NCBI RefSeq assembly: GCF_026015625.1
Contig: NZ_JAPDVG010000001.1
Span: 1,798,001-1,862,000, forward strand
Source: Segatella copri
Lineage (GTDB): Bacteria; Bacteroidota; Bacteroidia; Bacteroidales; Bacteroidaceae
Direction of reading: 5' to 3'
DNA: 64,000 nucleotides
The notes below the pieces were generated by a model. The model was given only the letters and a program-made list of their open reading frames with translations, made no database searches and was not told where the DNA came from. Positions 1 to 64,000 of this stretch are shown here, one piece after another (positions within the stretch are counted from its first letter, which is position 1; each line of letters begins with the position of its first letter). Both the position numbers and the translations under genes were made by a program.

Positions 1-3000
1 CATCATCATCCACAATCAGCATCACCGGTTTTGCCGGTTCACGAAGCGGACTGGCAACAGCAACGCCTGCCTTTTGAGAACCTTGCTCAACTGGAGTTTC
101 ATCTGTCAGCAGATTTTCCCCAGCAACAGTTTCTTCTTCCTTCACCATTTCATCCGCCTTCTCTACCACAGCATCCATCTGGTTGAGCGGCAAGGTTACG
201 ATAAAGGTAGATCCCTTACCTACTGCAGATTCTACTTCAACCATACCATGATGAGCCTCAACGAGATTCTTCACGATGTTGAGACCGATTCCGGTTCCCG
301 GTTTGTTGTCGCGTGCCTGATAGAAGGCTCCGAAGATTTTCTCCTTTTCGTCAGGACTGATTCCCAATCCGTTGTCTTCCACCTCTATGCGGAAATGGGT
401 TCCATTCTCCAGCAGGCGGCAGGACAAGCGTACATAATCCTCGGTATATTTCAAGGCGTTGCTCATCAGATTGCTGATAACCTTGGTAATGGCCTCCTGG
501 TCAATCATCGCCACGAGTTCATCGGCTGGATAATCTACCACAAAACGGATGCTTTTCTGCTCGAAGGTAGGAGCAAAGCGCTCTGCCACAGCATGCATCA
601 GCTTCGAAATGTTGTTCAAACGGAAATGAACCTGCATGCCCTTCTGCTGCACTTTGTTGAAATCGAGCAGCTGATTGACGAGCAAGAGCAAACGCTGGGC
701 GTTACGGTCAATAACAGAAAGCGTCTGCGTGATAGTCTCACCATCGGAAAGTTTTCCGGAAACCTGTTTCCAATGCTCTTTCAGACTCTCCAAAGGTCCG
801 ATGATAAGCGTTACCGGCGTACGGATTTCATGGGCAATCATCGTGAAGAACTGCAGGCGGGCATCTCTCATCTCCTGATCCTGCTTGAGTTCCAACTGAT
901 CGAGTTCTTCCTGATGACGGAGTTTCTCACGTTTCAACCGGCTCTGCATGAACCAGTAGATTGCGTAACCGATGAGCAGAAGATACAGAATCTTGGCTGG
1001 CAAAGACCACCAGAACGGCGGATGAACCACAATCTTCAGTTTTGCCTCATTCTTCGACCATACACCATCATTATTGGTTGCCTTAACCAGGAAGGTATAG
1101 GTTCCGGCAGGAAGATTGGTATAGTTGGCACGATGCTCGTGGGTATAAATCCAATCCTTGTCTACTCCCTCAAGTTTATAAGCATACTGGTTCTTCTCAG
1201 GCGATACATAGCTCAGGGCGGCAAACGAGATATTGATGGTATTCTCGTTATGAGACAGATTGAGTTCTGCTGCATGACTCAGAGATTTCTCCAACTGGTC
1301 GCTCCCCGCCTCTATCGGCTGTCCGAAGAGTTCTACCGAGGTGATTGCTACAGGAGGAGCTACCTGGTTGATCTTGACGAGATATGGATAGAAGCAGTTG
1401 AAACCTCTTGTAGAACCGAAATAGATTCTGCCATCAGAAGCCAGGAGTCCGGCATTTGGCATAAACTGGTCGCAAGTGAGTCCGTCATATTTATTGAACA
1501 GCTGGACAGGTTCACCCGGCGTATATTTCACAATACCCTTGCTGGTAGAAATCCACATTACTCCCTGCGAAATGACAAGACTCGTGAAATCCTGACTTGG
1601 CGCATCGATGGAGATTCGGTGGAATATACCTTTTGAAGGCAGAAATTCGCAAAGTCCTTCGCTGGTTGCGACATAGAGCTGCCCCTTTTCGCCGATAGCC
1701 AGACAGTTTATCTGATCACTCACCAGCGAAGTAGAATCATTCTCTACATATTTATACTGTTTCCAGGCATTATTCTTGTCCAAGCGCCACAAGCCGCCTC
1801 CCTGGGTAGCAAACCATACGTTGCCCTGAGGATCTTCCTTGATATCGATGGTAAGCGACTTGAACGACTTGATTTTGCAGAACTTCTGCTGTCCTTCATC
1901 GAAGAGGTTGGCACCATCCATCGTAGCCGCCCAGAGCCGTTTTTTCCGGTCGCGATAAATACAATAGGCATTACCGCCCGAAGCCATTCCATCGGTCAGG
2001 AAAACCTGCTGCGCTCCGGTAGCCATATTCATTCTGATGACACCATTACCATAGGTTCCTACCCACAGATTATTTTCATCAGCAAAGAGCGCATGAACAT
2101 TATACTTGCCCATAGCCGCCTTGCCCGGATAAGAAACAAAACTGTTGGTCTGGGGATTAAAGCAGTCGAGTCCCGCATCATCCGTAGCTATCCAGATGCG
2201 ATGCTGTTGGTCTTCGAAGAATCTTCCTACCACATTACCGCGCAATCCGCCCAGACGGGCTGAATAAGCATGGAAACGCTCTTCAAAACTCGTAGAAGGA
2301 AGATAATTCACACCACCATAGTAAGTAGATACCCAAGTGCCACCTTCATTATCATCCGCAATACCATAAACAAAGCGCTCGCTCGTACTCCGGCTCGGAT
2401 TGTTGACTTCCGACAACATGTGCCAGATACGGTTCTGGATGTCATACTGCACCAATCCATCATCGCTGGCTATGAGAAGAGACTTGTTGTCGTTGCAGTA
2501 AAGCTGATGAATATGATGAACAGCATTACTCAAGGTTCCGCTGATGAGCTGTTCGGCACTACCATCGGCGTTGAGCTTGTAAAGTCCGTTTTCCCAGGTT
2601 CCGACATAAACATTGCCATCGGGAGTAGCCAGCATCGCCATGCCGTGAAACATGGTTGCATCGCCCTTCAGAGGGAATGCTTCAAACTGGTCGGTCGACT
2701 TGTTGAGATGATAGATGCTGGCTTCACCCTGGTTACAGAGCATCCATACCTGGTTGTTGGCATCAACCAGCGTACTTTTCACTTTACCCTGAATATTCTT
2801 CATCGGATACTGATGCAGTTCGTGAGTAGTCCGATTGTATCTGAACACGCCCTGTCCGCTAGTAGAAATCCAAACATTCTGATCGCCGTCAAGCGAGAAA
2901 TTTAGGACAGGCGCCGTAATCTTATCACTCAGTTTCTGGAATTGGTCGGTTGCATTAGAGAACAGATAGGCTCCATTATTGCAACCTACCAGCAGTCCTT

Positions 3001-3364
3001 CTTCGCAAGCAGTAAGGGCGCTCACAAACTGGTCTACAGTCGTAAAGGGATTATAATAGGTTCTGACATCGTATCCGTCAAAACGGCACAATCCGTTGTC
3101 TGTACCAAACCACATGTATCCCTTGGAACCTTGAACCACGCTACGCACAGCATTACTCGGCAAACCATTATCCATCGTGATAGAGCGCACCATAGGGTCG
3201 ATAGCAGCCAATTGTGCACCCGAGTTGGTTTGCGTTACCGAATGTGGCTGCGCCTGAATATCCGTAGCCCCTTTCGAGACGAAGGCTGTCGGTACCTGCG
3301 CCTCAGCCCCTACAGGCATCATCATGCAGAGCACAGAAACCATTAGAGTAGATATCTTTCTCAT
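1..3364 (-). CDS. Hybrid two-component system sensor (HTCS), C-terminus cut by window edge
   Basis: The reading frame starts at the ATG at 3362-3364 and is open to the left edge, giving about 1,120 residues. A signal peptide (MRKISTLMVSVLCMMM) is followed by a long series of WxxT/GL-type propeller repeats (roughly residues 60-680), a Y_Y_Y domain, one membrane segment near residue 788 (ILYLLLIGYAIYWF) and a HisKA domain with the H-box MIAHEIRTPVT near residue 846. A HATPase follows (DNGLGI; GTGIGLNIV), and the frame ends in the acidic pocket LIVDDD of a receiver domain. In complete HTCS proteins an AraC-type DNA-binding domain follows; it would lie outside the window. Such proteins sense glycan fragments in the periplasm and switch on utilisation loci. 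Its nearest gene here is a peptidase, so whether it controls the locus at 7.3-23 kb is open. Confidence 0.93.
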   Translation of the reverse strand, partial: MRKISTLMVSVLCMMMPVGAEAQVPTAFVSKGATDIQAQPHSVTQTNSGAQLAAIDPMVRSITMDNGLPSNAVRSVVQGSKGYMWFGTDNGLCRFDGYDVRTYYNPFTTVDQFVSALTACEEGLLVGCNNGAYLFSNATDQFQKLSDKITAPVLNFSLDGDQNVWISTSGQGVFRYNRTTHELHQYPMKNIQGKVKSTLVDANNQVWMLCNQGEASIYHLNKSTDQFEAFPLKGDATMFHGMAMLATPDGNVYVGTWENGLYKLNADGSAEQLISGTLSNAVHHIHQLYCNDNKSLLIASDDGLVQYDIQNRIWHMLSEVNNPSRSTSERFVYGIADDNEGGTWVSTYYGGVNYLPSTSFEERFHAYSARLGGLRGNVVGRFFEDQQHRIWIATDDAGLDCFNPQTNSFVSYPGKAAMGKYNVHALFADENNLWVGTYGNGVIRMNMATGAQQVFLTDGMASGGNAYCIYRDRKKRLWAATMDGANLFDEGQQKFCKIKSFKSLTIDIKEDPQGNVWFATQGGGLWRLDKNNAWKQYKYVENDSTSLVSDQINCLAIGEKGQLYVATSEGLCEFLPSKGIFHRISIDAPSQDFTSLVISQGVMWISTSKGIVKYTPGEPVQLFNKYDGLTCDQFMPNAGLLASDGRIYFGSTRGFNCFYPYLVKINQVAPPVAITSVELFGQPIEAGSDQLEKSLSHAAELNLSHNENTINISFAALSYVSPEKNQYAYKLEGVDKDWIYTHEHRANYTNLPAGTYTFLVKATNNDGVWSKNEAKLKIVVHPPFWWSLPAKILYLLLIGYAIYWFMQSRLKREKLRHQEELDQLELKQDQEMRDARLQFFTMIAHEIRTPVTLIIGPLESLKEHWKQVSGKLSDGETITQTLSVIDRNAQRLLLLVNQLLDFNKVQQKGMQVHFRLNNISKLMHAVAERFAPTFEQKSIRFVVDYPADELVAMIDQEAITKVISNLMSNALKYTEDYVRLSCRLLENGTHFRIEVEDNGLGISPDEKEKIFGAFYQARDNKPGTGIGLNIVKNLVEAHHGMVEVESAVGKGSTFIVTLPLNQMDAVVEKADEMVKEEETVAGENLLTDETPVEQGSQKAGVAVASPLREPAKPVMLIVDDD

Positions 3365-3405
3365 TATATGAGTCTTTATTTTCTGTTGTTAGATAATTTA
3401 ATGCC

Positions 3406-3437
3406 GCAAAATTACAAAAATATAACGAGAAATACAA
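3406..3437 (-). promoter_or_regulatory. Bacteroidota-type promoter for the HTCS gene
   Basis: On the minus strand the -7 box TAATTTTGC (3406-3414) lies 20 bases downstream of a TTG -33 element (3435-3437). This matches the usual Bacteroidota spacing. It sits about 42 bases from the HTCS start codon. Confidence 0.6.
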
Positions 3438-3443
3438 CAAAAA

Positions 3444-3513
3444 GAACAAAAAAAGCCCCGAAACAAGCAAATAGCTACTTTTTAAAAGTAAGACTATCCG
3501 TTTGCTTCAGGGC
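3444..3513 (-). terminator. Rho-independent terminator of the S9 peptidase gene
   Basis: On the minus strand, GCCCTGAAGCAAA (from 3513 downward) can pair with TTTGCTTGTTTCGGGGC, which is followed by a run of seven T. The hairpin lies 58 bases past the stop codon of the peptidase gene and just before the HTCS promoter, so the two minus-strand genes are separate transcription units. Confidence 0.7.
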
Positions 3514-3570
3514 AAAACTTAAATAATGATTCAAGTGAGAAGTTTCACTATCAACAGATTGAAACCAGAA

Positions 3571-5718
3571 TTACTTGCTCTTTACATCGCTCCATTTAGG
3601 CGGTTTCACACCCAGCAGATTCTTCACGAAGAAATCGTAGCGTTTGTGCTCGCCATAGAGTTCGCCCATGGTATGATGGGCTCCAGGAATCACCACGAGT
3701 TCGAAATCCTTGTTCGCCTTTTCCAGGGCATTCACCACCTGATAGGTGCTCGATGGATCTACGTTGTCATCTATCTCGCCTACCACCAGCATCAACGGGC
3801 GCTCCAGCTTATGGGCGTTCTCCACGTTGCTGCACTCTACGTAGCTGGAATCGACAGGCCAGCTCATCCATTGCTCGTTCCACCAGATTTTATCCATCCG
3901 GTTGTCGTGACAGCCGCAGGCACTATAGGCTGCCTTGTAGAAATCGCCATGCAGCAATACGGCGGTGGTACTCTCCTGTCCGCCTGCCGAACAGCCATAG
4001 ATTGCCACATTATCAGCATCCATATAAGGATACTTCTTGGCTGCAGCCTTTATCCAAAGTTCACGGTCTGGGAATCCGGCATCCTTCAGATTCTTGTAGC
4101 AAACCTCCTCAAACTTCTTGCCGCGATAGGAAGTTCCCATCGCATCGAGCTGGACTACGATGAAACCGAGTTCGGCAAGCGAAGTGGTGTACCAGTTGTA
4201 TGGCATGAAACTCTTCGGAGTATAGGCATCGCCCGGACCCGAATAGATATACTCGATAACTGGATATTTCTTGTTCGGATCGAAATTGGTAGGGCGCTGG
4301 ATGATGCCCCACATATCAGTCTTGCCATCACGCCCCTTAGCCACAAACACCTCAGGAGCTACCCATCCGTGCTTCTTCAAAGTAGCAATATCAGCCGTCT
4401 CCAGGGTCTTGACGAGCTTACCGGTCTGCGCATCTCTGAGCACGGTAACAGGAGCGGCATCCACCTTAGAATAGGTATCCAGGAGATAACGGTAATCATA
4501 GGTATATTGGGCACTATGATTTCCCTCTTCAGGAGTGAGCGCCACCATATTCTTGCCGTCGATACCTATTTTATAATAATGTACCAGATATGGGTCCTCA
4601 TTCCTGTTCACGCCACTAGCCGAGAAATAGATTTCTCCCTTCTCTTCATCCACACGCTGGATGCCGCGAACAAACCAGTCGCCCTTTGTAATCTGTCGGA
4701 TAACCTTCGACTTCTGCACATCGTAGAGATAGAGATGGTTCCAGTTGTCGCGCTCGCTCATCCAGAGCAGTTGCTTGCCATCCTTGATAAACTGACGCCA
4801 CAGACGACCATAGTTCACGAAAGTATTGGCACGCTCCTCTACCACGGTACGAAGCTTGCCGGTTTCGGCATTCATCGCCAGCATCTGATAGAGATGATGC
4901 CCACGCTGGTTGTACTCCATCGTCACCTCCTTGCTGTCTGGTGTCCATTGCATCCACTCCAGTTCATACTGGTTTTCTATCTGATGCTTGTCAGCCTCCA
5001 CCTTCTTTCCGGTAGCCACATCGATGATGACCGGATAATGCTGTGGCAGGGCATCGCCCGGCTTAGCATACTCCTGCTTGTGGAGGATAGGCTGCAGCTG
5101 GTCGGCAGGCGAAGATTCCACGTAGTAGGCATAGCGCTTCTCTACCGGAACACGCTTGCATACGAAGATGTGCTTGCCGTCTGGGCTCCATTGGATGCGG
5201 TTGCTGTAATAGCATCCGATGGTACCATCCTGGGTGAGGATTCGCTTGGCTTCGGTATAAGGTTTTCCTGCCTCATGAACCACCACGTTGTAACCTTCGA
5301 TGTAGGCTTCCATCTTGCCGTCGGGCGAAAGTACCGGATAAGCCTCCTTCTCCTCATCTACCTCCATCCAATGGCGCTCATGGCGTCTGCCGAACTGAGG
5401 CTTGTAGGCAGGACGAGGCTTGATGCCCAGCGCCTTCTCCAACGCTTCCTGCGAATCATAAGTCTTCATCTCATCCTTGTCGGCATCATAGGATACAAAC
5501 TTCTTGCCCTGAGGAGTAGAAATCTGATAATGCAGTACGTGGGTGGAATCGCACCAAGCCGATGAACGTGCCCAATGGAACACGGAATCGGCAGAAAACT
5601 GATGACGCAGCGCATAGGCTCTGTTGTAATCTTCTAATGTGCCCTGTGCTGAAGCTGTAGCTGCCGGCATCGCCAAAGCTGCGCTCAACAGCGAAAGAGC
5701 TAAAATCTGATTCTTCAT
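3571..5718 (-). CDS. DPP-IV-like prolyl oligopeptidase family serine peptidase (S9)
   Basis: The protein has 715 residues and a signal peptide ending near residue 25 (ATASAQ), so it is exported. It has an N-terminal beta-propeller (DPPIV_N type, about residues 60-470, with WSPDGK- and WTPDSK-type blades) and a C-terminal alpha/beta hydrolase. The catalytic triad is visible: Ser in YGCSAGGQ (near 576), Asp in EIDDNVDP (near 650) and His in GAHHT (near 678). The nucleophile elbow has Cys where most family members have Trp or His (GCSAGG instead of GWSYGG). The family removes dipeptides after proline or alanine and helps feed on peptides. It is transcribed alone toward the HTCS gene with a terminator between them. 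Confidence 0.93.
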   Translation of the reverse strand: MKNQILALSLLSAALAMPAATASAQGTLEDYNRAYALRHQFSADSVFHWARSSAWCDSTHVLHYQISTPQGKKFVSYDADKDEMKTYDSQEALEKALGIKPRPAYKPQFGRRHERHWMEVDEEKEAYPVLSPDGKMEAYIEGYNVVVHEAGKPYTEAKRILTQDGTIGCYYSNRIQWSPDGKHIFVCKRVPVEKRYAYYVESSPADQLQPILHKQEYAKPGDALPQHYPVIIDVATGKKVEADKHQIENQYELEWMQWTPDSKEVTMEYNQRGHHLYQMLAMNAETGKLRTVVEERANTFVNYGRLWRQFIKDGKQLLWMSERDNWNHLYLYDVQKSKVIRQITKGDWFVRGIQRVDEEKGEIYFSASGVNRNEDPYLVHYYKIGIDGKNMVALTPEEGNHSAQYTYDYRYLLDTYSKVDAAPVTVLRDAQTGKLVKTLETADIATLKKHGWVAPEVFVAKGRDGKTDMWGIIQRPTNFDPNKKYPVIEYIYSGPGDAYTPKSFMPYNWYTTSLAELGFIVVQLDAMGTSYRGKKFEEVCYKNLKDAGFPDRELWIKAAAKKYPYMDADNVAIYGCSAGGQESTTAVLLHGDFYKAAYSACGCHDNRMDKIWWNEQWMSWPVDSSYVECSNVENAHKLERPLMLVVGEIDDNVDPSSTYQVVNALEKANKDFELVVIPGAHHTMGELYGEHKRYDFFVKNLLGVKPPKWSDVKSK

Positions 5719-5774
5719 TATGCTTGATATTTTACTTGTTAACTTCTTAAGTTTTTTTTCCAGTTAGGAAAATA

Positions 5775-6029
5775 TTATTTCCCAGTATAGAAATCTGTGA
5801 TGCGTCGGATGGCACGCTGGCAAACCGGACAGAAATCATCCACTTCGTTGATTCGCATACGGCAAACCTGCGCCGGACGGTAACATCCCCTGCTCTGGTT
5901 GCCCGCCACGATGTAATCCAATCGCAGCGTCTTGTCTTCGAAGTTGTCTTCAAACTTCTGTGCCAGAGCCGTAGTAGCCCAAGGCAAGGTTGCCGCTGTG
6001 AGTATCAGCGATAAGAAGATTCGTTTCAT
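5775..6029 (-). pseudogene. Collapsed M64 (IgA-type) peptidase: N-terminus joined to C-terminus
   Basis: The 84-residue frame begins with a signal peptide (MKRIFLSLILTAATLPW...LAQ). It continues as KFEDNFEDKTLRLDYIVAGNQ, the typical first stretch of mature Bacteroidota M64 metallopeptidases. It then jumps straight to YRPAQVCRMR...FCPVCQRAIRRITDFY, which resembles the Cys-containing extreme C-terminus of the same family. The zinc-binding HEXXH core and about 340 residues in between are absent. This reads as a large in-frame internal deletion rather than a frameshift. The start at 6029 is chosen because it begins the signal peptide; an upstream in-frame start at 6104 has no such character. I infer the M64 match from memory of the family. 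Confidence 0.55.
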
Positions 6030-6235
6030 TTCGGTTATGATTTTTGCGTTATTTATTCTTTTCGTTATTGATATTTCGCCACAAAAGTACTGATAATCTT
6101 GCAAAAACGCTCACAATATCGTCTAAAATGATATAAATATCGTATCTTCTCAAAGAACATCTTAGAGATTTGTCAAAAATTACATCAAAACGATAGATTT
6201 GTGCAAAAAAACTTGGGAGATATTATAAAAAGTCG

Positions 6236-6244
6236 TATCTTTGC
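6236..6244 (+). promoter_or_regulatory. -7 box of the Rpn-family gene promoter
   Basis: TATCTTTGC lies 22 bases before the start codon at 6267. A TTG about 20 bases upstream (6213-6215) can serve as the -33 element. Confidence 0.6.
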
Positions 6245-6266
6245 CAAAAGAAATCTATAAAAAGAA

Positions 6267-7193
6267 ATGATTATGAGATTATCAGAAGAACGATATATTA
6301 GCTTACTTACCGACTTTGGTTTCAAACGTATATTTGGAACAAAGCCAAACAAAGACTTGCTCATCAACTTTCTGAATTCACTTTTTGATGGAGAGCAAGT
6401 CATTAAGGATGTTCGCTACCTTAATAGCGAGCACGTTGGTGATGTTTTCGCTGAGCGCAAAGCTATCTTTGACGTGTATTGTGAAAATGAGAAAGGAGAA
6501 AAGTTCATCGTTGAAATGCAGAACGCCTTTCAGAAATACTTCAAAGACCGTTCTCTCTTCTATTCTACATTTCCTATCAGAGAGCAAGCCCCAAAAGGAC
6601 AGGATTGGAATTTCAAGCTAGACCACGTTTATACAGTAGCATTGCTCAACTTTGATTTTAAGGAAGAAGCTTTCGACCAAAAAGAAATCAATCACGATGT
6701 TGGCCTGCTAGACAAAAAGACATTCAAGGTCTTTAACGACAAGCTTTCTTTCAAGTATATTGAGATTGCCAAATTCAACAAAAGCGAGACTGAGCTAGAA
6801 ACTCTGTATGACAAATGGCTCTATGTTCTCAAGAATTTACCCAAGCTTGACAAACGACCGAAAGCTTTAAAAGAGAGAATTTTCACGAAATTGTTTGAAG
6901 AAGCTGAAATCGCTAAATTCAGTCAACAAGAATTACGAGAATACGAGGATAGTCTTAAGGCCTATCGAGACATAAAAAATTCAATCGATACTGCGAAGGA
7001 AGAAGGCAGAAAAGAAGGCAGAAAAGAAGGTAGAGAAGAAGGCAGAAAAGAAGGCAGAGAAGAAGGCAGAGAAGAAGGTGTTGCCAAAGAAAAGTTGGCC
7101 ACCGCAAAGCGTCTTCTCGGCATGGGGCTCACACAAGAACAAGTTGCCAAAGGTACAGGTCTTTCTATTAAAGAGATTGAAAAACTTATTTAG
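6267..7193 (+). CDS. Rpn family recombination-promoting nuclease / putative transposase
   Basis: The protein has 308 residues. It starts with the family signature (ISLLTDFGFKRIFGT...NKDLLINFLNSLF), then the PD-(D/E)XK core with Asp in FDVYCEN and Glu-x-Gln in FIVEMQN (about residues 68-83). A (E/K)EGR repeat linker follows and then a short C-terminal helical segment (GLTQEQVAKGTGLSIKEIEKLI) that resembles a resolvase-type HTH. Family members make double-strand cuts and raise recombination, and are related to transposases. The gene stands alone with its own promoter and a strong terminator. The start could be 6267 or 6273, since both are ATG; neither has a clear ribosome binding site, as usual in this phylum. 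Confidence 0.88.
   Translation: MIMRLSEERYISLLTDFGFKRIFGTKPNKDLLINFLNSLFDGEQVIKDVRYLNSEHVGDVFAERKAIFDVYCENEKGEKFIVEMQNAFQKYFKDRSLFYSTFPIREQAPKGQDWNFKLDHVYTVALLNFDFKEEAFDQKEINHDVGLLDKKTFKVFNDKLSFKYIEIAKFNKSETELETLYDKWLYVLKNLPKLDKRPKALKERIFTKLFEEAEIAKFSQQELREYEDSLKAYRDIKNSIDTAKEEGRKEGRKEGREEGRKEGREEGREEGVAKEKLATAKRLLGMGLTQEQVAKGTGLSIKEIEKLI
6999..7082 (+). repeat. Tandem 12-bp repeat coding (E/K)EGR units inside the Rpn gene
   Basis: Seven consecutive 12-base units of the form (G/A)AAGAAGG(C/T)AGA encode EEGR, KEGR, KEGR, EEGR, KEGR, EEGR and EEGV. Each unit keeps the frame, so copy-number changes would lengthen or shorten a charged linker without breaking the protein. Confidence 0.9.
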
Positions 7194-7210
7194 GTTTAAA
7201 AGAAAACAAA

Positions 7211-7245
7211 GCCCCCGATAGCATTGTTACTATCGGGGGCTTTTA
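7211..7245 (+). terminator. Rho-independent terminator after the Rpn gene
   Basis: A perfect 10-bp stem, GCCCCCGATA / TATCGGGGGC with a 10-base loop, is followed by TTTTATATAT. The A-rich left flank means it can also end transcription coming from the susD side (minus strand). Confidence 0.85.
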
Positions 7246-7300
7246 TATATATCCCCTTGTCTTATCTCTAAAGACCTCAAGGGAAATTGAAATTCAAGAT

Positions 7301-9352
7301 TTACTGCTCGGCAGCCTCATCTGGTTCCATAGGCCAGTATGGATTCTGGTACAATGGAGAGTCTGCATAGGTCTTATGGTCAGGAGCTGTAAGCATAAAC
7401 TGACGCAAAGGCATTGGCTGTAGGTACTGAGCCATAGACCAGGTCATACCATTGTAAAGCATATTGGTAGAAACAATCTGGTAAGGACGGAAATACTCAG
7501 TCAACTTACGAGAAGATACTGTAGCTGTAACAGAACCATCATCTACCAACTGGTCTTCTGTATACCATTTTTCCATTGGAGTATTCCAAAGATGGAAGCC
7601 CTCAAGCTGATAAGGCTGTTTCATCAACTGATCGAGTGAACGCCAGCGAATCAAATCCATCCAACGAAGACCTTCAGCCATCAACTCTGTACGACGTTCA
7701 CGACGAATACTATACAAAGTAGGATCAGTCAATGCCTTGCCAGCAGAAAATGCGCCCCAATCATATTGTGTACCAGAACCATCGGTATAACCCTTTAACT
7801 CCTGTGCCATATCTGTGGCAGCAATAGTTGTCTGAGGGTCAGCAGCCTCACCTGTAAAGCCAGCAGCCTCACGGATTGCCTTCCAATATGAAATGCTCTT
7901 CGCATTTAAATTGTGGTCGAGCATATATTGAGCTTCAATATAGTTGAGCAAAGCCTCTGTGGCACGGAAGGTGATAGATGCAGTATAACCAGCCTGGTTT
8001 TCGGCCAGGTTCTGATTAAACGTACCACCCTTTCGAATAGCATAACCAGTAGTATAAGTTACGTCAAATGAGCGAGTAAACACTTGAGGAACTGGCTCTA
8101 TTGGTCGAACCTGCTCAGCAGCAATATTATTATCCTCACCCTGAAGAACGTTCTTCTGACCAGGACGCTTCAAGAAGATAAACAAACGTGGGTCACGATT
8201 GCGAACTACTGCATGAGTCGTTGTATCTTCATATACATATCCATCATGGTGTGCATAAGTAGGCTTACCATCCTTCATCAGAAAGGCATCAATCATACCA
8301 CGGGTAAAACCAGTATAGGTATTACCACGGTTTACAGCTACCTCAATGTTATCAGTCACACCTTTACCCTTATTATAGGCCTTCCAGAGAAGAACCTCAG
8401 GATAGGCAGACATATCGGTATTACCAAACTTATAGAAATAAGGATTGGTATCAGATAAAGACTGAGGTACGATACCTGTATTCTTATCCAATTTGCCTAC
8501 ATAAGCATCACCTACAATGGCAGCCTCATCAACCGCCTTCTGGAAGAAATACTTAGCTTCAGCCTCAACGCTACCTGTAGGATACTGATAATTGGCATTA
8601 TAGTCCTTTGACTTTCCTGGCCATCCCTCACCATTAGGAACGAATGGAGTACCAGCAAAATTGGTCAACCAAGAACCCTCAAACAAGGCTACACGGGATG
8701 CAAACAGATGAGCAACAGCAGGAGAGATACGTGTGGTTGCTTCCCAACCATCAGGCTCCATATAGGTTACAGCAGAATCCAGGTCGGCAAGAATAAAACG
8801 AGCAACCTCGTTGCGAGGACTACGCTTATTAGCTGCTACAAGGATAGCCTCATTTTCAGGCATGGCCTCTGTCACAATAGGTAAGTCACCAAAACTCTTG
8901 TACAAGCTGAAATAAGCATAGGCACGGAAGAAGTGTAACTCGCCGATATATTGACGAATCTTATTTTCATTACCCGCAATCAATCCATTCTCATAGTTAG
9001 ACTGTGCTATATTCAACTGATAGTTGATATCACGAATATTGTTCCAGCTCCATGAAGAGTTGTCGTTACTAGTCTTCCAACTACCTTTCTTATACTTAGA
9101 ATCGCCATTAGAACCGGTCTGATTATCTGTACCATTATCGTATGCGAATGTACCATAGCCTGCACCACTATGATATGGCAATACAGTCTGATAAAAAGCA
9201 TTAGCTACAGCTTGAAGCTGAGTAGCATCCTTGTAATAGTCGGTAGGAGTAATATCTGTAAGAGGCTCTTGCTTCAGGAAATCATTACAAGAAGCCATCA
9301 ACATACCGCATGCCAACAAAGGAAGTACCTTTAAAGATATATTGAATTTCAT
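7301..9352 (-). CDS. SusD-like outer-membrane glycan-binding lipoprotein
   Basis: The protein has 683 residues. A lipoprotein signal peptide with lipobox LMAS-Cys (Cys near residue 22) is followed by the RagB/SusD domain: NDFLKQEPLTDITPTDYY at the start, then the TPR-like helices (IGELHFFRAYAYFSLYKSFG) and a C-terminal segment with RRERRTELMAEGLRWMDLIRW. SusD caps the SusC porin and delivers oligosaccharides. It lies 13 bases downstream of susC in the same operon, the standard arrangement. Confidence 0.96.
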   Translation of the reverse strand: MKFNISLKVLPLLACGMLMASCNDFLKQEPLTDITPTDYYKDATQLQAVANAFYQTVLPYHSGAGYGTFAYDNGTDNQTGSNGDSKYKKGSWKTSNDNSSWSWNNIRDINYQLNIAQSNYENGLIAGNENKIRQYIGELHFFRAYAYFSLYKSFGDLPIVTEAMPENEAILVAANKRSPRNEVARFILADLDSAVTYMEPDGWEATTRISPAVAHLFASRVALFEGSWLTNFAGTPFVPNGEGWPGKSKDYNANYQYPTGSVEAEAKYFFQKAVDEAAIVGDAYVGKLDKNTGIVPQSLSDTNPYFYKFGNTDMSAYPEVLLWKAYNKGKGVTDNIEVAVNRGNTYTGFTRGMIDAFLMKDGKPTYAHHDGYVYEDTTTHAVVRNRDPRLFIFLKRPGQKNVLQGEDNNIAAEQVRPIEPVPQVFTRSFDVTYTTGYAIRKGGTFNQNLAENQAGYTASITFRATEALLNYIEAQYMLDHNLNAKSISYWKAIREAAGFTGEAADPQTTIAATDMAQELKGYTDGSGTQYDWGAFSAGKALTDPTLYSIRRERRTELMAEGLRWMDLIRWRSLDQLMKQPYQLEGFHLWNTPMEKWYTEDQLVDDGSVTATVSSRKLTEYFRPYQIVSTNMLYNGMTWSMAQYLQPMPLRQFMLTAPDHKTYADSPLYQNPYWPMEPDEAAEQ

Positions 9353-9365
9353 ATCATTCTAATAT

Positions 9366-12300
9366 TTATAATGTTAAACTTAAACCAAAAGAGAAGGTTG
9401 TGTTCAATGGATATCCATTGCCATACCATGTACCAATGGTCTCTGGGTCATACTGCTTGCGGAGAGATGTTCCTGTCCAGAGATTCTCACCCGAGAAGTA
9501 AACACGAAGTTTCTCAATAGAAATCTTACGTGTCAAATCCTGTGGCAAGGTATAACCAATCTGAAGGTTCTTCAAACGAATGTAAGAAGCATCCTGCAGA
9601 TACTTTGTCTGAATCTGCTCATTCTTGGCGCTATAGGCTGCACGTGGCAAGTAAGCGTCCTTGTTTGGCTCCTGGAAGCCATTGACAACAGACCAAGAGT
9701 TCTCGTCACGATAATAGTCTTGCAAACCATCCAGGCAGACCTGATACCAACGACCATATTCGAAAGTACCAAAGAAGTAACGTGTACTAGCCCAATACTC
9801 ACGTTTCATGACTCCCTGGAAGAAACAACGTACATCGAAGCCTTTCCAAGCAGCATTCAAGTCGATACCGAAGAGATAACGTGGTGTGGAATTACCTATC
9901 TTCTTAAGATCTCCATGATCTTCCAACGTATTGGCACCCGGGGAAATCTTACCATCATTATTGAGGTCACGATACATGATATCACCAGCACCCCACTTGT
10001 TATTGTCAATAGTACTCTGATCAACCTTTGCTATATGAGCATCCATCTCTTCTTGGCTCTTAGCTATACCGATGGTCTCATAACCGTAGATATCACCAAT
10101 ACGCTGTCCCTCAATATAGTTACCCAATGAATGAGAAGGGTTATTAGGATACCTTGTGATAGTAGCATAGGCATCAGAGAGATTGAAGTTGATTCCATAC
10201 TGTAAACCATTAGACAAGCGGTCGTTCCAACCGATAGTCAACTCCCAACCATTGGTACGCAAGTCGGTATTGTTAGTAACAGGTACAGCTGTACCCAAGA
10301 TGCTTGGAAGCTCAGGGGCATTACCTATCATATTTTTTGTCTTACGCACATACCAGTCAAATGATCCATGCAAGCGATCCTTCAAAAATGCAAAGTCAAG
10401 ACCGACATTAAAACTCTGGATGGTTTCCCATGTCAAATTCTGAGAAACCAGGCCTGGTGCCCAAGCTGTCATCGGTTTCAAACCATCCTGCAGCCATGTA
10501 CCATTGTTGGCATATACACCAATCGTCTGATAAGTCTGGTAAGTACCAACATTCTGGTTACCCAAGTTACCATAAGATACACGAAGCTTCAACTGACCAA
10601 TCCAATCATTGATTGGCTGCATGAAGTTCTCTTGTGCAATATTCCAACCTGCAGATACTGATGGGAAGAACTTCCACTGATTTCCCGGGCGGAATCTTGA
10701 AGAACCATCATATCGGCCATTAACCTCAAAGAGATACTTGCCCTGATAATCATAATTCAAACGACCAAAGAAACCACAAGTTGTCCAACGGCTCATGTTG
10801 CCAGACACAGATGGATCCACAGGATTACCATAAGCATCAATACCAGTTGTACCATCAATTTGAGGCTTATTACCTACGATAAGACCAGCTCTATCTGCAT
10901 ATTTGTACTTCATACGCTCATCCTCAGACTGGAAACCAGCCATAATATGGAAGTTATGCTTCTTCTGCAAATTGAACAAATACTCAGAATAGAGTTGGAA
11001 ATTTGTATAATTTTCCTTATAGTAATCTTCACCTACATAGGTAAAATTATTCTGGTCGTAAGCCTCACCATTCAGATTATACAGATAAGTATGCTGCATA
11101 TCTGTATGACTCTCATTATGGGATGTACGATAGTTGAAGATAGCATGGGTAACCCAATTCTTGATTGGTTCGATGTCCAAACCTACCTGATGATTATACT
11201 CATCATTCTGATAACGATAAGTACCACCATTCGTCATGGTGTTTACCATCTCATTATAGAGATTGCCATTTCTATCATACAAAGGAACACATGGCCACTG
11301 TCCACCAAGATATTCATATACACCAGAACCCAAAGACTGAGGACGATGATAATCCTTGCGAACAAAACGGAGAGAGTAGTTAAACTTCATCCAATTCGTC
11401 CACTGTGAAGAAATCTTGGCAGTAGCAGTATATCGGCTACTACCTTCATCAGCAACCTTGATCAAACCATCCTGACCTAAATAGCCAAATGAAGCATAGT
11501 AGTTGAGTTTGTCATCACCACCGGTTGCACTTACATTGTGCTCCTGAGAGAATGTATGTTTTTTGTATATTGTATCATAGAAATCGGTAGAAGCATAACC
11601 ATCGGTAAATCCACTCAACCAATAGCCATTAGCATCCGCATCCAAAGAATAAATCAAATTGCCATTTTTATCCTTACGGGTACCAGCATTAACATATTCG
11701 CCCTCTATCCAATCCTTCATACGTTGAACATGGTCTGGTGTAAAAATCTGACCACCACCAATATTCGTATTCGCATCATTCTGCATACAAGCAAAATCGA
11801 CAGAATTCATAGTATGCTTCATACGAATTGGGGTACTGAAGCGGAAATTATTGTTGTAGTTTATACTTACCTTGTCACGCTTACCACCACTCTTGGTAGT
11901 AATCAAGATAACACCGAAAGGTGCACGAGAACCATAAATAGATGATGCAGCTGCATCCTTCAATACAGATACGCTGGCAATATCCTGAGGATTGATGGTA
12001 TTGATATCACCCTCCATACCATCGATCAAGACCAACGGACTACCACTGGAACCCTGTCCGATTGTAGTTGTACCACGTACATTCAAGCTTGGAGTATCAT
12101 CCAAACTACCTGCAGCCTGGGTAATCTGTAAACCTGCCACCATACCCTGCAGAGCCTGGGTGGCATTGCTTACAGGACGGCTATCCAATTCCTCACCCGA
12201 TACTGCGGTCACCGCACCCGTAAGGTTTACCTTTTTCTGGGTACCGAAACCTACGACCACCACTTCATTCAGCTTGGTATCGTTAGATTTCAAAACCACT

Positions 12301-12652
12301 TTAGATGTTCCGGCAGGAACTACCTGTGTTGCATATCCCAAGTAAGAAATAGCCAACTGAGCATTACGCTTTACCTTAATAACATAGTTACCATCAATAT
12401 CGGTAACCGTACCATTACGGGTTCCTTTTTCCATAATGGTAGCTCCGATGACTGGCTCACCGGCATCGTCCACAACTGTACCCTTTACGGTGACTTCGCT
12501 CTGCTGAGCTTCCTCTACCTTAGGGGTTGATGAGGTCTCACTTGCTGCTAGAGTAGGTAATGCCCCCCCCCACATGCAAGGACCAAACACGCGATGGCTT
12601 TTACATAAGCTTGACTATGTACAAAGCCTGAGATTTTTTGTGTCTGTCTCAT
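9366..12652 (-). pseudogene. SusC/RagA-type TonB-dependent transporter, frame broken by a 9-G run (possibly phase-variable)
   Basis: From about 12587 down to 9366 the frame encodes a complete SusC: carboxypeptidase-like domain (VKGTVVDDAGEPVIGATI), plug (VVVVGFGTQKKVNLTGAV, SVLKDAAASSIYGSRAPFGVILI) and a 22-strand barrel ending in SFGLSLTL. The natural start, however, is the ATG at 12650-12652, which gives MRQTQKISGFVHSQAYVKAI and a hydrophobic signal segment in a different frame. The two frames meet at nine consecutive G (plus strand C at 12563-12571). As given, translation from the ATG stops at TAG about 10 codons later. Seven or ten G would restore one frame of about 1,095 residues with the signal peptide. 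The alternative GTG start at 12590 would give a protein without a proper signal peptide. It pairs with SusD to import glycan fragments. Confidence 0.85.
12563..12571 (-). repeat. Mononucleotide run G9 in the susC signal-peptide region
   Basis: Nine G in a row on the coding strand, about 27 codons after the ATG. It is the exact point where the two susC frames part. Runs of this length are prone to slippage in cells, and also to sequencing errors. Confidence 0.9.
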
Positions 12653-12694
12653 TTTCTATTTTTTGTTAGGTTTATTATTGTTTAAATTTCGATT

Positions 12695-12703
12695 GCAAAG
12701 TAA
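12695..12703 (-). promoter_or_regulatory. -7 box of the susC-susD promoter
   Basis: On the minus strand TTACTTTGC lies 42 bases upstream of the susC ATG. No convincing -33 TTG is seen at the usual distance, as expected for a promoter that depends on an activator. Confidence 0.5.
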
Positions 12704-12730
12704 CACAATATTTTGCATATTATGCTACAT

Positions 12731-12789
12731 TATCGTCTAAAAAAGTGAAAAAATCGTCCAAATCTGGCGATTTAGACGATATTTTCGTC
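12731..12789. promoter_or_regulatory. Candidate operator cluster upstream of susC (ATCGTCTAA words)
   Basis: The stretch holds TATCGTCTAAA (12731), AATCGTCCAA (12752), the reverse complement TTTAGACGATA (12771) and the short palindrome GACGA-TATTT-TCGTC (12775-12789). The same word recurs in the GH divergent region (15881) and at 6118. It lies 28-95 bases upstream of the susC -7 box, a suitable place for an activator. Confidence 0.5.
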
Positions 12790-12882
12790 TTTTAAGCCGA
12801 TTTTGTTACACTTAAATGTTGTTTATTCTAAATGATGTCTTTGTTGTCTTTAATGTTTTATTGTTTTGTTGTTTCTATGTCT

Positions 12883-15783
12883 TTATTGTTTCATCGCCTT
12901 CTTCAGTTTTTCCACAGCGGCATGAATCATGTCGTGGGTTCCACTTCCGTCGGTTACGTATTTCTGAACCATTCTGCCATAACTGATGGCATCTTTTAGT
13001 TCTGCGCTGGTATTTTCATCAGGCCAGCCGGCACGTCGAAGCAGACCGGAGAGTTCCCGGAGGTCTTCCATCTCGGCAAGATTGCCAGGGCGCATCGTGT
13101 TGATGGCACGGTTCAGAATGGCAGTAGTACCTTCCAGTTCATCCTGGGTTACCTTCTTCTTGCCCTTTGCCACCAGCTCCTGTGCCTGAGCCATTACCTT
13201 CTGCATGCGCTCGTAGCCGAACGGTGCCCATGGAGCATACTCCGGAACCTTCTGAGAGAGGGCATTCCACTTCTCCTGGTCAGCCTTACGCTCTGCGGCA
13301 AGATTCAGGAGAGAATTCAATTCGGTGAAATCTATCTTCACCTTCTTGCTCTTCTTGCTCTTGGCATCGGTCAAGTTGATGCGGTAGTAGTGGGTACTGT
13401 TAGCGTTGCGGTAATAATCGGGCTGGAATTCCTTGCCATCCAGTTTCAGGGTAAGGAGATTGGCTCCTGCGCCTGTGGTCACGCCGTTCGATTCGCCCAC
13501 GGTGATATTACTTAATCGGGAGTCGATGTTCAGCGTAGCCTGATTCCAGGTCTGTGCGCCTGTGCCCGCCATCACCAATGGTCCGTACATCAGGGTTCCT
13601 ACCCAGGATGTCTTCAGCGGAGTACCGTCCAGACTTGCCACATCACTCGAAAGCTTGTCGGCACCATATTCGATATGCTTGCTGAATGGCATGTCGATTT
13701 CTACGACATCGCCCGCCTTCCAATGCTTCTGCTCCAGTTCTACATAGGTGCTAGGCTGATAGCTCTTTGCCACCTCCTTGCCGTTCACCTTGATGGAGAA
13801 ACCTTGCGTAGCCCAATATGGCACACGGAGTTTCAGGGTGAAATCGCCCTCGCCTTCCGTAATCTTGATGGCTGAATGCTGTGCCGGCCATAGGCAATCC
13901 TGCTTGATGGTCACCCCCTTCTCCTTCCAGTGGAGGGTGGTTGGCATATAGAGACCTACCCAGAGGGTATGATTGTTGGCAAAATAAGCCGACTGCTGGT
14001 ACTTGGTATGGTTTTCAGAACCTGTACCGCCACAGCAGGTGCTCTGAGGAGTCTCGTTGCCGAACGGCTTGGTGGCATTCAATCCTACCGCATACTGATA
14101 GCAGGTCTGATACTGGTCCGGATTGAGCGAACCGATAATCTGATTGTACAGCGTACGCTCGATATAGTCGAGATACTGCGCATTATCAGGGTTATAACAG
14201 TTCAAATCCTTGCTCAACTTGACGAGGTTATACGCGCAGCAGGTTTCGTTGATATCCGGATAAGCCTCCGATTCGCCTTCCTGCAGTCCATTGGTTGCCA
14301 TACTCAGAATCTGGGTATATGGCTGGCGGAACATCTCTCCATTTCCTACACCACCCATCGCATACATGTATCTCCCCTGCACCAGTCTCCAGAAGTTCTC
14401 AGCCAGATTGTAATAGTATGGCTTTTGATTGCTCTTGTAGCTGCGCAGCGCTCCGATAATCATCGGAATATGCTGGTTAGCATGGCGGGTACGGATATCA
14501 TCGATGTTCTTACTCAGCGGATCATAGAACTTAGGTGCGTCGAAACAGTTGGCTGCCTCGAGGAGTTTTGCCTTTTCATCCAGATTGGAAACCATCTCTG
14601 AAAGACGGGAGAGCGATTCGCTCATACCTCCCACCTCACCGGCTATGTACATGTCCCACATCTCGTAGCGGTTGCCCGGCTTGGCTCTGCGTTCATCCTG
14701 AGTGCCGTCCTGCTTTACATAAGTGCGGTAGTGCATGCGGTTCCATACCCAGAGTCCCATATCCTTGGCGATGAGGAGAGCCTTATCGCAGATTTCCTTA
14801 TCATCAAAGTAGGTAGCGATATCTATCAGACCGGCAAGTTGCTTGTGTACACTATAATAAGGTGCCCAAACCCAATCGGAGTTGTTGTAAGCACGATACA
14901 TTTCAATCAGAGCACAATGCTGAGCCGGAATGGCGTTGATATAGCCGTAGCCATAAAGTTCAGGGTGCTTCTTATACTCATCAAAAGCAGCCCAGGTGCC
15001 CTTCATCTCTCTGAGTTCTGCCTCAGGAGCGAAATCACGAGCCTCCCAGTTGCGCTTCAGTTCCTTATTATATACGAAGGTCTTCTCCTGACACTCCCGC
15101 AACTCATTCACCATTCGGGTGATGTTCTTGCGGAGGATTGCCTTCTGTTCAGGATTGGTTGCCACAGCGTATGCCTGTGCGATTGCCGACATATAGTGAC
15201 CAGAACCATGACCCTTGAGCTTGGTATCCGGCGAATCCCAGCCATCGCTCTTAGTATAGCCCTCGGTACTGAGTCCGTAGGTATCGCGATAATTGTAGAG
15301 TTGTTGGGTAACATCCCAGGAACAAATCTCACGGATAGCCTCATCGCGGTTGTGGGTGAGTCGGTTGTCACCATCTATGCTCACATCAGCGAGCGAGAAG
15401 GTATGAGCCACTTCCTTTCCTGGAGTCTGATAGCCTTCAGCCACCACCTTGATTTGTGCCTTGACAGGATAACCATTGTCGGTAGTCTCATCACCAATCA
15501 CAAAACCACCTATCTCATATTGGCTCCCGACAGGATGTTTCTGCGCATCAGCCTCAGCCTGCTCATCAGCAAGCGGAGCGTTAGCCCAGCGCACCTGGCG
15601 ATACTCTGAATAACCATCAGAATAGGTTACCCATACGAGATTAGGAAGTCGGGGAACTGTGCCCACCGGACAATCTACTGATATTGCCTCCACCTTAGAG
15701 ATGGTGCGATAAACAGTGGCTGCCGTTGTCATGGATGGCAAACTGGCTACACCTATCAATAATGTAAACTGCTTTAAATCCAT
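12883..15783 (-). CDS. DUF1680 family beta-L-arabinofuranosidase, GH127/GH146 type, with Big_4 domain
   Basis: The protein has 966 residues and a signal peptide ending near residue 22 (SMTTAA). A bacterial Ig-like (Big_4) domain comes first (VGTVPRLPNLVWVTYSDGYSEYRQVRW, about 35-120). The (alpha/alpha)6 catalytic domain follows, with Glu and Cys in DINETCCAYN and a Cys pair in STCCGGTGSENH. These correspond to the zinc-bound Cys nucleophile site known from GH127 (compare ETCA and CACCPSN in the paralogue at 20.5 kb). The last 150 residues are helical and FIVAR-like. The TCCGGTGSENH form is nearer to GH146 than to classical GH127. The gene lies 230 bases upstream of susC in the same orientation and faces the GH97 operon across a shared regulatory region. 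Confidence 0.88.
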   Translation of the reverse strand: MDLKQFTLLIGVASLPSMTTAATVYRTISKVEAISVDCPVGTVPRLPNLVWVTYSDGYSEYRQVRWANAPLADEQAEADAQKHPVGSQYEIGGFVIGDETTDNGYPVKAQIKVVAEGYQTPGKEVAHTFSLADVSIDGDNRLTHNRDEAIREICSWDVTQQLYNYRDTYGLSTEGYTKSDGWDSPDTKLKGHGSGHYMSAIAQAYAVATNPEQKAILRKNITRMVNELRECQEKTFVYNKELKRNWEARDFAPEAELREMKGTWAAFDEYKKHPELYGYGYINAIPAQHCALIEMYRAYNNSDWVWAPYYSVHKQLAGLIDIATYFDDKEICDKALLIAKDMGLWVWNRMHYRTYVKQDGTQDERRAKPGNRYEMWDMYIAGEVGGMSESLSRLSEMVSNLDEKAKLLEAANCFDAPKFYDPLSKNIDDIRTRHANQHIPMIIGALRSYKSNQKPYYYNLAENFWRLVQGRYMYAMGGVGNGEMFRQPYTQILSMATNGLQEGESEAYPDINETCCAYNLVKLSKDLNCYNPDNAQYLDYIERTLYNQIIGSLNPDQYQTCYQYAVGLNATKPFGNETPQSTCCGGTGSENHTKYQQSAYFANNHTLWVGLYMPTTLHWKEKGVTIKQDCLWPAQHSAIKITEGEGDFTLKLRVPYWATQGFSIKVNGKEVAKSYQPSTYVELEQKHWKAGDVVEIDMPFSKHIEYGADKLSSDVASLDGTPLKTSWVGTLMYGPLVMAGTGAQTWNQATLNIDSRLSNITVGESNGVTTGAGANLLTLKLDGKEFQPDYYRNANSTHYYRINLTDAKSKKSKKVKIDFTELNSLLNLAAERKADQEKWNALSQKVPEYAPWAPFGYERMQKVMAQAQELVAKGKKKVTQDELEGTTAILNRAINTMRPGNLAEMEDLRELSGLLRRAGWPDENTSAELKDAISYGRMVQKYVTDGSGTHDMIHAAVEKLKKAMKQ

Positions 15784-15823
15784 ATCTTCTAGGTTTATTA
15801 TTGTTTCATTTATTTTTCTGGCT

Positions 15824-15832
15824 GCAAAATAA
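15824..15832 (-). promoter_or_regulatory. -7 box for the GH127/GH146-type gene
   Basis: On the minus strand TTATTTTGC lies 40 bases upstream of the ATG at 15783. The -33 element is not clear, which fits activator-dependent control. Confidence 0.4.
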
Positions 15833-15858
15833 CAGAAAAAATCAACGAAGTCCTAAAA

Positions 15859-15919
15859 TTATCGTACATAAAGATACAATTATCGTCTAACAGGATACTT
15901 GTGATACGATATTTTCATC
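15859..15919. promoter_or_regulatory. Shared operator region between the divergent glycosidase operons
   Basis: The 278-base divergent gap (15784-16061) contains TTATCGTAC (15859), TATCGTCTAA (15881) and the reversed form GATACGATATTTTC (15903). The core TATCGTCTAA is also found at susC. One regulator could therefore switch both directions. A weak -7-like TTTCTTTGC at 15929-15937 may belong to the GH97 operon. Confidence 0.45.
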
Positions 15920-16061
15920 ATTTTGGACTTTCTTTGCATTACATAAACAATTCTATTCGTAAATTTGCAGCAGAAATAAAAACTTGTGGTAATCCGGTAA
16001 TACAGGCATTGCCACCAAGCGAACAACAAAACGGACAAAACAACAATAAACCTAGAAAGTT

Positions 16062-18047
16062 ATGGTTAAGAAACTCTTTTTCATCGCCACCTTATTATAT
16101 ATAGGGGCAACAGTATCGGCAGAGAACTATCTGGTGAAATCACCAGATGGTAAAATCGTAGCAGAACTCAACACCAACAAGTCTCTCTCTCTTCAATTTA
16201 AATACAATGGCTCCATTCTTTTACAGGAGTCTTCAATAGGTGTAACGCTGAACGATGGAACGGACATGGGTAAGAATCCTAAGGTAGCAAGCCACAAGCT
16301 TAGCAACCATAAGGAAACCATCCATGCTCCATTCTATCGTCAGCAAAACTTTGAAACAGCATATCAGGAACTGAATCTGAAACTGAAGAATGGTTTCGGC
16401 ATCATCCTGAGAGCTTACGATGAGGGAGTGGCTTACCGATTCTATACCCAGCGAAAAGGCAAGACCATCATACTGAATGAAACCGCCGCCTACCAGTTTG
16501 GCAAGGACAAGAAGGCATGGTTGCCATACACCACGACTCCAGAAAAGCCTTTTGCCATGGCTTTCCAGAATATCTATCACGAAACACGGCTCGATACCGC
16601 TAAGCAGGATTTAGCCTTCCTGCCAGCTACCATAGATTGCGGAAAGGCGAAAGTCACTATCCTGGAGAGCGACCTGGAGAAGTATCCGGGCATGTGGCTG
16701 AAGGCTAACAGCAGCGAACAAGATAAAGAGAAGGGAATTCTGAGAGCCGCCTTTGCTCCCTACCCTAAGGAGATGGCTTACTACCCTTGGCGACACATGA
16801 GCCACGTAAAGAGCACCTGCGATTACATCGCAACCAGCACCGGCAAACGCAATTATCCTTGGCGCATCTTCGCCATCACAGAGCACGATACTCAGATGCC
16901 AACCAACAATCTGGTGTACGCCCTGGCTGCTCCCAACAAAATAGGCGATACTTCCTGGATCAAACCGGGCAAGGTGGCCTGGGACTGGTGGAACGACTGG
17001 AATCTGAAAGGTGTGGATTTCAAGGCAGGCATCAATTTCGATACTTACAAATATTACATAGATTTTGCTCATAATCACGGCTTGGAATACATCATCCTTG
17101 ATGAAGGATGGTACAACTCGAAAGAGGGAAGCATTCTGAAACCAATAGACGATATCCAGTTGCCTAAGCTCATAGAATATGGTAAGAGCAAGGGCGTGGA
17201 TATCGTGCTTTGGGCAGTCTTCAACGTGATGGACGAGAACCTGGAAACCATCTGCAAGACCTATGCTGATATGGGCATCAAGGGATTCAAGGTGGATTTT
17301 ATGGACCGCGACGACCAGACTGCCATCGAAATGGTGGAACGCCTGGCTGCCTGCACAGCCAAGCATCATCTCATCCTCGACCTGCACGGCATCTACAAAC
17401 CGGTAGGTCTGAACCGCACCTATCCTAACATCCTCAACTACGAGAGTGTTTTTGGTATGGAAGAGTGCCGCTGGACGGAAGCCAAGAATGATATGCCACT
17501 CTATGATGTCACCTTCCCATACATCAGAATGATGGCAGGACAGGTGGATTTCACACCGGGAGCGACGAGAAACGGAACCCGAGACAACTGGAAGGCTATC
17601 TACACCAAACCGATTTCGATGGGAACCCGATGCCACCAGGCTGCCTGCTACATCGTACAGGACAGTCCGTTTACGATGCTCGCCGACACCCCTACCAACT
17701 ATGAGGCTGATGAGCCATACACCCGATACATTGCTTCATTGCCTGTAGTCTTCGACAAGACCATCGTGCCACAGGGCGAAATCGGAAAGTATATCGTTAC
17801 CGCCAGAAAGAAGGGCAACGACTGGTATGTTGGCGGTCAGAGCAACTGGGATGAGCGCACGCTCACCCTGAAGTTTGATTTCCTCGCGGATGGAGATTAC
17901 GAAGCAATCGTATTGAAGGATGGCATCAATGCCAACCACGATGCCGAGGATTACAAAATAGAGAAATACGACATCCATCAAAATTCTGAAATGAAAATCC
18001 ATCTTGCTTCGGGCGGTGGATTCGTCATCAAGGTTATCAAGAAATAA
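16062..18047 (+). CDS. GH97 family glycoside hydrolase, retaining type
   Basis: The protein has 661 residues with a signal peptide (MVKKLFFIATLLYIGATVSA). The N-terminal beta-sandwich (about 25-290) precedes the TIM barrel with VAWDWWNDW and GIKGFKVDFMDRDDQ, and a C-terminal beta domain closes the protein. The Asp in KVDFMDRDD fits the nucleophile of retaining GH97 enzymes (alpha-galactosidase and beta-L-arabinopyranosidase groups) rather than the inverting SusB group, which uses Glu. With the L-arabinose enzymes around it, a role on arabinopyranosyl or galactosyl caps is my inference. It is the first gene of a three-gene operon; the next starts 27 bases after its stop. Confidence 0.9.
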   Translation: MVKKLFFIATLLYIGATVSAENYLVKSPDGKIVAELNTNKSLSLQFKYNGSILLQESSIGVTLNDGTDMGKNPKVASHKLSNHKETIHAPFYRQQNFETAYQELNLKLKNGFGIILRAYDEGVAYRFYTQRKGKTIILNETAAYQFGKDKKAWLPYTTTPEKPFAMAFQNIYHETRLDTAKQDLAFLPATIDCGKAKVTILESDLEKYPGMWLKANSSEQDKEKGILRAAFAPYPKEMAYYPWRHMSHVKSTCDYIATSTGKRNYPWRIFAITEHDTQMPTNNLVYALAAPNKIGDTSWIKPGKVAWDWWNDWNLKGVDFKAGINFDTYKYYIDFAHNHGLEYIILDEGWYNSKEGSILKPIDDIQLPKLIEYGKSKGVDIVLWAVFNVMDENLETICKTYADMGIKGFKVDFMDRDDQTAIEMVERLAACTAKHHLILDLHGIYKPVGLNRTYPNILNYESVFGMEECRWTEAKNDMPLYDVTFPYIRMMAGQVDFTPGATRNGTRDNWKAIYTKPISMGTRCHQAACYIVQDSPFTMLADTPTNYEADEPYTRYIASLPVVFDKTIVPQGEIGKYIVTARKKGNDWYVGGQSNWDERTLTLKFDFLADGDYEAIVLKDGINANHDAEDYKIEKYDIHQNSEMKIHLASGGGFVIKVIKK

Positions 18048-18074
18048 AAAAGCATTTAGAAAAAAGAAGTTCAT

Positions 18075-20519
18075 ATGGTTAGTAAAAATATAATTGTAAC
18101 ACTATTCGTAACAGCAGCTGCGGCAGTACCTCAAACGGGGGCTGCCCAGAAAGCTGCTTACAACACTCCGGGAGCCGGCAACCCTATCCTGCCTGGTTAT
18201 TTTGCCGACCCAACCATCAAGAAGTTTGGTGACACCTATTATATATATGCTACTACCGATGGTAGCGGAGCCGGTTTCGGACCGGCACAGCTCTGGTGTA
18301 GCAAGGATTTCAAGAACTGGACCCTGATGCCGATGAACTGGCCGGACAGCCACTGGATCTGGGCACCGGATGTAATGCAGAACGAAGCCGACGGCAAGTA
18401 TTACTATCTCTACTGCCAGCCTTGCAAGCTCCATCTGGGTGTGGGCGATACACCTCGCGGTCCTTGGAAGAATGTGCTGGACGAGAGCGAAGCCGTGCTC
18501 GTACCGGATAGATTCGTAAAGAATGCCATCACCCTGGATGGTCAGACCTTCCGAGATGATGATGGTTCGGTCTATATGTATTGGGGCACCTGGGGCATCT
18601 ACAAGGGCTTCGGTTGCGGAGCAGGCAAGCTGAATCCTGACATGAAATCATTCAGCGAAACCAAGCTCATCCCGAATACCGAGGTTACTCACTTCTTTGA
18701 GGCTCCTTTCGTCTTCAAGCGCAACGGCATCTACTACTTCCTCTACTCCTGCGAGCATTGCGAAGATGCCAGCTACCGCGTAGATTACGCTACAGCCAAG
18801 AGTCCGCTCGGTCCTTATACCTACCATGGCACTATCCTCAAGACCAATGCCGACGGAACCGTTCATGGTCCGGGACACAACAGCGTACTGCAGGAAGGCG
18901 ACAACTACTACATCGTATATCATCGCCACGACAATCCACATTCCAACCGTGGATTCCATCGTCAGGTGGCAATCGATAAACTCGAATTCAATACAGACGG
19001 TACCATCAAGGAGGTCATTCCAACCCACGAAGGTCTCGATCTGAAACCGGAAATGAAGGTGGCAAAGAACCTCGCATTCGGCGCCAAGGTTACCGCCTCT
19101 TCCTACTACGACAACGATTTCCGTCCGGAATATGCGGTTGATGACAACAACGGCACACTCTGGCGCCCTCGCACCACCGGACCAGCCTGGATCCAGCTCG
19201 ACCTGGGCAAGAAGCAGAGCATCAAGAGCATCTGGACTCAGTTTGAATACGGAACACAGTTCTATCAGTATCTCATCGAGACATCCAATGACGGCAAGCA
19301 CTGGCAGACCTTCTCCGACAAGCGACAGAACCGTCTGGCAGGTTCGCCGATGGTAGATTTTGGAAATGCCAAGGCACAGTACATCCGCCTCACCTATACC
19401 GGCGGTCAGAAGAATGGTTTCGGTGGCGCCATCTGGAACATCAAGGTTTACGGTTCCGTAGAAGATTCAGCCCCACAGCAGTGGCTCGGTCTGACAGCAG
19501 CCGACTTCGATGGCACAATCTGGCATAACAACGAGGGAATGCTTGCCGGCAAGTTCTCGCTCCTTCAGGGCACCGCCCTCAGAGAGCGCATGGCAGGCAA
19601 AGATGCCATCACCCTGCAACCGGGTGCCCAGCTAGTGATGACTCATCCACAGCTCGGCAAGACACGCAAGCATACCCTCACCGCCCAAGCTTTCGACAAC
19701 GGAAGCTGGCATCAGATAGATGAAAACGATCCTCGACTGAATCTTTCTGAAGGAAAACTGGAAATTAGTGCAGGCGAAAAGCAATTTACCCTCACCAATC
19801 TCCGTTATTATAACTGGGAACAGGAGGCGGCAGAAAAGGCTTTCGATGCCCAGAGCTGCATCGTGCGTGAGGCAGTAACCGACAAGAATAGTCAGGGACT
19901 GGTGGTAGATATCAGCGCTGACTACTACAACGAGGGCGATACCGTGCCTTACATCAAGAACGGCAGCCCGCTGAATATTCACCTCAAGGGCGAGTTCGAG
20001 ACGCAGCACGATACAGCAGCCATCATCAAGACCATAGAGGGCAAAAAGGCATTCGCCTTTACCGGCAAGGAGAGTTACAGAAGCAACTTCATGCTCCCAG
20101 CCACTATCCGCGACAACGCTCCATATACCATCGAGGCATGGATTCTGAATCCGGAGATTGCCGAGAATGAATGCGTAGCCGATTTCACCTCTTCTCACGA
20201 TGAACTGGAAAAGCTGATGCTGGTAAACGGCACAGAACCACGCTGCGGTGTGATGAACCACTACGGATGGTATGAGGATGCCGGCTACAAGGAGATGAAG
20301 ACCCTGGAAGGCAAGTGGCAGCACGTATATGTCTGCTTCGATGGCAGAATCGAAAGCATCTACATCAACGACAAGCTCATCAGCCAGAAGGATATCCAGC
20401 TCCTCGTCAAGCCATCGCAGTTTATGCTTCTGGGCAAGAATGCCGAAGAGGCATGGCCTTTCTCAGGCTATCTGCACTCATTGAAACTCTGGGATGAATA
20501 CATTCCTTACAAAAAATAA
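18075..20519 (+). CDS. GH43 family glycosidase with CBM32-like and LamG-like domains
   Basis: The protein has 814 residues with a signal peptide (to about AAQKA). The GH43 five-bladed propeller covers about residues 30-320: catalytic base Asp in YFADPTI, the pKa-modulating Asp in ITLDGQTFRDDDG and the acid Glu in THFFEAPFVF (near 207). An F5/8-type C (CBM32-like) domain follows (NLAFGAKVTASSYYDNDFRP, about 335-465), and a concanavalin/LamG-like domain ends the protein (YTIEAWILNP...WQHVYVCFDGRIESIYIND). GH43 enzymes of this kind remove alpha-L-arabinofuranose or beta-xylose. The domain set suggests binding of a polymer at the cell surface or in the periplasm. The next gene begins 11 bases downstream. 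Confidence 0.92.
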   Translation: MVSKNIIVTLFVTAAAAVPQTGAAQKAAYNTPGAGNPILPGYFADPTIKKFGDTYYIYATTDGSGAGFGPAQLWCSKDFKNWTLMPMNWPDSHWIWAPDVMQNEADGKYYYLYCQPCKLHLGVGDTPRGPWKNVLDESEAVLVPDRFVKNAITLDGQTFRDDDGSVYMYWGTWGIYKGFGCGAGKLNPDMKSFSETKLIPNTEVTHFFEAPFVFKRNGIYYFLYSCEHCEDASYRVDYATAKSPLGPYTYHGTILKTNADGTVHGPGHNSVLQEGDNYYIVYHRHDNPHSNRGFHRQVAIDKLEFNTDGTIKEVIPTHEGLDLKPEMKVAKNLAFGAKVTASSYYDNDFRPEYAVDDNNGTLWRPRTTGPAWIQLDLGKKQSIKSIWTQFEYGTQFYQYLIETSNDGKHWQTFSDKRQNRLAGSPMVDFGNAKAQYIRLTYTGGQKNGFGGAIWNIKVYGSVEDSAPQQWLGLTAADFDGTIWHNNEGMLAGKFSLLQGTALRERMAGKDAITLQPGAQLVMTHPQLGKTRKHTLTAQAFDNGSWHQIDENDPRLNLSEGKLEISAGEKQFTLTNLRYYNWEQEAAEKAFDAQSCIVREAVTDKNSQGLVVDISADYYNEGDTVPYIKNGSPLNIHLKGEFETQHDTAAIIKTIEGKKAFAFTGKESYRSNFMLPATIRDNAPYTIEAWILNPEIAENECVADFTSSHDELEKLMLVNGTEPRCGVMNHYGWYEDAGYKEMKTLEGKWQHVYVCFDGRIESIYINDKLISQKDIQLLVKPSQFMLLGKNAEEAWPFSGYLHSLKLWDEYIPYKK

Positions 20520-20530
20520 ACTAGCAATAC

Positions 20531-23005
20531 ATGAAGAAGATTTTAGTAACATCAGCCTTGGCAGCATTGGCATTGATGCCTGCCTCGGCACAGAAAGTGA
20601 ACAAGAGCTCGAGTGGTTATCCTATCACTCCGGTGCCTTTCACATCAGTAAAGGTTTGGAACAATACGTTCTGGGGACAGCGTATCGAGACCTCTCGCAA
20701 GGTAACCATCCCGCTGGCTTTCAGCAAATGCGAATCAGAGGGAAGATACAAGAACTTTGAACGCGCAGCTCATCCCAGCGACACCTATGATGTGGGCAAA
20801 CTGATGCCCTACAGCTTCGACGACACCGACCCATACAAGACCATCGAGGGTGCCAGCTACGTGCTACAGACCTATCCAGACAAGAAACTCAAGGCTTATA
20901 TCGATAGCGTGCTCGATATCATCGCTCCGGCTCAGGAGGCTGACGGATATCTCTATACCGCACGTACACAGAATCCGAAGCATCCTCATTTCTGGGCTGG
21001 CGACAAGCGCTGGAGCAAGGAAGAGGATCTGAGCCACGAGCTCTACAACCTCGGTCACATGGTAGAAGGTGCCGTGGCTCACTGGCAGGCTACAGGTAGC
21101 CGCAAGTTCCTCGACATCGCTATCCGCTATGCCGACTGCGTGGTTCGCGAAGTAGGTCCTAACCCAGGACAGGCTTGCGTGGTACCGGGACATCAGATTG
21201 CCGAAATGGCGCTCTGCAAGCTCTATCTCGCTACCGGCAACAAGAAATATCTCGAAGAGGCTAAGTTCTTCCTCGACTATCGTGGCAAGACATCTATCAA
21301 ACAGGAATACTCTCAGAGCCACAAACCGGTTTTGGAACAGGACGAGGCTGTAGGTCATGCCGTTCGTGCCACCTATATGTATGCCGGCATGGCAGATGTA
21401 GCAGCCCTCACCGGCGATACTGCCTATATCCACGCCATCGACCGCATCTGGGACAACATCGTGAGCAAGAAGCTCTACATCACCGGAGGTATCGGAGCCA
21501 CCAACAACGGCGAGGCTTTCGGCAAGAACTACGAGTTGCCTAACATGAGTGCCTACTGCGAAACCTGCGCAGCTATCGGTAATGTTTATGTCAACTACCG
21601 ACTCTTCCTCCTCCATGGCGAAAGCAAGTATTATGATGTATTGGAGCGCACCCTCTACAATGGTCTCATCAGTGGTGTGAGCATGGACGGCGGCGGCTTC
21701 TTCTACCCTAACCCATTGGAGAGTATGGGTCAGCATCAGCGACAGGCTTGGTTCGGCTGTGCCTGCTGCCCTAGCAACATCTGCCGTTTCCTGCCATCCC
21801 TCCCGGGCTATGTATATGCCGTAAAGGATAAGAATGTATATGTCAACCTCTTCCTCAGCAACTCTTCTTCTCTGAAAGTAGCTGGCAAGAAGGTGGCTTT
21901 GAGTCAGGATACACAGTACCCTTGGAACGGCGACATCGCCATCAAGGTGGATGACAACAAGGCAGGTCAGTTCGGTATGAAGATCCGCATCCCGGGCTGG
22001 GTAAAGGGTCAGCCAGTACCATCAGACCTTTACTACTACAGCGACGGCAAGCGACTGGGCTATACCATCACCGTAAACGGAAAGAAGGTAGAGGCTAAGG
22101 TAACAGAGGATGGCTATTATACCATCAACCGCAAGTGGAAGAAGGGCGATGTGGTTCGCGTTCACTTCGATATGGAGGCACGCACCGTACGTGCCAACAA
22201 CAAGGTAGAGGCAGACCGTGGCTGCATCAGCATCGAGCGTGGTCCTATCGTATATTGCGCAGAGTGGCCAGACAACCAGGGCTTCGATATCATGAGCATT
22301 CTGGAGAACCGCGAACCTCAGTTCGCTGAGGGCAAGCTCTCGTACGATGGTTTCATCGACCCAAAATATAAGAATGTACTGACACTCTACAAGGGTCAGA
22401 ACATGGAGACCTTGACCGAGAATGTGCAGACTCTCGCCTACGACAAGAGCGGCAAGCTGAGTACCAAGGACCAGACCCTGACCCTCATCCCATACTTCGC
22501 CTGGGCTCATCGTGGCAACGGCAACATGAAGGTATGGTTGCCACAGGATGTCAAGGCAGCCAAGCCATCAGCTCCTGCAACTCTCGCCGCACAGGCTAAG
22601 GTAGAATTCTCTTCTCCAGTGCCAGCAAAGAGCAGCATTACCGACGGACTGGTTCCTGCCGATGAGAACGACCGTTCTATCCCATACATCCACTGGTGGC
22701 CAAAGAAGAACACCACAGAGTGGATTACCTACACCTTCCCTGAGAGCAAGGAAATCAAGACCAGCACCGTATATTGGTACGACGACCAGCCATGGGGCGG
22801 TTGCAAGGTGCCAGACAGCTGGAAGCTCTACTATCAGGACGAGGCAGGCAACTGGAAGGAAGTTCCAGGAGCCGATGCTTATCCATGCAAGCGAGGTGTA
22901 GCCTGCATCGTGAATTTCGACCCAGTGAAGACCAAGGCTGTGAAGCTCGAGCTGAAGCAGCCAGAAACCCATTCCTGCGGTCTTTTCGAGTGGAGCGTAA
23001 AATAA
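20531..23005 (+). CDS. GH127 beta-L-arabinofuranosidase with C-terminal carbohydrate-binding-like domain
   Basis: The protein has 824 residues and a signal peptide (MKKILVTSALAALALMPASA). The catalytic (alpha/alpha)6 domain carries the hallmarks of GH127: Glu and Cys in AYCETCAAIGN and the Cys cluster in WFGCACCPSN, which in the family bind zinc with Cys acting as nucleophile. Two beta domains follow, and the last 150 residues (WWPKKNTTEWITYTFPESKEIKTSTVYWYDD) resemble a discoidin-like jelly roll. The enzyme releases beta-L-arabinofuranose, for instance from hydroxyproline-linked oligoarabinosides or pectic side chains. It closes the GH97-GH43-GH127 operon. Together with the enzyme at 12883 the locus has two DUF1680-fold enzymes. 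Confidence 0.93.
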   Translation: MKKILVTSALAALALMPASAQKVNKSSSGYPITPVPFTSVKVWNNTFWGQRIETSRKVTIPLAFSKCESEGRYKNFERAAHPSDTYDVGKLMPYSFDDTDPYKTIEGASYVLQTYPDKKLKAYIDSVLDIIAPAQEADGYLYTARTQNPKHPHFWAGDKRWSKEEDLSHELYNLGHMVEGAVAHWQATGSRKFLDIAIRYADCVVREVGPNPGQACVVPGHQIAEMALCKLYLATGNKKYLEEAKFFLDYRGKTSIKQEYSQSHKPVLEQDEAVGHAVRATYMYAGMADVAALTGDTAYIHAIDRIWDNIVSKKLYITGGIGATNNGEAFGKNYELPNMSAYCETCAAIGNVYVNYRLFLLHGESKYYDVLERTLYNGLISGVSMDGGGFFYPNPLESMGQHQRQAWFGCACCPSNICRFLPSLPGYVYAVKDKNVYVNLFLSNSSSLKVAGKKVALSQDTQYPWNGDIAIKVDDNKAGQFGMKIRIPGWVKGQPVPSDLYYYSDGKRLGYTITVNGKKVEAKVTEDGYYTINRKWKKGDVVRVHFDMEARTVRANNKVEADRGCISIERGPIVYCAEWPDNQGFDIMSILENREPQFAEGKLSYDGFIDPKYKNVLTLYKGQNMETLTENVQTLAYDKSGKLSTKDQTLTLIPYFAWAHRGNGNMKVWLPQDVKAAKPSAPATLAAQAKVEFSSPVPAKSSITDGLVPADENDRSIPYIHWWPKKNTTEWITYTFPESKEIKTSTVYWYDDQPWGGCKVPDSWKLYYQDEAGNWKEVPGADAYPCKRGVACIVNFDPVKTKAVKLELKQPETHSCGLFEWSVK

Positions 23006-23050
23006 GAAAGCAAAAAGCTAAGAAACTAAGAAGAAAGCCAGCCCCCATTC

Positions 23051-23069
23051 CAAGCGATTCCATCGCTTG
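23051..23069 (+). other. Short hairpin downstream of GH127
   Basis: CAAGCGAT / ATCGCTTG with a 3-base loop, no T-run after it. It may protect the mRNA 3' end. The stronger terminator follows at 23101. Confidence 0.4.
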
Positions 23070-23100
23070 AACCCCACCAAGAGCTGGAGACCTTCCCTCA

Positions 23101-23148
23101 AAAAAAATGCCGAGCCATCTTTTTCAAGATGCGCCCGGCATTTTTTCA
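23101..23148 (+). terminator. Terminator of the GH97-GH43-GH127 operon
   Basis: AAAAAAATGCCG pairs with CGGCATTTTTT, with an inner CATCT/AGATG stem. The T-run on both strands makes it work in either direction. Confidence 0.8.
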
Positions 23149-23180
23149 TCCTTCTAATATCATTTTTCGAAAAATATCCG

Positions 23181-23189
23181 TATCTTTGC
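23181..23189 (+). promoter_or_regulatory. -7 box of the thioredoxin-fold gene
   Basis: TATCTTTGC, 27 bases before the ATG at 23217. It lies directly after the operon terminator, so the gene has its own promoter. Confidence 0.7.
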
Positions 23190-23216
23190 ATTCGGAATTT
23201 TAAAATACAAAGAAAA

Positions 23217-23729
23217 ATGAAAAAGGCAATATTCTCTTTGCTCCTTATGGCAGCGTCGGTCATCGGATCCAGTGCTCAGGGCAACGCAACAGCCCAGAAC
23301 CCACAGGATGTGGATGTACTCTATGCCAAAAATCTCCTAGCTATAGGAACCGAGGCTCCAGCATTCCCTGCCCTGAAAAAGGGAACATGGACGGTATTGG
23401 ACTTCTGGGCTACCTGGTGTCCTGACTGCCGCAGAGAGATTCCTACCGTCAAGGAGATGTATCAGAAGTACGGCACTCGTGTTAAGTTTATCGGCATATC
23501 AATGGATACCGACAAGCAGAAGCTCAACAACTACACTCAGGCAAACGGTGTGGAATGGAAGCAGTACAGCGAGTTCAAGAAGTGGAAAGAAACCCAGATT
23601 TCCAAGGATTACAAGATTTCATGGCTCCCTACCATGTATCTCATCAACCCAGAGGGCAAGGTAGTTTATACCACCATACTCGCTGAGCGCATAGCAAAGA
23701 AGCTGGCGGAAATCTTCCCAAAGAAGTAA
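23217..23729 (+). CDS. TlpA/ResA-like periplasmic thioredoxin-fold protein
   Basis: The protein has 170 residues with a signal peptide (MKKAIFSLLLMAASVIGSSA). The thioredoxin fold has the active site WATWCPDC (CxxC near residue 70) and the cis-Pro motif in SWLPTMYLI. Proteins of this kind reduce or isomerise disulfides, or serve cytochrome c maturation, in the periplasm. The start at 23217 is preferred over an upstream in-frame start because it begins the signal peptide and follows the promoter. No partner gene is adjacent, so its substrate cannot be named. Confidence 0.88.
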   Translation: MKKAIFSLLLMAASVIGSSAQGNATAQNPQDVDVLYAKNLLAIGTEAPAFPALKKGTWTVLDFWATWCPDCRREIPTVKEMYQKYGTRVKFIGISMDTDKQKLNNYTQANGVEWKQYSEFKKWKETQISKDYKISWLPTMYLINPEGKVVYTTILAERIAKKLAEIFPKK

Positions 23730-24117
23730 AGTCATAAGAATCTGGTATACAGAAAAAGTTTGAGGCACAGTTTCAATGCGTCAAGCTTTTTTATGAGAGG
23801 GTGTGTCACAAGTCCATGATGCGCCCTCGATGAGTTTACTACCTAGAACTGTTTCTATTCGAGCAATGCTATGTCGTGGTGCTCAGTGCTGTTCTCTGTT
23901 AATACGTACTGAATCATAAAGCGTTCATTATTTGTAATTGTATTCTTCCGTCCCTTTAGGACTGGAACATCATCCTTTAGTAATTTTATTTACAGAAGTG
24001 CATTCTTACTCATCTATAGTATCGTCAATTAGTTATATCTTGTTAAAGAATCATCAAACACGACATCTTTCTCAAAATAAATCATTATATTTGCATTAAA
24101 ATCAATAAATTGATGAA
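23730..24117. other. Intergenic gap at the left border of the restriction-modification island
   Basis: About 390 bases without a credible gene. A weak imperfect hairpin (AGTTTGAGGC with GCGTCAAGCT, then TTTTTT) near 23757-23792 could terminate the thioredoxin gene. The middle part has no recognisable feature; I could not match it to an insertion sequence. The promoter for the HTH gene lies at the end (24086). Confidence 0.5.
24086..24094 (+). promoter_or_regulatory. -7 box of the HTH-hsdR-hsdM operon
   Basis: TATATTTGC, 23 bases before the ATG of the HTH gene at 24118. The five genes to 30290 are tightly spaced, so this is the likely main promoter of the operon. Confidence 0.6.
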
Positions 24118-24315
24118 ATGGAAGATTTAAATCAATTGAAATTGGTCTTAGTCAAAAACAAAAAGACCAACAAATGGTTGGCAGAACAATTGGGGGTAAA
24201 CCAAACTACTGTCTCTAAGTGGTGTACAAACACCACACAACCAGACTTGCTGACTCTGAAAAAGATTTCAGAGTTATTAAACGTGAGTGTCAGTGAAATT
24301 ATTAATTTCGACTAA
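24118..24315 (+). CDS. Small Cro/C1-type HTH regulator of the restriction-modification operon
   Basis: The protein has 65 residues and is nearly all one XRE-type helix-turn-helix domain (KWLAEQLGVNQTTVSKWCTN...PDLLTLKKISELLNVSVSEII). It resembles the controller proteins that delay or limit restriction enzyme synthesis. It is the first gene of the operon, 11 bases before hsdR, and would bind the promoter at 24086; the DNA site is not evident by eye. Confidence 0.85.
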   Translation: MEDLNQLKLVLVKNKKTNKWLAEQLGVNQTTVSKWCTNTTQPDLLTLKKISELLNVSVSEIINFD

Positions 24316-24326
24316 ATTAGAAGAAT

Positions 24327-27300
24327 ATGGGCAATTCTAACTTTAATGAAAATACAAGAGTACAAGTTCCAGCAGCACTTCATCTATGCAAATTGGGATA
24401 TATATACTTGGACAACATCTGTGCTTATGACACAAAAACAAACATTTTGATAGACGTTTTTCTCAATGCAGTAAAACGTCTAAATCCCAATATGTCCAGT
24501 TCTGATGCATCCATGCTATTTTCAAAGATTGTCAACATGTCAAACAATGATGATTTAGGACGAGAATTCTACCAATTGCTATCTGCCAATAGCGGCATCA
24601 AACTAATTGATTTTGAGAATCCCGACAATAATGATTGGCATGTTACTACAGAATTCACATGTGAGAATGAAGACACAGAGGATGAATTTCGCCCAGACAT
24701 CACTTGCTTCGTAAACGGACTTCCACTTGCTTTTATAGAGGTTAAAAAGCCAAACAACCATGAAGGAATATTGGCAGAAAGAGAACGAATAAACAAAAGG
24801 ATGAGCAAATCATGCTTTCGCCGTTTCTTCAATCTTACTCAATTGATGATATTCTCCAACAACCAAGAATACGATAATGAGAGCAGAGTACCTATCCAAG
24901 GTGCATTCTATTGCTGTACAGCAAAGACAAAAGCGTTCTTCAACGTCTTTCGCGAGGAAGATAAGCAATATGTAAGTAGTTATCCATATAAAGATCTTGA
25001 TGACGATACAGAATACAAAGTACTAAAGCATCGTAACTGTATTGTAATCAAGAACCTACAAGAGTATCAGACCAACAAAGCTATTGATACCCCAACTAAT
25101 CGCATATTAACTTCTATGTTAAGCAAGGAACGCTTTCTTTTCTTACTTCGCTATGGATTTGCCTATGTTGAGCGAAAGATAGAGCTTGACGACAACACAC
25201 AAGGAACCGAACTTCAAAAGCATGTCATGCGCTATCAGCAATTGTTTGCTTCATTCGCCATACGCAGAACTCTAACAAATGGAGTGAAAAGCGGCATTAT
25301 ATGGCATACACAAGGAAGTGGAAAAACGGCACTTGCATATTACAGCGTTAAAAGTCTCACCGACTATTTCGCCAAACGTGATGTTGTAGCTAAATTCTAC
25401 TTTATAGTTGATAGAATTGATTTGATGGAACAAGCCACAGACGAATTTGCGGCTCGTGGTCTTGTCGTTCATAACGCTAAGAGCCGTGATGAGTTGATGA
25501 AAGACATATCCAGTCGTTCCATAACCCATAACAATGAGGGAAAATTAGAGATAATGGTTGTCAACATCCAAAAATTCAAAGAAGATAAGACAAAAGTCAA
25601 TGTCGATGATAGCTACAGCACCCAGCTGCAGCGTATTTTCTTCATTGACGAGGCTCATCGTGGCTATAATCCACAAGGTAGCTTCTTGGCTAATCTCTTG
25701 GAAGCCGACAAGAATGCGGTTAAGATTGCTCTAACGGGAACACCATTATTAAAAGAAGAGCGAGAGTCTTGGAGAGTCTTTGGTGATTACATACATACCT
25801 ATTATTATGACAAGTCTATTGCAGATGGTTACACATGCAAGCTGATGCGTGAACCTGTGGAAACTATCTACAAGGAGAAAATTGAAAATATTCTCGACAA
25901 ATTAGCAGGAGATATTCAGGTCAAAAAATCCGATATTGACAGAAATAAGATAATTGAGGATGATAGTTATCTGAATGCGCTACTCGACTATATCATTTCC
26001 GACTTCCGTAGATTCCGCAAAGAGCAAAACGACTACTCCGTTGGTGCAATGATTGTCTGCAAGACCAATCCACAAGCCAGAGAGCTATATCGTCTTTGGC
26101 AAGAACGATTTGGATTCGCATTAAAAATCAACAAGCAAAATGAAGAGATGCTTGGCATAGCTGCAGACCCTATGCAATTCCGCAACGACTACAAGCCTCT
26201 TTCCGCATCCTTGATTTTACATGATGAAGGCGACAAGGAAGAACGTAAAGAATATATTGAGGGATTCAAAAAACTACAAGAAGTAGATGTCCTCATTGTT
26301 AACAAGATGTTGCTTACAGGATTCGATGCACCAAGATTAAAAAAGCTCTATCTTGGCCGTTCATTAGACGGTCATGACTTGTTGCAAGCACTGACACGTG
26401 TCAATCGACCATATAGAGACTTCAAATATGGATATGTCGTTGACTTCGTCAACATCAAAGAGAATTTCGATGCAACAAACGATCGCTATCTGAGAGAATT
26501 AAATCGTACAACTGATGACTCAGGGAATACTCGTACCAGAAACATTGGTAATGAGATATTGGTAAGCAAGGATGAAGTGGAATCAAAAATCAAGCAAGTA
26601 AAGAATGTCCTCTTCAACTTTACAACTGACAATATGGAAGAGTTCCGAAAGGAGATAGACGAAATTGACAACAAGGATAGCTTGTATGAATTGCGCAACA
26701 CACTATCTGAAGCAAAAGCTATAGTCAACCAAGTGCGCTCATTTGGCGATGAAGAGACCAAGAAGAAGTTGGAATCATTGCCTATGGGAACCATTTCTAC
26801 TCTCATAACAGAGGTGAGTCATCGCATCGAACGCATTAACTTGTTAGAAAACACTGAACACAAGTCTGATGTAGCAGGTATTATCAACGTTGCATTGTCT
26901 GAATTGGAATTTGAATTTAAGAAAGGTGTCTCTGAGGAATTGCGTATTATTGTGAACGACATTCGTGAACGATGCGAACGTGTACAAGCAGAGTTTGAAG
27001 CAAACTTCGATACAAAAGAAGAAAAATACGTTATTCTCGCAGACGAGTTTCGAGAGTATTTTCGCAAGAAAGGTTTTGTGCCACAAAGCACAGAAGAGGC
27101 TAAAGCCAGTATTCAATACATGGACGAAGTGATGAAGAAAATACGTGAAATCAACCGTCGCAATAATATGCTAAAAAGAAAATATAAAGGTGACGAACGA
27201 TTTGTACGTATCCACAAACGTATAGAAGAGCAAAACAAGAAACGTGAACGTCCTATCATTTCTGCCCAAGAATACGAAATAGCAGAGAATCTCTCCAAGA

Positions 27301-27497
27301 TGAAAGATGGTATAGATAGAATGCTATATCTTGACATCAACATTCTTGACAACGAGCCAGCTTTCCAAAAAGATGTATTGGCAATCATTGGCAAAGAACT
27401 GCTTAGTATGAATATTCGAGCAGACATCAAGGACAGAAAATATATTAACAATCTGATTACATCAGAATATTTACAACAACATAATTACGCATATTAA
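24327..27497 (+). CDS. hsdR: Type I restriction enzyme, endonuclease/translocase subunit
   Basis: The protein has 1,056 residues. The N-terminal nuclease domain has the PD-(D/E)XK residues in RPDITCFVNG and LAFIEVKK (about 122-142). The superfamily 2 motor follows with Walker A in HTQGSGKTALAYY (near 326) and the DEAH box IDEAHRG (near 439), then helicase motifs such as LTGTPLL and LLTGFDAPRLKKLYLGR and a long helical C-terminus that holds the methylase core. It cuts DNA after ATP-driven translocation when the site is unmethylated. hsdM starts 5 bases after the stop. Confidence 0.96.
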   Translation: MGNSNFNENTRVQVPAALHLCKLGYIYLDNICAYDTKTNILIDVFLNAVKRLNPNMSSSDASMLFSKIVNMSNNDDLGREFYQLLSANSGIKLIDFENPDNNDWHVTTEFTCENEDTEDEFRPDITCFVNGLPLAFIEVKKPNNHEGILAERERINKRMSKSCFRRFFNLTQLMIFSNNQEYDNESRVPIQGAFYCCTAKTKAFFNVFREEDKQYVSSYPYKDLDDDTEYKVLKHRNCIVIKNLQEYQTNKAIDTPTNRILTSMLSKERFLFLLRYGFAYVERKIELDDNTQGTELQKHVMRYQQLFASFAIRRTLTNGVKSGIIWHTQGSGKTALAYYSVKSLTDYFAKRDVVAKFYFIVDRIDLMEQATDEFAARGLVVHNAKSRDELMKDISSRSITHNNEGKLEIMVVNIQKFKEDKTKVNVDDSYSTQLQRIFFIDEAHRGYNPQGSFLANLLEADKNAVKIALTGTPLLKEERESWRVFGDYIHTYYYDKSIADGYTCKLMREPVETIYKEKIENILDKLAGDIQVKKSDIDRNKIIEDDSYLNALLDYIISDFRRFRKEQNDYSVGAMIVCKTNPQARELYRLWQERFGFALKINKQNEEMLGIAADPMQFRNDYKPLSASLILHDEGDKEERKEYIEGFKKLQEVDVLIVNKMLLTGFDAPRLKKLYLGRSLDGHDLLQALTRVNRPYRDFKYGYVVDFVNIKENFDATNDRYLRELNRTTDDSGNTRTRNIGNEILVSKDEVESKIKQVKNVLFNFTTDNMEEFRKEIDEIDNKDSLYELRNTLSEAKAIVNQVRSFGDEETKKKLESLPMGTISTLITEVSHRIERINLLENTEHKSDVAGIINVALSELEFEFKKGVSEELRIIVNDIRERCERVQAEFEANFDTKEEKYVILADEFREYFRKKGFVPQSTEEAKASIQYMDEVMKKIREINRRNNMLKRKYKGDERFVRIHKRIEEQNKKRERPIISAQEYEIAENLSKMKDGIDRMLYLDINILDNEPAFQKDVLAIIGKELLSMNIRADIKDRKYINNLITSEYLQQHNYAY

Positions 27498-27502
27498 CGA
27501 GC

Positions 27503-29167
27503 ATGAGCAATATCAATATATCAGAGGCAACCATAGCCCTCATCGACTCACTGAAAAGTACTACTGGTGCTTTCGGTTTGGCAGGAACAGGTAGCGAGTA
27601 TAAAATCGTCACAGAAATGTTCCTTTATAAGTTTTTCAATGACAAATTTGGTTACGAGGCTAAACGTGACCAAATATATGGAGAACGTTTGTCCAAGGCA
27701 GAGAAATGGGATGCAGAATATGACAAATTCACAGAAGAAGAAGTTGAAGATCTTTTCAGCTACTTGCCAGCTTCAGTTCCTCTTTTGAAACCGGAGCACA
27801 CACTCTCACACTTGTATAACTCTGCGACAAAAGGAGATTTCTCGACTATACTCGATGCGACATTAGTAGATATAGCCTCTCTTAATGCTGATACATTCTC
27901 TGTAACGACTTCAGGAAAGAGCAAAGTTAATATATTCTTTCCACTGACAACTTTTGTAACTGACACGCAGAAACGTGACGAGTTTGCAAAGTCATTGATG
28001 CGTAACGTGGCATCTTTCAATTTTGAGGATGTATTCGATGAAAAGTATGATTTCTTCTCTCGCATTTTTGAGCACTTACTAAAAGGCTTCAACAATGCAG
28101 GTGGTGGAAAGTATGCCGAATACTACACACCTCGTGCCATAGCACAAGTCATGGCTCGTCTATTAGTTGGCGACAATTCGGACTTGCGTGGTATGACTTG
28201 TTACGATCCATCAGCGGGTACAGGAACTTTACTTATGGCACTTGCCCATCAAATCGGTGAAGATAGATGTTCTATTTTCTCACAAGACATCTCTGAAAAG
28301 TCCTCAGAGATGCTTCGCCTCAATCTCATCCTCAACAACTTTGCGGCATCTTTACCAAATGTTGTACAAGGAAACACACTCACAGAGCCGTCTCACAAAG
28401 AGAACAATGGTACGTTAAAGAAGTTTGATTTCATCGTCAGCAATCCTCCTTTCAAGCTTGATTTTCCTGAGTATCGAGACACATTGGCATCCGACACCAT
28501 TCGTTTTTGGGCAGGTGTGCCAAATTCTGTGAAGAAAGTAGATCCGATGAAACCAAAGATGGCTATATACACCTGCTTTATCCAGCATGTACTCAACTCT
28601 CTAAAAACTACAGGAAAAGCAGCTATTGTTATTCCAACAGGATTCATCACCTCCAAGAGTGGTGTAGAAAAACGAATCTTACAGCGTATCGTTGACGAGA
28701 AATGGGTTTATGGCGTTGTTTCCATGCCAAGCAATGTCTTTGCGACAACAGGTACTAATGTATCTGTCATCTTCTTTGATAAGTCTGCAAGTTCAGACAA
28801 GGTTATCTTAATTGATGCCAGCAAACTTGGTGAAGAATACAAAGAGGGAAACAATCAGAAAAGACGCTTACGTGACTTTGAGATAGACAAGATTGTCAAT
28901 ACATTCCAAAACAAGGAAACTGTAGATGATTTTTCTGTTTCAGTAACTTATGATGAAATAAAGGAAAAAGGTTACAGCCTCTCTGCAGGTCAATATTTCG
29001 ATATCAAGATTGATTATGTTGACATTACAGAGGAGGAGTTTAATAAGCGAATGAGCAATTATAAGAGTACTCTTGTACAACAATTTGAGGAAAGCCATCG
29101 TTTAGAGAAAGAGATTCTGGAGCAATTGGGTAACCTTAGCTTCAATAGTCAAATTGGAAAAGAATAA
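27503..29167 (+). CDS. hsdM: Type I DNA methyltransferase subunit (N6-adenine)
   Basis: The protein has 554 residues: an N-terminal helical HsdM_N region (TTGAFGLAGTGSEYKIVTEMFLYKFFNDKFG) and an N6-DNA methylase domain. The SAM-binding motif is DPSAGTGTLLMAL (near 235) and the catalytic motif is SNPPFKL (near 312); YYTPRAIAQVMARLL precedes them. It methylates adenine in the bipartite site chosen by HsdS and is needed for both protection and restriction. The DUF1016 gene follows after 4 bases. Confidence 0.96.
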   Translation: MSNINISEATIALIDSLKSTTGAFGLAGTGSEYKIVTEMFLYKFFNDKFGYEAKRDQIYGERLSKAEKWDAEYDKFTEEEVEDLFSYLPASVPLLKPEHTLSHLYNSATKGDFSTILDATLVDIASLNADTFSVTTSGKSKVNIFFPLTTFVTDTQKRDEFAKSLMRNVASFNFEDVFDEKYDFFSRIFEHLLKGFNNAGGGKYAEYYTPRAIAQVMARLLVGDNSDLRGMTCYDPSAGTGTLLMALAHQIGEDRCSIFSQDISEKSSEMLRLNLILNNFAASLPNVVQGNTLTEPSHKENNGTLKKFDFIVSNPPFKLDFPEYRDTLASDTIRFWAGVPNSVKKVDPMKPKMAIYTCFIQHVLNSLKTTGKAAIVIPTGFITSKSGVEKRILQRIVDEKWVYGVVSMPSNVFATTGTNVSVIFFDKSASSDKVILIDASKLGEEYKEGNNQKRRLRDFEIDKIVNTFQNKETVDDFSVSVTYDEIKEKGYSLSAGQYFDIKIDYVDITEEEFNKRMSNYKSTLVQQFEESHRLEKEILEQLGNLSFNSQIGKE

Positions 29168-29171
29168 CATT

Positions 29172-30290
29172 ATGAATGAGACAACAAAACAGAACAACGG
29201 ATTGTTGCCTAATGGCTATGACCTATGGCGCAAAGACATTGAGGCATTGATTGACACAGCAAAACTGCAAACAGCAATCAATGTAAATCAAGGTATGTTG
29301 TCGCTGTACTGGAGTATTGGCAAGCAAATTCTTGACAAACAGGAGAAACTGGGTTGGGGAAAGCAGATCATTTCCCAATTATCAAAAGATTTAAGCTTAT
29401 GCTACCCTGGTGACAGAGGATACTCAGAGCGCAATCTACGAAATATGAAAAGATTTGCCTCAGAATACCCAGACTTTCCTTTTTTACAAGTGCCACTTGC
29501 AAAATTTAAGGAATCAACAATTTGGCAAGTGGCACTTGCCAAATTAGAAAAAGCCAACAAAGAATTTGTGCAAGTGCCACTTGCACAAATTACCTGGTAT
29601 CACCATATTTCGCTTCTTTCAAAAGTGAAAGACGATACGGAGCGCGCCTATTATATTACAGAAACGGCACAAAATGGCTGGAGCCGTGATGTCATGCTCA
29701 TGCAGATTGACAATGGTTACATCTATGCAAAAGGGCATGCTATCAACAACTTTGAACAGACATTACCTCCACCACAATCTGATTTAGCAAAGTACATTTT
29801 CAAGGATCCGTATAATTTTAGTTTCTTGGGGACGGTTGCCCTACAGAATGAACTCGATATAGAGAAGTCCTTGACTAGTAAGATAACAGACTTTCTACTT
29901 GAGATGGGGCGTGGCTTTGCATATATAGGTAGGCAATATCACATTACCGTTGATGGTGATGATTACTACATAGACTTGTTGATGTACCATCTAAAGCTCC
30001 ATTGCTACGTAGTTGTAGAATTGAAAGCCGTAGAGTTTAAGCCAGAATTTGTCAGCAAACTCAACTTCTACATCTCAGCTGTAGATGATTCTGTCAAGTC
30101 GCCAGAAGACAAGCCAACTATCGGTCTTCTCCTCTGCCGTAGTAAAAGTGACAAGAAAGCAGAATTCTCACTTCGTGGAATTACCCAACCAATGGGCATT
30201 GCCCAATATGAGACAGAGAAACTGTTTGCTGATGTTGCTTCTGCACTGCCACAAATAGAAGAGTTAGAAAGAAATATTGATAACGTATAA
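29172..30290 (+). CDS. DUF1016 / YhcG-type PD-(D/E)XK nuclease between hsdM and hsdS
   Basis: The protein has 372 residues from the ATG at 29172; an upstream TTG at 29154 would overlap hsdM and is less likely. The N-terminal DUF1016_N domain (LIDTAKLQTAINVNQGMLSLYWSIGKQI; GYSERNLRNMKRFASEYP) is followed by the nuclease domain with Asp in YYIDLLMYH and Glu-x-Lys in CYVVVELKAVEFKPEF. These proteins are often found inside type I restriction operons; their role there is not settled. Between the two domains lies a stretch with three copies of a palindromic repeat (29487-29584), coding QVPLAK-like motifs, where other family members I know have none or a variable insert. Confidence 0.9.
   Translation: MNETTKQNNGLLPNGYDLWRKDIEALIDTAKLQTAINVNQGMLSLYWSIGKQILDKQEKLGWGKQIISQLSKDLSLCYPGDRGYSERNLRNMKRFASEYPDFPFLQVPLAKFKESTIWQVALAKLEKANKEFVQVPLAQITWYHHISLLSKVKDDTERAYYITETAQNGWSRDVMLMQIDNGYIYAKGHAINNFEQTLPPPQSDLAKYIFKDPYNFSFLGTVALQNELDIEKSLTSKITDFLLEMGRGFAYIGRQYHITVDGDDYYIDLLMYHLKLHCYVVVELKAVEFKPEFVSKLNFYISAVDDSVKSPEDKPTIGLLLCRSKSDKKAEFSLRGITQPMGIAQYETEKLFADVASALPQIEELERNIDNV
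29487..29584 (+). repeat. Three in-frame palindromic repeats inside the DUF1016 gene
   Basis: The 13-base palindrome CAAGTG-(C/G)-CACTTG occurs at 29487, 29526 and 29571, spaced by 39 and 45 bases, so each copy is read in the same frame and codes QVPLA or QVALA. The copies also share the following A-rich bases (AAATT). Confidence 0.85.
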
Positions 30291-30300
30291 CAAGAATATA

Positions 30301-30900
30301 ATGGAATATAAAACATACAAACTTGGCACCTGCTTTTCTTTAATAGAAAATGGCGCTATCATCAAACAAAGAAAAGAAGCCAAAGGTTTCCCTATAACTC
30401 GCATAGAAACCTTATCTCATGGCAAATTTAATCGTGACAAGTTAGGCCATGCTGACATTTTCGACACAACACCTTACAAACGATATATCTTAGAAGACAA
30501 GGACTTGATTATGTCACACATCAATAGCCGTGCCTTTCTTGGAAGAACCGTGCTTTATAGAAAGAAAGGAAATGAACAAATTATTCATGGAATGAATGTC
30601 TTGAGGATTAAGACGAATGAACAATTTTTAGATCCTGTTTTTGCATCTTATTTATTCAAAACATCACATTTCAAAAAAGCAATTGATAGCATTCGTAAAG
30701 ATGCCATCAACCAGTCTAGTATAAACATATTTGACATATGCAACATACAAATAAGCCTTCCTTCAATTACAGAGCAGAGAAAAATTTCTCATGCCCTGCA
30801 ACTGATTGATAAAAAAATTGAAACTAATCATCTGATAAATGATAATTTACCGTTGCCTGACCATTCATTAAGAGAGGCAAGAGTTCGTCGCGCTGCTTAG
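30301..30900 (+). CDS. hsdS: Type I specificity subunit, first half only (TRD1), C-terminus replaced by inversion
   Basis: The frame has 199 residues. It holds one target recognition domain and the start of the central conserved helix (EQRKISHALQLIDKKIETNHLINDNL). At the 15-bp site (30835-30849) it leaves hsdS sequence and reads antisense through the 3' end of the facing hsdS, giving the unrelated tail PLPDHSLREARVRRAA and a stop. A full HsdS has two TRDs and about 370-450 residues, so this copy is in an off or truncated state. Inverting the segment 30835-31492 would join it to a complete second half in frame. A lone half-subunit can sometimes dimerise and give a palindromic specificity, so some function is possible. 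It begins 10 bases after the DUF1016 gene. Confidence 0.85.
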   Translation: MEYKTYKLGTCFSLIENGAIIKQRKEAKGFPITRIETLSHGKFNRDKLGHADIFDTTPYKRYILEDKDLIMSHINSRAFLGRTVLYRKKGNEQIIHGMNVLRIKTNEQFLDPVFASYLFKTSHFKKAIDSIRKDAINQSSINIFDICNIQISLPSITEQRKISHALQLIDKKIETNHLINDNLPLPDHSLREARVRRAA

Positions 30901-31927
30901 TAAGTTTTAATATCTCTTGTTGGTTAGAATATATTAAATCTTGTAATTCATTAACTATATGACAAAACTGATTGATATGTTTTTCCGACATAGGAAAGTA
31001 CAAATGTTTTAATGCCTCATGTGTTATCAGAGGTTGGGATGACCCTCCTTTATTTTTTGACAAGTTGTATAATTTCAATGAATAAAATAAGAAAGGTTGC
31101 CAATCATCATTTTTAGAACATATAGATATCGCATTGTCACTCACCCAACAAGGAACTTTACTATAATGTATGCTTCCACAATTTGCACCAACACGACCAA
31201 TTATTATGCAAGCTGGATAATTGCTTATCTCTACCATTTTAACTATACCATTACCACCATATGCAGGAACCAATCCTTCATTTTGTGGCATTGTTTGCCC
31301 ATTACCTATGGTAAACAAATCAGTATAGTTTGATGCCATCCACTCTTTCGGTATCTCACGTTTCAACTTATCATTCCACACCATAGCTCCACCACTCGAT
31401 TTATACGGCTTGCCCTCCTCATTAGGAAAGTCAAACTGCACGAACCAGTAGTCGTAGAGCTGCTTTGCCATCGCCTCTAAATTATCATTTATCTGACAAT
31501 TGAGTTTAATTTTGGCATCAAGTTTTTGAAGAACAGAAGCTATACGCTTTTGTTCTTCGATTTTTGGCAACATAACTTTTATGCCATAGTAACTATCAAA
31601 AGTCATGCTTGGGACACCAGTACCAGAATCCAAGCGGCTCAAATCCAATAGTTTCAAGTATCGATACAAGAAATATGGATTAGCTAGTTCTTCATTCACA
31701 ACGGTATAATATAATGTATCAACTGTCCAAAAAGGAACATCGCAATACTGAATATTATCCAAAGACCCTTTACGAGGTAACAATATACTTGGTTTATCAT
31801 AAAGATACTCGTTTACAAAGCGCATAACTCCCCCACTACCAAATACAGGATATTCCCCATCTGGCAGTTCCTTATGATCTTTACCATTCTTTATCTCTAA
31901 TAATTGAGACAACTTATATTCTTTCAT
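30824..31927 (-). CDS. hsdS: Type I specificity subunit, complete, on the opposite strand
   Basis: The protein has 367 residues with two target recognition domains. The first is MKEYKLSQLLEIKNGKDH (to about 130), followed by the central helix with EEQKRIASVLQKLDAKIKLN, the site-coded INDNL at about 146-150, LEAMAKQLYDYWFVQF, then the second TRD and a C-terminal helix (LTKQRDELLPLLMNGQATVNYHLSDD). It converges with the plus-strand half-gene; their 3' ends overlap over the inversion site. A -7-like TTATCTTTG at about 31944-31953 (minus strand) suggests its own promoter, so it may supply the active specificity in the present orientation. Confidence 0.9.
   Translation of the reverse strand: MKEYKLSQLLEIKNGKDHKELPDGEYPVFGSGGVMRFVNEYLYDKPSILLPRKGSLDNIQYCDVPFWTVDTLYYTVVNEELANPYFLYRYLKLLDLSRLDSGTGVPSMTFDSYYGIKVMLPKIEEQKRIASVLQKLDAKIKLNCQINDNLEAMAKQLYDYWFVQFDFPNEEGKPYKSSGGAMVWNDKLKREIPKEWMASNYTDLFTIGNGQTMPQNEGLVPAYGGNGIVKMVEISNYPACIIIGRVGANCGSIHYSKVPCWVSDNAISICSKNDDWQPFLFYSLKLYNLSKNKGGSSQPLITHEALKHLYFPMSEKHINQFCHIVNELQDLIYSNQQEILKLTKQRDELLPLLMNGQATVNYHLSDD
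30835..30849 (+). repeat. hsdS inversion site 1 (forward)
   Basis: ATAAATGATAATTTA. Read on the plus strand it codes INDNL in the middle of the half-gene; read on the minus strand it codes NYHL at the end of the facing hsdS. Identical core at the three other sites. Confidence 0.85.
31478..31492 (-). repeat. hsdS inversion site 2 (reverse)
   Basis: Reverse complement of site 1. It lies in the middle of the minus-strand hsdS, exactly at the junction of the first and second halves. Sites 1 and 2 bracket the second-half segment A (about 630 bases). Confidence 0.85.
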
Positions 31928-31990
31928 ATTCTGCTACAATTTAGATTACAAAGATAATCAAAATCAAGCAGGATATCGATTTTCTAAACC

Positions 31991-32983
31991 TTAATTAAGA
32001 TATTTTCGATGTGCCATCTTCACATTTGCCTGATTTACCATTGCATAATGCAAGGTCGTGTCTATTTTTACATGTCCAAGTAACTTTTGTACTTGCTCTA
32101 TTGGCATACCCTTATCTATGGCCATGGTGGCCAATGTTCTTCTAAACTTGTGGGGATGAACCTTGCTAAGAGAAGCTCGCTTTCCTAAATTGCGCAAGCG
32201 AACTTCTACGCCACTGATCGTAAGACGAGTATGCGGCTTGGCAAGACTTACAAACAAAGCAGGATTGTCATCAGTTCGCTCATCTAAGTATTTCTTTAGG
32301 TGAATCTTAGTTCGAGCATTGAAATAAACTTCTCGCTCTTTGTTTCCTTTACCAAACACAACACATTGACGTTCGTGAAAATCAATATCCTCACGATTCA
32401 TCTTTACCAACTCACCAACACGCATACCTGTACTGGCAAGCAAATCTATCATAGCGATGTCACGCAATTCTTGGCAACTATCACGTAGTATTTCCATACT
32501 TTCATCTGAAAGCACCTCCTTTACCAAAGTATCAGTACGAACCTTATGTATTCTTCGCACAGGACTTTTCACGATATAGTCCTCATCCTCCAACCATGAG
32601 AAGAAGCTGGAAAATATGCGTCGCAAATTATCGATCGTCACCTTGCTAAGGTGATGATTTTCTTGTTGTTCAGCAAGATAGCATCGAATATCATTAGTCG
32701 TTATTTCCTGCACTTTTTTGCTTACTGCCGCCATCAACTTCTCTATAGAAGACTTATAATAGTGAATCGTCTTGTCAGAGCATCCCTCTATTTTCTTTGC
32801 AGAAATGAACACATCAAGCAACTCCGCATTCTCCTTTTCACGGTTTTCACCATCAGACAACTTCAGGCAAACATCAAAATTCTCCAAAGCCACTTCCATT
32901 GTGTCATGCAATAGCTTCAAGTGCTCCTCAGACAATACACTACGCATACCATCTAATACATTTTTTATCAATTCTTTCTTCAT
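31991..32983 (-). CDS. Tyrosine recombinase, probable invertase of the hsdS locus
   Basis: The protein has 330 residues. An N-terminal SAM-like core-binding domain (about 60-160: DVFISAKKIEGCSDKTIHYYKSS) is followed by the catalytic domain with Arg in TGMRVGELVKM (near 184), HxxR in HPHKFRRTLAT (near 278), His in LLGHVKID and the nucleophile Tyr in TLHYAMVN (near 314). All catalytic residues of the XerC/D-like family are present. It lies inside the array of inversion sites, between the complete hsdS and the spare half, as in other phase-variable type I systems where the recombinase swaps hsdS segments. Confidence 0.93.
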   Translation of the reverse strand: MKKELIKNVLDGMRSVLSEEHLKLLHDTMEVALENFDVCLKLSDGENREKENAELLDVFISAKKIEGCSDKTIHYYKSSIEKLMAAVSKKVQEITTNDIRCYLAEQQENHHLSKVTIDNLRRIFSSFFSWLEDEDYIVKSPVRRIHKVRTDTLVKEVLSDESMEILRDSCQELRDIAMIDLLASTGMRVGELVKMNREDIDFHERQCVVFGKGNKEREVYFNARTKIHLKKYLDERTDDNPALFVSLAKPHTRLTISGVEVRLRNLGKRASLSKVHPHKFRRTLATMAIDKGMPIEQVQKLLGHVKIDTTLHYAMVNQANVKMAHRKYLN

Positions 32984-33036
32984 AATTTTATTTCTTGTTT
33001 CTACATATAATATAAGGTAATAGACGGATTATTGCA

Positions 33037-33051
33037 ATAAATGATAATTTA
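33037..33051 (+). repeat. hsdS inversion site 3 (forward)
   Basis: Same 15 bases as site 1, at the 3' end of cassette B. The homology to the site 1 flank continues for about 50 more bases (the shared HsdS C-terminal helix). Confidence 0.85.
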
Positions 33052-33763
33052 CCGTTGCCTGACCATTCATCAGGAGAGGCAAGAGTTCGTCTCGCTGCTT
33101 AGTTAGAGCTGCAATTTCTTTTGTAAGAGCAAGCTGTTTGTCTGCTATTCCATTTTGTAATTCTATCCATTGCACATAGATGTTTTTTGCACCAATAGTA
33201 AGAATTGGAAACTTGCAGAGATCATCCCTTGAAACTTCTTTGAAAGTCGTACCTGTTCCTAATTGTTCTATTTGTTTGATATGGTGGTTTATGTAGTAGT
33301 ATAAATATATAGAATCACTTATACTCTTAGGAATAAAGCTCTTGAAACCTTGATTTGTACAGACTTCATGCTTTGCAATAGAAACTAGACCGATTGGAGC
33401 ACGACTTGACATAAGTACAGAATTTGTTGGCAGTATACTTGTACTACAAGAATCAAAACCTTGCTTTGTTATATTGCGTTCACCTTGATACACAAACTTT
33501 GATTGTTGGTCAGACAAATCCTTTTGAGTTATCCAAACTATATCACCACCATAATTTGCTTCGACGGCTGTTGAAGGTGTCGCACCATTCTTTATTTCTG
33601 CAAAATCGATTAGATTTTCAACTTCCCAACCAATAGGAATTTCTCTTTTGAGGCGTTCATTATAGGTCATAGCTCCGCCACTTGATTTATACGGCTTGCC
33701 ATCCTCATTCGGGAAGTCAAACTGTACAAACCAATAGTCGTAGAGTTGCTTTGCCATCGCCTC

Positions 33764-33778
33764 TAAATTATCATTTAT
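33764..33778 (-). repeat. hsdS inversion site 4 (reverse)
   Basis: Reverse complement of site 1, at the 5' end of cassette B. It is the right-hand end of the recombining locus. Confidence 0.85.
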
Positions 33779-33856
33779 GAATTAGAAAGATTAAGCCAGA
33801 TACTTTAAAGAAAATTAGGGTTCCACAATTTGCTTCTTTTTAAATATTTTTCTTTC

Positions 33857-33928
33857 AAGAATTGCCATATTGCCATATCAGCTAGTAATCTCTCTGATTA
33901 CAAAGCTGTTAGGTGTATGGCAATTCTT
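33857..33928. repeat. Left palindromic block of the VirE/BT4734 unit
   Basis: AAGAATTGCCAT (33857-33868) and ATGGCAATTCTT (33917-33928) form a perfect 12-bp inverted repeat with a 48-base spacer. The first arm continues as the tandem ATTGCCAT-ATTGCCAT (to 33876), which is repeated inverted on the right side of the gene at 36224. Confidence 0.8.
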
Positions 33929-34079
33929 TATTTTTAGGGGTTATCTGCCATATTCGGGCGTTTTTGAGGCATTTTTTGAGAAAAACACAGAAAGTATTGA
34001 GCAAAAAAGCATTTTTTCGGTTCAATGCTTGGGGATTTCAATCTTTTTTCGTAACTTCGCCATCGATGCGGAAGAAATT

Positions 34080-34172
34080 ACGTCCCGACGTAGCATCTGA
34101 TACATCGCGACGTAACAACAACTGCGTCACGACGCAGCATCAGATACGTCGCGACGCAGTTTCAGATACATC
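34080..34172. repeat. GC-rich direct repeats with internal palindromes upstream of the VirE-like gene
   Basis: Two 36-base units (34081-34116 and 34125-34160) agree at 29 of 36 positions, and a third partial unit (CAGATACATC) follows. Each unit carries CGTC-n-CGACG and TCGCGACG palindromes. The GC content stands out against the AT-rich surroundings. This, with the palindromic block to the left, fills the 514-base gap 33779-34292; no gene is convincing there. Confidence 0.75.
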
Positions 34173-34292
34173 CTGGCTTAGCAAGTAATGCTTTCCGAAG
34201 TCCAAGTGAGCCTCTTTTGAACCCCCAAGTAAGCCTACTCAAACATTACGTAAGCCTCACTCGAAAAAGAAATAACTTTAATAACAGGACAG

Positions 34293-36122
34293 ATGAAAAT
34301 AACAGTCATCAGAACCAACCGGCAACACCAGCTTTGCGTTACCAACAGAAGTATCGGACACCTTTTGGAGCGTATGCTCAAAGATGATTCCAAGTTTACC
34401 ATCCAGAAATTCAGAGATATGGTTCCTTCCATGAATTTCGGTTACGATGGGTATAAAGACATGCCCACCTGGCACCGGGTATACCCTGCCGCCGAGTTTC
34501 AGAAAGATGAGAACGGGAATCTCAGGATGAAGGCATTCAACGGCCTCTTGCTCCTATCGTTCAGGAATATACTGAAACCTGAAGACGTCCAGCTCGTGAA
34601 GAAACAAGCTGCCTTTCTCCCCTCCACCCTCATTGCCGTGACCGGAGCCGATGGCAGAAGCGTGGAAATACTGGTGAAATTCTCCGATGAAAAGGGTGAA
34701 CTGCCTACAGATGAAGAACATGCCGACCGACTCTACCAAAGTGCATACCGACACATCCTGCCCATCTACCAGTCTGTCATCCATGCCGAGATAGCCAGCC
34801 AAAAGCCTTCGATAAGAAGCTATTTCCTCCTTACGCTCGATACCCAACCCTATTATAATCCTCAGGCTGTCGCCTTGAAAGTAGACGAGAAACTGATGCT
34901 TCAGGAACCAACCCCATCCATACCTGAGGCTAAAAGCGACCCGACTGACAAGAAAGAAAAAGGCATGAAAGGCTCGAAAGAGAACATCGAGAAGATGATG
35001 AAATATCTGAACGAGAAGTATGACCTGAGATACAACATGGTGATGAAATATACCGAATATGTACCGAAGGACAAGGAATGGATTGGATTTCAAGCCGTGG
35101 AACCGAGAGTACAGAAGAGTCTGACACTAGAAGTGCAACTGGCAGGTATCAACGTCAGCATCAAGGACGTTAGAAATTTCCTGGAATCCAATTTCATCAA
35201 GAACTATAATCCCGTAGAGGAATTTCTGTTCATCTGTTATGACAACTGGGACGGCAAGGACCATATACGTGCCTTGGCACGTACCGTGCCTACCAACAAC
35301 CCGCACTGGGAAGACTGGTTCTACACCTGGTTTCTAGCCATGGTGGAGCAATGGCACAACCGCACCGGCAGACAGTATGGCAACAGCGTGGCTCCCCTGC
35401 TCATATCCAAACAGGGCTACAACAAGAGTACTTTCTGCCGCCGTCTGATTCCACCCCAGCTGCAATGGGGCTACACCGATAATCTGATTCTCTCTGAGAA
35501 GAGACAGGTGTTGCAGGCTATGAGCCAGTGCCTACTTATCAATCTGGATGAATTCAACCAGATTTCAGCCAAGGTACAACAGGGATTCCTGAAAAATCTC
35601 ATCCAGTTGCCAAACGTGAAATACAAGCCACCCTATGGCAGCCATGTACAGGAGTTCCCCCGCACCGCCTCCTTCATCGCCACAAGCAATATGGACGACA
35701 TCCTGACCGATCCTTCCGGCAACCGCCGATTCATCGGTATCGAACTGACGGGTCCTATTGATGTAAGCGTGCGCCCCAACTATCAGCAACTCTTTGCCCA
35801 AGCAGAAAAGGCAATCTGGAATGGAGAAAAGACCTATTTTGATGCAGAACAGACGGCTCTCATCATGGAGAACAACAGGCGATACCAGCAAATAGATCCA
35901 GTCATGCAATGCTTCAGCGAGAGTTTTACGCCAACAGAAGACGAAAATGAGGGTACTTTCATGACTGCCGCCGCCATTTTTAGCGAGTTAAAGGCGAAAT
36001 ATGGGGCATCATTGGAAGCAAAAAGCCTTCTTTCGTTCGGTCGATGCCTGAAGAACATCGATGGACTAAAGAGGAAAAGAACGATGAAAGGTACTGAGTA
36101 TCTGGTTATTAGGCGAAAATAG
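34293..36122 (+). CDS. BT4734/VirE N-terminal + VapE-type P-loop protein (primase-helicase-like)
   Basis: The protein has 609 residues. The N-terminal third (KFTIQKFRDMVPSMNFGYDGYKDMPTWHRVYPAAEF...LLLLSFRNI) matches the BT4734/BF3469-VirE N-terminal domain, here thought to be primase-like. The middle (about 240-520) is a VapE/VirE-type P-loop ATPase: Walker A-like LLISKQGYNKSTFCRRLIP and Walker B-like CLLINLDEFNQ, with SNMDDILTDPSGNRRFIGIEL as sensor. The C-terminal part (EGTFMTAAAIFSELKAKYG...KRKRTMKGTEYLV) is DUF3874-like and probably binds DNA. In SaPI-type satellites VapE proteins act in replication. Here no capsid, integrase or replication partner is adjacent. The gene is bracketed by inverted repeats. 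Confidence 0.85.
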   Translation: MKITVIRTNRQHQLCVTNRSIGHLLERMLKDDSKFTIQKFRDMVPSMNFGYDGYKDMPTWHRVYPAAEFQKDENGNLRMKAFNGLLLLSFRNILKPEDVQLVKKQAAFLPSTLIAVTGADGRSVEILVKFSDEKGELPTDEEHADRLYQSAYRHILPIYQSVIHAEIASQKPSIRSYFLLTLDTQPYYNPQAVALKVDEKLMLQEPTPSIPEAKSDPTDKKEKGMKGSKENIEKMMKYLNEKYDLRYNMVMKYTEYVPKDKEWIGFQAVEPRVQKSLTLEVQLAGINVSIKDVRNFLESNFIKNYNPVEEFLFICYDNWDGKDHIRALARTVPTNNPHWEDWFYTWFLAMVEQWHNRTGRQYGNSVAPLLISKQGYNKSTFCRRLIPPQLQWGYTDNLILSEKRQVLQAMSQCLLINLDEFNQISAKVQQGFLKNLIQLPNVKYKPPYGSHVQEFPRTASFIATSNMDDILTDPSGNRRFIGIELTGPIDVSVRPNYQQLFAQAEKAIWNGEKTYFDAEQTALIMENNRRYQQIDPVMQCFSESFTPTEDENEGTFMTAAAIFSELKAKYGASLEAKSLLSFGRCLKNIDGLKRKRTMKGTEYLVIRRK

Positions 36123-36147
36123 CATTAAATTCTCACTATAACAATAT

Positions 36148-36182
36148 ATGGCAATTCCCGGCGCTTTTCCGAGAATTGCCAT
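36148..36182. repeat. Right palindromic block of the VirE/BT4734 unit
   Basis: ATGGCAATTC (36148-36157) and GAATTGCCAT (36173-36182) form a 10-bp stem with a 15-base loop, 25 bases after the gene. It uses the same word as the left block and may also serve as terminator, although no T-run follows. Confidence 0.75.
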
Positions 36183-36223
36183 ACGTACTTTTACGCTGAG
36201 TATCAACCATTTGCACATACAAC

Positions 36224-36240
36224 ATGGCAATATGGCAATT
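36224..36240. repeat. Right 17-bp terminal inverted repeat (ATGGCAAT tandem)
   Basis: ATGGCAATATGGCAATT is the exact reverse complement of 33860-33876. The two copies enclose the VirE-like gene and its repeats in 2,381 bases. It sits 24 bases from the 3' end of the PepSY gene. Confidence 0.85.
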
Positions 36241-36263
36241 AAAACAACGCATTCAAACTTTTT

Positions 36264-37709
36264 TTATTTTTTCTTCACCAGTCTAATGACATATCCAGAC
36301 CAAAGGCACCATACGGCAAGTATTCCCATTACGAAGATAAATATATATGTAGCAATACTACCTATGAAGATTCTACCGCTATGAGCCTCCAGAGCCACAT
36401 TCCATAATGACATGGGCAGTTGGTTCATATAAGCGGGTTGTGGCGCAAAGTCGGTTCCTTCATTATACTCAGCAATGACAGGCGTATCAGAGAAATCCTG
36501 GCTCATACCTGCTATCGCTTTTTTTCCGAATGGTGCGCCAGCGTTCTTTAAAGCAGCTTTCCCGGTAGAATAATCAACGGTTGTCCCCTTTACTCTATCC
36601 CAAACAAAGAGACCACTAAACGAACCGCAATACCATTTACCATCTTTGCTTTGCTGAAGGACATTCAATCCCATAACACTGACTGGTGGAGTATTGGAGA
36701 TGGACTCCAACTTTCCGGTCTGGAAATTCACGGAAAAGAAACCATCCGAGGTTGACAAGAGCCAGTCACCGAACTTTTCATCATAACGTACCACACGGAG
36801 TTTGTCATTCCAAGGGTTCTTACTATGAAGCGTCGTCCCAGGAATAGACGGCATCTTGTTCAACACCAAGGCTATCATCACAGGTGGACGAAGGCACCAA
36901 CCTGTCAGGGCTATCAACAAAGTAAGCATGATGGTATATCGGCCTATTTTGTCATGCCATTGTAGCGAAAAGCGAAGCAACCTCTTCTGTTTAGGCTTTA
37001 ACCAGAAGATAAGACCTGAGATGCAGAGCAACACCAGGATGATGGCAATGCCATCTACGATGAGTTTACCAATGCTGCCAAACAACTCTCCACTGTGAAG
37101 CAGCCATATCGTACGAAAGACTGTAACTTTCCCATCATACTCCTTTGGCATAGGCAATTCTATCCGGTGGAAGTTCTGATAAGGTGGCAAGGAAACATAA
37201 GCATAGGAGCGGCTGAGAACCAAAAGCGTATCTCCATGAGCAGAAATGTCGCTCAACTTCTCTTCCAGCTCTGTTGGAAGAGTTACGCTTTTCCATATTT
37301 TGTGACTCCCCAACCGGTAAAGTGCAAATGGAGATACCGACCAGACAGAACCATCATCCGTTCTGATAACATTTCTTATCTGTCGGCAGTCTGCTCCTGC
37401 CGGAATCCCCTTATTAAAGTCCCTGAATGTGGATGCTGTAGAATCCGTTTGCCAGATTCCCCCGTTTCCATACAGCAATATGGCATCATCCAAAGCAAGC
37501 GTTCCTCTCAGCAACCCGCCATTCCAATTCTTGAATTCATAGCGACTTGGCAGATATTTCCTGCTCACGTCCACATCTTTGATAAGCGAACGGTGGTTGA
37601 GCAAAATACCCGACAAGCAGAACATCAGCATGAAAAAGCTCATACCGATGCCTAACCATTTATGTTGTTTTCTCCAAGTTATTTTCTTATTTAGCATATT
37701 CATAATCAT
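36264..37709 (-). CDS. PepSY-type inner-membrane protein
   Basis: The protein has about 480 residues. Its first membrane helix (KWLGIGMSFFMLMFCLSGILLNHR) has the PepSY_TM signature, and further helices lie near 200-235 (IGKLIVDGIAIILVLLCISGLIFWLKPKQKR), 255-275 (IGRYTIMLTLLIALTGWCLRPP) and the C-terminus (IATYIFIFVMGILAVWCLWSGYVIRLV). The long outer loops have WSVSP- and WLLSTSDGFFSV-type repeats. Family members are often iron-regulated and some act as reductases for ferric siderophores; which substrate applies here is unknown. Three nearby ATGs (37709, 37703, 37697) are possible; 37697 (MLNKKITWRK) fits best. It has its own promoter. Confidence 0.82.
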   Translation of the reverse strand: MIMNMLNKKITWRKQHKWLGIGMSFFMLMFCLSGILLNHRSLIKDVDVSRKYLPSRYEFKNWNGGLLRGTLALDDAILLYGNGGIWQTDSTASTFRDFNKGIPAGADCRQIRNVIRTDDGSVWSVSPFALYRLGSHKIWKSVTLPTELEEKLSDISAHGDTLLVLSRSYAYVSLPPYQNFHRIELPMPKEYDGKVTVFRTIWLLHSGELFGSIGKLIVDGIAIILVLLCISGLIFWLKPKQKRLLRFSLQWHDKIGRYTIMLTLLIALTGWCLRPPVMIALVLNKMPSIPGTTLHSKNPWNDKLRVVRYDEKFGDWLLSTSDGFFSVNFQTGKLESISNTPPVSVMGLNVLQQSKDGKWYCGSFSGLFVWDRVKGTTVDYSTGKAALKNAGAPFGKKAIAGMSQDFSDTPVIAEYNEGTDFAPQPAYMNQLPMSLWNVALEAHSGRIFIGSIATYIFIFVMGILAVWCLWSGYVIRLVKKK

Positions 37710-37731
37710 TATTACTATCTTGAATCAGGCT

Positions 37732-37768
37732 GCAAAGGTACATATTTCTAAGAAGGTATGCAATACCT
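37732..37768 (-). promoter_or_regulatory. Promoter of the PepSY gene with overlapping palindromic operator
   Basis: On the minus strand TACCTTTGC (37732-37740) lies 20 bases from the -33 TTG (37761-37763). A 15-base palindrome, AGGTAT-GCA-ATACCT (37754-37768), covers the -33 box, as expected for a repressor site. Confidence 0.65.
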
Positions 37769-37813
37769 AAAAATAATGATAATGAGGATCTGGCAGTTTT
37801 TTTTTCTAAAAAT

Positions 37814-37846
37814 ATTTGGTAATTTCAAATTTTCGCCTTATCTTTG
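37814..37846 (+). promoter_or_regulatory. Promoter of ssrA
   Basis: TTTG (37814-37817), a 20-base spacer, and TATCTTTGC (37838-37846). This is a near-consensus Bacteroidota sigma promoter. The tmRNA 5' end follows 23 bases later. Confidence 0.8.
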
Positions 37847-37868
37847 CACCCAATATCAGAAAAATCTC

Positions 37869-38266
37869 GGGGTTGACTGGATTTGACGGCGAGATGAAAT
37901 GGTACGTAAGCATGCGGAGGCTCGTTGGCTACCTCCTTAATCCTAGTGAACAAAAAATTAATTGGCGAAAATAACTACGCTCTCGCTGCCTAGTCGAAGT
38001 ATAGTAAACTAGCTTTATTCCAGCACAGGGTGCTGGAACGAGACATCGCTCAACGGATGTTGTTCCGAATCTTGTTGATCAAGCGGTGCAGGTAAATCGG
38101 AAATAGTTCATGTACGCCTCGTTGCATGGATGAAATTTTAGAGGATAAGGGTATGATTGGTGGTCCAGGTCCTGTCATGCCTCGAAAACCGAAGGCTGGA
38201 ATAAGCATGTAGAAAGCGTATGGTTTCCTTGTGCGGACGAGGGTTCGAATCCCTCCAGCTCCACCC
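37869..38266 (+). ncRNA. ssrA: tmRNA (transfer-messenger RNA)
   Basis: The 5' end GGGGTTGACTGGATTTGACGG and the 3' end GGTTCGAATCCCTCCAGCTCC form the tRNA-like domain: GGGGUUG pairs with CAGCUCC and the T-loop is GGTTCGAATCC. The reading frame GGCGAAAATAAC... at 37964-37993 encodes the tag GENNYALAA followed by TAG, the standard Bacteroidota tag. It frees stalled ribosomes and marks the product for proteolysis. The terminal CCA is not encoded (ACCC follows). No second copy of the 3' end is seen, so there is no sign of an integrated element at this site. Confidence 0.97.
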
Positions 38267-38280
38267 TATTTGATAGAAAC

Positions 38281-38325
38281 AAAAAACTCGCAGATTCTTT
38301 CTTTAGAATTTGCGAGTTTTTATTT
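38281..38325. terminator. Bidirectional terminator between ssrA and the AraC gene
   Basis: AAAAACTCGCAGATTC pairs with GAATTTGCGAGTTTTT. T-runs on both strands suit both converging genes; the AraC gene stops 6 bases to the right. Confidence 0.8.
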
Positions 38326-38330
38326 TGCTA

Positions 38331-39245
38331 TTATTGTTTTCTCAAACTTTCACGATACTTCAGAGGTGACATGTGTAGATGCTCTCTTACATATTTACCG
38401 AAGAATGAAGTATTGGAGAAGCCCAGTATACCTGAAATCTCCTTGATTGTTTTCGTTGTAGAACGGAGATAATAGGTGATATCAGCAAGCGTATACTCCG
38501 TAATCCACTCGATGGCTGTCTTGCCGGAATGGCGCTTGCAGATGATGGAGAGATATTTTGGCGTGATGCAAAGCTGCTGCGCAAAATATTCTACAGGCTG
38601 ATGCTTGATTTCGCTCTGCTGCAACATCTCCAGGAACTTATCAAAAAAATCGCTGGCACTGGTTCCCAAAGTTTCTTTCGGGAGATCTGTCAGCAAAAGA
38701 TTGCTCACGGCAAGAAGAGCACTCTTCAGGAGCGTCTCCACTATCTCACGGCGATAAGGTTTCCACGAACTGCGGTCGTTGAACTTCGGATCCAGACAGA
38801 GGCGCACCAAGTCGGTAAACTTAGAATAGAATACCATATCCACCTCATTCATCTTCAACACCGAAACCTTGCTCACATACATGGCACGGTTCCATACCGA
38901 GATATGAGAACGAAGAATACCAAGCAAGCCGTGATTGCTGACACACATGGCTGTGCATGCAAAATCTTCCGACACCTCTTTGATGTCGAGAATAGAGTTA
39001 GGCGGACTGATAAATATATCGCCCTTCTCTACCACGATTTCCCGTCCATTGAGTTCAGCTTTCAGGCTACCTCTCTGACAGGATGCAATCATGTTCATCT
39101 GGAATCTCATAGGGTCGGGGTTCTGCAACACCTTGACATTATCTATAATCAAGATGTCCTCATCCAGATAGCTCGCACTGATTTCTGCACTCTGTGCGAA
39201 CTCACCTTCTTCGATACGCTGCCTGACGTCCTTCTGTTCTTTCAT
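38331..39245 (-). CDS. AraC family transcriptional regulator
   Basis: The protein has 304 residues. The N-terminal part (about 40-150) is a cupin-like AraC_binding domain (MIASCQRGSLKAELNGREIVVEKGDIFISPPNS). The C-terminal 100 residues carry two helix-turn-helix motifs: VEYFAQQLCITPKYLSIICKRHSGKTAIEWI and KTIKEISGILGFSNTSFFGKYVREHLHMSPLKYRESL. The second matches the AraC signature. The gene stands between ssrA and rsgA, with no target operon next to it, so what it controls cannot be read from the context. Confidence 0.93.
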   Translation of the reverse strand: MKEQKDVRQRIEEGEFAQSAEISASYLDEDILIIDNVKVLQNPDPMRFQMNMIASCQRGSLKAELNGREIVVEKGDIFISPPNSILDIKEVSEDFACTAMCVSNHGLLGILRSHISVWNRAMYVSKVSVLKMNEVDMVFYSKFTDLVRLCLDPKFNDRSSWKPYRREIVETLLKSALLAVSNLLLTDLPKETLGTSASDFFDKFLEMLQQSEIKHQPVEYFAQQLCITPKYLSIICKRHSGKTAIEWITEYTLADITYYLRSTTKTIKEISGILGFSNTSFFGKYVREHLHMSPLKYRESLRKQ

Positions 39246-39293
39246 TAATATGTTTTTTTAATTTCTTCACTCTTCGTTCTTCACTCTTCCCTA

Positions 39294-40226
39294 TCAAAAA
39301 GCCTCTCTGTATTTATTTTCGTCCTTATCCTCCAACATAGAGAGATAACTCTGATAGCGGCTAGCTGCAATATAATGTTCCTCAACCGCCTTGATTACCG
39401 CGCACCCCGGTTCGTGGGTATGGGTACAGTCAGAGAACTTACAATCCTGAGAGAACTTGAAGATTTCCTTAAAATAGCTGGTCAGCTCTTCCTTTTCGAT
39501 ATCAAAGGTACCAAAGCCCTTGATGCCCGGAGTATCAATGAGATAACCACCTTCCGGCAGTTCCAGCATCTCACTGAAGGTTGTGGTATGCATTCCGCTA
39601 TTATGCACCTCGCTGATTTCGGCGGTACGCTGCTCTGCATCAGGAATGAGCTGGTTGATGAGGGTTGACTTTCCTACCCCGCTGTTGCCGCTCAACAAAG
39701 ATTTCTTATCCTTGATAAGAGGTCGCAACAGTTCAACACCTTCGCCTGTAGCTGCCGACAATTCGATACATTTATATCCGATGGTTTCATAGAGCGTACA
39801 CATCATCTTCTCGTAATGCAATTCTTCTTCTGAAAGTATGTCACTTTTATTGAAGATGATGATAACAGGCACTCTATAGGCCTCAGCGCCAGCCAGAAAT
39901 CGGTCGATGAAGGTAGTAGAAGTCTGCGGATAATTCACCGTTACCACAAGCAGTGCCTGGTCTACATTAGCAGCCAGAATATGACTCTGCTTACTGAGGT
40001 TAGGTGATTTACGAATGATATAGTTTTGGCGGTCTTCGATAGAAGAGATAAATGCCGTACCCTCCTGGTTGGTAATAAGCTGCACATAATCACCTACAGC
40101 CACAGGATTGGTGCTGCGGATGCCCTTCAATCTGAAATTGCCCTTGATTTTACTTTCTATCAGCTGGCCATCGTCTGTCTTGACGGTGTACCAGCTGCCT
40201 GTATTTTTAATAACGAGTCCTCTCAT
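39294..40226 (-). CDS. rsgA: Ribosome small-subunit-dependent GTPase A
   Basis: The protein has 310 residues from the ATG at 40226 ([15 protein letters not shown]). An OB-fold comes first (to about 70), then the circularly permuted GTPase with G4 IIFNKSD, G1 [14 protein letters not shown] and G3 DTPG. The zinc-binding C-terminus reads [14 protein letters not shown]. It checks the decoding centre of the maturing 30S subunit. Two residues upstream another ATG (40232) is possible. It follows frr by 35 bases in the same direction and is likely co-transcribed with it. Confidence 0.96.
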
Positions 40227-40260
40227 TATCACTTATTAAATAATGTAAGTCCAGAATGAT

Positions 40261-40821
40261 TTAGACTGTCATGATTTCCTTTTCCTTCTCGTCCATCAGG
40301 TTTTCGAGCTGCTTGATGTACTTGTCGTGGAGTTTCTGCAAATCGTTCTCAGCATCCTTCTCCAAGTCTTCAGAAAGTCCATCCTTGATAGCTTTCTTCA
40401 ACTTCTCCTTGATTTCCTGGCGCACGTTGCGCACCTCAATCTTAGCACGCTCAGCAATCTTGTTACACTGCTTTACGAGTTCCTTACGGCGCTCACCTGT
40501 TGGCTGAGGAATACCCAGACGTACGATTTCGCCATTGTTCTCAGGAGTGATACCTACACCACTATCCATAATAGCCTTTTCGATATCCTTGATAGCTTTT
40601 TTGTCCCAAGGGCGGATAGCGATAGTACGGGCATCAGGGGTTGTAACTGTAGCTACCTGGTTCAGAGGAACCATACTGCCATAACTATTTACGCGCACAC
40701 CATCGAGGATGGCTACATTAGCACGACCAGCACGAACATGAGAGAGTTCCTCTGCGAGATACATTGCTGCCATCTCCATACGCTCTGCTGCAGAATTCAA
40801 AGTTTCTTTAACGTCTATCAT
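40261..40821 (-). CDS. frr: Ribosome recycling factor
   Basis: The protein has 186 residues, the normal length. Typical parts are LSHVRAGRANVAILDGVRVNSYGSMVPLNQVATVTTPDARTI (head domain), PWDKKAIKDIEKAI, IPQPTGERRKELVKQ and the long helical ending. It splits the post-termination ribosome together with EF-G. It lies 12 bases after rsmA and before rsgA: a ribosome-related minus-strand operon. Confidence 0.97.
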   Translation of the reverse strand: MIDVKETLNSAAERMEMAAMYLAEELSHVRAGRANVAILDGVRVNSYGSMVPLNQVATVTTPDARTIAIRPWDKKAIKDIEKAIMDSGVGITPENNGEIVRLGIPQPTGERRKELVKQCNKIAERAKIEVRNVRQEIKEKLKKAIKDGLSEDLEKDAENDLQKLHDKYIKQLENLMDEKEKEIMTV

Positions 40822-40833
40822 AATTATATGTTT

Positions 40834-41643
40834 TTATTTTATTAATTCTAATCTTTTCAGTTCTTCGCCCACATAGTTGGTGAGTTCTACAAACTGCTGG
40901 ATAGTGAGCTGTTCAGGACGCTTGGTCATGATGTCTGTGGTGTAGAAATCCTCGCGTGGGGTTACACCCGGGAACATCTGCTTGAGGCTTACACGGAGCA
41001 TCTTGCGACGCTGGTTGAAGACTGTCTTTACCAGACGCTTAAACAGTTTTTCATCACAGCCAAGGTCAGTCACCTTGTTACGAGTCATACGGATTACCGC
41101 ACTCTTTACCTTTGGTGGTGGGTTGAATACATTCTCATCTACCGTAAAGAGATATTCCACATCATACCATGCCTGGATGAGCACACTGAGGATACCATAG
41201 GCTTTGTTGCCTGGTTCTGATGCCATACGCAATGCCACCTCGCGCTGAATCATTCCGGTACAGCAAGGAATGAGATCCTTGTAATCGAGCATCTTAAAGA
41301 ATATCTGCGATGAGATATCGTATGGATAATTACCTGTCAGTACAAACTGCTTTCCATCGAATATCTGGTTCAAATCCATTCTCAGGAAGTCTTCACCGAT
41401 GATATTATCCTTGAGTATCGGGAAATTCTCATGAAGATACGCCACCGACTCCGAGTCGATTTCCACCGCCTTGACGGGTCTTGGTTTCTCTACGAGATAT
41501 TGGGTAAGAACGCCCATACCTGGTCCGATTTCGAGAACAGGTATATCCGGGCAGGCATCCACCGTATCGGCGATGCGCTTTGCTATATTGAGGTCGGTCA
41601 AGAAGTGCTGACCGAGATTCTTCTTAGGCTTTACAGCTTTCAT
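40834..41643 (-). CDS. rsmA: 16S rRNA (A1518/A1519) dimethyltransferase
   Basis: The protein has 269 residues. It begins KPKKNLGQHFLTDLNIAKRI, has the SAM-binding motif VLEIGPGMGVLTQYL and the catalytic motif LTGNYPYDISSQIFFK (NLPY-like), then NPPPKVKSAVIRM and a helical C-terminal domain. It dimethylates two adenines in helix 45 of 16S rRNA (ksgA is the older name). It is the first gene of the operon rsmA-frr-rsgA. A minus-strand -7 box TATTTTTGC lies at 41669-41677, 26 bases upstream. Confidence 0.97.
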   Translation of the reverse strand: MKAVKPKKNLGQHFLTDLNIAKRIADTVDACPDIPVLEIGPGMGVLTQYLVEKPRPVKAVEIDSESVAYLHENFPILKDNIIGEDFLRMDLNQIFDGKQFVLTGNYPYDISSQIFFKMLDYKDLIPCCTGMIQREVALRMASEPGNKAYGILSVLIQAWYDVEYLFTVDENVFNPPPKVKSAVIRMTRNKVTDLGCDEKLFKRLVKTVFNQRRKMLRVSLKQMFPGVTPREDFYTTDIMTKRPEQLTIQQFVELTNYVGEELKRLELIK

Positions 41644-41854
41644 ATCTTATCTTTATATTATATATTTTGCAAAAATACGATTATTTTTTGAGAATCCACA
41701 CGAAGTATGCGATTTTTTTTATCTTTTTGGGTAAAAAAGGGAAAGAGCCACTTGTTTCTTAAAAAAAAGGCTATACTTTTAGCCATAAATGGCGCCCAAG
41801 CGTTTATTTATGCTAAAAATATGCAGATTCGAACGATATTGTCAATAAAAGTAT

Positions 41855-41863
41855 TATCTTTGC
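41855..41863 (+). promoter_or_regulatory. -7 box directly before the flippase-like gene (very short leader)
   Basis: TATCTTTGC ends 8 bases before the ATG at 41872. Transcription would start at or just before the ATG, so the mRNA is nearly leaderless. Confidence 0.6.
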
Positions 41864-41871
41864 ATCTAATT

Positions 41872-42864
41872 ATGGATATAAAGAAGATAGCAAACAACAT
41901 ATGGAAGGTGGCTTTGTCGCTCATTCTGGGTGGCGCCATCCTTTATTGGATGTATCGCGGATTCGACTTCAAGCAAGTAGAAGATGTTCTGCTTCACAAG
42001 ATGAGTTGGACCTGGATGCTGCTGTCGTTCCCTTTTGGCATCTCTGCCCAGGTGTTCAGAGGATGGAGATGGAAACAGTCGCTGGAGCCATTAGGCGAGA
42101 AGGCCCGCTCCAGTATCAGCATCTACTCCATCTTCCTGTCCTATGCTCTGAGTCTTGTAATTCCTCGTGCGGGCGAGTTTGCCAGATGCGGCGTATTGAA
42201 GAAATGGGATGATGTTTCGTTTCCGAAAGCCTTGGGTACCGTCGTTACTGAAAGAGCCATTGATTCACTCCTCGTGCTGCTGATTACGGCGCTGGTCTTT
42301 GTGATGCAGATTCCGGTATTCCTCAATTTCTTTGAGAAAACAGGTACGAGCATGGACAGTTTACTCTGCCAGTTTACAGCCACAGGTTACATTGTGACTG
42401 CTATCTGTGGCATAGCAGTACTCATCCTGGCTCACTATCTGCTCAAGCGACTCGCTATATATAATAAGGTGAAAGCAACACTGGGAGGACTCTGGCAAGG
42501 TATCATCTCGCTGAAAGGTGTCAGAAATGTACCGCTCTACATCGCCCTTACACTGGGCATCTGGTTGAGCTATTTCTTCCACTACTATCTTACCTTCCAA
42601 TGCTTCGAGGCAACCTCCCATCTCAATCTGATGTGCGGTCTGGTGACATTCATCGTGGGCAGCATAGCGGTCATCGTACCTACTCCAAACGGAGCCGGAC
42701 CTTGGCATTTTGCCGTCAAGACAATGCTCATACTCTATGGCATTCAGGCAAACGATGCCCTCTTCTTCGTTCTCATCGTACACTCCGTGCAAACCCTGCT
42801 TGTAGTCCTTTTGGGAATCTATGCCTGGATAGCACTGGCGTTTACCGGGAAAGTTAAAAGATAA
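41872..42864 (+). CDS. Flippase-like membrane protein of the lysylphosphatidylglycerol synthase TM family
   Basis: The protein has 330 residues with about eight membrane helices (for example WKVALSLILGGAILYWMYRGF, SLLVLLITALVFVMQIPVF, IALTLGIWLSYFFHYYLTF and ALFFVLIVHSVQTLLVVLLGIYAW). Conserved family motifs are present: GWRWKQSL, LVIPRAGEFARCGVL and VPTPNGAGPWHFAVK. The family (PF03706, UPF0104) moves lipids or lipid-linked precursors across the inner membrane; the substrate here is unknown. The ATG at 41872 is chosen since it follows the promoter; the upstream in-frame extension has no matching character. Confidence 0.85.
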   Translation: MDIKKIANNIWKVALSLILGGAILYWMYRGFDFKQVEDVLLHKMSWTWMLLSFPFGISAQVFRGWRWKQSLEPLGEKARSSISIYSIFLSYALSLVIPRAGEFARCGVLKKWDDVSFPKALGTVVTERAIDSLLVLLITALVFVMQIPVFLNFFEKTGTSMDSLLCQFTATGYIVTAICGIAVLILAHYLLKRLAIYNKVKATLGGLWQGIISLKGVRNVPLYIALTLGIWLSYFFHYYLTFQCFEATSHLNLMCGLVTFIVGSIAVIVPTPNGAGPWHFAVKTMLILYGIQANDALFFVLIVHSVQTLLVVLLGIYAWIALAFTGKVKR

Positions 42865-42950
42865 AAGTTAAGAGTTAAAAGTTAATAGTTGATAGCGGCT
42901 ACGCCGTATAGCGCGAATGCCCTATAAACTATTAACTATAAATTTTAAAT
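42865..42950. repeat. Degenerate TTAA-rich repeat with inverted arms
   Basis: A run of the words AGTTAAAAG/AGTTAAGAG is followed by AGTTAATAGTT and, after GCGGCTACGCCG, by AACTATTAACT. The two last arms can pair into a hairpin. Such low-complexity blocks occur between genes in this group; no coding frame. Confidence 0.55.
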
Positions 42951-42959
42951 TAAATAAAT

Positions 42960-44423
42960 ATGGCTGACATTAAGAATTTGAACCCAGTTGAAATCTGGCG
43001 TAACTTTGACAAGTTAACACAAGTTCCACGTCCATCTGGACATTTGGAAAAGATTCAGGCTTATTTGCTCGATTGGGCAAAAGAAGCAGGTGTAGAGGCT
43101 TTCCAAGACCCAGCAGGCAACATCGTGATGCGCAAACCTGCTACTCCAGGTATGGAGAACCGCAAAGGCATTATTATGCAGGCGCACATGGACATGGTTC
43201 CTCAGAAAGCACCAGACAGCAAGCATAATTTTGAAACAGACCCTATCGAAACCATCATCGATGGCGACTGGGTACGTGCTAATCATACAACACTCGGTAG
43301 CGACGACGGACTTGGCGTAGCTACCATCATGGCGGTAATGGAATCAAAAGATTTGCAGCATGGTCCTATCGAGGGCTTGATTACCGCCGACGAAGAGACA
43401 GGCATGTATGGTGCCAACGATCTCCCAGCAGGCGAACTGAACGGCGACATTCTCTTGAACTTCGATACCGAGGTTTGGGGCGAGTTCGTTATCGGTAGCG
43501 CTGGCGGTATCGACATCACAGCAACTCTCGATTATAAAGAGGTAGAAACCGACAAGGAAGATGCTGCCGTTAAGGTAACCCTCAAGGGATTGAAAGGCGG
43601 TCACTCCGGTATCGAAATCAACGAAGGCAGAGCGAATGCCAACAAGTGCATGGTTCGTTTCGTGCGTGAAGCTATTTCAGAACTCGATGCCCGTCTAGCT
43701 TCATGGCAGGGCGGCAACATGCGCAATGCCATCCCATTCCAGGCTGAGGTTGTTCTGACCCTGCCTAAGGAGAACATTGAAGCTTTGAATGACCTGGTAG
43801 CAGACTGGAAGGACGAAATCTGTGATGAGTTCGAAGGCATTGAAACAACTGAGAACATCGAGTTCTTCGCTGAGAATGTAGAGACTCCTAAGATGCAGGT
43901 TCCTGCCGAAATCCAGGATAATCTTGTAGATGCAATCTACGCTTGCCACGATGGTGTATTGCGTATGGCTCCATCTATGCCTGAAATCGTAGAGACCTCT
44001 TCAAACCTCGCAATCGTTGAGATTGGTGACGGCAAGGCTGCTATCAAGATTCTGGCCCGTTCTAGCCACGAATACTACAAGATGTATCTTGCCACAATGA
44101 TAGAAAGCTGTTTCAACATGGCAGGCATGAAGGTTGAATTCAGTGGCAGCTACATGGGATGGAACCCTAACCCTAAGAGCGACATTCTGGAACACGTATT
44201 GAAGGTTTACAAAGAGCAGAACGGCACAGACGGTAAGGTACAGGCTGTTCACGCAGGTCTGGAGTGCTCTATCATCCTGAGCAAGTATCCTAACCTCGAT
44301 GTCGTATCATTCGGTCCTACTCTTCTTAGCCCTCACACAGCCAATGAGCGTTGCCAGATCAGTTGCGTAGCTCCTTTCTGGAACCTCGTCAAACAGCTCC
44401 TGACAGAGATTCCTGCAAAGTAA
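42960..44423 (+). CDS. pepD: Aminoacyl-histidine dipeptidase (cytosol non-specific dipeptidase, M20)
   Basis: The protein has 487 residues, the normal length for PepD. Metal-binding motifs are visible: QAHMDMVPQK, TLGSDDGLGVA and ADEETGMYGA (catalytic Glu next to a metal ligand), with His near the end in SPHTANERC. The lid domain (about 190-390) has GLKGGHSGIEIN. The enzyme cleaves dipeptides such as beta-alanyl- or aminoacyl-histidine in the cytoplasm. No signal peptide. It stands alone and ends with a strong terminator. Confidence 0.95.
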   Translation: MADIKNLNPVEIWRNFDKLTQVPRPSGHLEKIQAYLLDWAKEAGVEAFQDPAGNIVMRKPATPGMENRKGIIMQAHMDMVPQKAPDSKHNFETDPIETIIDGDWVRANHTTLGSDDGLGVATIMAVMESKDLQHGPIEGLITADEETGMYGANDLPAGELNGDILLNFDTEVWGEFVIGSAGGIDITATLDYKEVETDKEDAAVKVTLKGLKGGHSGIEINEGRANANKCMVRFVREAISELDARLASWQGGNMRNAIPFQAEVVLTLPKENIEALNDLVADWKDEICDEFEGIETTENIEFFAENVETPKMQVPAEIQDNLVDAIYACHDGVLRMAPSMPEIVETSSNLAIVEIGDGKAAIKILARSSHEYYKMYLATMIESCFNMAGMKVEFSGSYMGWNPNPKSDILEHVLKVYKEQNGTDGKVQAVHAGLECSIILSKYPNLDVVSFGPTLLSPHTANERCQISCVAPFWNLVKQLLTEIPAK

Positions 44424-44460
44424 AAAACGGGGAACGAAATTACAAAAAGATTAAAAAAGA

Positions 44461-44490
44461 AAGCCGAGAGTGAAAATTCTCGGCTTTTTT
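44461..44490 (+). terminator. Terminator of pepD
   Basis: AGCCGAGA / TCTCGGCT stem followed by six T. Strong and close to the stop codon (about 38 bases). Confidence 0.85.
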
Positions 44491-44514
44491 GTTCCAGTTT
44501 TCAAAAGAAATCAT

Positions 44515-44523
44515 TACCTTTGC
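44515..44523 (+). promoter_or_regulatory. -7 box of the corA transcript
   Basis: TACCTTTGC, 219 bases before the corA ATG. The mRNA would have an unusually long leader of about 210 bases. Confidence 0.6.
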
Positions 44524-44605
44524 AGTCGATTTCGCAAGTCTTGTAAAATCTCTGTAGCAGATCATACAAATTCACTTGCATAAGTTTCATTAAAATAACA
44601 CCAAA

Positions 44606-44644
44606 ATGGACGATTATCACGCGGAGAACAATAATGAATTGTAA
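44606..44644 (+). CDS. Possible 12-residue leader peptide in the corA leader
   Basis: ATG at 44606 opens a frame for MDDYHAENNNEL, ending with TAA at 44642-44644. It stops 3 bases before the first copy of the GTGGAGATT repeat. Leader peptides are known to control some magnesium transport genes in other bacteria (mgtL, corL); whether this one is translated is my guess. Confidence 0.35.
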   Translation: MDDYHAENNNEL

Positions 44645-44647
44645 GGC

Positions 44648-44740
44648 GTGGAGATTCAGCAACGATGAAGCCTTTCAGTAGGCCGTACCCAAGCGCTAGT
44701 CTCCATACCCCAAACTTTTATTATGTGGAGATTAGCAAAC
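44648..44740 (+). promoter_or_regulatory. corA leader with mutually exclusive pairing (candidate riboswitch or attenuator)
   Basis: GTGGAGATTCAGCAAC (44648-44663) and GTGGAGATTAGCAAAC (44725-44740) are near-identical copies. Between them lies AGTCTCCATAC (44698-44708), which can pair with TGGAGATT of either copy but not both. The second copy ends one base before the corA start codon, so its pairing would hide the translation start. An extra stem AAGGC (44643) / GCCTT (44670) supports folding. No known riboswitch class is recognised by eye. Confidence 0.5.
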
Positions 44741-44741
44741 T

Positions 44742-45668
44742 ATGAAGACTTATTGGAATATAGACAAGAATCTGACTGTACTCAATGAGTGGCAGCCAAA
44801 CTGCTGGATACAAGTAACATGTCCAACTGATGAAGACCAGCGCTTGCTGGAAGAAGAATTCAAGATCCCTGATTATTTCCTCTCGGATATCAGCGATACC
44901 GATGAGCGTGCCCGCTATGAATATGACGATGGCTGGATGCTCATCATCCTCCGTATCCCTTATGTCAAGGAAATACGCAGCCGTACCCCATACACCACCG
45001 TGCCTCTGGGTATCATCCATAAGCGCGATGTTACCATCACCGTATGCTATTATGAAACCAATATGATGATTGATTTCGTAAGCTACCAGCAGAAGCGCAG
45101 CGAGGGGTTCACCGACTATGTAGACATGACCTTCCGTCTCTTCCTTTCATCAGCGGTTTGGTATCTGAAGCGATTGAAACAGATCAATTCGCTCATAGAA
45201 AAGGCAAAACGAAACCTCGATCATGGTGTGAACAATGAGAGCCTGATTGGCCTGAGCCGCCTGCAGGACTCCCTTACCTACTTCATCACCTCTATCCGAG
45301 GCAACGAGAATCTCCTGTCTAAGTTGAAGTTCAAGCTGCAGGTGGACGAACTTGATGCCGACCTCATCGAAGACGTAAACATCGAGATGACACAGGCACG
45401 CGAAACTACAAGCATCTACTCCGACATTCTGGAGTCGACGATGGATACCTATTCGAGCATCATCAACAACAACATGAATACCACGATGCGTACCTTGACT
45501 AGTATCAGTATCGTCATGATGTTGCCTACGCTGATTTCCTCATTGTTCGGTATGAACTTAATCAACGGTATGGAAGACAGCCATTACGGATTTGCCATTG
45601 CCCTGGTTATCTCCGTGCTCGTTTCTGCACTTTCATGGGGCTTCCTCAGATACAAGCGCCTGCTCTAA
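44742..45668 (+). CDS. corA: CorA family magnesium/cobalt transporter
   Basis: The protein has 308 residues. A cytoplasmic alpha/beta domain is followed by long helices and two C-terminal membrane segments. The signature GMN is seen in SSLFGMNLING (near 269), after TM1 (SISIVMMLPTLISSLF); TM2 is YGFAIALVISVLVSALSWGFLRYKRLL with the basic ending typical of the family. It forms a pentameric channel for Mg2+ (or Co2+). The start codon at 44742 follows directly on the structured leader. Confidence 0.94.
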   Translation: MKTYWNIDKNLTVLNEWQPNCWIQVTCPTDEDQRLLEEEFKIPDYFLSDISDTDERARYEYDDGWMLIILRIPYVKEIRSRTPYTTVPLGIIHKRDVTITVCYYETNMMIDFVSYQQKRSEGFTDYVDMTFRLFLSSAVWYLKRLKQINSLIEKAKRNLDHGVNNESLIGLSRLQDSLTYFITSIRGNENLLSKLKFKLQVDELDADLIEDVNIEMTQARETTSIYSDILESTMDTYSSIINNNMNTTMRTLTSISIVMMLPTLISSLFGMNLINGMEDSHYGFAIALVISVLVSALSWGFLRYKRLL

Positions 45669-45764
45669 GCATATACCACTCTGATATGCATTAAGTAGCC
45701 TGAAAGAGCACATAAAACGATGATTAGCAAGAAAAAGGCAATTATAAATACAAAAAAAATTAAA

Positions 45765-45802
45765 AAATCGAATATCATGGCAAGATATTCGATTTTTTTT
45801 TT
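45765..45802 (+). terminator. Terminator of corA
   Basis: AAATCGAATATC / GATATTCGATTT, a 12-bp perfect stem with a 7-base loop, followed by a long T-run (T11 in total). The A-run on the left makes it bidirectional. Confidence 0.88.
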
Positions 45803-45903
45803 TAAGTTTGCAACTTATTAATAATATAATTTTGTATGGGGTCGAATTGCGGATAAGCGACTACCGGCCCAAGAAACTCGAATCATAAACTAAACAAAGT
45901 GAC

Positions 45904-47673
45904 ATGATGGACTCTCAAGAAAAAGCTCTGTTGCAGCAGAGCACCCTGGAAGACCCTGCCAAGAAGGCTTATGCCACCAAGCAGGAAGTGCTCGAAAGAG
46001 TAAAGGAAATCGCTCATAGCAGCGAAAATCCAAACAAGGAGGAACTCGACCTACTCAAGACTACTTTCTACAAGATTCATCTCGCAGAAAGAGACGCACA
46101 GATGAAAGAGTATCTCGCAAAAGGCGGTGACCCAGAGAAGTATATTCTTCTACCGGATGACACCGAAGAAGCCTTCAAGGCTGAGATGCAACTCATCAAG
46201 GAGAAAAGAGCCAAGATCTTCCTGGCACAAGAAGAAGAAAAACAAGATAATCTCCGCAAAAAAGAGGAAATTATCGAAAAGATAAAGGCCATGACCACCT
46301 CACCGGAGGAGGCCAACAAATCATATCAGGACTTCAAGGCCTTGCAGCAGGAATGGAAGGAAATCAAGAACATCCCTGCAGACAAGGCAAACGAGGTATG
46401 GAAGAACTACCAGCTCTATGTAGAGCAGTTCTACGACATGCTCAAGTTGAACAGCGAAGCCCGCGAATATGATTTCAAGAAGAATCTTGAAGCCAAGACC
46501 AAACTCTGCGAGGCTGCAGAGAAACTCAATGAGGAAGAGGATGTTATTTCTGCCTTCCACCAGCTTCAGGACCTCCATCAGCAATATCGTGAGATTGGTC
46601 CTGTTGCCAAGGAGTTGAGAGAACAGATTTGGGAGCGTTTCAAGGCTGCCAGCACTGTTATCAACAAGAAGCACCAGCAGCACTTCGAAGACCTGCGTGC
46701 CAAGGAAGAGGAAAACCTCGCCAAGAAAACTGCCCTCTGCGAAAAGGTAGAGGCTGCCAACCAAGGAGAATACAAGACTGCTAAGGACTGGGAGAAGGTT
46801 ACCCAGGAAATCATAGAGATTCAGAAAGAGTGGCGCACTATCGGTTTTGCCCCTCAGAAGATGAACGTCAAGATTTTCGAGCGTTTCCGCATCGCCAACG
46901 ATGAATTCTTCAACAAGAAGGCAGAATTCTTCAAAGGATTGAAAGATACCTACTCTGCCAATCTCGAAAAGAAACAGCAACTCGTAAACAAGGCAAAGGA
47001 ACTGGCTGACAGTACAGACTGGAAGAAGACTGGCGACAAGTTCATCGCTCTTCAGAAAGAATGGAAGAAGGTGGGTACCGTACCTCATAAACAAGGCGAA
47101 TTGCTCTGGAAGGAATTTCTGGATACCTGCAACAAGTTCTTTGAAGCCCGCAACAAGCAGAATGCTGGTTCACGCAGCGAGGAACATGCCAATCTGGACA
47201 AGAAGCGCAACATCATTGCCCAGCTCAAGGAACTTGTAGTTGCAGAGATTTCAGACAACGATTTCCAGAAGAAACTCAAAGATCTTGCCAAGCAATACAG
47301 TGCAATCGGACACGTTCCTTTCAAAGAGAAAGACAAGGTCTATAAAGAGTATCATGAGGCTATCGATGCAGCCTACGAGAAACTTCATGCCACCAACGCA
47401 AAGCGCCACTTCGACAACTTCAAGAACAACTTGAAGAATGTTGCCAAGGAAGGCGGCAATGCACTCGGCAATGAGCGTGGCAAACTCTTGCGCCGCTACG
47501 ACCAGTTGCGCAGCGAGATTACTACCTACGAGAACAACCTCGGTTTCTTCAATACGGCCAGCAAGAAGGGCAACAGCCTGGTAGAAGAAATGAACCGTAA
47601 GATTGAGAAACTCAAGGCTGACCTCGAAATGGTAAAGCAGAAAATCAAGGCCATTGATGCCGAGAAGAAATAA
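45904..47673 (+). CDS. DUF349 domain protein
   Basis: The protein has 589 residues, no signal peptide, and is almost wholly helical and charged. At least five DUF349 repeats are seen, each with a W-K/R-x-I/V-G core: FKALQQEWKEIKNIPADKANEVWKNY, LHQQYREIGPVAKELREQIWERF, IQKEWRTIGFAPQKMNVKIFERF, LQKEWKKVGTVPHKQGELLWKEF and LAKQYSAIGHVPFKEKDKVYKEY. A C-terminal coiled coil ends the protein. The family has no firm biochemical role; it is conserved in Bacteroidota. The second codon is also ATG, so the start may be 45904 or 45907. Confidence 0.88.
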   Translation: MMDSQEKALLQQSTLEDPAKKAYATKQEVLERVKEIAHSSENPNKEELDLLKTTFYKIHLAERDAQMKEYLAKGGDPEKYILLPDDTEEAFKAEMQLIKEKRAKIFLAQEEEKQDNLRKKEEIIEKIKAMTTSPEEANKSYQDFKALQQEWKEIKNIPADKANEVWKNYQLYVEQFYDMLKLNSEAREYDFKKNLEAKTKLCEAAEKLNEEEDVISAFHQLQDLHQQYREIGPVAKELREQIWERFKAASTVINKKHQQHFEDLRAKEEENLAKKTALCEKVEAANQGEYKTAKDWEKVTQEIIEIQKEWRTIGFAPQKMNVKIFERFRIANDEFFNKKAEFFKGLKDTYSANLEKKQQLVNKAKELADSTDWKKTGDKFIALQKEWKKVGTVPHKQGELLWKEFLDTCNKFFEARNKQNAGSRSEEHANLDKKRNIIAQLKELVVAEISDNDFQKKLKDLAKQYSAIGHVPFKEKDKVYKEYHEAIDAAYEKLHATNAKRHFDNFKNNLKNVAKEGGNALGNERGKLLRRYDQLRSEITTYENNLGFFNTASKKGNSLVEEMNRKIEKLKADLEMVKQKIKAIDAEKK

Positions 47674-47677
47674 ATAC

Positions 47678-47713
47678 AATAAACCCCAGGGCGAAAGCTC
47701 TGGGGTTTATTGT
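47678..47713. terminator. Bidirectional terminator between the DUF349 gene and the tRNA genes
   Basis: AATAAACCCCAG pairs with CTGGGGTTTATT around a GGCGAAAGCT loop. It ends the DUF349 transcript (+) and may also end the tRNA transcript (-). Confidence 0.8.
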
Positions 47714-47792
47714 TATGAATACTCCATAAAACAGAATTCCTATAAACAAAAAAAACACCTTTCATTACTGAAAGATGCCTTACCGTATGAGT

Positions 47793-47862
47793 TGGGATAC
47801 CCGGACTCGAACCAGGAATGACAGGACCAGAATCTGTAGTGTTACCATTACACCATATCCCA
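47793..47862 (-). tRNA. tRNA-Gln (anticodon CTG), copy 1
   Basis: On the minus strand the cloverleaf reads: acceptor TGGGATA/TATCCCA, D-stem GTGT/ACAC, anticodon loop TTCTGGT with anticodon CTG, T-arm CCTGG-TTCGAGT-CCGGG. The closing pair of the anticodon stem is A-C. Discriminator A; CCA not encoded. Confidence 0.93.
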
Positions 47863-47888
47863 AACTTAAAATAGAACTTTTTGATTGT

Positions 47889-47958
47889 TGGGATACCCGG
47901 ACTCGAACCAGGAATGACAGGACCAGAATCTGTAGTGTTACCATTACACCATATCCCA
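47889..47958 (-). tRNA. tRNA-Gln (anticodon CTG), copy 2
   Basis: Base-for-base identical to copy 1 over 70 bases, 26 bases upstream of it on the minus strand. Both are transcribed from the promoter at about 48000. Confidence 0.93.
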
Positions 47959-47997
47959 ATATCAGCAAACGAGATGTTCTTTTTCTCAATTGCGAGT

Positions 47998-48007
47998 GCA
48001 AAGGTAC
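47998..48007 (-). promoter_or_regulatory. -7 box of the tRNA-Gln pair
   Basis: On the minus strand GTACCTTTGC lies about 40 bases before the first tRNA gene (copy 2). Confidence 0.6.
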
Positions 48008-48120
48008 TAGTTTTTTTTGAACCTACAAAATTTTTCGGCACTTTTTTCTAAAAAAAGCGCAATTTCTTTAATTTTCCACATTTTTTTTGCCTTTTAAGTC
48101 GATTTTCCATTATAATAATG

Positions 48121-48129
48121 TATCTTTGC
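48121..48129 (+). promoter_or_regulatory. -7 box of the rsfS-ftsH-cdsA operon
   Basis: TATCTTTGC, 42 bases before the rsfS start. The AT-rich run upstream fits the usual promoter context. Confidence 0.65.
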
Positions 48130-48171
48130 AGAAAAATAGAGAATATAAATTAAGTAAGAAAGAAAAGATAA

Positions 48172-48531
48172 ATGAACACAGTTAAACAACTCGTAGAGAC
48201 TATTAAAGAAGGTATACAAGAAAAGAAAGGTCAAGACATTGTTATCGCCGACCTGACAGAAATCGATGGAAGCATTGCCAAGTACTTCATCATCTGCCAG
48301 GGAGGAAGCCCTACTCAGGTTGAAGCTATCGCAGGTTCTGTGGGAGACATCGTGCGCAAGAATCTGAAAGAAAAACCTGTAAATGTAGCAGGTCTCGGCA
48401 ACGACCAGTGGGTGGCAATGGACTTTGTTGACGTATTAGTACACATCTTCCTTCCGGAAGTACGTGCTTATTACGACCTCGAACATTTATGGGAGGATGC
48501 AAAGCTTACCCATATACCTGATCTCGACTAG
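48172..48531 (+). CDS. rsfS: Ribosome silencing factor
   Basis: The protein has 119 residues and the RsfS/Iojap fold: DIVIADLTEIDGSIAKYFIICQGGSPTQVEAIA, then GLGNDQWVAMDFVDVLVHIFLPEVRAYYDLEHLW. It binds uL14 on the 50S subunit and blocks joining with the 30S under starvation. ftsH starts 70 bases downstream; this gene order is common in Bacteroidota. Confidence 0.95.
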   Translation: MNTVKQLVETIKEGIQEKKGQDIVIADLTEIDGSIAKYFIICQGGSPTQVEAIAGSVGDIVRKNLKEKPVNVAGLGNDQWVAMDFVDVLVHIFLPEVRAYYDLEHLWEDAKLTHIPDLD

Positions 48532-48601
48532 TCAGTCTCTCCCATTCTACATGATGGATCAGACATTGTTTTTCGACTAAAAGTTATACATATAAAATAA
48601 A

Positions 48602-50692
48602 ATGGAACAAAGCAATAATATGAAGCCTCGTGGCAATGGCGGACCAAAGATGCCACGATTTAATATGACCTGGCTTTTCACCATCTGCCTCATCACCATG
48701 ATCATCCTCTTCTTTACAGGAGGAGGCGATGCGATTGGAGGCAGCGCTGCCAAGGAAGCTACATACACCCAGTTCAAACAGTATGTAGACAAGGGTTATG
48801 TGCTCAGTGTTGTGGCCAATAAAACAGAAAGCACCCTCAAAATATACATCAACCCGAAATATACGCGCGATGTATACAATATGCCGGCAAAGTCTGTAGG
48901 TCCTAACCCATACGTAAAAGTACAGTTCGGCTCGGTTGACGAAGTGGAACGCTATGCCAACCAGATGTTGAAGGAAAAGAAGATACGCTCCTTCAGCTAC
49001 GACAACCAGAAGGATAACGACTTCTTAAGCACGCTCTTCAATCTGGCACCTCTGCTCTTCTTCGTATTCTTCATCCTTTGGATGTCTGGAAGATTCAGCG
49101 GCGGTATGGGCAGCGGCGGTATGGGCGGCGGCATCTTCAGCGTGGGCAAAAGCAAAGCTAAGATGTACGAAAAGGGAAATGCCATCGGCATCACCTTTAA
49201 GGATGTGGCCGGACAGGAAGGGGCCAAGCAGGAAGTGAAGGAAATTGTAGACTTCCTGAAAAACCCACAAAAATATACCGACTTGGGTGGTAAGATTCCA
49301 AAGGGAGCCCTTCTCGTAGGCCCTCCGGGAACTGGTAAGACACTCTTGGCTAAGGCTGTTGCCGGCGAGGCTGGCGTACCTTTCTTCTCCATGAGCGGTT
49401 CCGACTTCGTTGAAATGTTCGTAGGTGTAGGTGCCTCACGTGTACGCGACCTGTTCCGCCAGGCTAAAGAGAAATCACCTTGTATCATCTTTATCGATGA
49501 GATTGATGCTGTAGGCCGTGCCCGCAGCAAGAACCCAGCCATGGGTGGTAATGATGAGCGCGAGAACACCTTGAACGCTCTCCTTACAGAGATGGATGGT
49601 TTCGGTACCAACAGTGGTGTCATCATCCTTGCAGCTACCAACCGTGTAGACATGCTCGACAGCGCCTTGCTCCGTGCCGGACGTTTCGACCGCGAAATTC
49701 ACGTAGATCTCCCTGGTTTGAACGAACGTAAGGCTATCTTCCTGGTTCATCTCAAACCTATCAAGATAGACGAAACAGTAGATGTTGATCTCCTGGCACG
49801 CCAGACTCCAGGGTTCTCGGGTGCAGATATTGCCAACGTTTGTAACGAGGCAGCCCTCATTGCTGCACGCCACGACAAGAAGGCTGTGTGCAAACAGGAT
49901 TTCCTCGATGCAGTAGACCGTATTGTAGGCGGTCTGGAGAAGAAGACTAAGGTGATGACTGCCGACGAGAAGCGTAGCATCGCTCTCCACGAAGCAGGCC
50001 ACGCAACCATCTCATGGTTCTGCCAGTATGCCAACCCTCTCATCAAGGTTACCATCGTGCCTCGTGGTCAGGCTCTCGGTGCTGCATGGTATCTGCCAGA
50101 AGAGCGCCAGATAACCACCAAGGAACAGATGCTCGACGAGATGTGTTCATTAATGGGTGGACGTGCCGCAGAAGAACTCTTCACCGGTCATATTTCGTCA
50201 GGAGCCATGAACGACCTGGAGCGCGCCACAAAGAGTGCTTATGGTATGGTAGCTTATCTCGGTATGAGCAAGACGTTGCCAAACATCTGCTTTTACAACC
50301 GGAACGAATATGCATTCCAGCGTCCGTACTCTGAGTCTACAGCCCGCGAGATAGACCAGGAAGTTCTGAAGATTGTCAACGAGCAGTATACCCGTGCCAA
50401 GAACATTCTGATGGAGCACAAGGAAGGCCACAATGCCTTAGCAGAACTTCTGATCAAGAAAGAGGTGATTATGGCAGAAGACGTAGAACATATCTTTGGC
50501 AAGCGCCCTTGGTTGAGCCGTTCGCAGGAAATCATGGAAGACGAACAGCCTAAGATAGACGATGACGCCGTAAAGGAACTTCCTGAAGTTCAGGCTGCCA
50601 TCAAGGAGCATGAAGAGAACCAGAAGAAGAATGCAGATTCTGAAGAGACTTCCAAGAAGGATGAAGGTTCGGAAGAAAACAAGAACGAATAA
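48602..50692 (+). CDS. ftsH: ATP-dependent zinc metalloprotease FtsH
   Basis: The protein has 696 residues. One membrane helix near the N-terminus ([19 protein letters not shown]) and a second near 150 ([21 protein letters not shown]) enclose a periplasmic domain, followed by a Gly/Met-rich linker. The AAA+ domain has Walker A GPPGTGKT (near 239), Walker [12 protein letters not shown] and the [23 protein letters not shown]. The zinc site is HEAGH (near 462). It degrades misassembled membrane proteins and short-lived regulators. The acidic C-terminal tail (about 50 residues of E/K/D) is disordered. cdsA follows after 11 bases. Confidence 0.97.
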
Positions 50693-50703
50693 AACAAACC
50701 GAT

Positions 50704-51570
50704 ATGACTGACAAACAGAAGAATCTAGTGATAAGATCCATCACAGGCGTATTTTTCGTGGTGTGCATGGTATCTTGCTTTCTCAATCCCAGGGCAATGG
50801 TTATCCTGTTCGCCCTCATTACCGGATTGAGCATATGGGAGTATTGCGGATTAGTTAACCAGAAGGAGAATGTTACGGTAAACCGTTTCATCAGCACCGT
50901 GGCGGGTGTTTACTTCTTCCTTGCCGTGGCTGGTTTCCGCATGGGCATTGTGGGCAATTTCGTGGTTTTCGTACCTTATCTGCTCACCATCCTCTATCTC
51001 TTCATCAGCGAACTGTATACAGGCAACAAGGATGCCATCAACGATTGGGCTTACACTATGCTCTCTCAGTTGTACATCGCCTTGCCTTTCTCGATGATCA
51101 ATGTATTGAGTTTCGAGACATCAGCTTTCGATGGCCAGATACATTACGACATGCTGCTGCCTTTGAGTATTTTCATTTTCCTCTGGACCAATGATACCGG
51201 TGCCTATTGCAGCGGTTCGCTTTTCGGCAAGCATAAGCTCTTTCCTCGCATCAGTCCAGCCAAGAGTTGGGAAGGCAGCATAGGCGGAGGTATATTCGTA
51301 CTGATAGCAGCAGGCATTATCGGCTATATTGCCAACGATGGCGAAGCCCATCGTCTCAGCATTCTCGGTTGGGAAGGTTTAGGTCTGGTTGTGGTATTCT
51401 TCGGCACATGGGGCGATCTGGTAGAAAGCCTCTTCAAGCGTACCCTCGGAGTAAAGGATAGCGGCAACATCCTGCCAGGACATGGAGGCATGCTCGACCG
51501 CTTCGACTCTTCGCTCATGGCGATACCGGCAGCAGTAATCTACCTATACACCATCCAGTTGTTTGGATAA
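50704..51570 (+). CDS. cdsA: Phosphatidate cytidylyltransferase
   Basis: The protein has 288 residues with about eight membrane helices. The family signature is visible at the C-terminus: VESLFKRTLGVKDSGNILPGHGGMLDRFDSSL. It makes CDP-diacylglycerol from phosphatidate and CTP, the branch point of phospholipid synthesis. It is the third gene of rsfS-ftsH-cdsA. Confidence 0.95.
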   Translation: MTDKQKNLVIRSITGVFFVVCMVSCFLNPRAMVILFALITGLSIWEYCGLVNQKENVTVNRFISTVAGVYFFLAVAGFRMGIVGNFVVFVPYLLTILYLFISELYTGNKDAINDWAYTMLSQLYIALPFSMINVLSFETSAFDGQIHYDMLLPLSIFIFLWTNDTGAYCSGSLFGKHKLFPRISPAKSWEGSIGGGIFVLIAAGIIGYIANDGEAHRLSILGWEGLGLVVVFFGTWGDLVESLFKRTLGVKDSGNILPGHGGMLDRFDSSLMAIPAAVIYLYTIQLFG

Positions 51571-51624
51571 TACATCTTTTATGAGATAAAGGCCAAACTT
51601 TAGTTTGGTCAAGCACAAAGAAAG

Positions 51625-51659
51625 GCAGGGATTCCTCAAAGAACCCCTGCTTTTTTTTT
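51625..51659 (+). terminator. Terminator of the rsfS-ftsH-cdsA operon
   Basis: GCAGGGATTC / GAACCCCTGC with one mismatch, followed by nine T. Confidence 0.82.
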
Positions 51660-51725
51660 CATATCACCATAAAAAACACAAGTAGCTTCGTTGGCTCACG
51701 AAAGTACTTGCGATAAACTATGCTG

Positions 51726-52679
51726 TTATCTGTTATATTTCTTCAGTGCCTGCTTCACCATCTTGCCCCATGGCTTGATGAGATCATCTGTCCAGTTGCC
51801 GGTAGCCTTGGCACGTGGCAAAAGCATGGAACAGGTTTCATCCTTATCCGAAACCGACCAGTTTACCCAACTCACCTTGTTTTTCTCCATTACATCGAGC
51901 CATTTCTGATACTCTTCAGGAGCCAGAGGACCATTACCCGAAGCCTCCATACCAGCACATTCTGATACAAAGACCGGCAAACCGCTCTTCACGGCAGCCT
52001 CCAGTTTATCACGCAGATAATCTTTATGGGTGGCTGCATAGAAATGAAGGGTATACATCACATTCTCCACACCCTCGATAGGGCTCTTTGCCACGATATC
52101 AATATCCTGGTCCCAATGCGGACAGCCCATCAGGATGATATTATCCGGATCATACTTTCTGATTTCCGTGATGATGGTTTTAGCGTATACCTTCAAGTCT
52201 TCCCATTTATCCTCAACAGGTTCATTGTAGAGTTCGTAAAGCACATGAGGATATTTACCATACTTCTGCGCCATCTTTCCGAAGAAGGCCTTAGCCTCGG
52301 CTGTATGCATCTTGTGTGCATGCCAGTCGATAATCACGTAGGTATCATTCTTGATGGCGGCATCTACCACCTGGGTAATGCATTTCAGAGCAAAGTCTGG
52401 ATTTTCCAGATAGTTGTCGTCTATCTGAATTCCCATGGCAGCTCTGATGATGTTGGCATACCAGTCTTGCACAAGCCATTTCACCGCTTTTTTGTTGTAG
52501 AACCGAGGCCAGATGTTGTGCCATCCCAGACTCACGCCTCTCAACACTACAGGGTTACCACTCTGGTCGCAAAGCTGCGCACCTTTTACCTGCAACTGTC
52601 CCCATTGCTTTACAGGGTTTGCTGCATACACTTGTGCCATACAAAAGAGTGCACAAATGAGGGTCATTAGTTTTTTCAT
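51726..52679 (-). CDS. GH5 family endoglucanase-like glycoside hydrolase
   Basis: The protein has 317 residues and a signal peptide (MKKLMTLICALFCMAQVYA). The single TIM-barrel catalytic domain shows the GH5 residues: acid/base Glu in YELYNEPVEDKW (near 151) and nucleophile Glu in PVFVSECAGMEA (near 239), with VIIDWHAH and YTLHFYAATH between. This is the small cellulase-like type (near subfamily 2). No binding module is attached. Likely substrate is a beta-1,4-glucan or related chain; it is not in a Sus-type locus. It stands alone on the minus strand. Confidence 0.92.
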   Translation of the reverse strand: MKKLMTLICALFCMAQVYAANPVKQWGQLQVKGAQLCDQSGNPVVLRGVSLGWHNIWPRFYNKKAVKWLVQDWYANIIRAAMGIQIDDNYLENPDFALKCITQVVDAAIKNDTYVIIDWHAHKMHTAEAKAFFGKMAQKYGKYPHVLYELYNEPVEDKWEDLKVYAKTIITEIRKYDPDNIILMGCPHWDQDIDIVAKSPIEGVENVMYTLHFYAATHKDYLRDKLEAAVKSGLPVFVSECAGMEASGNGPLAPEEYQKWLDVMEKNKVSWVNWSVSDKDETCSMLLPRAKATGNWTDDLIKPWGKMVKQALKKYNR

Positions 52680-52753
52680 TTTTTTTAGGGTTTAAAATTA
52701 AATATATATTTTTGGGTTTGTTTTTTAGGATAGCTAATACTCCTACATAGGTA

Positions 52754-52815
52754 GCAGATTACAAATCTGCCTTAGTCAGCAGTTCTGCAGCGGATTGATA
52801 TCCGCCACAGAACTG
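52754..52815. repeat. Double hairpin intergenic repeat
   Basis: First hairpin GCAGATT-acA-AATCTGC (52754-52770); second a long nested one, CAGTTCTG...GCGGAT-tgat-ATCCGC...CAGAACTG (52780-52815). No T-run follows. It lies between lpxB (3' end) and the GH5 gene (5' end), and resembles dispersed intergenic palindromes of this group. Confidence 0.65.
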
Positions 52816-52832
52816 AAAGAGATTACTTTTTA

Positions 52833-54296
52833 TTAAAACATTTCACCTTTTTCCTGTTCTTCTTCAAAGTGTTCACCCTTTTGGGCTTCCTGCGCCTCAT
52901 ACTGTGCCTGAGCTGCACGCTGCTGAGCCTCACGTGCTTTAGCCTCAGCCGCCAGTCGGGCTTTTTCTGCTCTTATTCGTGCCAGTTCAGCCTCTTCTTC
53001 TGCCCGTTTCTGCGCCGCCAAAGCTTCCTCTTCGGCACGTTTCTTAGCAGCCTCGGCTTCAGCTATCGCCTTCTGTCGCGCACGTTCTGCAGCCTCAGCT
53101 GCAGCTTTGGCTTCAGCTTCAGCACGTTCACGAGCCATACGGAGAAGCATTTCCCTACGCTTAACCAGAAGATCAAACATGATGCCCGCAGCCTCATCCG
53201 GCGCAACCTTATCGCCTAACTGAGTTCGAACTTCCTGATATTCTGCCAACATCTTATCCCTGCCAGGTTCTCCCGGAAGAATCTGATAAAGTTCGTTGGC
53301 AATACCATCAACCGTAAAGCGGTCGGCAAGCATCTCCGGCACAATCTCCTTATTGGCGATAAGATTCACCAGCGAGATAAACTTCACTTTGATGATATGC
53401 TTGAAACCGAAACGGATGAGATGAGGTACAGGCGTTTCATAACATACCACCTGAGGCACATCGAAAAGAGCCGTCTCTAAAGTTGCAGTACCACTGGTAA
53501 CAAGAGCTGCCGTAGCATGCGACAAGAGCGGATAAGTCTTGTTACGCACCAGTTTGACCGGTGTACCTTTGATAAACTTCTCATAGTATGCATCGTCTAT
53601 CGAAGGAGCACCGGCAAGCACCATCTGATAATCTTCAAAACGCTCAGCCACCTCAATCATCGCCGGCAGATTGTCTTTGATTTCCTGCAGACGGCTTCCT
53701 GCCAGCAAAGCGATAACAGGGCGATAAGTGTCAAGATTATTCTCCTGACAGAATTCCGTAAAACTCTGATGATATCCCGATTTGAACTCCCCTACTTCCT
53801 GAGCCGTAGGATTACCTACATAGTGAATAGGATAACGGTGCTTCTTTTCGAAGAACGGCACCTCGAATGGCAAGATTGAGAAGAGTTCAGCGATATCACG
53901 TTTGATGCTGCGGATCCGCCACTCCTTCCATGCCCATATCTTAGGAGAAATGTAATAATAGGCAGGGATATTAGTGTTCTTTTTCAAGAACTTAGCTATC
54001 TTGAGATTAAATCCCGGATAATCTACCAGTATCACTACATCCGGCTTCCATTTCACAATATCTTCCTTGCATCTCTTCATGTTCGAAAAGATGGTACCCA
54101 AATGTAGCAGTACAGGCACAAAACCCATATAAGCCAACTCCTTAAAATGCTTGACGCGAGTGCCACCTTCAGCAGCCATCAAATCACCGCCGAAGAAACG
54201 GAATTCAGCAAACTCGTCTATTTTTTTCAACGAGCGCATCAATCTGCTGGCATGCAAATCTCCACTAGCCTCGCCTACTATCAGGTAATACTTCAT
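52833..54296 (-). CDS. lpxB: Lipid-A-disaccharide synthase with long coiled-coil tail
   Basis: The protein has 487 residues; the usual length is about 380. The GT19 domain (residues 1 to about 380) has YLIVGEASGDLHASRLM at the start, PDVVILVDYPGFNLKIAKFLK, YYISPKIWAWKEWR and TSGTATLETALFDVPQVVCY. It joins UDP-diacylglucosamine and lipid X in lipid A synthesis at the inner membrane. From about 383 to the end comes an Ala/Glu/Lys/Arg-rich stretch (RAEAEAKAAAEAAERARQKA and similar) that should form one long helix or coiled coil. Its ATG overlaps the surE stop codon (ATGA), so the two are translationally coupled. Confidence 0.95.
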   Translation of the reverse strand: MKYYLIVGEASGDLHASRLMRSLKKIDEFAEFRFFGGDLMAAEGGTRVKHFKELAYMGFVPVLLHLGTIFSNMKRCKEDIVKWKPDVVILVDYPGFNLKIAKFLKKNTNIPAYYYISPKIWAWKEWRIRSIKRDIAELFSILPFEVPFFEKKHRYPIHYVGNPTAQEVGEFKSGYHQSFTEFCQENNLDTYRPVIALLAGSRLQEIKDNLPAMIEVAERFEDYQMVLAGAPSIDDAYYEKFIKGTPVKLVRNKTYPLLSHATAALVTSGTATLETALFDVPQVVCYETPVPHLIRFGFKHIIKVKFISLVNLIANKEIVPEMLADRFTVDGIANELYQILPGEPGRDKMLAEYQEVRTQLGDKVAPDEAAGIMFDLLVKRREMLLRMARERAEAEAKAAAEAAERARQKAIAEAEAAKKRAEEEALAAQKRAEEEAELARIRAEKARLAAEAKAREAQQRAAQAQYEAQEAQKGEHFEEEQEKGEMF

Positions 54297-55057
54297 AATT
54301 CAAAATTCTTTAACCAATCATAATCCGTTACATCAATCTTAGTTGGGGTAATAGCGATGTAACCATGATTCACAGCCCACTGGTCGGTATCCGTTGCCTC
54401 CGGTTCGTCATTACGGTATTCACCCACCATCCAATAATAATCATATCCATGCGGATGAGTGCGATGATCCACCTCATTGATCCAGGAGCCATGAGTCATC
54501 CGGCAGCCCTTGAAACCCTTGAACGGAGGCAAAGCCGGGAAGTTGACATTCAGACAGGTATATTCTGGCAATCCCTTCTCCAGCACCAGCTTAACAACCT
54601 TCAGTACCCCATCGTGCAAAGGAGTGAGATCAGCATTTTCATCATAATTGCAACTGCTGAAGGCTATGCTTGGAATATGCTGCATACAACCCTCCTTAGC
54701 TACGCCCATAGTTCCCGAATAATGATTATTCACGCTCGAATTGTCACCATGATTGATACCGCCGATAATCAGATCAGGCTTGCGATCTGCAAGAAACTGA
54801 TCCAACGCCAGTTTCACACAGTCAACCGGTGTGCCGCTACATGACCAAACCTCCACATCATTCCCCATATTGTGGCGACGCTTCAGGCGCAAGGGAGTAG
54901 TAGCCGAGAAGGCACAGGCGAATCCCGAACGGGCACTTTCCGGTGCTACAACCAGCAGGTCGCACCAGTCTTTCAGAAAGTTCACCAGGGTCTTGATTCC
55001 ATTGGCATGATAGCCATCATCATTCGAAATTAATACTAACGGTTTCTTATTTTCCAT
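54293..55057 (-). CDS. surE: 5'/3'-nucleotidase SurE
   Basis: The protein has 254 residues. The metal-binding start is LVLISNDDGYHANGI, followed by VVAPESARSGFACAFS, CSGTPVDCVKLAL and GGINHGDNSSVNNHYSGTMGVAKEG. It removes phosphate from nucleoside monophosphates and is linked with survival in stationary phase. The start at 55057 (MENKKPL) is chosen because it begins the fold; a longer in-frame extension would read through the promoter region. A minus-strand -7 box TACTTTTGC lies at 55079-55087. It leads the surE-lpxB operon, divergent from parA. Confidence 0.95.
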   Translation of the reverse strand: MENKKPLVLISNDDGYHANGIKTLVNFLKDWCDLLVVAPESARSGFACAFSATTPLRLKRRHNMGNDVEVWSCSGTPVDCVKLALDQFLADRKPDLIIGGINHGDNSSVNNHYSGTMGVAKEGCMQHIPSIAFSSCNYDENADLTPLHDGVLKVVKLVLEKGLPEYTCLNVNFPALPPFKGFKGCRMTHGSWINEVDHRTHPHGYDYYWMVGEYRNDEPEATDTDQWAVNHGYIAITPTKIDVTDYDWLKNFEL

Positions 55058-55130
55058 AAAAATATCTTTCTTTTTGGTGCAAAAGTACGAAAAAACCTTT
55101 AAAGATAGCGACTTTCTCACAATATTTTTG

Positions 55131-55139
55131 TATCTTTGC
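55131..55139 (+). promoter_or_regulatory. -7 box of the parA-parB operon
   Basis: TATCTTTGC, 18 bases before the parA start. The divergent surE promoter lies 44 bases away. Confidence 0.65.
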
Positions 55140-55157
55140 CGAAAATTTACTAAGAAA

Positions 55158-55922
55158 ATGGGAAAAATCATCGCATTAGCTAACCAAAAAGGCGGTGTAG
55201 GAAAGACTACTACCACCATTAACTTGGCAGCATCGCTTGCCACGCTAGAGAAAACTGTACTCGTAGTGGACGCCGACCCACAGGCAAACGCTTCCAGTGG
55301 ATTGGGCGTGGACATCAGCGAGGTAGACTGCTCGCTCTACGAATGCATCATCGACCATGCAGACGTGCGCGATGCTATCTACACCACCGACATTGATGGA
55401 CTCGACATCATTCCTAGTCATATTGACCTGGTAGGTGCCGAGATAGAGATGCTGAATCTCAAAAATCGCGAAAAGGTGATTAAGACATTGCTGCAGCCTA
55501 TCCGTGACGAATACGACTACATCCTGATAGACTGTTCGCCTTCGCTCGGCCTCATCACCGTCAATTCGTTGACGGCTGCCGACAGTGTCATCATCCCAGT
55601 TCAATGTGAATATTTCGCTCTTGAAGGTATCAGCAAATTGCTTAACACCATCAAGATCATCAAGAGCAAGCTGAATCCGAAACTCGAGATAGAAGGTTTC
55701 CTGCTCACCATGTATGATAGTCGTCTACGCCTTGCCAACCAGATATACGACGAGGTGAAACGCCACTTCCAGGAATTGGTGTTCAAGACCGTAATCCAGC
55801 GCAACGTGAAGCTGAGCGAGAGTCCGAGCCATGGTCTCCCAGTTATCCTTTACGATGCAGAAAGCAATGGAGCCAAGAACCATCTGGCCTTGGCAAAGGA
55901 GATTATCAACAAGAATAGTTAA
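55158..55922 (+). CDS. parA: Chromosome-partitioning ATPase ParA (Soj)
   Basis: The protein has 254 residues. The deviant Walker A motif is ANQKGGVGKTTTTINLA (residues 7-23); Walker A' is VVDADPQANASSGLG and Walker B DYILIDCSPSLGLITVN. It binds DNA without sequence specificity and moves ParB-parS complexes during origin segregation. The start at 55158 (MGKIIALANQ) fits the family. parB follows within 57 bases. Confidence 0.96.
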   Translation: MGKIIALANQKGGVGKTTTTINLAASLATLEKTVLVVDADPQANASSGLGVDISEVDCSLYECIIDHADVRDAIYTTDIDGLDIIPSHIDLVGAEIEMLNLKNREKVIKTLLQPIRDEYDYILIDCSPSLGLITVNSLTAADSVIIPVQCEYFALEGISKLLNTIKIIKSKLNPKLEIEGFLLTMYDSRLRLANQIYDEVKRHFQELVFKTVIQRNVKLSESPSHGLPVILYDAESNGAKNHLALAKEIINKNS

Positions 55923-55978
55923 GATTTGGAAATTGAACCCTTTTAGAAAGTTCAATGTTCAAAATTAAAAGTAAAAAA

Positions 55979-56890
55979 ATGGCAGTACACAAGAAATACA
56001 ACAACGGTACAAAGAGCAACGCTTTAGGACGCGGACTCGACGCCCTCATCTCTACCGAGGGAGTGCGCACCCAGGGCAGCAGTACCATCAATGAAATTCC
56101 TCTCGACCAGATTGAGGCGAATCCCAATCAGCCACGCCGGGAGTTTGACGACGAAGCCCTACATGAGCTCGCCGAAAGCATCAAGGCCATAGGCATCATC
56201 CAGCCTATCACCTTAAGACAGGTTTCAGAAAACAGATTCCAGATTATCGCCGGTGAACGCCGCTGGCGCGCTTCACAACTTGCGGGGCTGACAGCTATCC
56301 CTGCATACATCCGCACCATCAGCGATGAGAACGTAATGGAAATGGCGCTCGTAGAGAATATCCAGCGCCAAGACCTCAACGCCATAGAAATAGCACTCGC
56401 CTACGAACACCTTCTGGAAAACGAGGGTATGACACAGGAGAAAATTTCAGAACGTGTGGGCAAGAGCCGTGCAGCCATCGCCAACTATCTGCGACTGCTC
56501 AAACTTCCTGCCCAGGTGCAGATGGCACTACAGAAGAAAGAAATCGACATGGGTCATTGCCGTGCCCTACTGGCCCTCGACTCACCTTCGCTGCAAATCA
56601 AGTTGTTCAAGGAGATACAGAAGAACGGCTACTCAGTAAGAAAGGTTGAAGAGATGGTACAGCGACTCAAGAGCGGAGAAGACATCGAGAGCGGTAAGAA
56701 AACCATCACGGCTAAGGCTCAGATGCCTGAGGAATTTACACAACTCAAAAAACGCCTGTCACAGTTTCTCAATACCAAAGTGCAGTTCACCTGCTCTGCT
56801 AAGGGCAAGGGAAAAATCAGCATTCCATTCGCCAACGAAGAGGAGCTGGAGCACATCATGAATGTTTTCGATCAGTTAAAGCAAGAATAA
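55979..56890 (+). CDS. parB: Chromosome-partitioning protein ParB (Spo0J)
   Basis: The protein has 303 residues from ATG 55979; an upstream ATG (55955) is possible. The N-terminus KSNALGRGLDALIS is typical, followed by the CTPase/ParB core with IPLDQIEANPNQPRREFDDEALHELAESI, GERRWRASQLAG and ENIQRQDLNAIE. The helix-turn-helix is MTQEKISERVGKSRAAIANYLRLLKLP. It spreads from parS sites as a CTP-dependent clamp. No canonical parS (TGTTNCACGTGNAACA-like) is evident to me within the window. Confidence 0.95.
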   Translation: MAVHKKYNNGTKSNALGRGLDALISTEGVRTQGSSTINEIPLDQIEANPNQPRREFDDEALHELAESIKAIGIIQPITLRQVSENRFQIIAGERRWRASQLAGLTAIPAYIRTISDENVMEMALVENIQRQDLNAIEIALAYEHLLENEGMTQEKISERVGKSRAAIANYLRLLKLPAQVQMALQKKEIDMGHCRALLALDSPSLQIKLFKEIQKNGYSVRKVEEMVQRLKSGEDIESGKKTITAKAQMPEEFTQLKKRLSQFLNTKVQFTCSAKGKGKISIPFANEEELEHIMNVFDQLKQE

Positions 56891-56892
56891 AA

Positions 56893-57633
56893 GTGAAACT
56901 CAGTATATCACAAATCTGTTTGGCAACCCTGCTGCTTCTGGCACCGATGGGCGCACAGGCACAGAAGTCGAAACAAAAAAAACAAGTGACCGATGTGCCA
57001 ACCATTGCATCAGCCGACTCGGCAAAAATAGCCATAGACTCGATGCTTACCGCACAAGACAGCAGCAAACTGGCAAGCCTCAACCAACCAGCAAAGCCTG
57101 TACGCAAAAAGCGCAACTGGGCAACCTGGCGACCTGATACCAAGCGTGCCATGTGGTTGGCACTTGTATTACCTGGTGCCGGACAGATATACAATCGCAA
57201 ATATTGGAAACTGCCTTTCATCTATGGCGGTTTCGTAGGCTGTACATACGCCATCACCTGGAACAACCAGATGTATCACGACTATTCGCAAGCCTACATG
57301 GATATTATGGACAATGACCCAAACACCCAAAGCTACAATCAATTTCTGCACTTGGGTGCCCAGATCAACGAATCGAACATAGAACGCTATAAGGAAATCT
57401 TCCGCAAGCGAAAAGATAAATATCGCCGTTGGAGAGACTTGGGAACCTTCGTCATGATAGGCATCTATGCCTTCTCAGTGATTGATGCCTACGTAGATGC
57501 ATCGCTCTCGGAATTTGACATCTCCGATGATCTCTCGCTCAGAATAGAGCCTACCATGCTGAATAACGGCAACAAGACTGCCAATCCGCTGCGGTCTGGA
57601 AGCCTCGGCGTAAGTTGCTCACTCACATTTTAA
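56893..57633 (+). CDS. DUF5683 membrane protein downstream of parB
   Basis: The protein has 246 residues with a signal peptide (ISQICLATLLLLAPMGAQAQ). A low-complexity linker is followed by WRPDTKRAMWLALVLPGAGQIYNRKYWKLPFIYGGF, the DUF5683 signature with helices, and a further helix near 190 (FVMIGIYAFSVIDAYVDASL). The function is unknown; it regularly stands next to parB and a lytic transglycosylase in Bacteroidota, which hints at an envelope role during division. The start is a GTG 2 bases after the parB stop. Confidence 0.85.
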   Translation: MKLSISQICLATLLLLAPMGAQAQKSKQKKQVTDVPTIASADSAKIAIDSMLTAQDSSKLASLNQPAKPVRKKRNWATWRPDTKRAMWLALVLPGAGQIYNRKYWKLPFIYGGFVGCTYAITWNNQMYHDYSQAYMDIMDNDPNTQSYNQFLHLGAQINESNIERYKEIFRKRKDKYRRWRDLGTFVMIGIYAFSVIDAYVDASLSEFDISDDLSLRIEPTMLNNGNKTANPLRSGSLGVSCSLTF

Positions 57634-57713
57634 TGCGTGAGGAGTTAGAATACACCTATATATATTATAACGCAAAATAGAAATTAGAAACATAGACGAG
57701 ATAAAACATCAAT

Positions 57714-59072
57714 ATGAAGAAAATACTAGTCATGGCAGCAGCGATGCTGTTCAGCTTACAAGGCATTCATGCCCAAACCGACGTTACAGAAGAAACAGAT
57801 AACGATGATATCATCACCGTTACCGACAAAGACGGAAAGCAGGAGGAAATCGAAGTACCTGAGGGAATGGAAGATAACCTCGACAGCCTGCTCCACCTTT
57901 ACAATGCACAGACTTACATGATGGCAGATACAACCTGCAAATACCGCGATGTAAACCCTGTCTTCGAGAAGGAAGTGTATATCGACCGTCTGAAGAGAAT
58001 GCCTACCATCATCGAAATGCCATACAATGAGGTAGTACAGAAATTCATAGACCGTTACAGCGGTAAACTACGCCGTTCGGTAAGTTTTATGTTGGGAGCA
58101 AGTAACTTCTACATGCCTATTTTCGAAGAGGCATTAGAGGCTTACAACCTGCCACTGGAATTGAAATATCTGCCAGTTATCGAATCGGCACTCAACCCTA
58201 AAGCAGTATCACGCGTTGGTGCCACAGGTTTATGGCAGTTTATGCTGCCTACCGGCAAGCGATATGGACTGGAAGTAAACTCACTCATCGATGAACGCCG
58301 CGACCCGGTAAAAGCATCCTATGCAGCCGCTCACTATCTGAGCGACCTGTACAAGATATTCGACGATTGGAGTCTCGTGATTGCAGCTTACAACTGCGGT
58401 CCAACCAATATCAACAAGGCCATCCATCGTGCAAAAGGCAACGCCGACTACTGGAACATCTATCCATATCTACCAAAGGAAACACGTGGATATGTACCAG
58501 CTTTCATCGCTGCCAACTACATCATGAACTACTACTGCGATCATAACATCTGCCCTATGGTAAGCGAACTGCCAGTAAAGACAGACACTATCGTAGTATC
58601 AAAAGATATCCACCTGGAGCAGATTTCCAAAGTGCTGAACATCAACATCGAGCACCTGCGCAATCTGAATCCACAGTATCGTCATGATATCATCAACGGA
58701 TTGAACCATCCGATGGTATTGCGTCTTCCATCTACCCTCATCGGTAGTTTCATCGACCAGCAGGACAGCATCTGTGCTTACAGAGCCGATGAACTCTTCC
58801 AGAAGCGCGCTACAGTAGATGTCAACGATGCACAGCCTACCTATAGCCGCCCACGAAGCAGCTACAGTCGCCACAGCGCTTCTTCACGCAGCAAGAAGAG
58901 CAGCAAGCGAGGCAGAAACAGAAAACAAGGCAGCAAGAGTGTTACCATCAAGAATGGTGATACCCTTTCTGAAATAGCAGCACGCCACGGAACAACCGTT
59001 AAGAAACTGCGCAAACTGAACGGCATCAAGGGTAACAGTATCCGTGCCGGAAAGAAAATCAAAGTGAAATAA
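57714..59072 (+). CDS. MltD-like lytic transglycosylase with LysM
   Basis: The protein has 452 residues and a signal peptide (MKKILVMAAAMLFSLQGIHA). The SLT domain (about 120-270) has the catalytic Glu in LPVIESALNPKAVS (near 157), GATGLWQFMLPTGKRYGL and AAYNCGPTNINKAI. After a Ser/Arg/Lys-rich linker (about 380-405) a LysM domain ends the protein (TIKNGDTLSEIAARHGTTVKKLRKLNG). The region near residue 300 may be a first degenerate LysM (HLEQISKVLNINIEHLRNLN). It cleaves peptidoglycan between MurNAc and GlcNAc to leave 1,6-anhydro ends. Last gene of the parA operon region. Confidence 0.93.
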   Translation: MKKILVMAAAMLFSLQGIHAQTDVTEETDNDDIITVTDKDGKQEEIEVPEGMEDNLDSLLHLYNAQTYMMADTTCKYRDVNPVFEKEVYIDRLKRMPTIIEMPYNEVVQKFIDRYSGKLRRSVSFMLGASNFYMPIFEEALEAYNLPLELKYLPVIESALNPKAVSRVGATGLWQFMLPTGKRYGLEVNSLIDERRDPVKASYAAAHYLSDLYKIFDDWSLVIAAYNCGPTNINKAIHRAKGNADYWNIYPYLPKETRGYVPAFIAANYIMNYYCDHNICPMVSELPVKTDTIVVSKDIHLEQISKVLNINIEHLRNLNPQYRHDIINGLNHPMVLRLPSTLIGSFIDQQDSICAYRADELFQKRATVDVNDAQPTYSRPRSSYSRHSASSRSKKSSKRGRNRKQGSKSVTIKNGDTLSEIAARHGTTVKKLRKLNGIKGNSIRAGKKIKVK

Positions 59073-59136
59073 AAGAACTACGTCCGCTGTAGTTTTTTCA
59101 GTCTAATTAAGAACATTATTATTGGAGGGACCCACT

Positions 59137-61422
59137 ATGGATGACCAGAACTTGAAAGACCTCGAAAGAGAGCAGGCTGACAACCAGTTGATTGGCGATG
59201 CCTTTCAACACCTGCTTGACACCTACCTGAGTTCGCGACACCGCAAGAAGGTAGATATAGTGACCAAGGCATTCAACTTCGCCCGACAGGCGCACAAAGG
59301 TGTGCGCCGCCTTTCGGGCGAACCATATATCATGCACCCTATCGCCGTGGCTCAGATAGCCTGCGAGGAGATGGGGCTCGGCTCAACGAGCATCTGTGCC
59401 GCACTGCTTCATGATGTGGTAGAAGATACCGACTACACAGTAGAAGATATCTCAAACATCTTTGGAGCCAAGGTGGCACAAATCGTTGATGGACTCACCA
59501 AAATCAGTGGTGGAATCTTCGGCGATAAGGCATCAGCCCAGGCAGAAAACTTCAAAAAACTGTTGCTCACTATGAGCGATGACATCCGTGTTATCCTTAT
59601 CAAGATTTGCGACCGCCTGCACAACATGCGCACGCTGGAATCGCAACCGGCCAACAAACAATACAAGATTGCGGGCGAAACCTTGTATATTTATGCACCT
59701 CTCGCCAACCGATTGGGCTTGAACAAAATCAAGACCGAACTCGAAGACCTCAGTTTCCGCTACGACCATCCACAGGAGTATGCCAATATTGAGCATAAAC
59801 TTGCCGATACCGAATCGCAGCGCGATACCCTCTTCGAGAGTTTTACAGCACCTATCCGCGAAGAACTCGACAAGTTAGGTGTAGAATACAAGATTAAAGC
59901 ACGTGTGAAGAGCCCTTATTCTATTTGGAACAAGATGCAGAACAAGCACGTTACCTTCGATGAGATTTACGACATTCTTGCTGTGCGCATCATCTTTACG
60001 CCAAAGGTGAGAGCAAACGAAGTAAACGAATGCTTCAATATCTACGTAGCCATCAGCAAAATCTACAAGAGCCATCCAGACCGTCTGCGCGACTGGTTGA
60101 ACCATCCGAAAGCAAACGGTTATCAGGCACTCCACGTTACCCTGATGAGTAAGCAGGGAAGATGGATAGAAGTGCAGATCCGTTCCGACCGTATGGACGA
60201 GGTAGCAGAAAAGGGGTTTGCTGCCCACTGGAAATACAAAGAAGGAAACGAAGGTGAATATACAGAAGATGAGAACGAACTGAACGACTGGCTCAGCACC
60301 ATCAAGGAGATTCTGGACGATCCGCAGCCGGATGCCATGGACTTCCTCGATGCTATCAAGTTGAACCTCTATGCTTCAGAAATCTTCGTCTTCACACCAA
60401 AGGGAGAAATCAAGACGATGCCGGCAGGCTGTACTGCCCTCGACTTCGCCTTCCAGATTCATACCTTCCTGGGCAGCCACTGTATCGGAGCCAAGGTAAA
60501 CCATAAGCTTGTTCCGCTGAGCCATAAGCTGCAAAGTGGCGACCAGGTTGAGATTCTTACTTCCAAGAGCCAGCATGTACAGGAAGAATGGGTAAACTTC
60601 GTCAGTTCAGCCAAAGCAAAGAGCAAGATTCTGGCCATCCTGCGCCGCGATTCACGAGAGGTTCAGAAAAAGGGAGAAAACATACTCACCGAATGGCTCA
60701 AGAAGAACAGCATTGAGATGAGTGCATCGGTGGTAGACCGCCTATGCGATTTTCATAATATCCAGAAGCCTGAAACCCTCTTCCAGTCATTGGGAGACCA
60801 TCAGATTATCCTAGGCGATAAAGATTTCGATGAGTTGCAGGGCAAGCCTAAAAAACAGCAGGCCAGCAGCTGGCGCAATTATATCCCATTCCTGGGCAAG
60901 AGCAAGGAGAAGGCTCAAGAAAAAGGCATCGTGAAGCCTCAGGATCTTTTCGTGGTGGGCAAAGACTTCAACAAGAAGAAGCCACTCATCCTGACCGAGG
61001 AGAACATCAACCAGTTTATCTTCCCTAGCTGCTGCCATGCGATTCCTGGTGATGACGTTATGGGCTTTATCGACAACAAGAACCGCATCGAAATACATAA
61101 GCGCTCTTGCAGCATAGCAGCCAAACTGAAGTCCAGTTTCGGCAACCGCATCGTAGATGCCAAATGGGATATGCACAAGCAGATACTCTTCGATGCAACC
61201 ATCGAAATCAAGGGTATCGACCGTAAGGGCATGCTGCTGGATGTAAGTAAGGTGATTAGTGACCAGTTAGGCATCAATATCCACAAGATAACAATCAGTA
61301 GTGATAACGGCATCTTCGACGGAACCATCGAACTCCGTGTTCACGACCGCGAAGAAGTTAAGACCATTATGAACCAACTCCGAAATATTGATGATCTGCA
61401 GGAAGTACAGAGAATCCTGTAA
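59137..61422 (+). CDS. RelA/SpoT bifunctional (p)ppGpp synthetase/hydrolase
   Basis: The protein has 761 residues from the ATG at 59137; a TTG at 59122 would add five residues. The order is the long RSH one: HD hydrolase (AALLHDVVEDTDYTVEDI, near 91), synthetase (RVKSPYSIWNKMQNKHVTFDEIYDILAVRIIF; GYQALHVTL; WIEVQIRSDRMDEVAEKGFAAHWKYKE), TGS (IFVFTPKGEIKTMPAGCTALDFAFQIH), a helical and zinc-finger-like part with CCHAIPGDDVMGF, and a C-terminal ACT domain (IEIKGIDRKGMLLDVSKVISDQLGINI). Both active sites look intact. It sets the alarmone level in starvation. GGAGGG at 59124-59129 is an uncommonly good ribosome binding site for this phylum. Confidence 0.95.
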   Translation: MDDQNLKDLEREQADNQLIGDAFQHLLDTYLSSRHRKKVDIVTKAFNFARQAHKGVRRLSGEPYIMHPIAVAQIACEEMGLGSTSICAALLHDVVEDTDYTVEDISNIFGAKVAQIVDGLTKISGGIFGDKASAQAENFKKLLLTMSDDIRVILIKICDRLHNMRTLESQPANKQYKIAGETLYIYAPLANRLGLNKIKTELEDLSFRYDHPQEYANIEHKLADTESQRDTLFESFTAPIREELDKLGVEYKIKARVKSPYSIWNKMQNKHVTFDEIYDILAVRIIFTPKVRANEVNECFNIYVAISKIYKSHPDRLRDWLNHPKANGYQALHVTLMSKQGRWIEVQIRSDRMDEVAEKGFAAHWKYKEGNEGEYTEDENELNDWLSTIKEILDDPQPDAMDFLDAIKLNLYASEIFVFTPKGEIKTMPAGCTALDFAFQIHTFLGSHCIGAKVNHKLVPLSHKLQSGDQVEILTSKSQHVQEEWVNFVSSAKAKSKILAILRRDSREVQKKGENILTEWLKKNSIEMSASVVDRLCDFHNIQKPETLFQSLGDHQIILGDKDFDELQGKPKKQQASSWRNYIPFLGKSKEKAQEKGIVKPQDLFVVGKDFNKKKPLILTEENINQFIFPSCCHAIPGDDVMGFIDNKNRIEIHKRSCSIAAKLKSSFGNRIVDAKWDMHKQILFDATIEIKGIDRKGMLLDVSKVISDQLGINIHKITISSDNGIFDGTIELRVHDREEVKTIMNQLRNIDDLQEVQRIL

Positions 61423-61458
61423 CTTAGGAGTTTATGATAATAAAGAAAAGATAAATAA

Positions 61459-61495
61459 TAGAGAATCGCCGGATTTAAAATCTGGCGATTCTCTA
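61459..61495. terminator. Long hairpin after the RelA/SpoT gene
   Basis: AGAGAATCGCCGGAT pairs with ATCTGGCGATTCTCT, a 15-bp stem with one G-T pair and a short loop. The T-run on the plus strand is poor, so it may act mainly as an mRNA end or in the other direction. Confidence 0.65.
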
Positions 61496-61558
61496 TGAAA
61501 TCATACAGATTTCAACATCTTATAAAAACAGATTCAAAACAACAAGCTTAAAAACAAT

Positions 61559-62548
61559 ATGAAAAAATTATTCTTATCATTTTTAATGATGTTGACTCTG
61601 TTGCCTCTGGCAGCAGCCAACAAGTATGACAACCCCGACACGATTGTAGTATCCCGTGATGGTACCGGCGAATTCCGTACCATCGACGAAGCCATCGAAG
61701 TATGTCGTGCTTTCATGGATTACAGCAAGGTAATCTATGTTAAGAAAGGCGTGTACAAGGAGAAACTCATCCTCCCTTCATGGCTCACCAACATCACCAT
61801 CTGTGGTGAAGACCGTGATAACACGATCATCACATGGGACGATCATGCCAACATCAAGATGCCTGTAGGTGGACTCGATTCAGAAGCTGCAGTAAAGGGC
61901 AAACCGATGGGCACATTCCGCACTTATACCCTGAAGGTACAGGGCAGTTACATCACCCTGAAGAACATCACCATCGAGAACAATGCAGCCAAACTGGGTC
62001 AGGCTGTCTCCCTGCATCTTGAAGGCGATCATATCCTGGTTCAGAACTGCCGTCTGCTGGGCAATCAGGATACCGTTTATACAGGTATAGCCAACAACCG
62101 TTCAGCCTTCTATGATTGCTACATCGAAGGAACCACCGATTTCATCTTTGGTCCGGGAAGAGCATGGTTTGAGAATTGTGAGATTCGCAGCAAGGCCAAC
62201 AGCTACATCACAGCTGCATCCAGTCCTGCCGGTCAGGAATATGGCTATGTATTCAACAAGTGCAAGCTTACCGCCGAGCCAGGTGTAGACAAGGTTTATC
62301 TGGGCCGTCCATGGCGCTCATATGCAGCTACCCTCTTCATGAATTGCGAAATGGGCAGCCACATCCGTCCAGAAGGATGGCACAACTGGGGCAAGCAGAG
62401 CAACGAGCAGACAGCCCGCTACAGCGAATATAACAACCACGGTGCAGGTGCTGCAACCAAGGCACGCGTAGCCTGGAGCCGTCAGCTCACCAAGAAAGAA
62501 GCTGCTAAAGTTACCATCAAGAATGTCTTCGGCGAAGAAGCGTGGTAA
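61559..62548 (+). CDS. Pectinesterase (CE8)
   Basis: The protein has 329 residues with a signal peptide (MKKLFLSFLMMLTLLPLAAA). The right-handed beta-helix shows the CE8 motifs in order: ITIENNAAKLGQAVSLHLEGD, GNQDTVYTG (Gln/Asp), YIEGTTDFIFGPGRAWFENCEI (second catalytic Asp) and VYLGRPWRSYA (Arg). It removes methyl esters from homogalacturonan so that lyases can act. It stands alone here, 37 kb away from the arabinose locus; no lyase or SusCD pair is next to it. Confidence 0.95.
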   Translation: MKKLFLSFLMMLTLLPLAAANKYDNPDTIVVSRDGTGEFRTIDEAIEVCRAFMDYSKVIYVKKGVYKEKLILPSWLTNITICGEDRDNTIITWDDHANIKMPVGGLDSEAAVKGKPMGTFRTYTLKVQGSYITLKNITIENNAAKLGQAVSLHLEGDHILVQNCRLLGNQDTVYTGIANNRSAFYDCYIEGTTDFIFGPGRAWFENCEIRSKANSYITAASSPAGQEYGYVFNKCKLTAEPGVDKVYLGRPWRSYAATLFMNCEMGSHIRPEGWHNWGKQSNEQTARYSEYNNHGAGAATKARVAWSRQLTKKEAAKVTIKNVFGEEAW

Positions 62549-62562
62549 CCCTAGCTAATCAT

Positions 62563-62603
62563 AAAGTTCAAAGTTCAAAGCTCAAAGTTCAAAGCTCAAA
62601 GTC
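62563..62603. repeat. Heptamer tandem repeat AAAG(T/C)TC
   Basis: Six near-perfect units of AAAGTTC/AAAGCTC, ending at the stop codon of the MerR gene on the minus strand. Low-complexity intergenic repeat, no function seen. Confidence 0.8.
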
Positions 62604-62951
62604 TTAAACCAGTCCATCGAGCTGCTTTTTGAGTTCTTTGAGCTGGTCTCTTACAGAAATAAGGGTGTCGAGAACTTCAGAAGATTTCTCGGCACCCGTT
62701 CTGTTTTGGTTCAGATACTTACGGGCAGCCGCAATCTTCAATCCCTTCACCTTGATAAGGTTGTAGATGAGCCTTACCTGCTCAATATCCTTATCAGTAT
62801 ACTGACGCACTTTGTTGCCAGCAACCTTCGGCTTGAGAAAAGGAAACTCCTTTTCCCAATATCTCAACGTTGAGTCGTTTAGACCAAACATTTCACCTAC
62901 TTCCTTGATAGAATAGTACAATTTCGTTGTTTTATCTGGAATTATTGCCAT
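62604..62951 (-). CDS. MerR family transcriptional regulator
   Basis: The protein has 115 residues from the ATG at 62951 (MAIIPDKTTKLYYSIKEV). The winged HTH is clear: YSIKEVGEMFGLNDSTLRYWEKEFPFLKPKVAGNKVRQYTDKDIEQVRLIYNL. A helical tail with RDQLKELKKQLDGL follows for dimerisation; there is no ligand domain. The gene type (LYYSIKEV) is common and conserved in Bacteroidota, next to unlinked genes. It is divergent from alaS with overlapping promoters. Confidence 0.92.
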   Translation of the reverse strand: MAIIPDKTTKLYYSIKEVGEMFGLNDSTLRYWEKEFPFLKPKVAGNKVRQYTDKDIEQVRLIYNLIKVKGLKIAAARKYLNQNRTGAEKSSEVLDTLISVRDQLKELKKQLDGLV

Positions 62952-62987
62952 TTTTTCCGTCTTTAATTTCAAAAATAATTAATTTAG

Positions 62988-63019
62988 TTGCAAAATTAAA
63001 CAATTCTTCTTATCTTTGC
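62988..63019. promoter_or_regulatory. Overlapping divergent promoters of alaS and the MerR gene
   Basis: For alaS: TTG (62988-62990), a 20-base spacer and TATCTTTGC (63011-63019). For the MerR gene on the minus strand: the -7 box TAATTTTGC (62990-62998). The -33 of one overlaps the -7 of the other, so RNA polymerase can hold only one at a time. Confidence 0.6.
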
Positions 63020-63128
63020 AAAGATTTTCGGAAGAAAATGCCCTAAAGGGCAAAAATATTTTCTGAGAGGACTCTCAATCCCCTCTCCAAAACAGGAAAA
63101 AGAAATTAAAGATAAATATAAAAAAGAT

Positions 63129-64000
63129 ATGATGACAGCTAATGAAGTGCGCGAATCCTTCAAGAAATTCTTCGAAGGTAAAGGCCACAAGATTGTTCCA
63201 TCAGCACCTATGGTTATCAAGGATGACCCAACGCTGATGTTTACAAACGCTGGTATGAACCAGTGGAAAGACATCATCCTCGGTACGAAAGACCCAGGCA
63301 AGGATGTTCGTCGTGTTGATACTCAGAAATGTCTCCGTGTAAGCGGTAAGCACAACGACCTCGAAGAGGTGGGTCACGATACTTACCACCACACCATGTT
63401 CGAGATGCTCGGTAACTGGAGCTTCGGCGACTACTTTAAGGAGGGTGCCATTGATTTGGCATGGGAGTATCTTACTGAAGTTTTGAAACTCAACCCTGCC
63501 GATCTCTACGTTACCGTATTCGAGGGTAGCAAGGAGGAAGGTCTGGAACGCGACAACGAGGCTGCAGGTTACTGGGCTAAGCACGTGCCAGCCGACCACA
63601 TCATCAACGGTAACAAGCACGACAACTTCTGGGAGATGGGCGAAACAGGTCCTTGCGGTCCTTGCTCAGAGATTCACGTGGATTCTCGTACTCCAGAGGA
63701 GAAGGCTCAGGTGCCAGGCCGTGAGTTGGTAAACAAGGATAACCCTCAGGTCATCGAAATCTGGAACATCGTGTTCATGCAGTACAACCGCAAGGCTGAC
63801 GGTTCTCTCGAACCTCTCCCAATGCACGTTATCGATACAGGTATGGGCTTCGAGCGCTTGGTTCGCATGTTGCAGGACAAGCACTCTAACTATGATACTG
63901 ATATCTTCCAGCCAATCATCAAGGAAATCGAGGCTATCTCTGGCAAGAAGTATGGCTTCACTACTCCTACAGGTAAGAATGGCGAGGGCAAGGATGAGCA
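63129..64000 (+). CDS. alaS: Alanyl-tRNA synthetase, N-terminal part (cut by window edge)
   Basis: The frame is open from the ATG at 63129 (a second ATG follows at 63132) to the right edge, about 290 residues. The class II core is clear: [86 protein letters not shown] and [12 protein letters not shown]. It charges tRNA-Ala. The full protein in this group has about 870 residues; the rest lies outside the window. The leader (63020-63128) contains a small GCCCTAAAGGGC hairpin. Confidence 0.97.

Follow-up and report, generated by a model that had tools for sequence, protein, structure and literature searches.

In iteron plasmid replicons the initiator gene lies beside its iterons, and the units described here share that arrangement; they differ in being chromosomal, in having two inverted origin-like ends and in showing no plasmid functions. 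In SaPIs, according to the accessible part of one report (PMC7581432), the C-terminal domain of the Rep helicase recognises iterons and the origin sits immediately downstream of rep, and the accessible part of a second report states that PICI origins invariably have an AT-rich region enclosed by two iteron sets (PMC6092414). The SaPI/PICI rep-ori arrangement, as in PriRep1 and SaPI5 Rep, resembles our units in helicase fold and in having origin-like iteron sets immediately downstream of the rep gene. In contrast to PICIs, which lack paired ends and have an integrase and satellite genes, the origin-like end is here also copied inverted at the other end, gene-less derivatives of sister types are dispersed, and there are one or two genes only, with no int, repressor or packaging genes. 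REPtrons and TIRtrons, that is RAYT or TIRYT genes in REPs or TIRs as introduced in the available portion of PMC3733652, are alike in that a gene is framed by inverted repeats which, in sister types, are dispersed as pairs; here, however, the gene encodes an AAA+ initiator-type helicase rather than a Y1 tyrosine transposase, and the repeats are iteron arrays. VirE/AEP proteins are described mainly as mobile-element replication proteins, at least in the part of PMC5862659 that was accessible.

We file the present arrangement as a variant between two of these known kinds, the PICI and the REPtron/TIRtron. No published description of such units was found in a literature search that excluded preprints and most subscription journals; within the same limits no literature was found on DUF6078 or DUF3874, and BT4734 was rarely named. 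Our preferred reading, to which we assign a probability of about 0.6, is that the unit studied here represents a reduced form within a family of compact elements with terminal inverted repeats (TIRs), mostly from Prevotellaceae, that encode a VapE/PriRep1-type initiator helicase and usually a DUF6078 protein and have inverted origin-like ends with private iterons.

The window unit and its site

In the window (the whole stretch of DNA analysed, 64,000 nt) the iteron ATGGCAAT occurs 14 times, compared with a mean of 3.63 and a maximum of 8 in 100 shuffles. Half of the copies (at 33861, 33869, 33917, 36148, 36175, 36224 and 36232) lie in the two noncoding flanks of a single plus-strand gene at 34293-36122; by a Poisson estimate, seven copies in 676 bp of noncoding flank have P of approximately 2e-14, the flank having been picked after the repeats were seen. 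The seven copies and the 17-bp inverted repeat around the gene reported in the initial annotation were confirmed by count and by complementarity (33860-33876/36224-36240, 100%). Its perfect hairpins on both sides were found on the left (33857-33869/33916-33928, 13 bp, perfect), whereas the right hairpin (36147-36161/36169-36183) matches at 93% over 15 bp and is perfect only in its inner part. The left end (LE, 33857-33930) consists of tandem iterons at 33861-33876 (minus strand), a spacer of approximately 40 bp and an iteron at 33917-33924 (plus strand). The right end (RE, 36146-36240) contains iterons at 36148-36155 (plus) and 36175-36182 (minus), a spacer of approximately 40 bp and a tandem pair at 36224-36239 (plus); its likeness to a PICI origin, two iteron sets and a spacer, is one of layout and position. 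Short palindromic repeats of the ACGTCGCGACG type at 34081-34180, between LE and the start of the gene, possibly have a regulatory role. Short palindromes just 5′ of the helicase start were also seen in L005, L049, L111 and L117, with letters that by eye are element-specific.

The gene at 34293-36122 is the only ORF with a Pfam domain between LE and RE; a 91-aa ORF at 33913 has none. Integrase, repressor, interference and packaging genes were not found between the two ends by Pfam search, and Rfam gave no match at gathering scores on 33700-36400. The unit likewise has no transposase or integrase of its own, as had been annotated: a tyrosine recombinase identified by Pfam at 31991-32983 lies 0.9 kb to the left, outside the unit and beside hsdS genes. 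At 30277-33757, type I restriction specificity genes point in both directions and this recombinase lies among them, an arrangement like that of invertible hsdS loci.

LE sits just 3′ of the stop codon (33841-33843) of a left neighbour of which, by eye, the window retains only the tail (33805-33843, plus strand). In G001, the nearest genome compared, a copy of the unit at 96% identity (L118, aligned from 33805) keeps the same LE layout, and its LE follows the stop codon of the longer form of that gene. RE adjoins a PepSY-domain gene in both genomes; in the window this gene is at 36264-37709 on the minus strand, its stop codon 24 bp from the last iteron. Because the left-gene and PepSY-gene contexts are common to them, the two copies occupy one site, and together they bracket the window unit at about 33844-36263, both borders being approximate. 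At L118 7748-9640 a second RE follows the unit, with a 357-aa ORF, which we take to be RhuM-like, between the two REs and the outer RE at the PepSY gene. No empty site was found for the window copy in G101 (Segatella copri strain Indica) or G102 (S. copri strain iA622), where the PepSY genes are 68-69% alike and the two stretches read have different surroundings.

The encoded protein and the private iterons of its relatives

The 609-aa product has Pfam domains BT4734-like_N (aa 62-188), VapE-like (aa 318-532) and DUF3874 (aa 536-605), together with DUF5906. It combines a degenerate BT4734-type primase domain, a VapE-type AAA+ helicase and, at the C terminus, a domain resembling a winged helix. 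Among solved structures it matches PriRep1 best, a helicase whose structure was determined on dsDNA, and by sequence and fold only it is a replication initiator helicase of the VapE/PriRep type. The helicase half of the annotated primase-helicase is supported by this resemblance. The primase half is doubtful, as is an active AEP primase role judged from the residues present, because the acidic residues of AEP motif I (hhhDhD/E) are mostly lost: the window protein reads LLLLSFRN, lacking them, and in an alignment of 95 proteins longer than 560 aa the first acidic position is D/E in 7 and the second in 34. This loss, and the frame of own iterons, distinguish the family from the BT4734-like AEP primases (PF08800 with PF05272), whose domains are identical in kind. 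Neither a transposase nor a nuclease domain was found in the window protein by Pfam and further profile searches; no Y1/HUH tyrosine transposase is among its Pfam domains, and the transposase domain expected of a DDE insertion sequence is not among them either. NCBIfam gave no match for this protein or for two DUF6078 proteins, no PDB match to the DUF6078 fold was obtained at E <= 0.001, and PADLOC returned nothing beyond a CRISPR-associated PrimPol profile covering the AEP domain.

The relatives studied came from GTDB genomes (the 80 best among 147 that were confirmed), from 60 related genomes (31 with a match) and from chosen stretches. This yielded 118 loci with a gene call, of which 108, mostly from Prevotellaceae, were scored for flank repeats after exclusion of the duplicates L001, L002 and L006 and of loci whose flanks fell short of 500 bp (upstream) or 180 bp (downstream). 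Each locus was scored by the strongest inverted match of its 900 bp upstream to its 250 bp downstream, and as a control left and right flanks were swapped between loci. Own-flank pairs averaged 26.3 against 10.2 for swapped pairs, whose 99th percentile was 20.0; at least this value was reached by 45 of 108 own pairs and by 125 of 11,556 swapped pairs. The own pair ranked first in 42 loci and in the top three in 59. The remaining 63 loci had no strong left/right repeat within the stretch examined; some gene calls (e.g. L012, L024) look truncated, which depresses the count. The window is among these 63: its own pair scored 17.0 against the cut-off of 20 and ranked second, behind the 19.0 obtained with the right flank of L118, whose iteron is identical.

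The letters of the iterons differ between elements, yet LE and RE agree within each: ATGGCAAT in the window, GTGGCAGC in L062, GTGATATT in L098, GTGACATT in L119, ATGGTAGC in L083 and GTGAAGAGT in L122. The best TIRs are approximately 90-115 bp long (104 bp in the L119 unit of G025) and consist of two iterons, a spacer of approximately 40 bp, oppositely oriented iterons and an outer tip; by eye, the tips beyond the iterons often begin C-T/C-A-C (CYAC...). A search for a conserved core motif in the spacer gave 11 (LE) and 12 (RE) of 45, where shuffling averaged 6.6; this signal is not strong enough to be relied on. Elements usually carry a four-cysteine DUF6078 gene in front of the helicase gene and no other genes. 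The window copy is reduced by comparison, having no DUF6078 gene, a short TIR and no dispersed copies in four genomes. Each of eight genomes contained 2-11 PF08800 matches, and relatives were present in 375 phage and 77 plasmid records; peptide patterns matched eight stretches in IMG/VR, none of them confirmed.

Units and gene-less end pairs at different places

Comparison of the loci established matched LE and RE iterons, near-identical units between unrelated flanks and dispersed gene-less pairs of sister type. The unit L117 on the G001 chromosome and L359 (MT836291.1) are 96.4% identical over 3,286 bp with unrelated flanks on both sides, the match beginning outside the left iterons and ending outside the right iterons; this one mobility pair depends on L359, an unverified contig from a gut virome that carries the label Bacteriophage sp. 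In the stretch scored, L359 and the Bacteroides record L360 had weak left/right scores (12 and 10, respectively), but L359 has iterons and aligns to L117, whereas no iterons are visible in L360. The pair L095/L110, found in two species-level Prevotella genomes, matches at 94.5% identity over 2,786 bp between flanks that are unrelated except for one 61-bp piece, and L039/L047 (88%) and L053/L057 (90%) are similarly related units in unrelated flanks. The annotated reading as a self-contained mobile unit is partly supported: 45 of 108 loci have inverted repeats of their own, some units lie between unrelated flanks, and the protein resembles a helicase with a structure on dsDNA. For the window copy, however, no empty site was clean enough to confirm it.

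Several other groups were rejected as mobility evidence. L044/L046 and L031/L032/L116 were ruled out on account of flanks that are partly the same site, and L065/L081 were excluded for a left flank shared in part. L111-L114, four 94-96% identical VapE gene regions with weak inverted ends of approximately 54 bp in the complete genome G025, were set aside since three of them have additional upstream sequence in common and may belong to a larger element. The unit L117 is absent from G101, where the left flank (L361) is 99.7% identical over 879 bp and identity ends 62 bp before the unit. For L098, the search for an empty site gave partial flank matches in 28 of 299 genus genomes. No target-site duplication was seen by eye at the approximate borders of L005, L064, L065, L071, L081 and L119, and neither an exact empty junction nor an excision product was found among the compared loci.

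Gene-less ends were best counted for L122, a G001 unit with a 421-aa VapE-type gene that lacks the BT4734 domain and is approximately 30% identical to the window protein. Its ends alone match many places in G101 and G102, where 40 of approximately 100 candidates per genome were scored. The complete genome G001 has 13 places marked by them: one unit with the gene, nine gene-less pairs of 168-540 bp and three lone ends; this grouping took 24 of 37 match rows, the other 13 being nested or on the opposite strand within those places. The L122-type gene was not found in the draft genome G102 (40 of 100 candidates scored) though gene-less copies are present, and G025 had no L122-end matches. Ends of the closer L033 type (60% identity) match many places in G104, G102, G101 and G001, here left ungrouped. 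Repeats without the gene, which had been anticipated as a sign of ordinary dispersed repeats, therefore do occur for sister types; however, nine of the 12 gene-less places in G001 are pairs, and all nine pairs are oriented relative to each other like the ends of the gene-bearing unit, which favours mobile derivatives over ordinary dispersed repeats. Dispersal without the gene did not extend to the window's own repeat type: in G001 its ends matched only the unit's own ends and weak short stretches, in G101, G102 and G103 only weak short stretches, and no further full-length copy was found in these four genomes.

Twenty stretches from G101 and G102 were compared by BLAST. Some sister-type pairs occupy a place in one genome that lacks them in another. 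The pair at L257 (G102) corresponds to a plain terminator in L290 (G101), and in place of the pair at L258 (G102), L293 (G101) shows about ten bases flanked by two aligned pieces, of which the second measures just 33 bp. A place filled in G101, G102 and G001 (L241/L254/L295) is not filled in G103 (L296), and one filled in G102 (L256) is not filled in G001 (L291). As neighbouring bases or other repeats also differ, there is no clean junction and hence no target duplication is stated. L241, L257 and L258 are located immediately 3′ of genes, and L256 apparently between two divergent gene starts, as judged by eye. A palindromic repeat of approximately 60 bp, TGCCTGGC..TTGCCC..GGGCAA..GCCAGGCA, was also noticed by eye near one tip of L241-L245, L251, L252, L257 and L258.

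A proposed replicative mechanism and its alternatives

These units look like mobile DNA without a known transposase. We propose that the helicase, probably by means of its C-terminal winged helix, would recognise the iterons of its own unit, open the ends, start replication there and replicate the unit, with the paired origin-like ends defining what is copied; the copies may then re-enter the chromosome via a host or trans-acting recombination step, which is the weakest step of the scheme. Binding of the helicase to its own ends and initiation there are suggested by the layout and place of RE, which are those of a PICI origin, and by LE, which mirrors RE. Counting against the TIR-element reading are the 63 loci without a strong repeat, the score of the window below the cut-off, the failure to resolve a target duplication or an exact empty junction, the absence of a recognised transposase or nuclease domain, the lack of further full-length copies of the window type in G001, G101, G102 and G103, the gene-less copies in G102 where no L122-type gene was found among the candidates scored, the reliance of one mobility pair on an unverified contig, and the fact that the best-counted dispersed type, L122, is only a distant relative (30% identity). 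A bolder version, that the family is a class of prokaryotic transposable elements spreading with a replication-initiator helicase instead of a transposase, with inverted element-specific origin-like termini and with the gene-less pairs as its MITEs, is tentative, and we consider it somewhat more likely to be wrong than right. If BT4734-type genes do frame themselves with private origin-like ends and seed repeats, a class of intergenic repeats of abundant gut bacteria would be explained, and the question is raised whether a replication initiator alone can mobilise chromosomal DNA; the many iteron/protein pairs also offer a panel for reading a DNA-recognition code.

The strongest rival, still unlikely in our estimation, holds that an external transposase or recombinase acts in trans to mobilise the ends, much as for MITEs and REPINs, the helicase being cargo, regulator or replicator only. 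The abundance of gene-less end pairs, the recurrent CYAC... tips outside the iterons and the lack of an encoded strand-transfer enzyme all fit such a scheme, for which the accessible part of PMC3733652 describes repeat families with tyrosine transposases, and Y1 transposases were above cut-off in G001 and G101. Those, however, were the only two of five genomes with Y1_Tnp above cut-off, in a search of the Y1 class alone, and G025, carrier of the L119 unit, had none; moreover, the matching of iteron letters left and right of each gene, and their difference between elements, are as expected for a cognate protein.

That the unit is instead the leftover rep and ori module of a PICI, satellite or prophage after loss of its other genes would agree with the VapE/PriRep fold, with the relatives in phage and plasmid records and with the resemblance of RE to a PICI origin, in which a spacer separates two iteron sets downstream of rep (PMC6092414, in the part available). 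Decay, however, would yield neither constant boundaries nor an inverted second origin, and units of one or two genes with paired inverted ends and no satellite gene between them recur at different sites and in different species. We regard this explanation as improbable, already weakened by the recurrence of fixed boundaries. Least probable is that nothing here moves and the iterons are operators and terminators by which the protein controls its own gene, for although the gene is flanked on either side by repeats able to form hairpins and the L257 pair stands where L290 has a plain terminator, 94-96% identical units are found between unrelated flanks and gene-less pairs are dispersed over the genome.

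The borders of some units showed two further features. Alternating CGCGCG tracts occur at or just outside one border of the L005, L051, L065 and L093 units and at both borders of L098, and approximately 110 bp of REP-like sequence (L116 3840-3950) lies at the right border of the L116 unit relative to L031 and L032.
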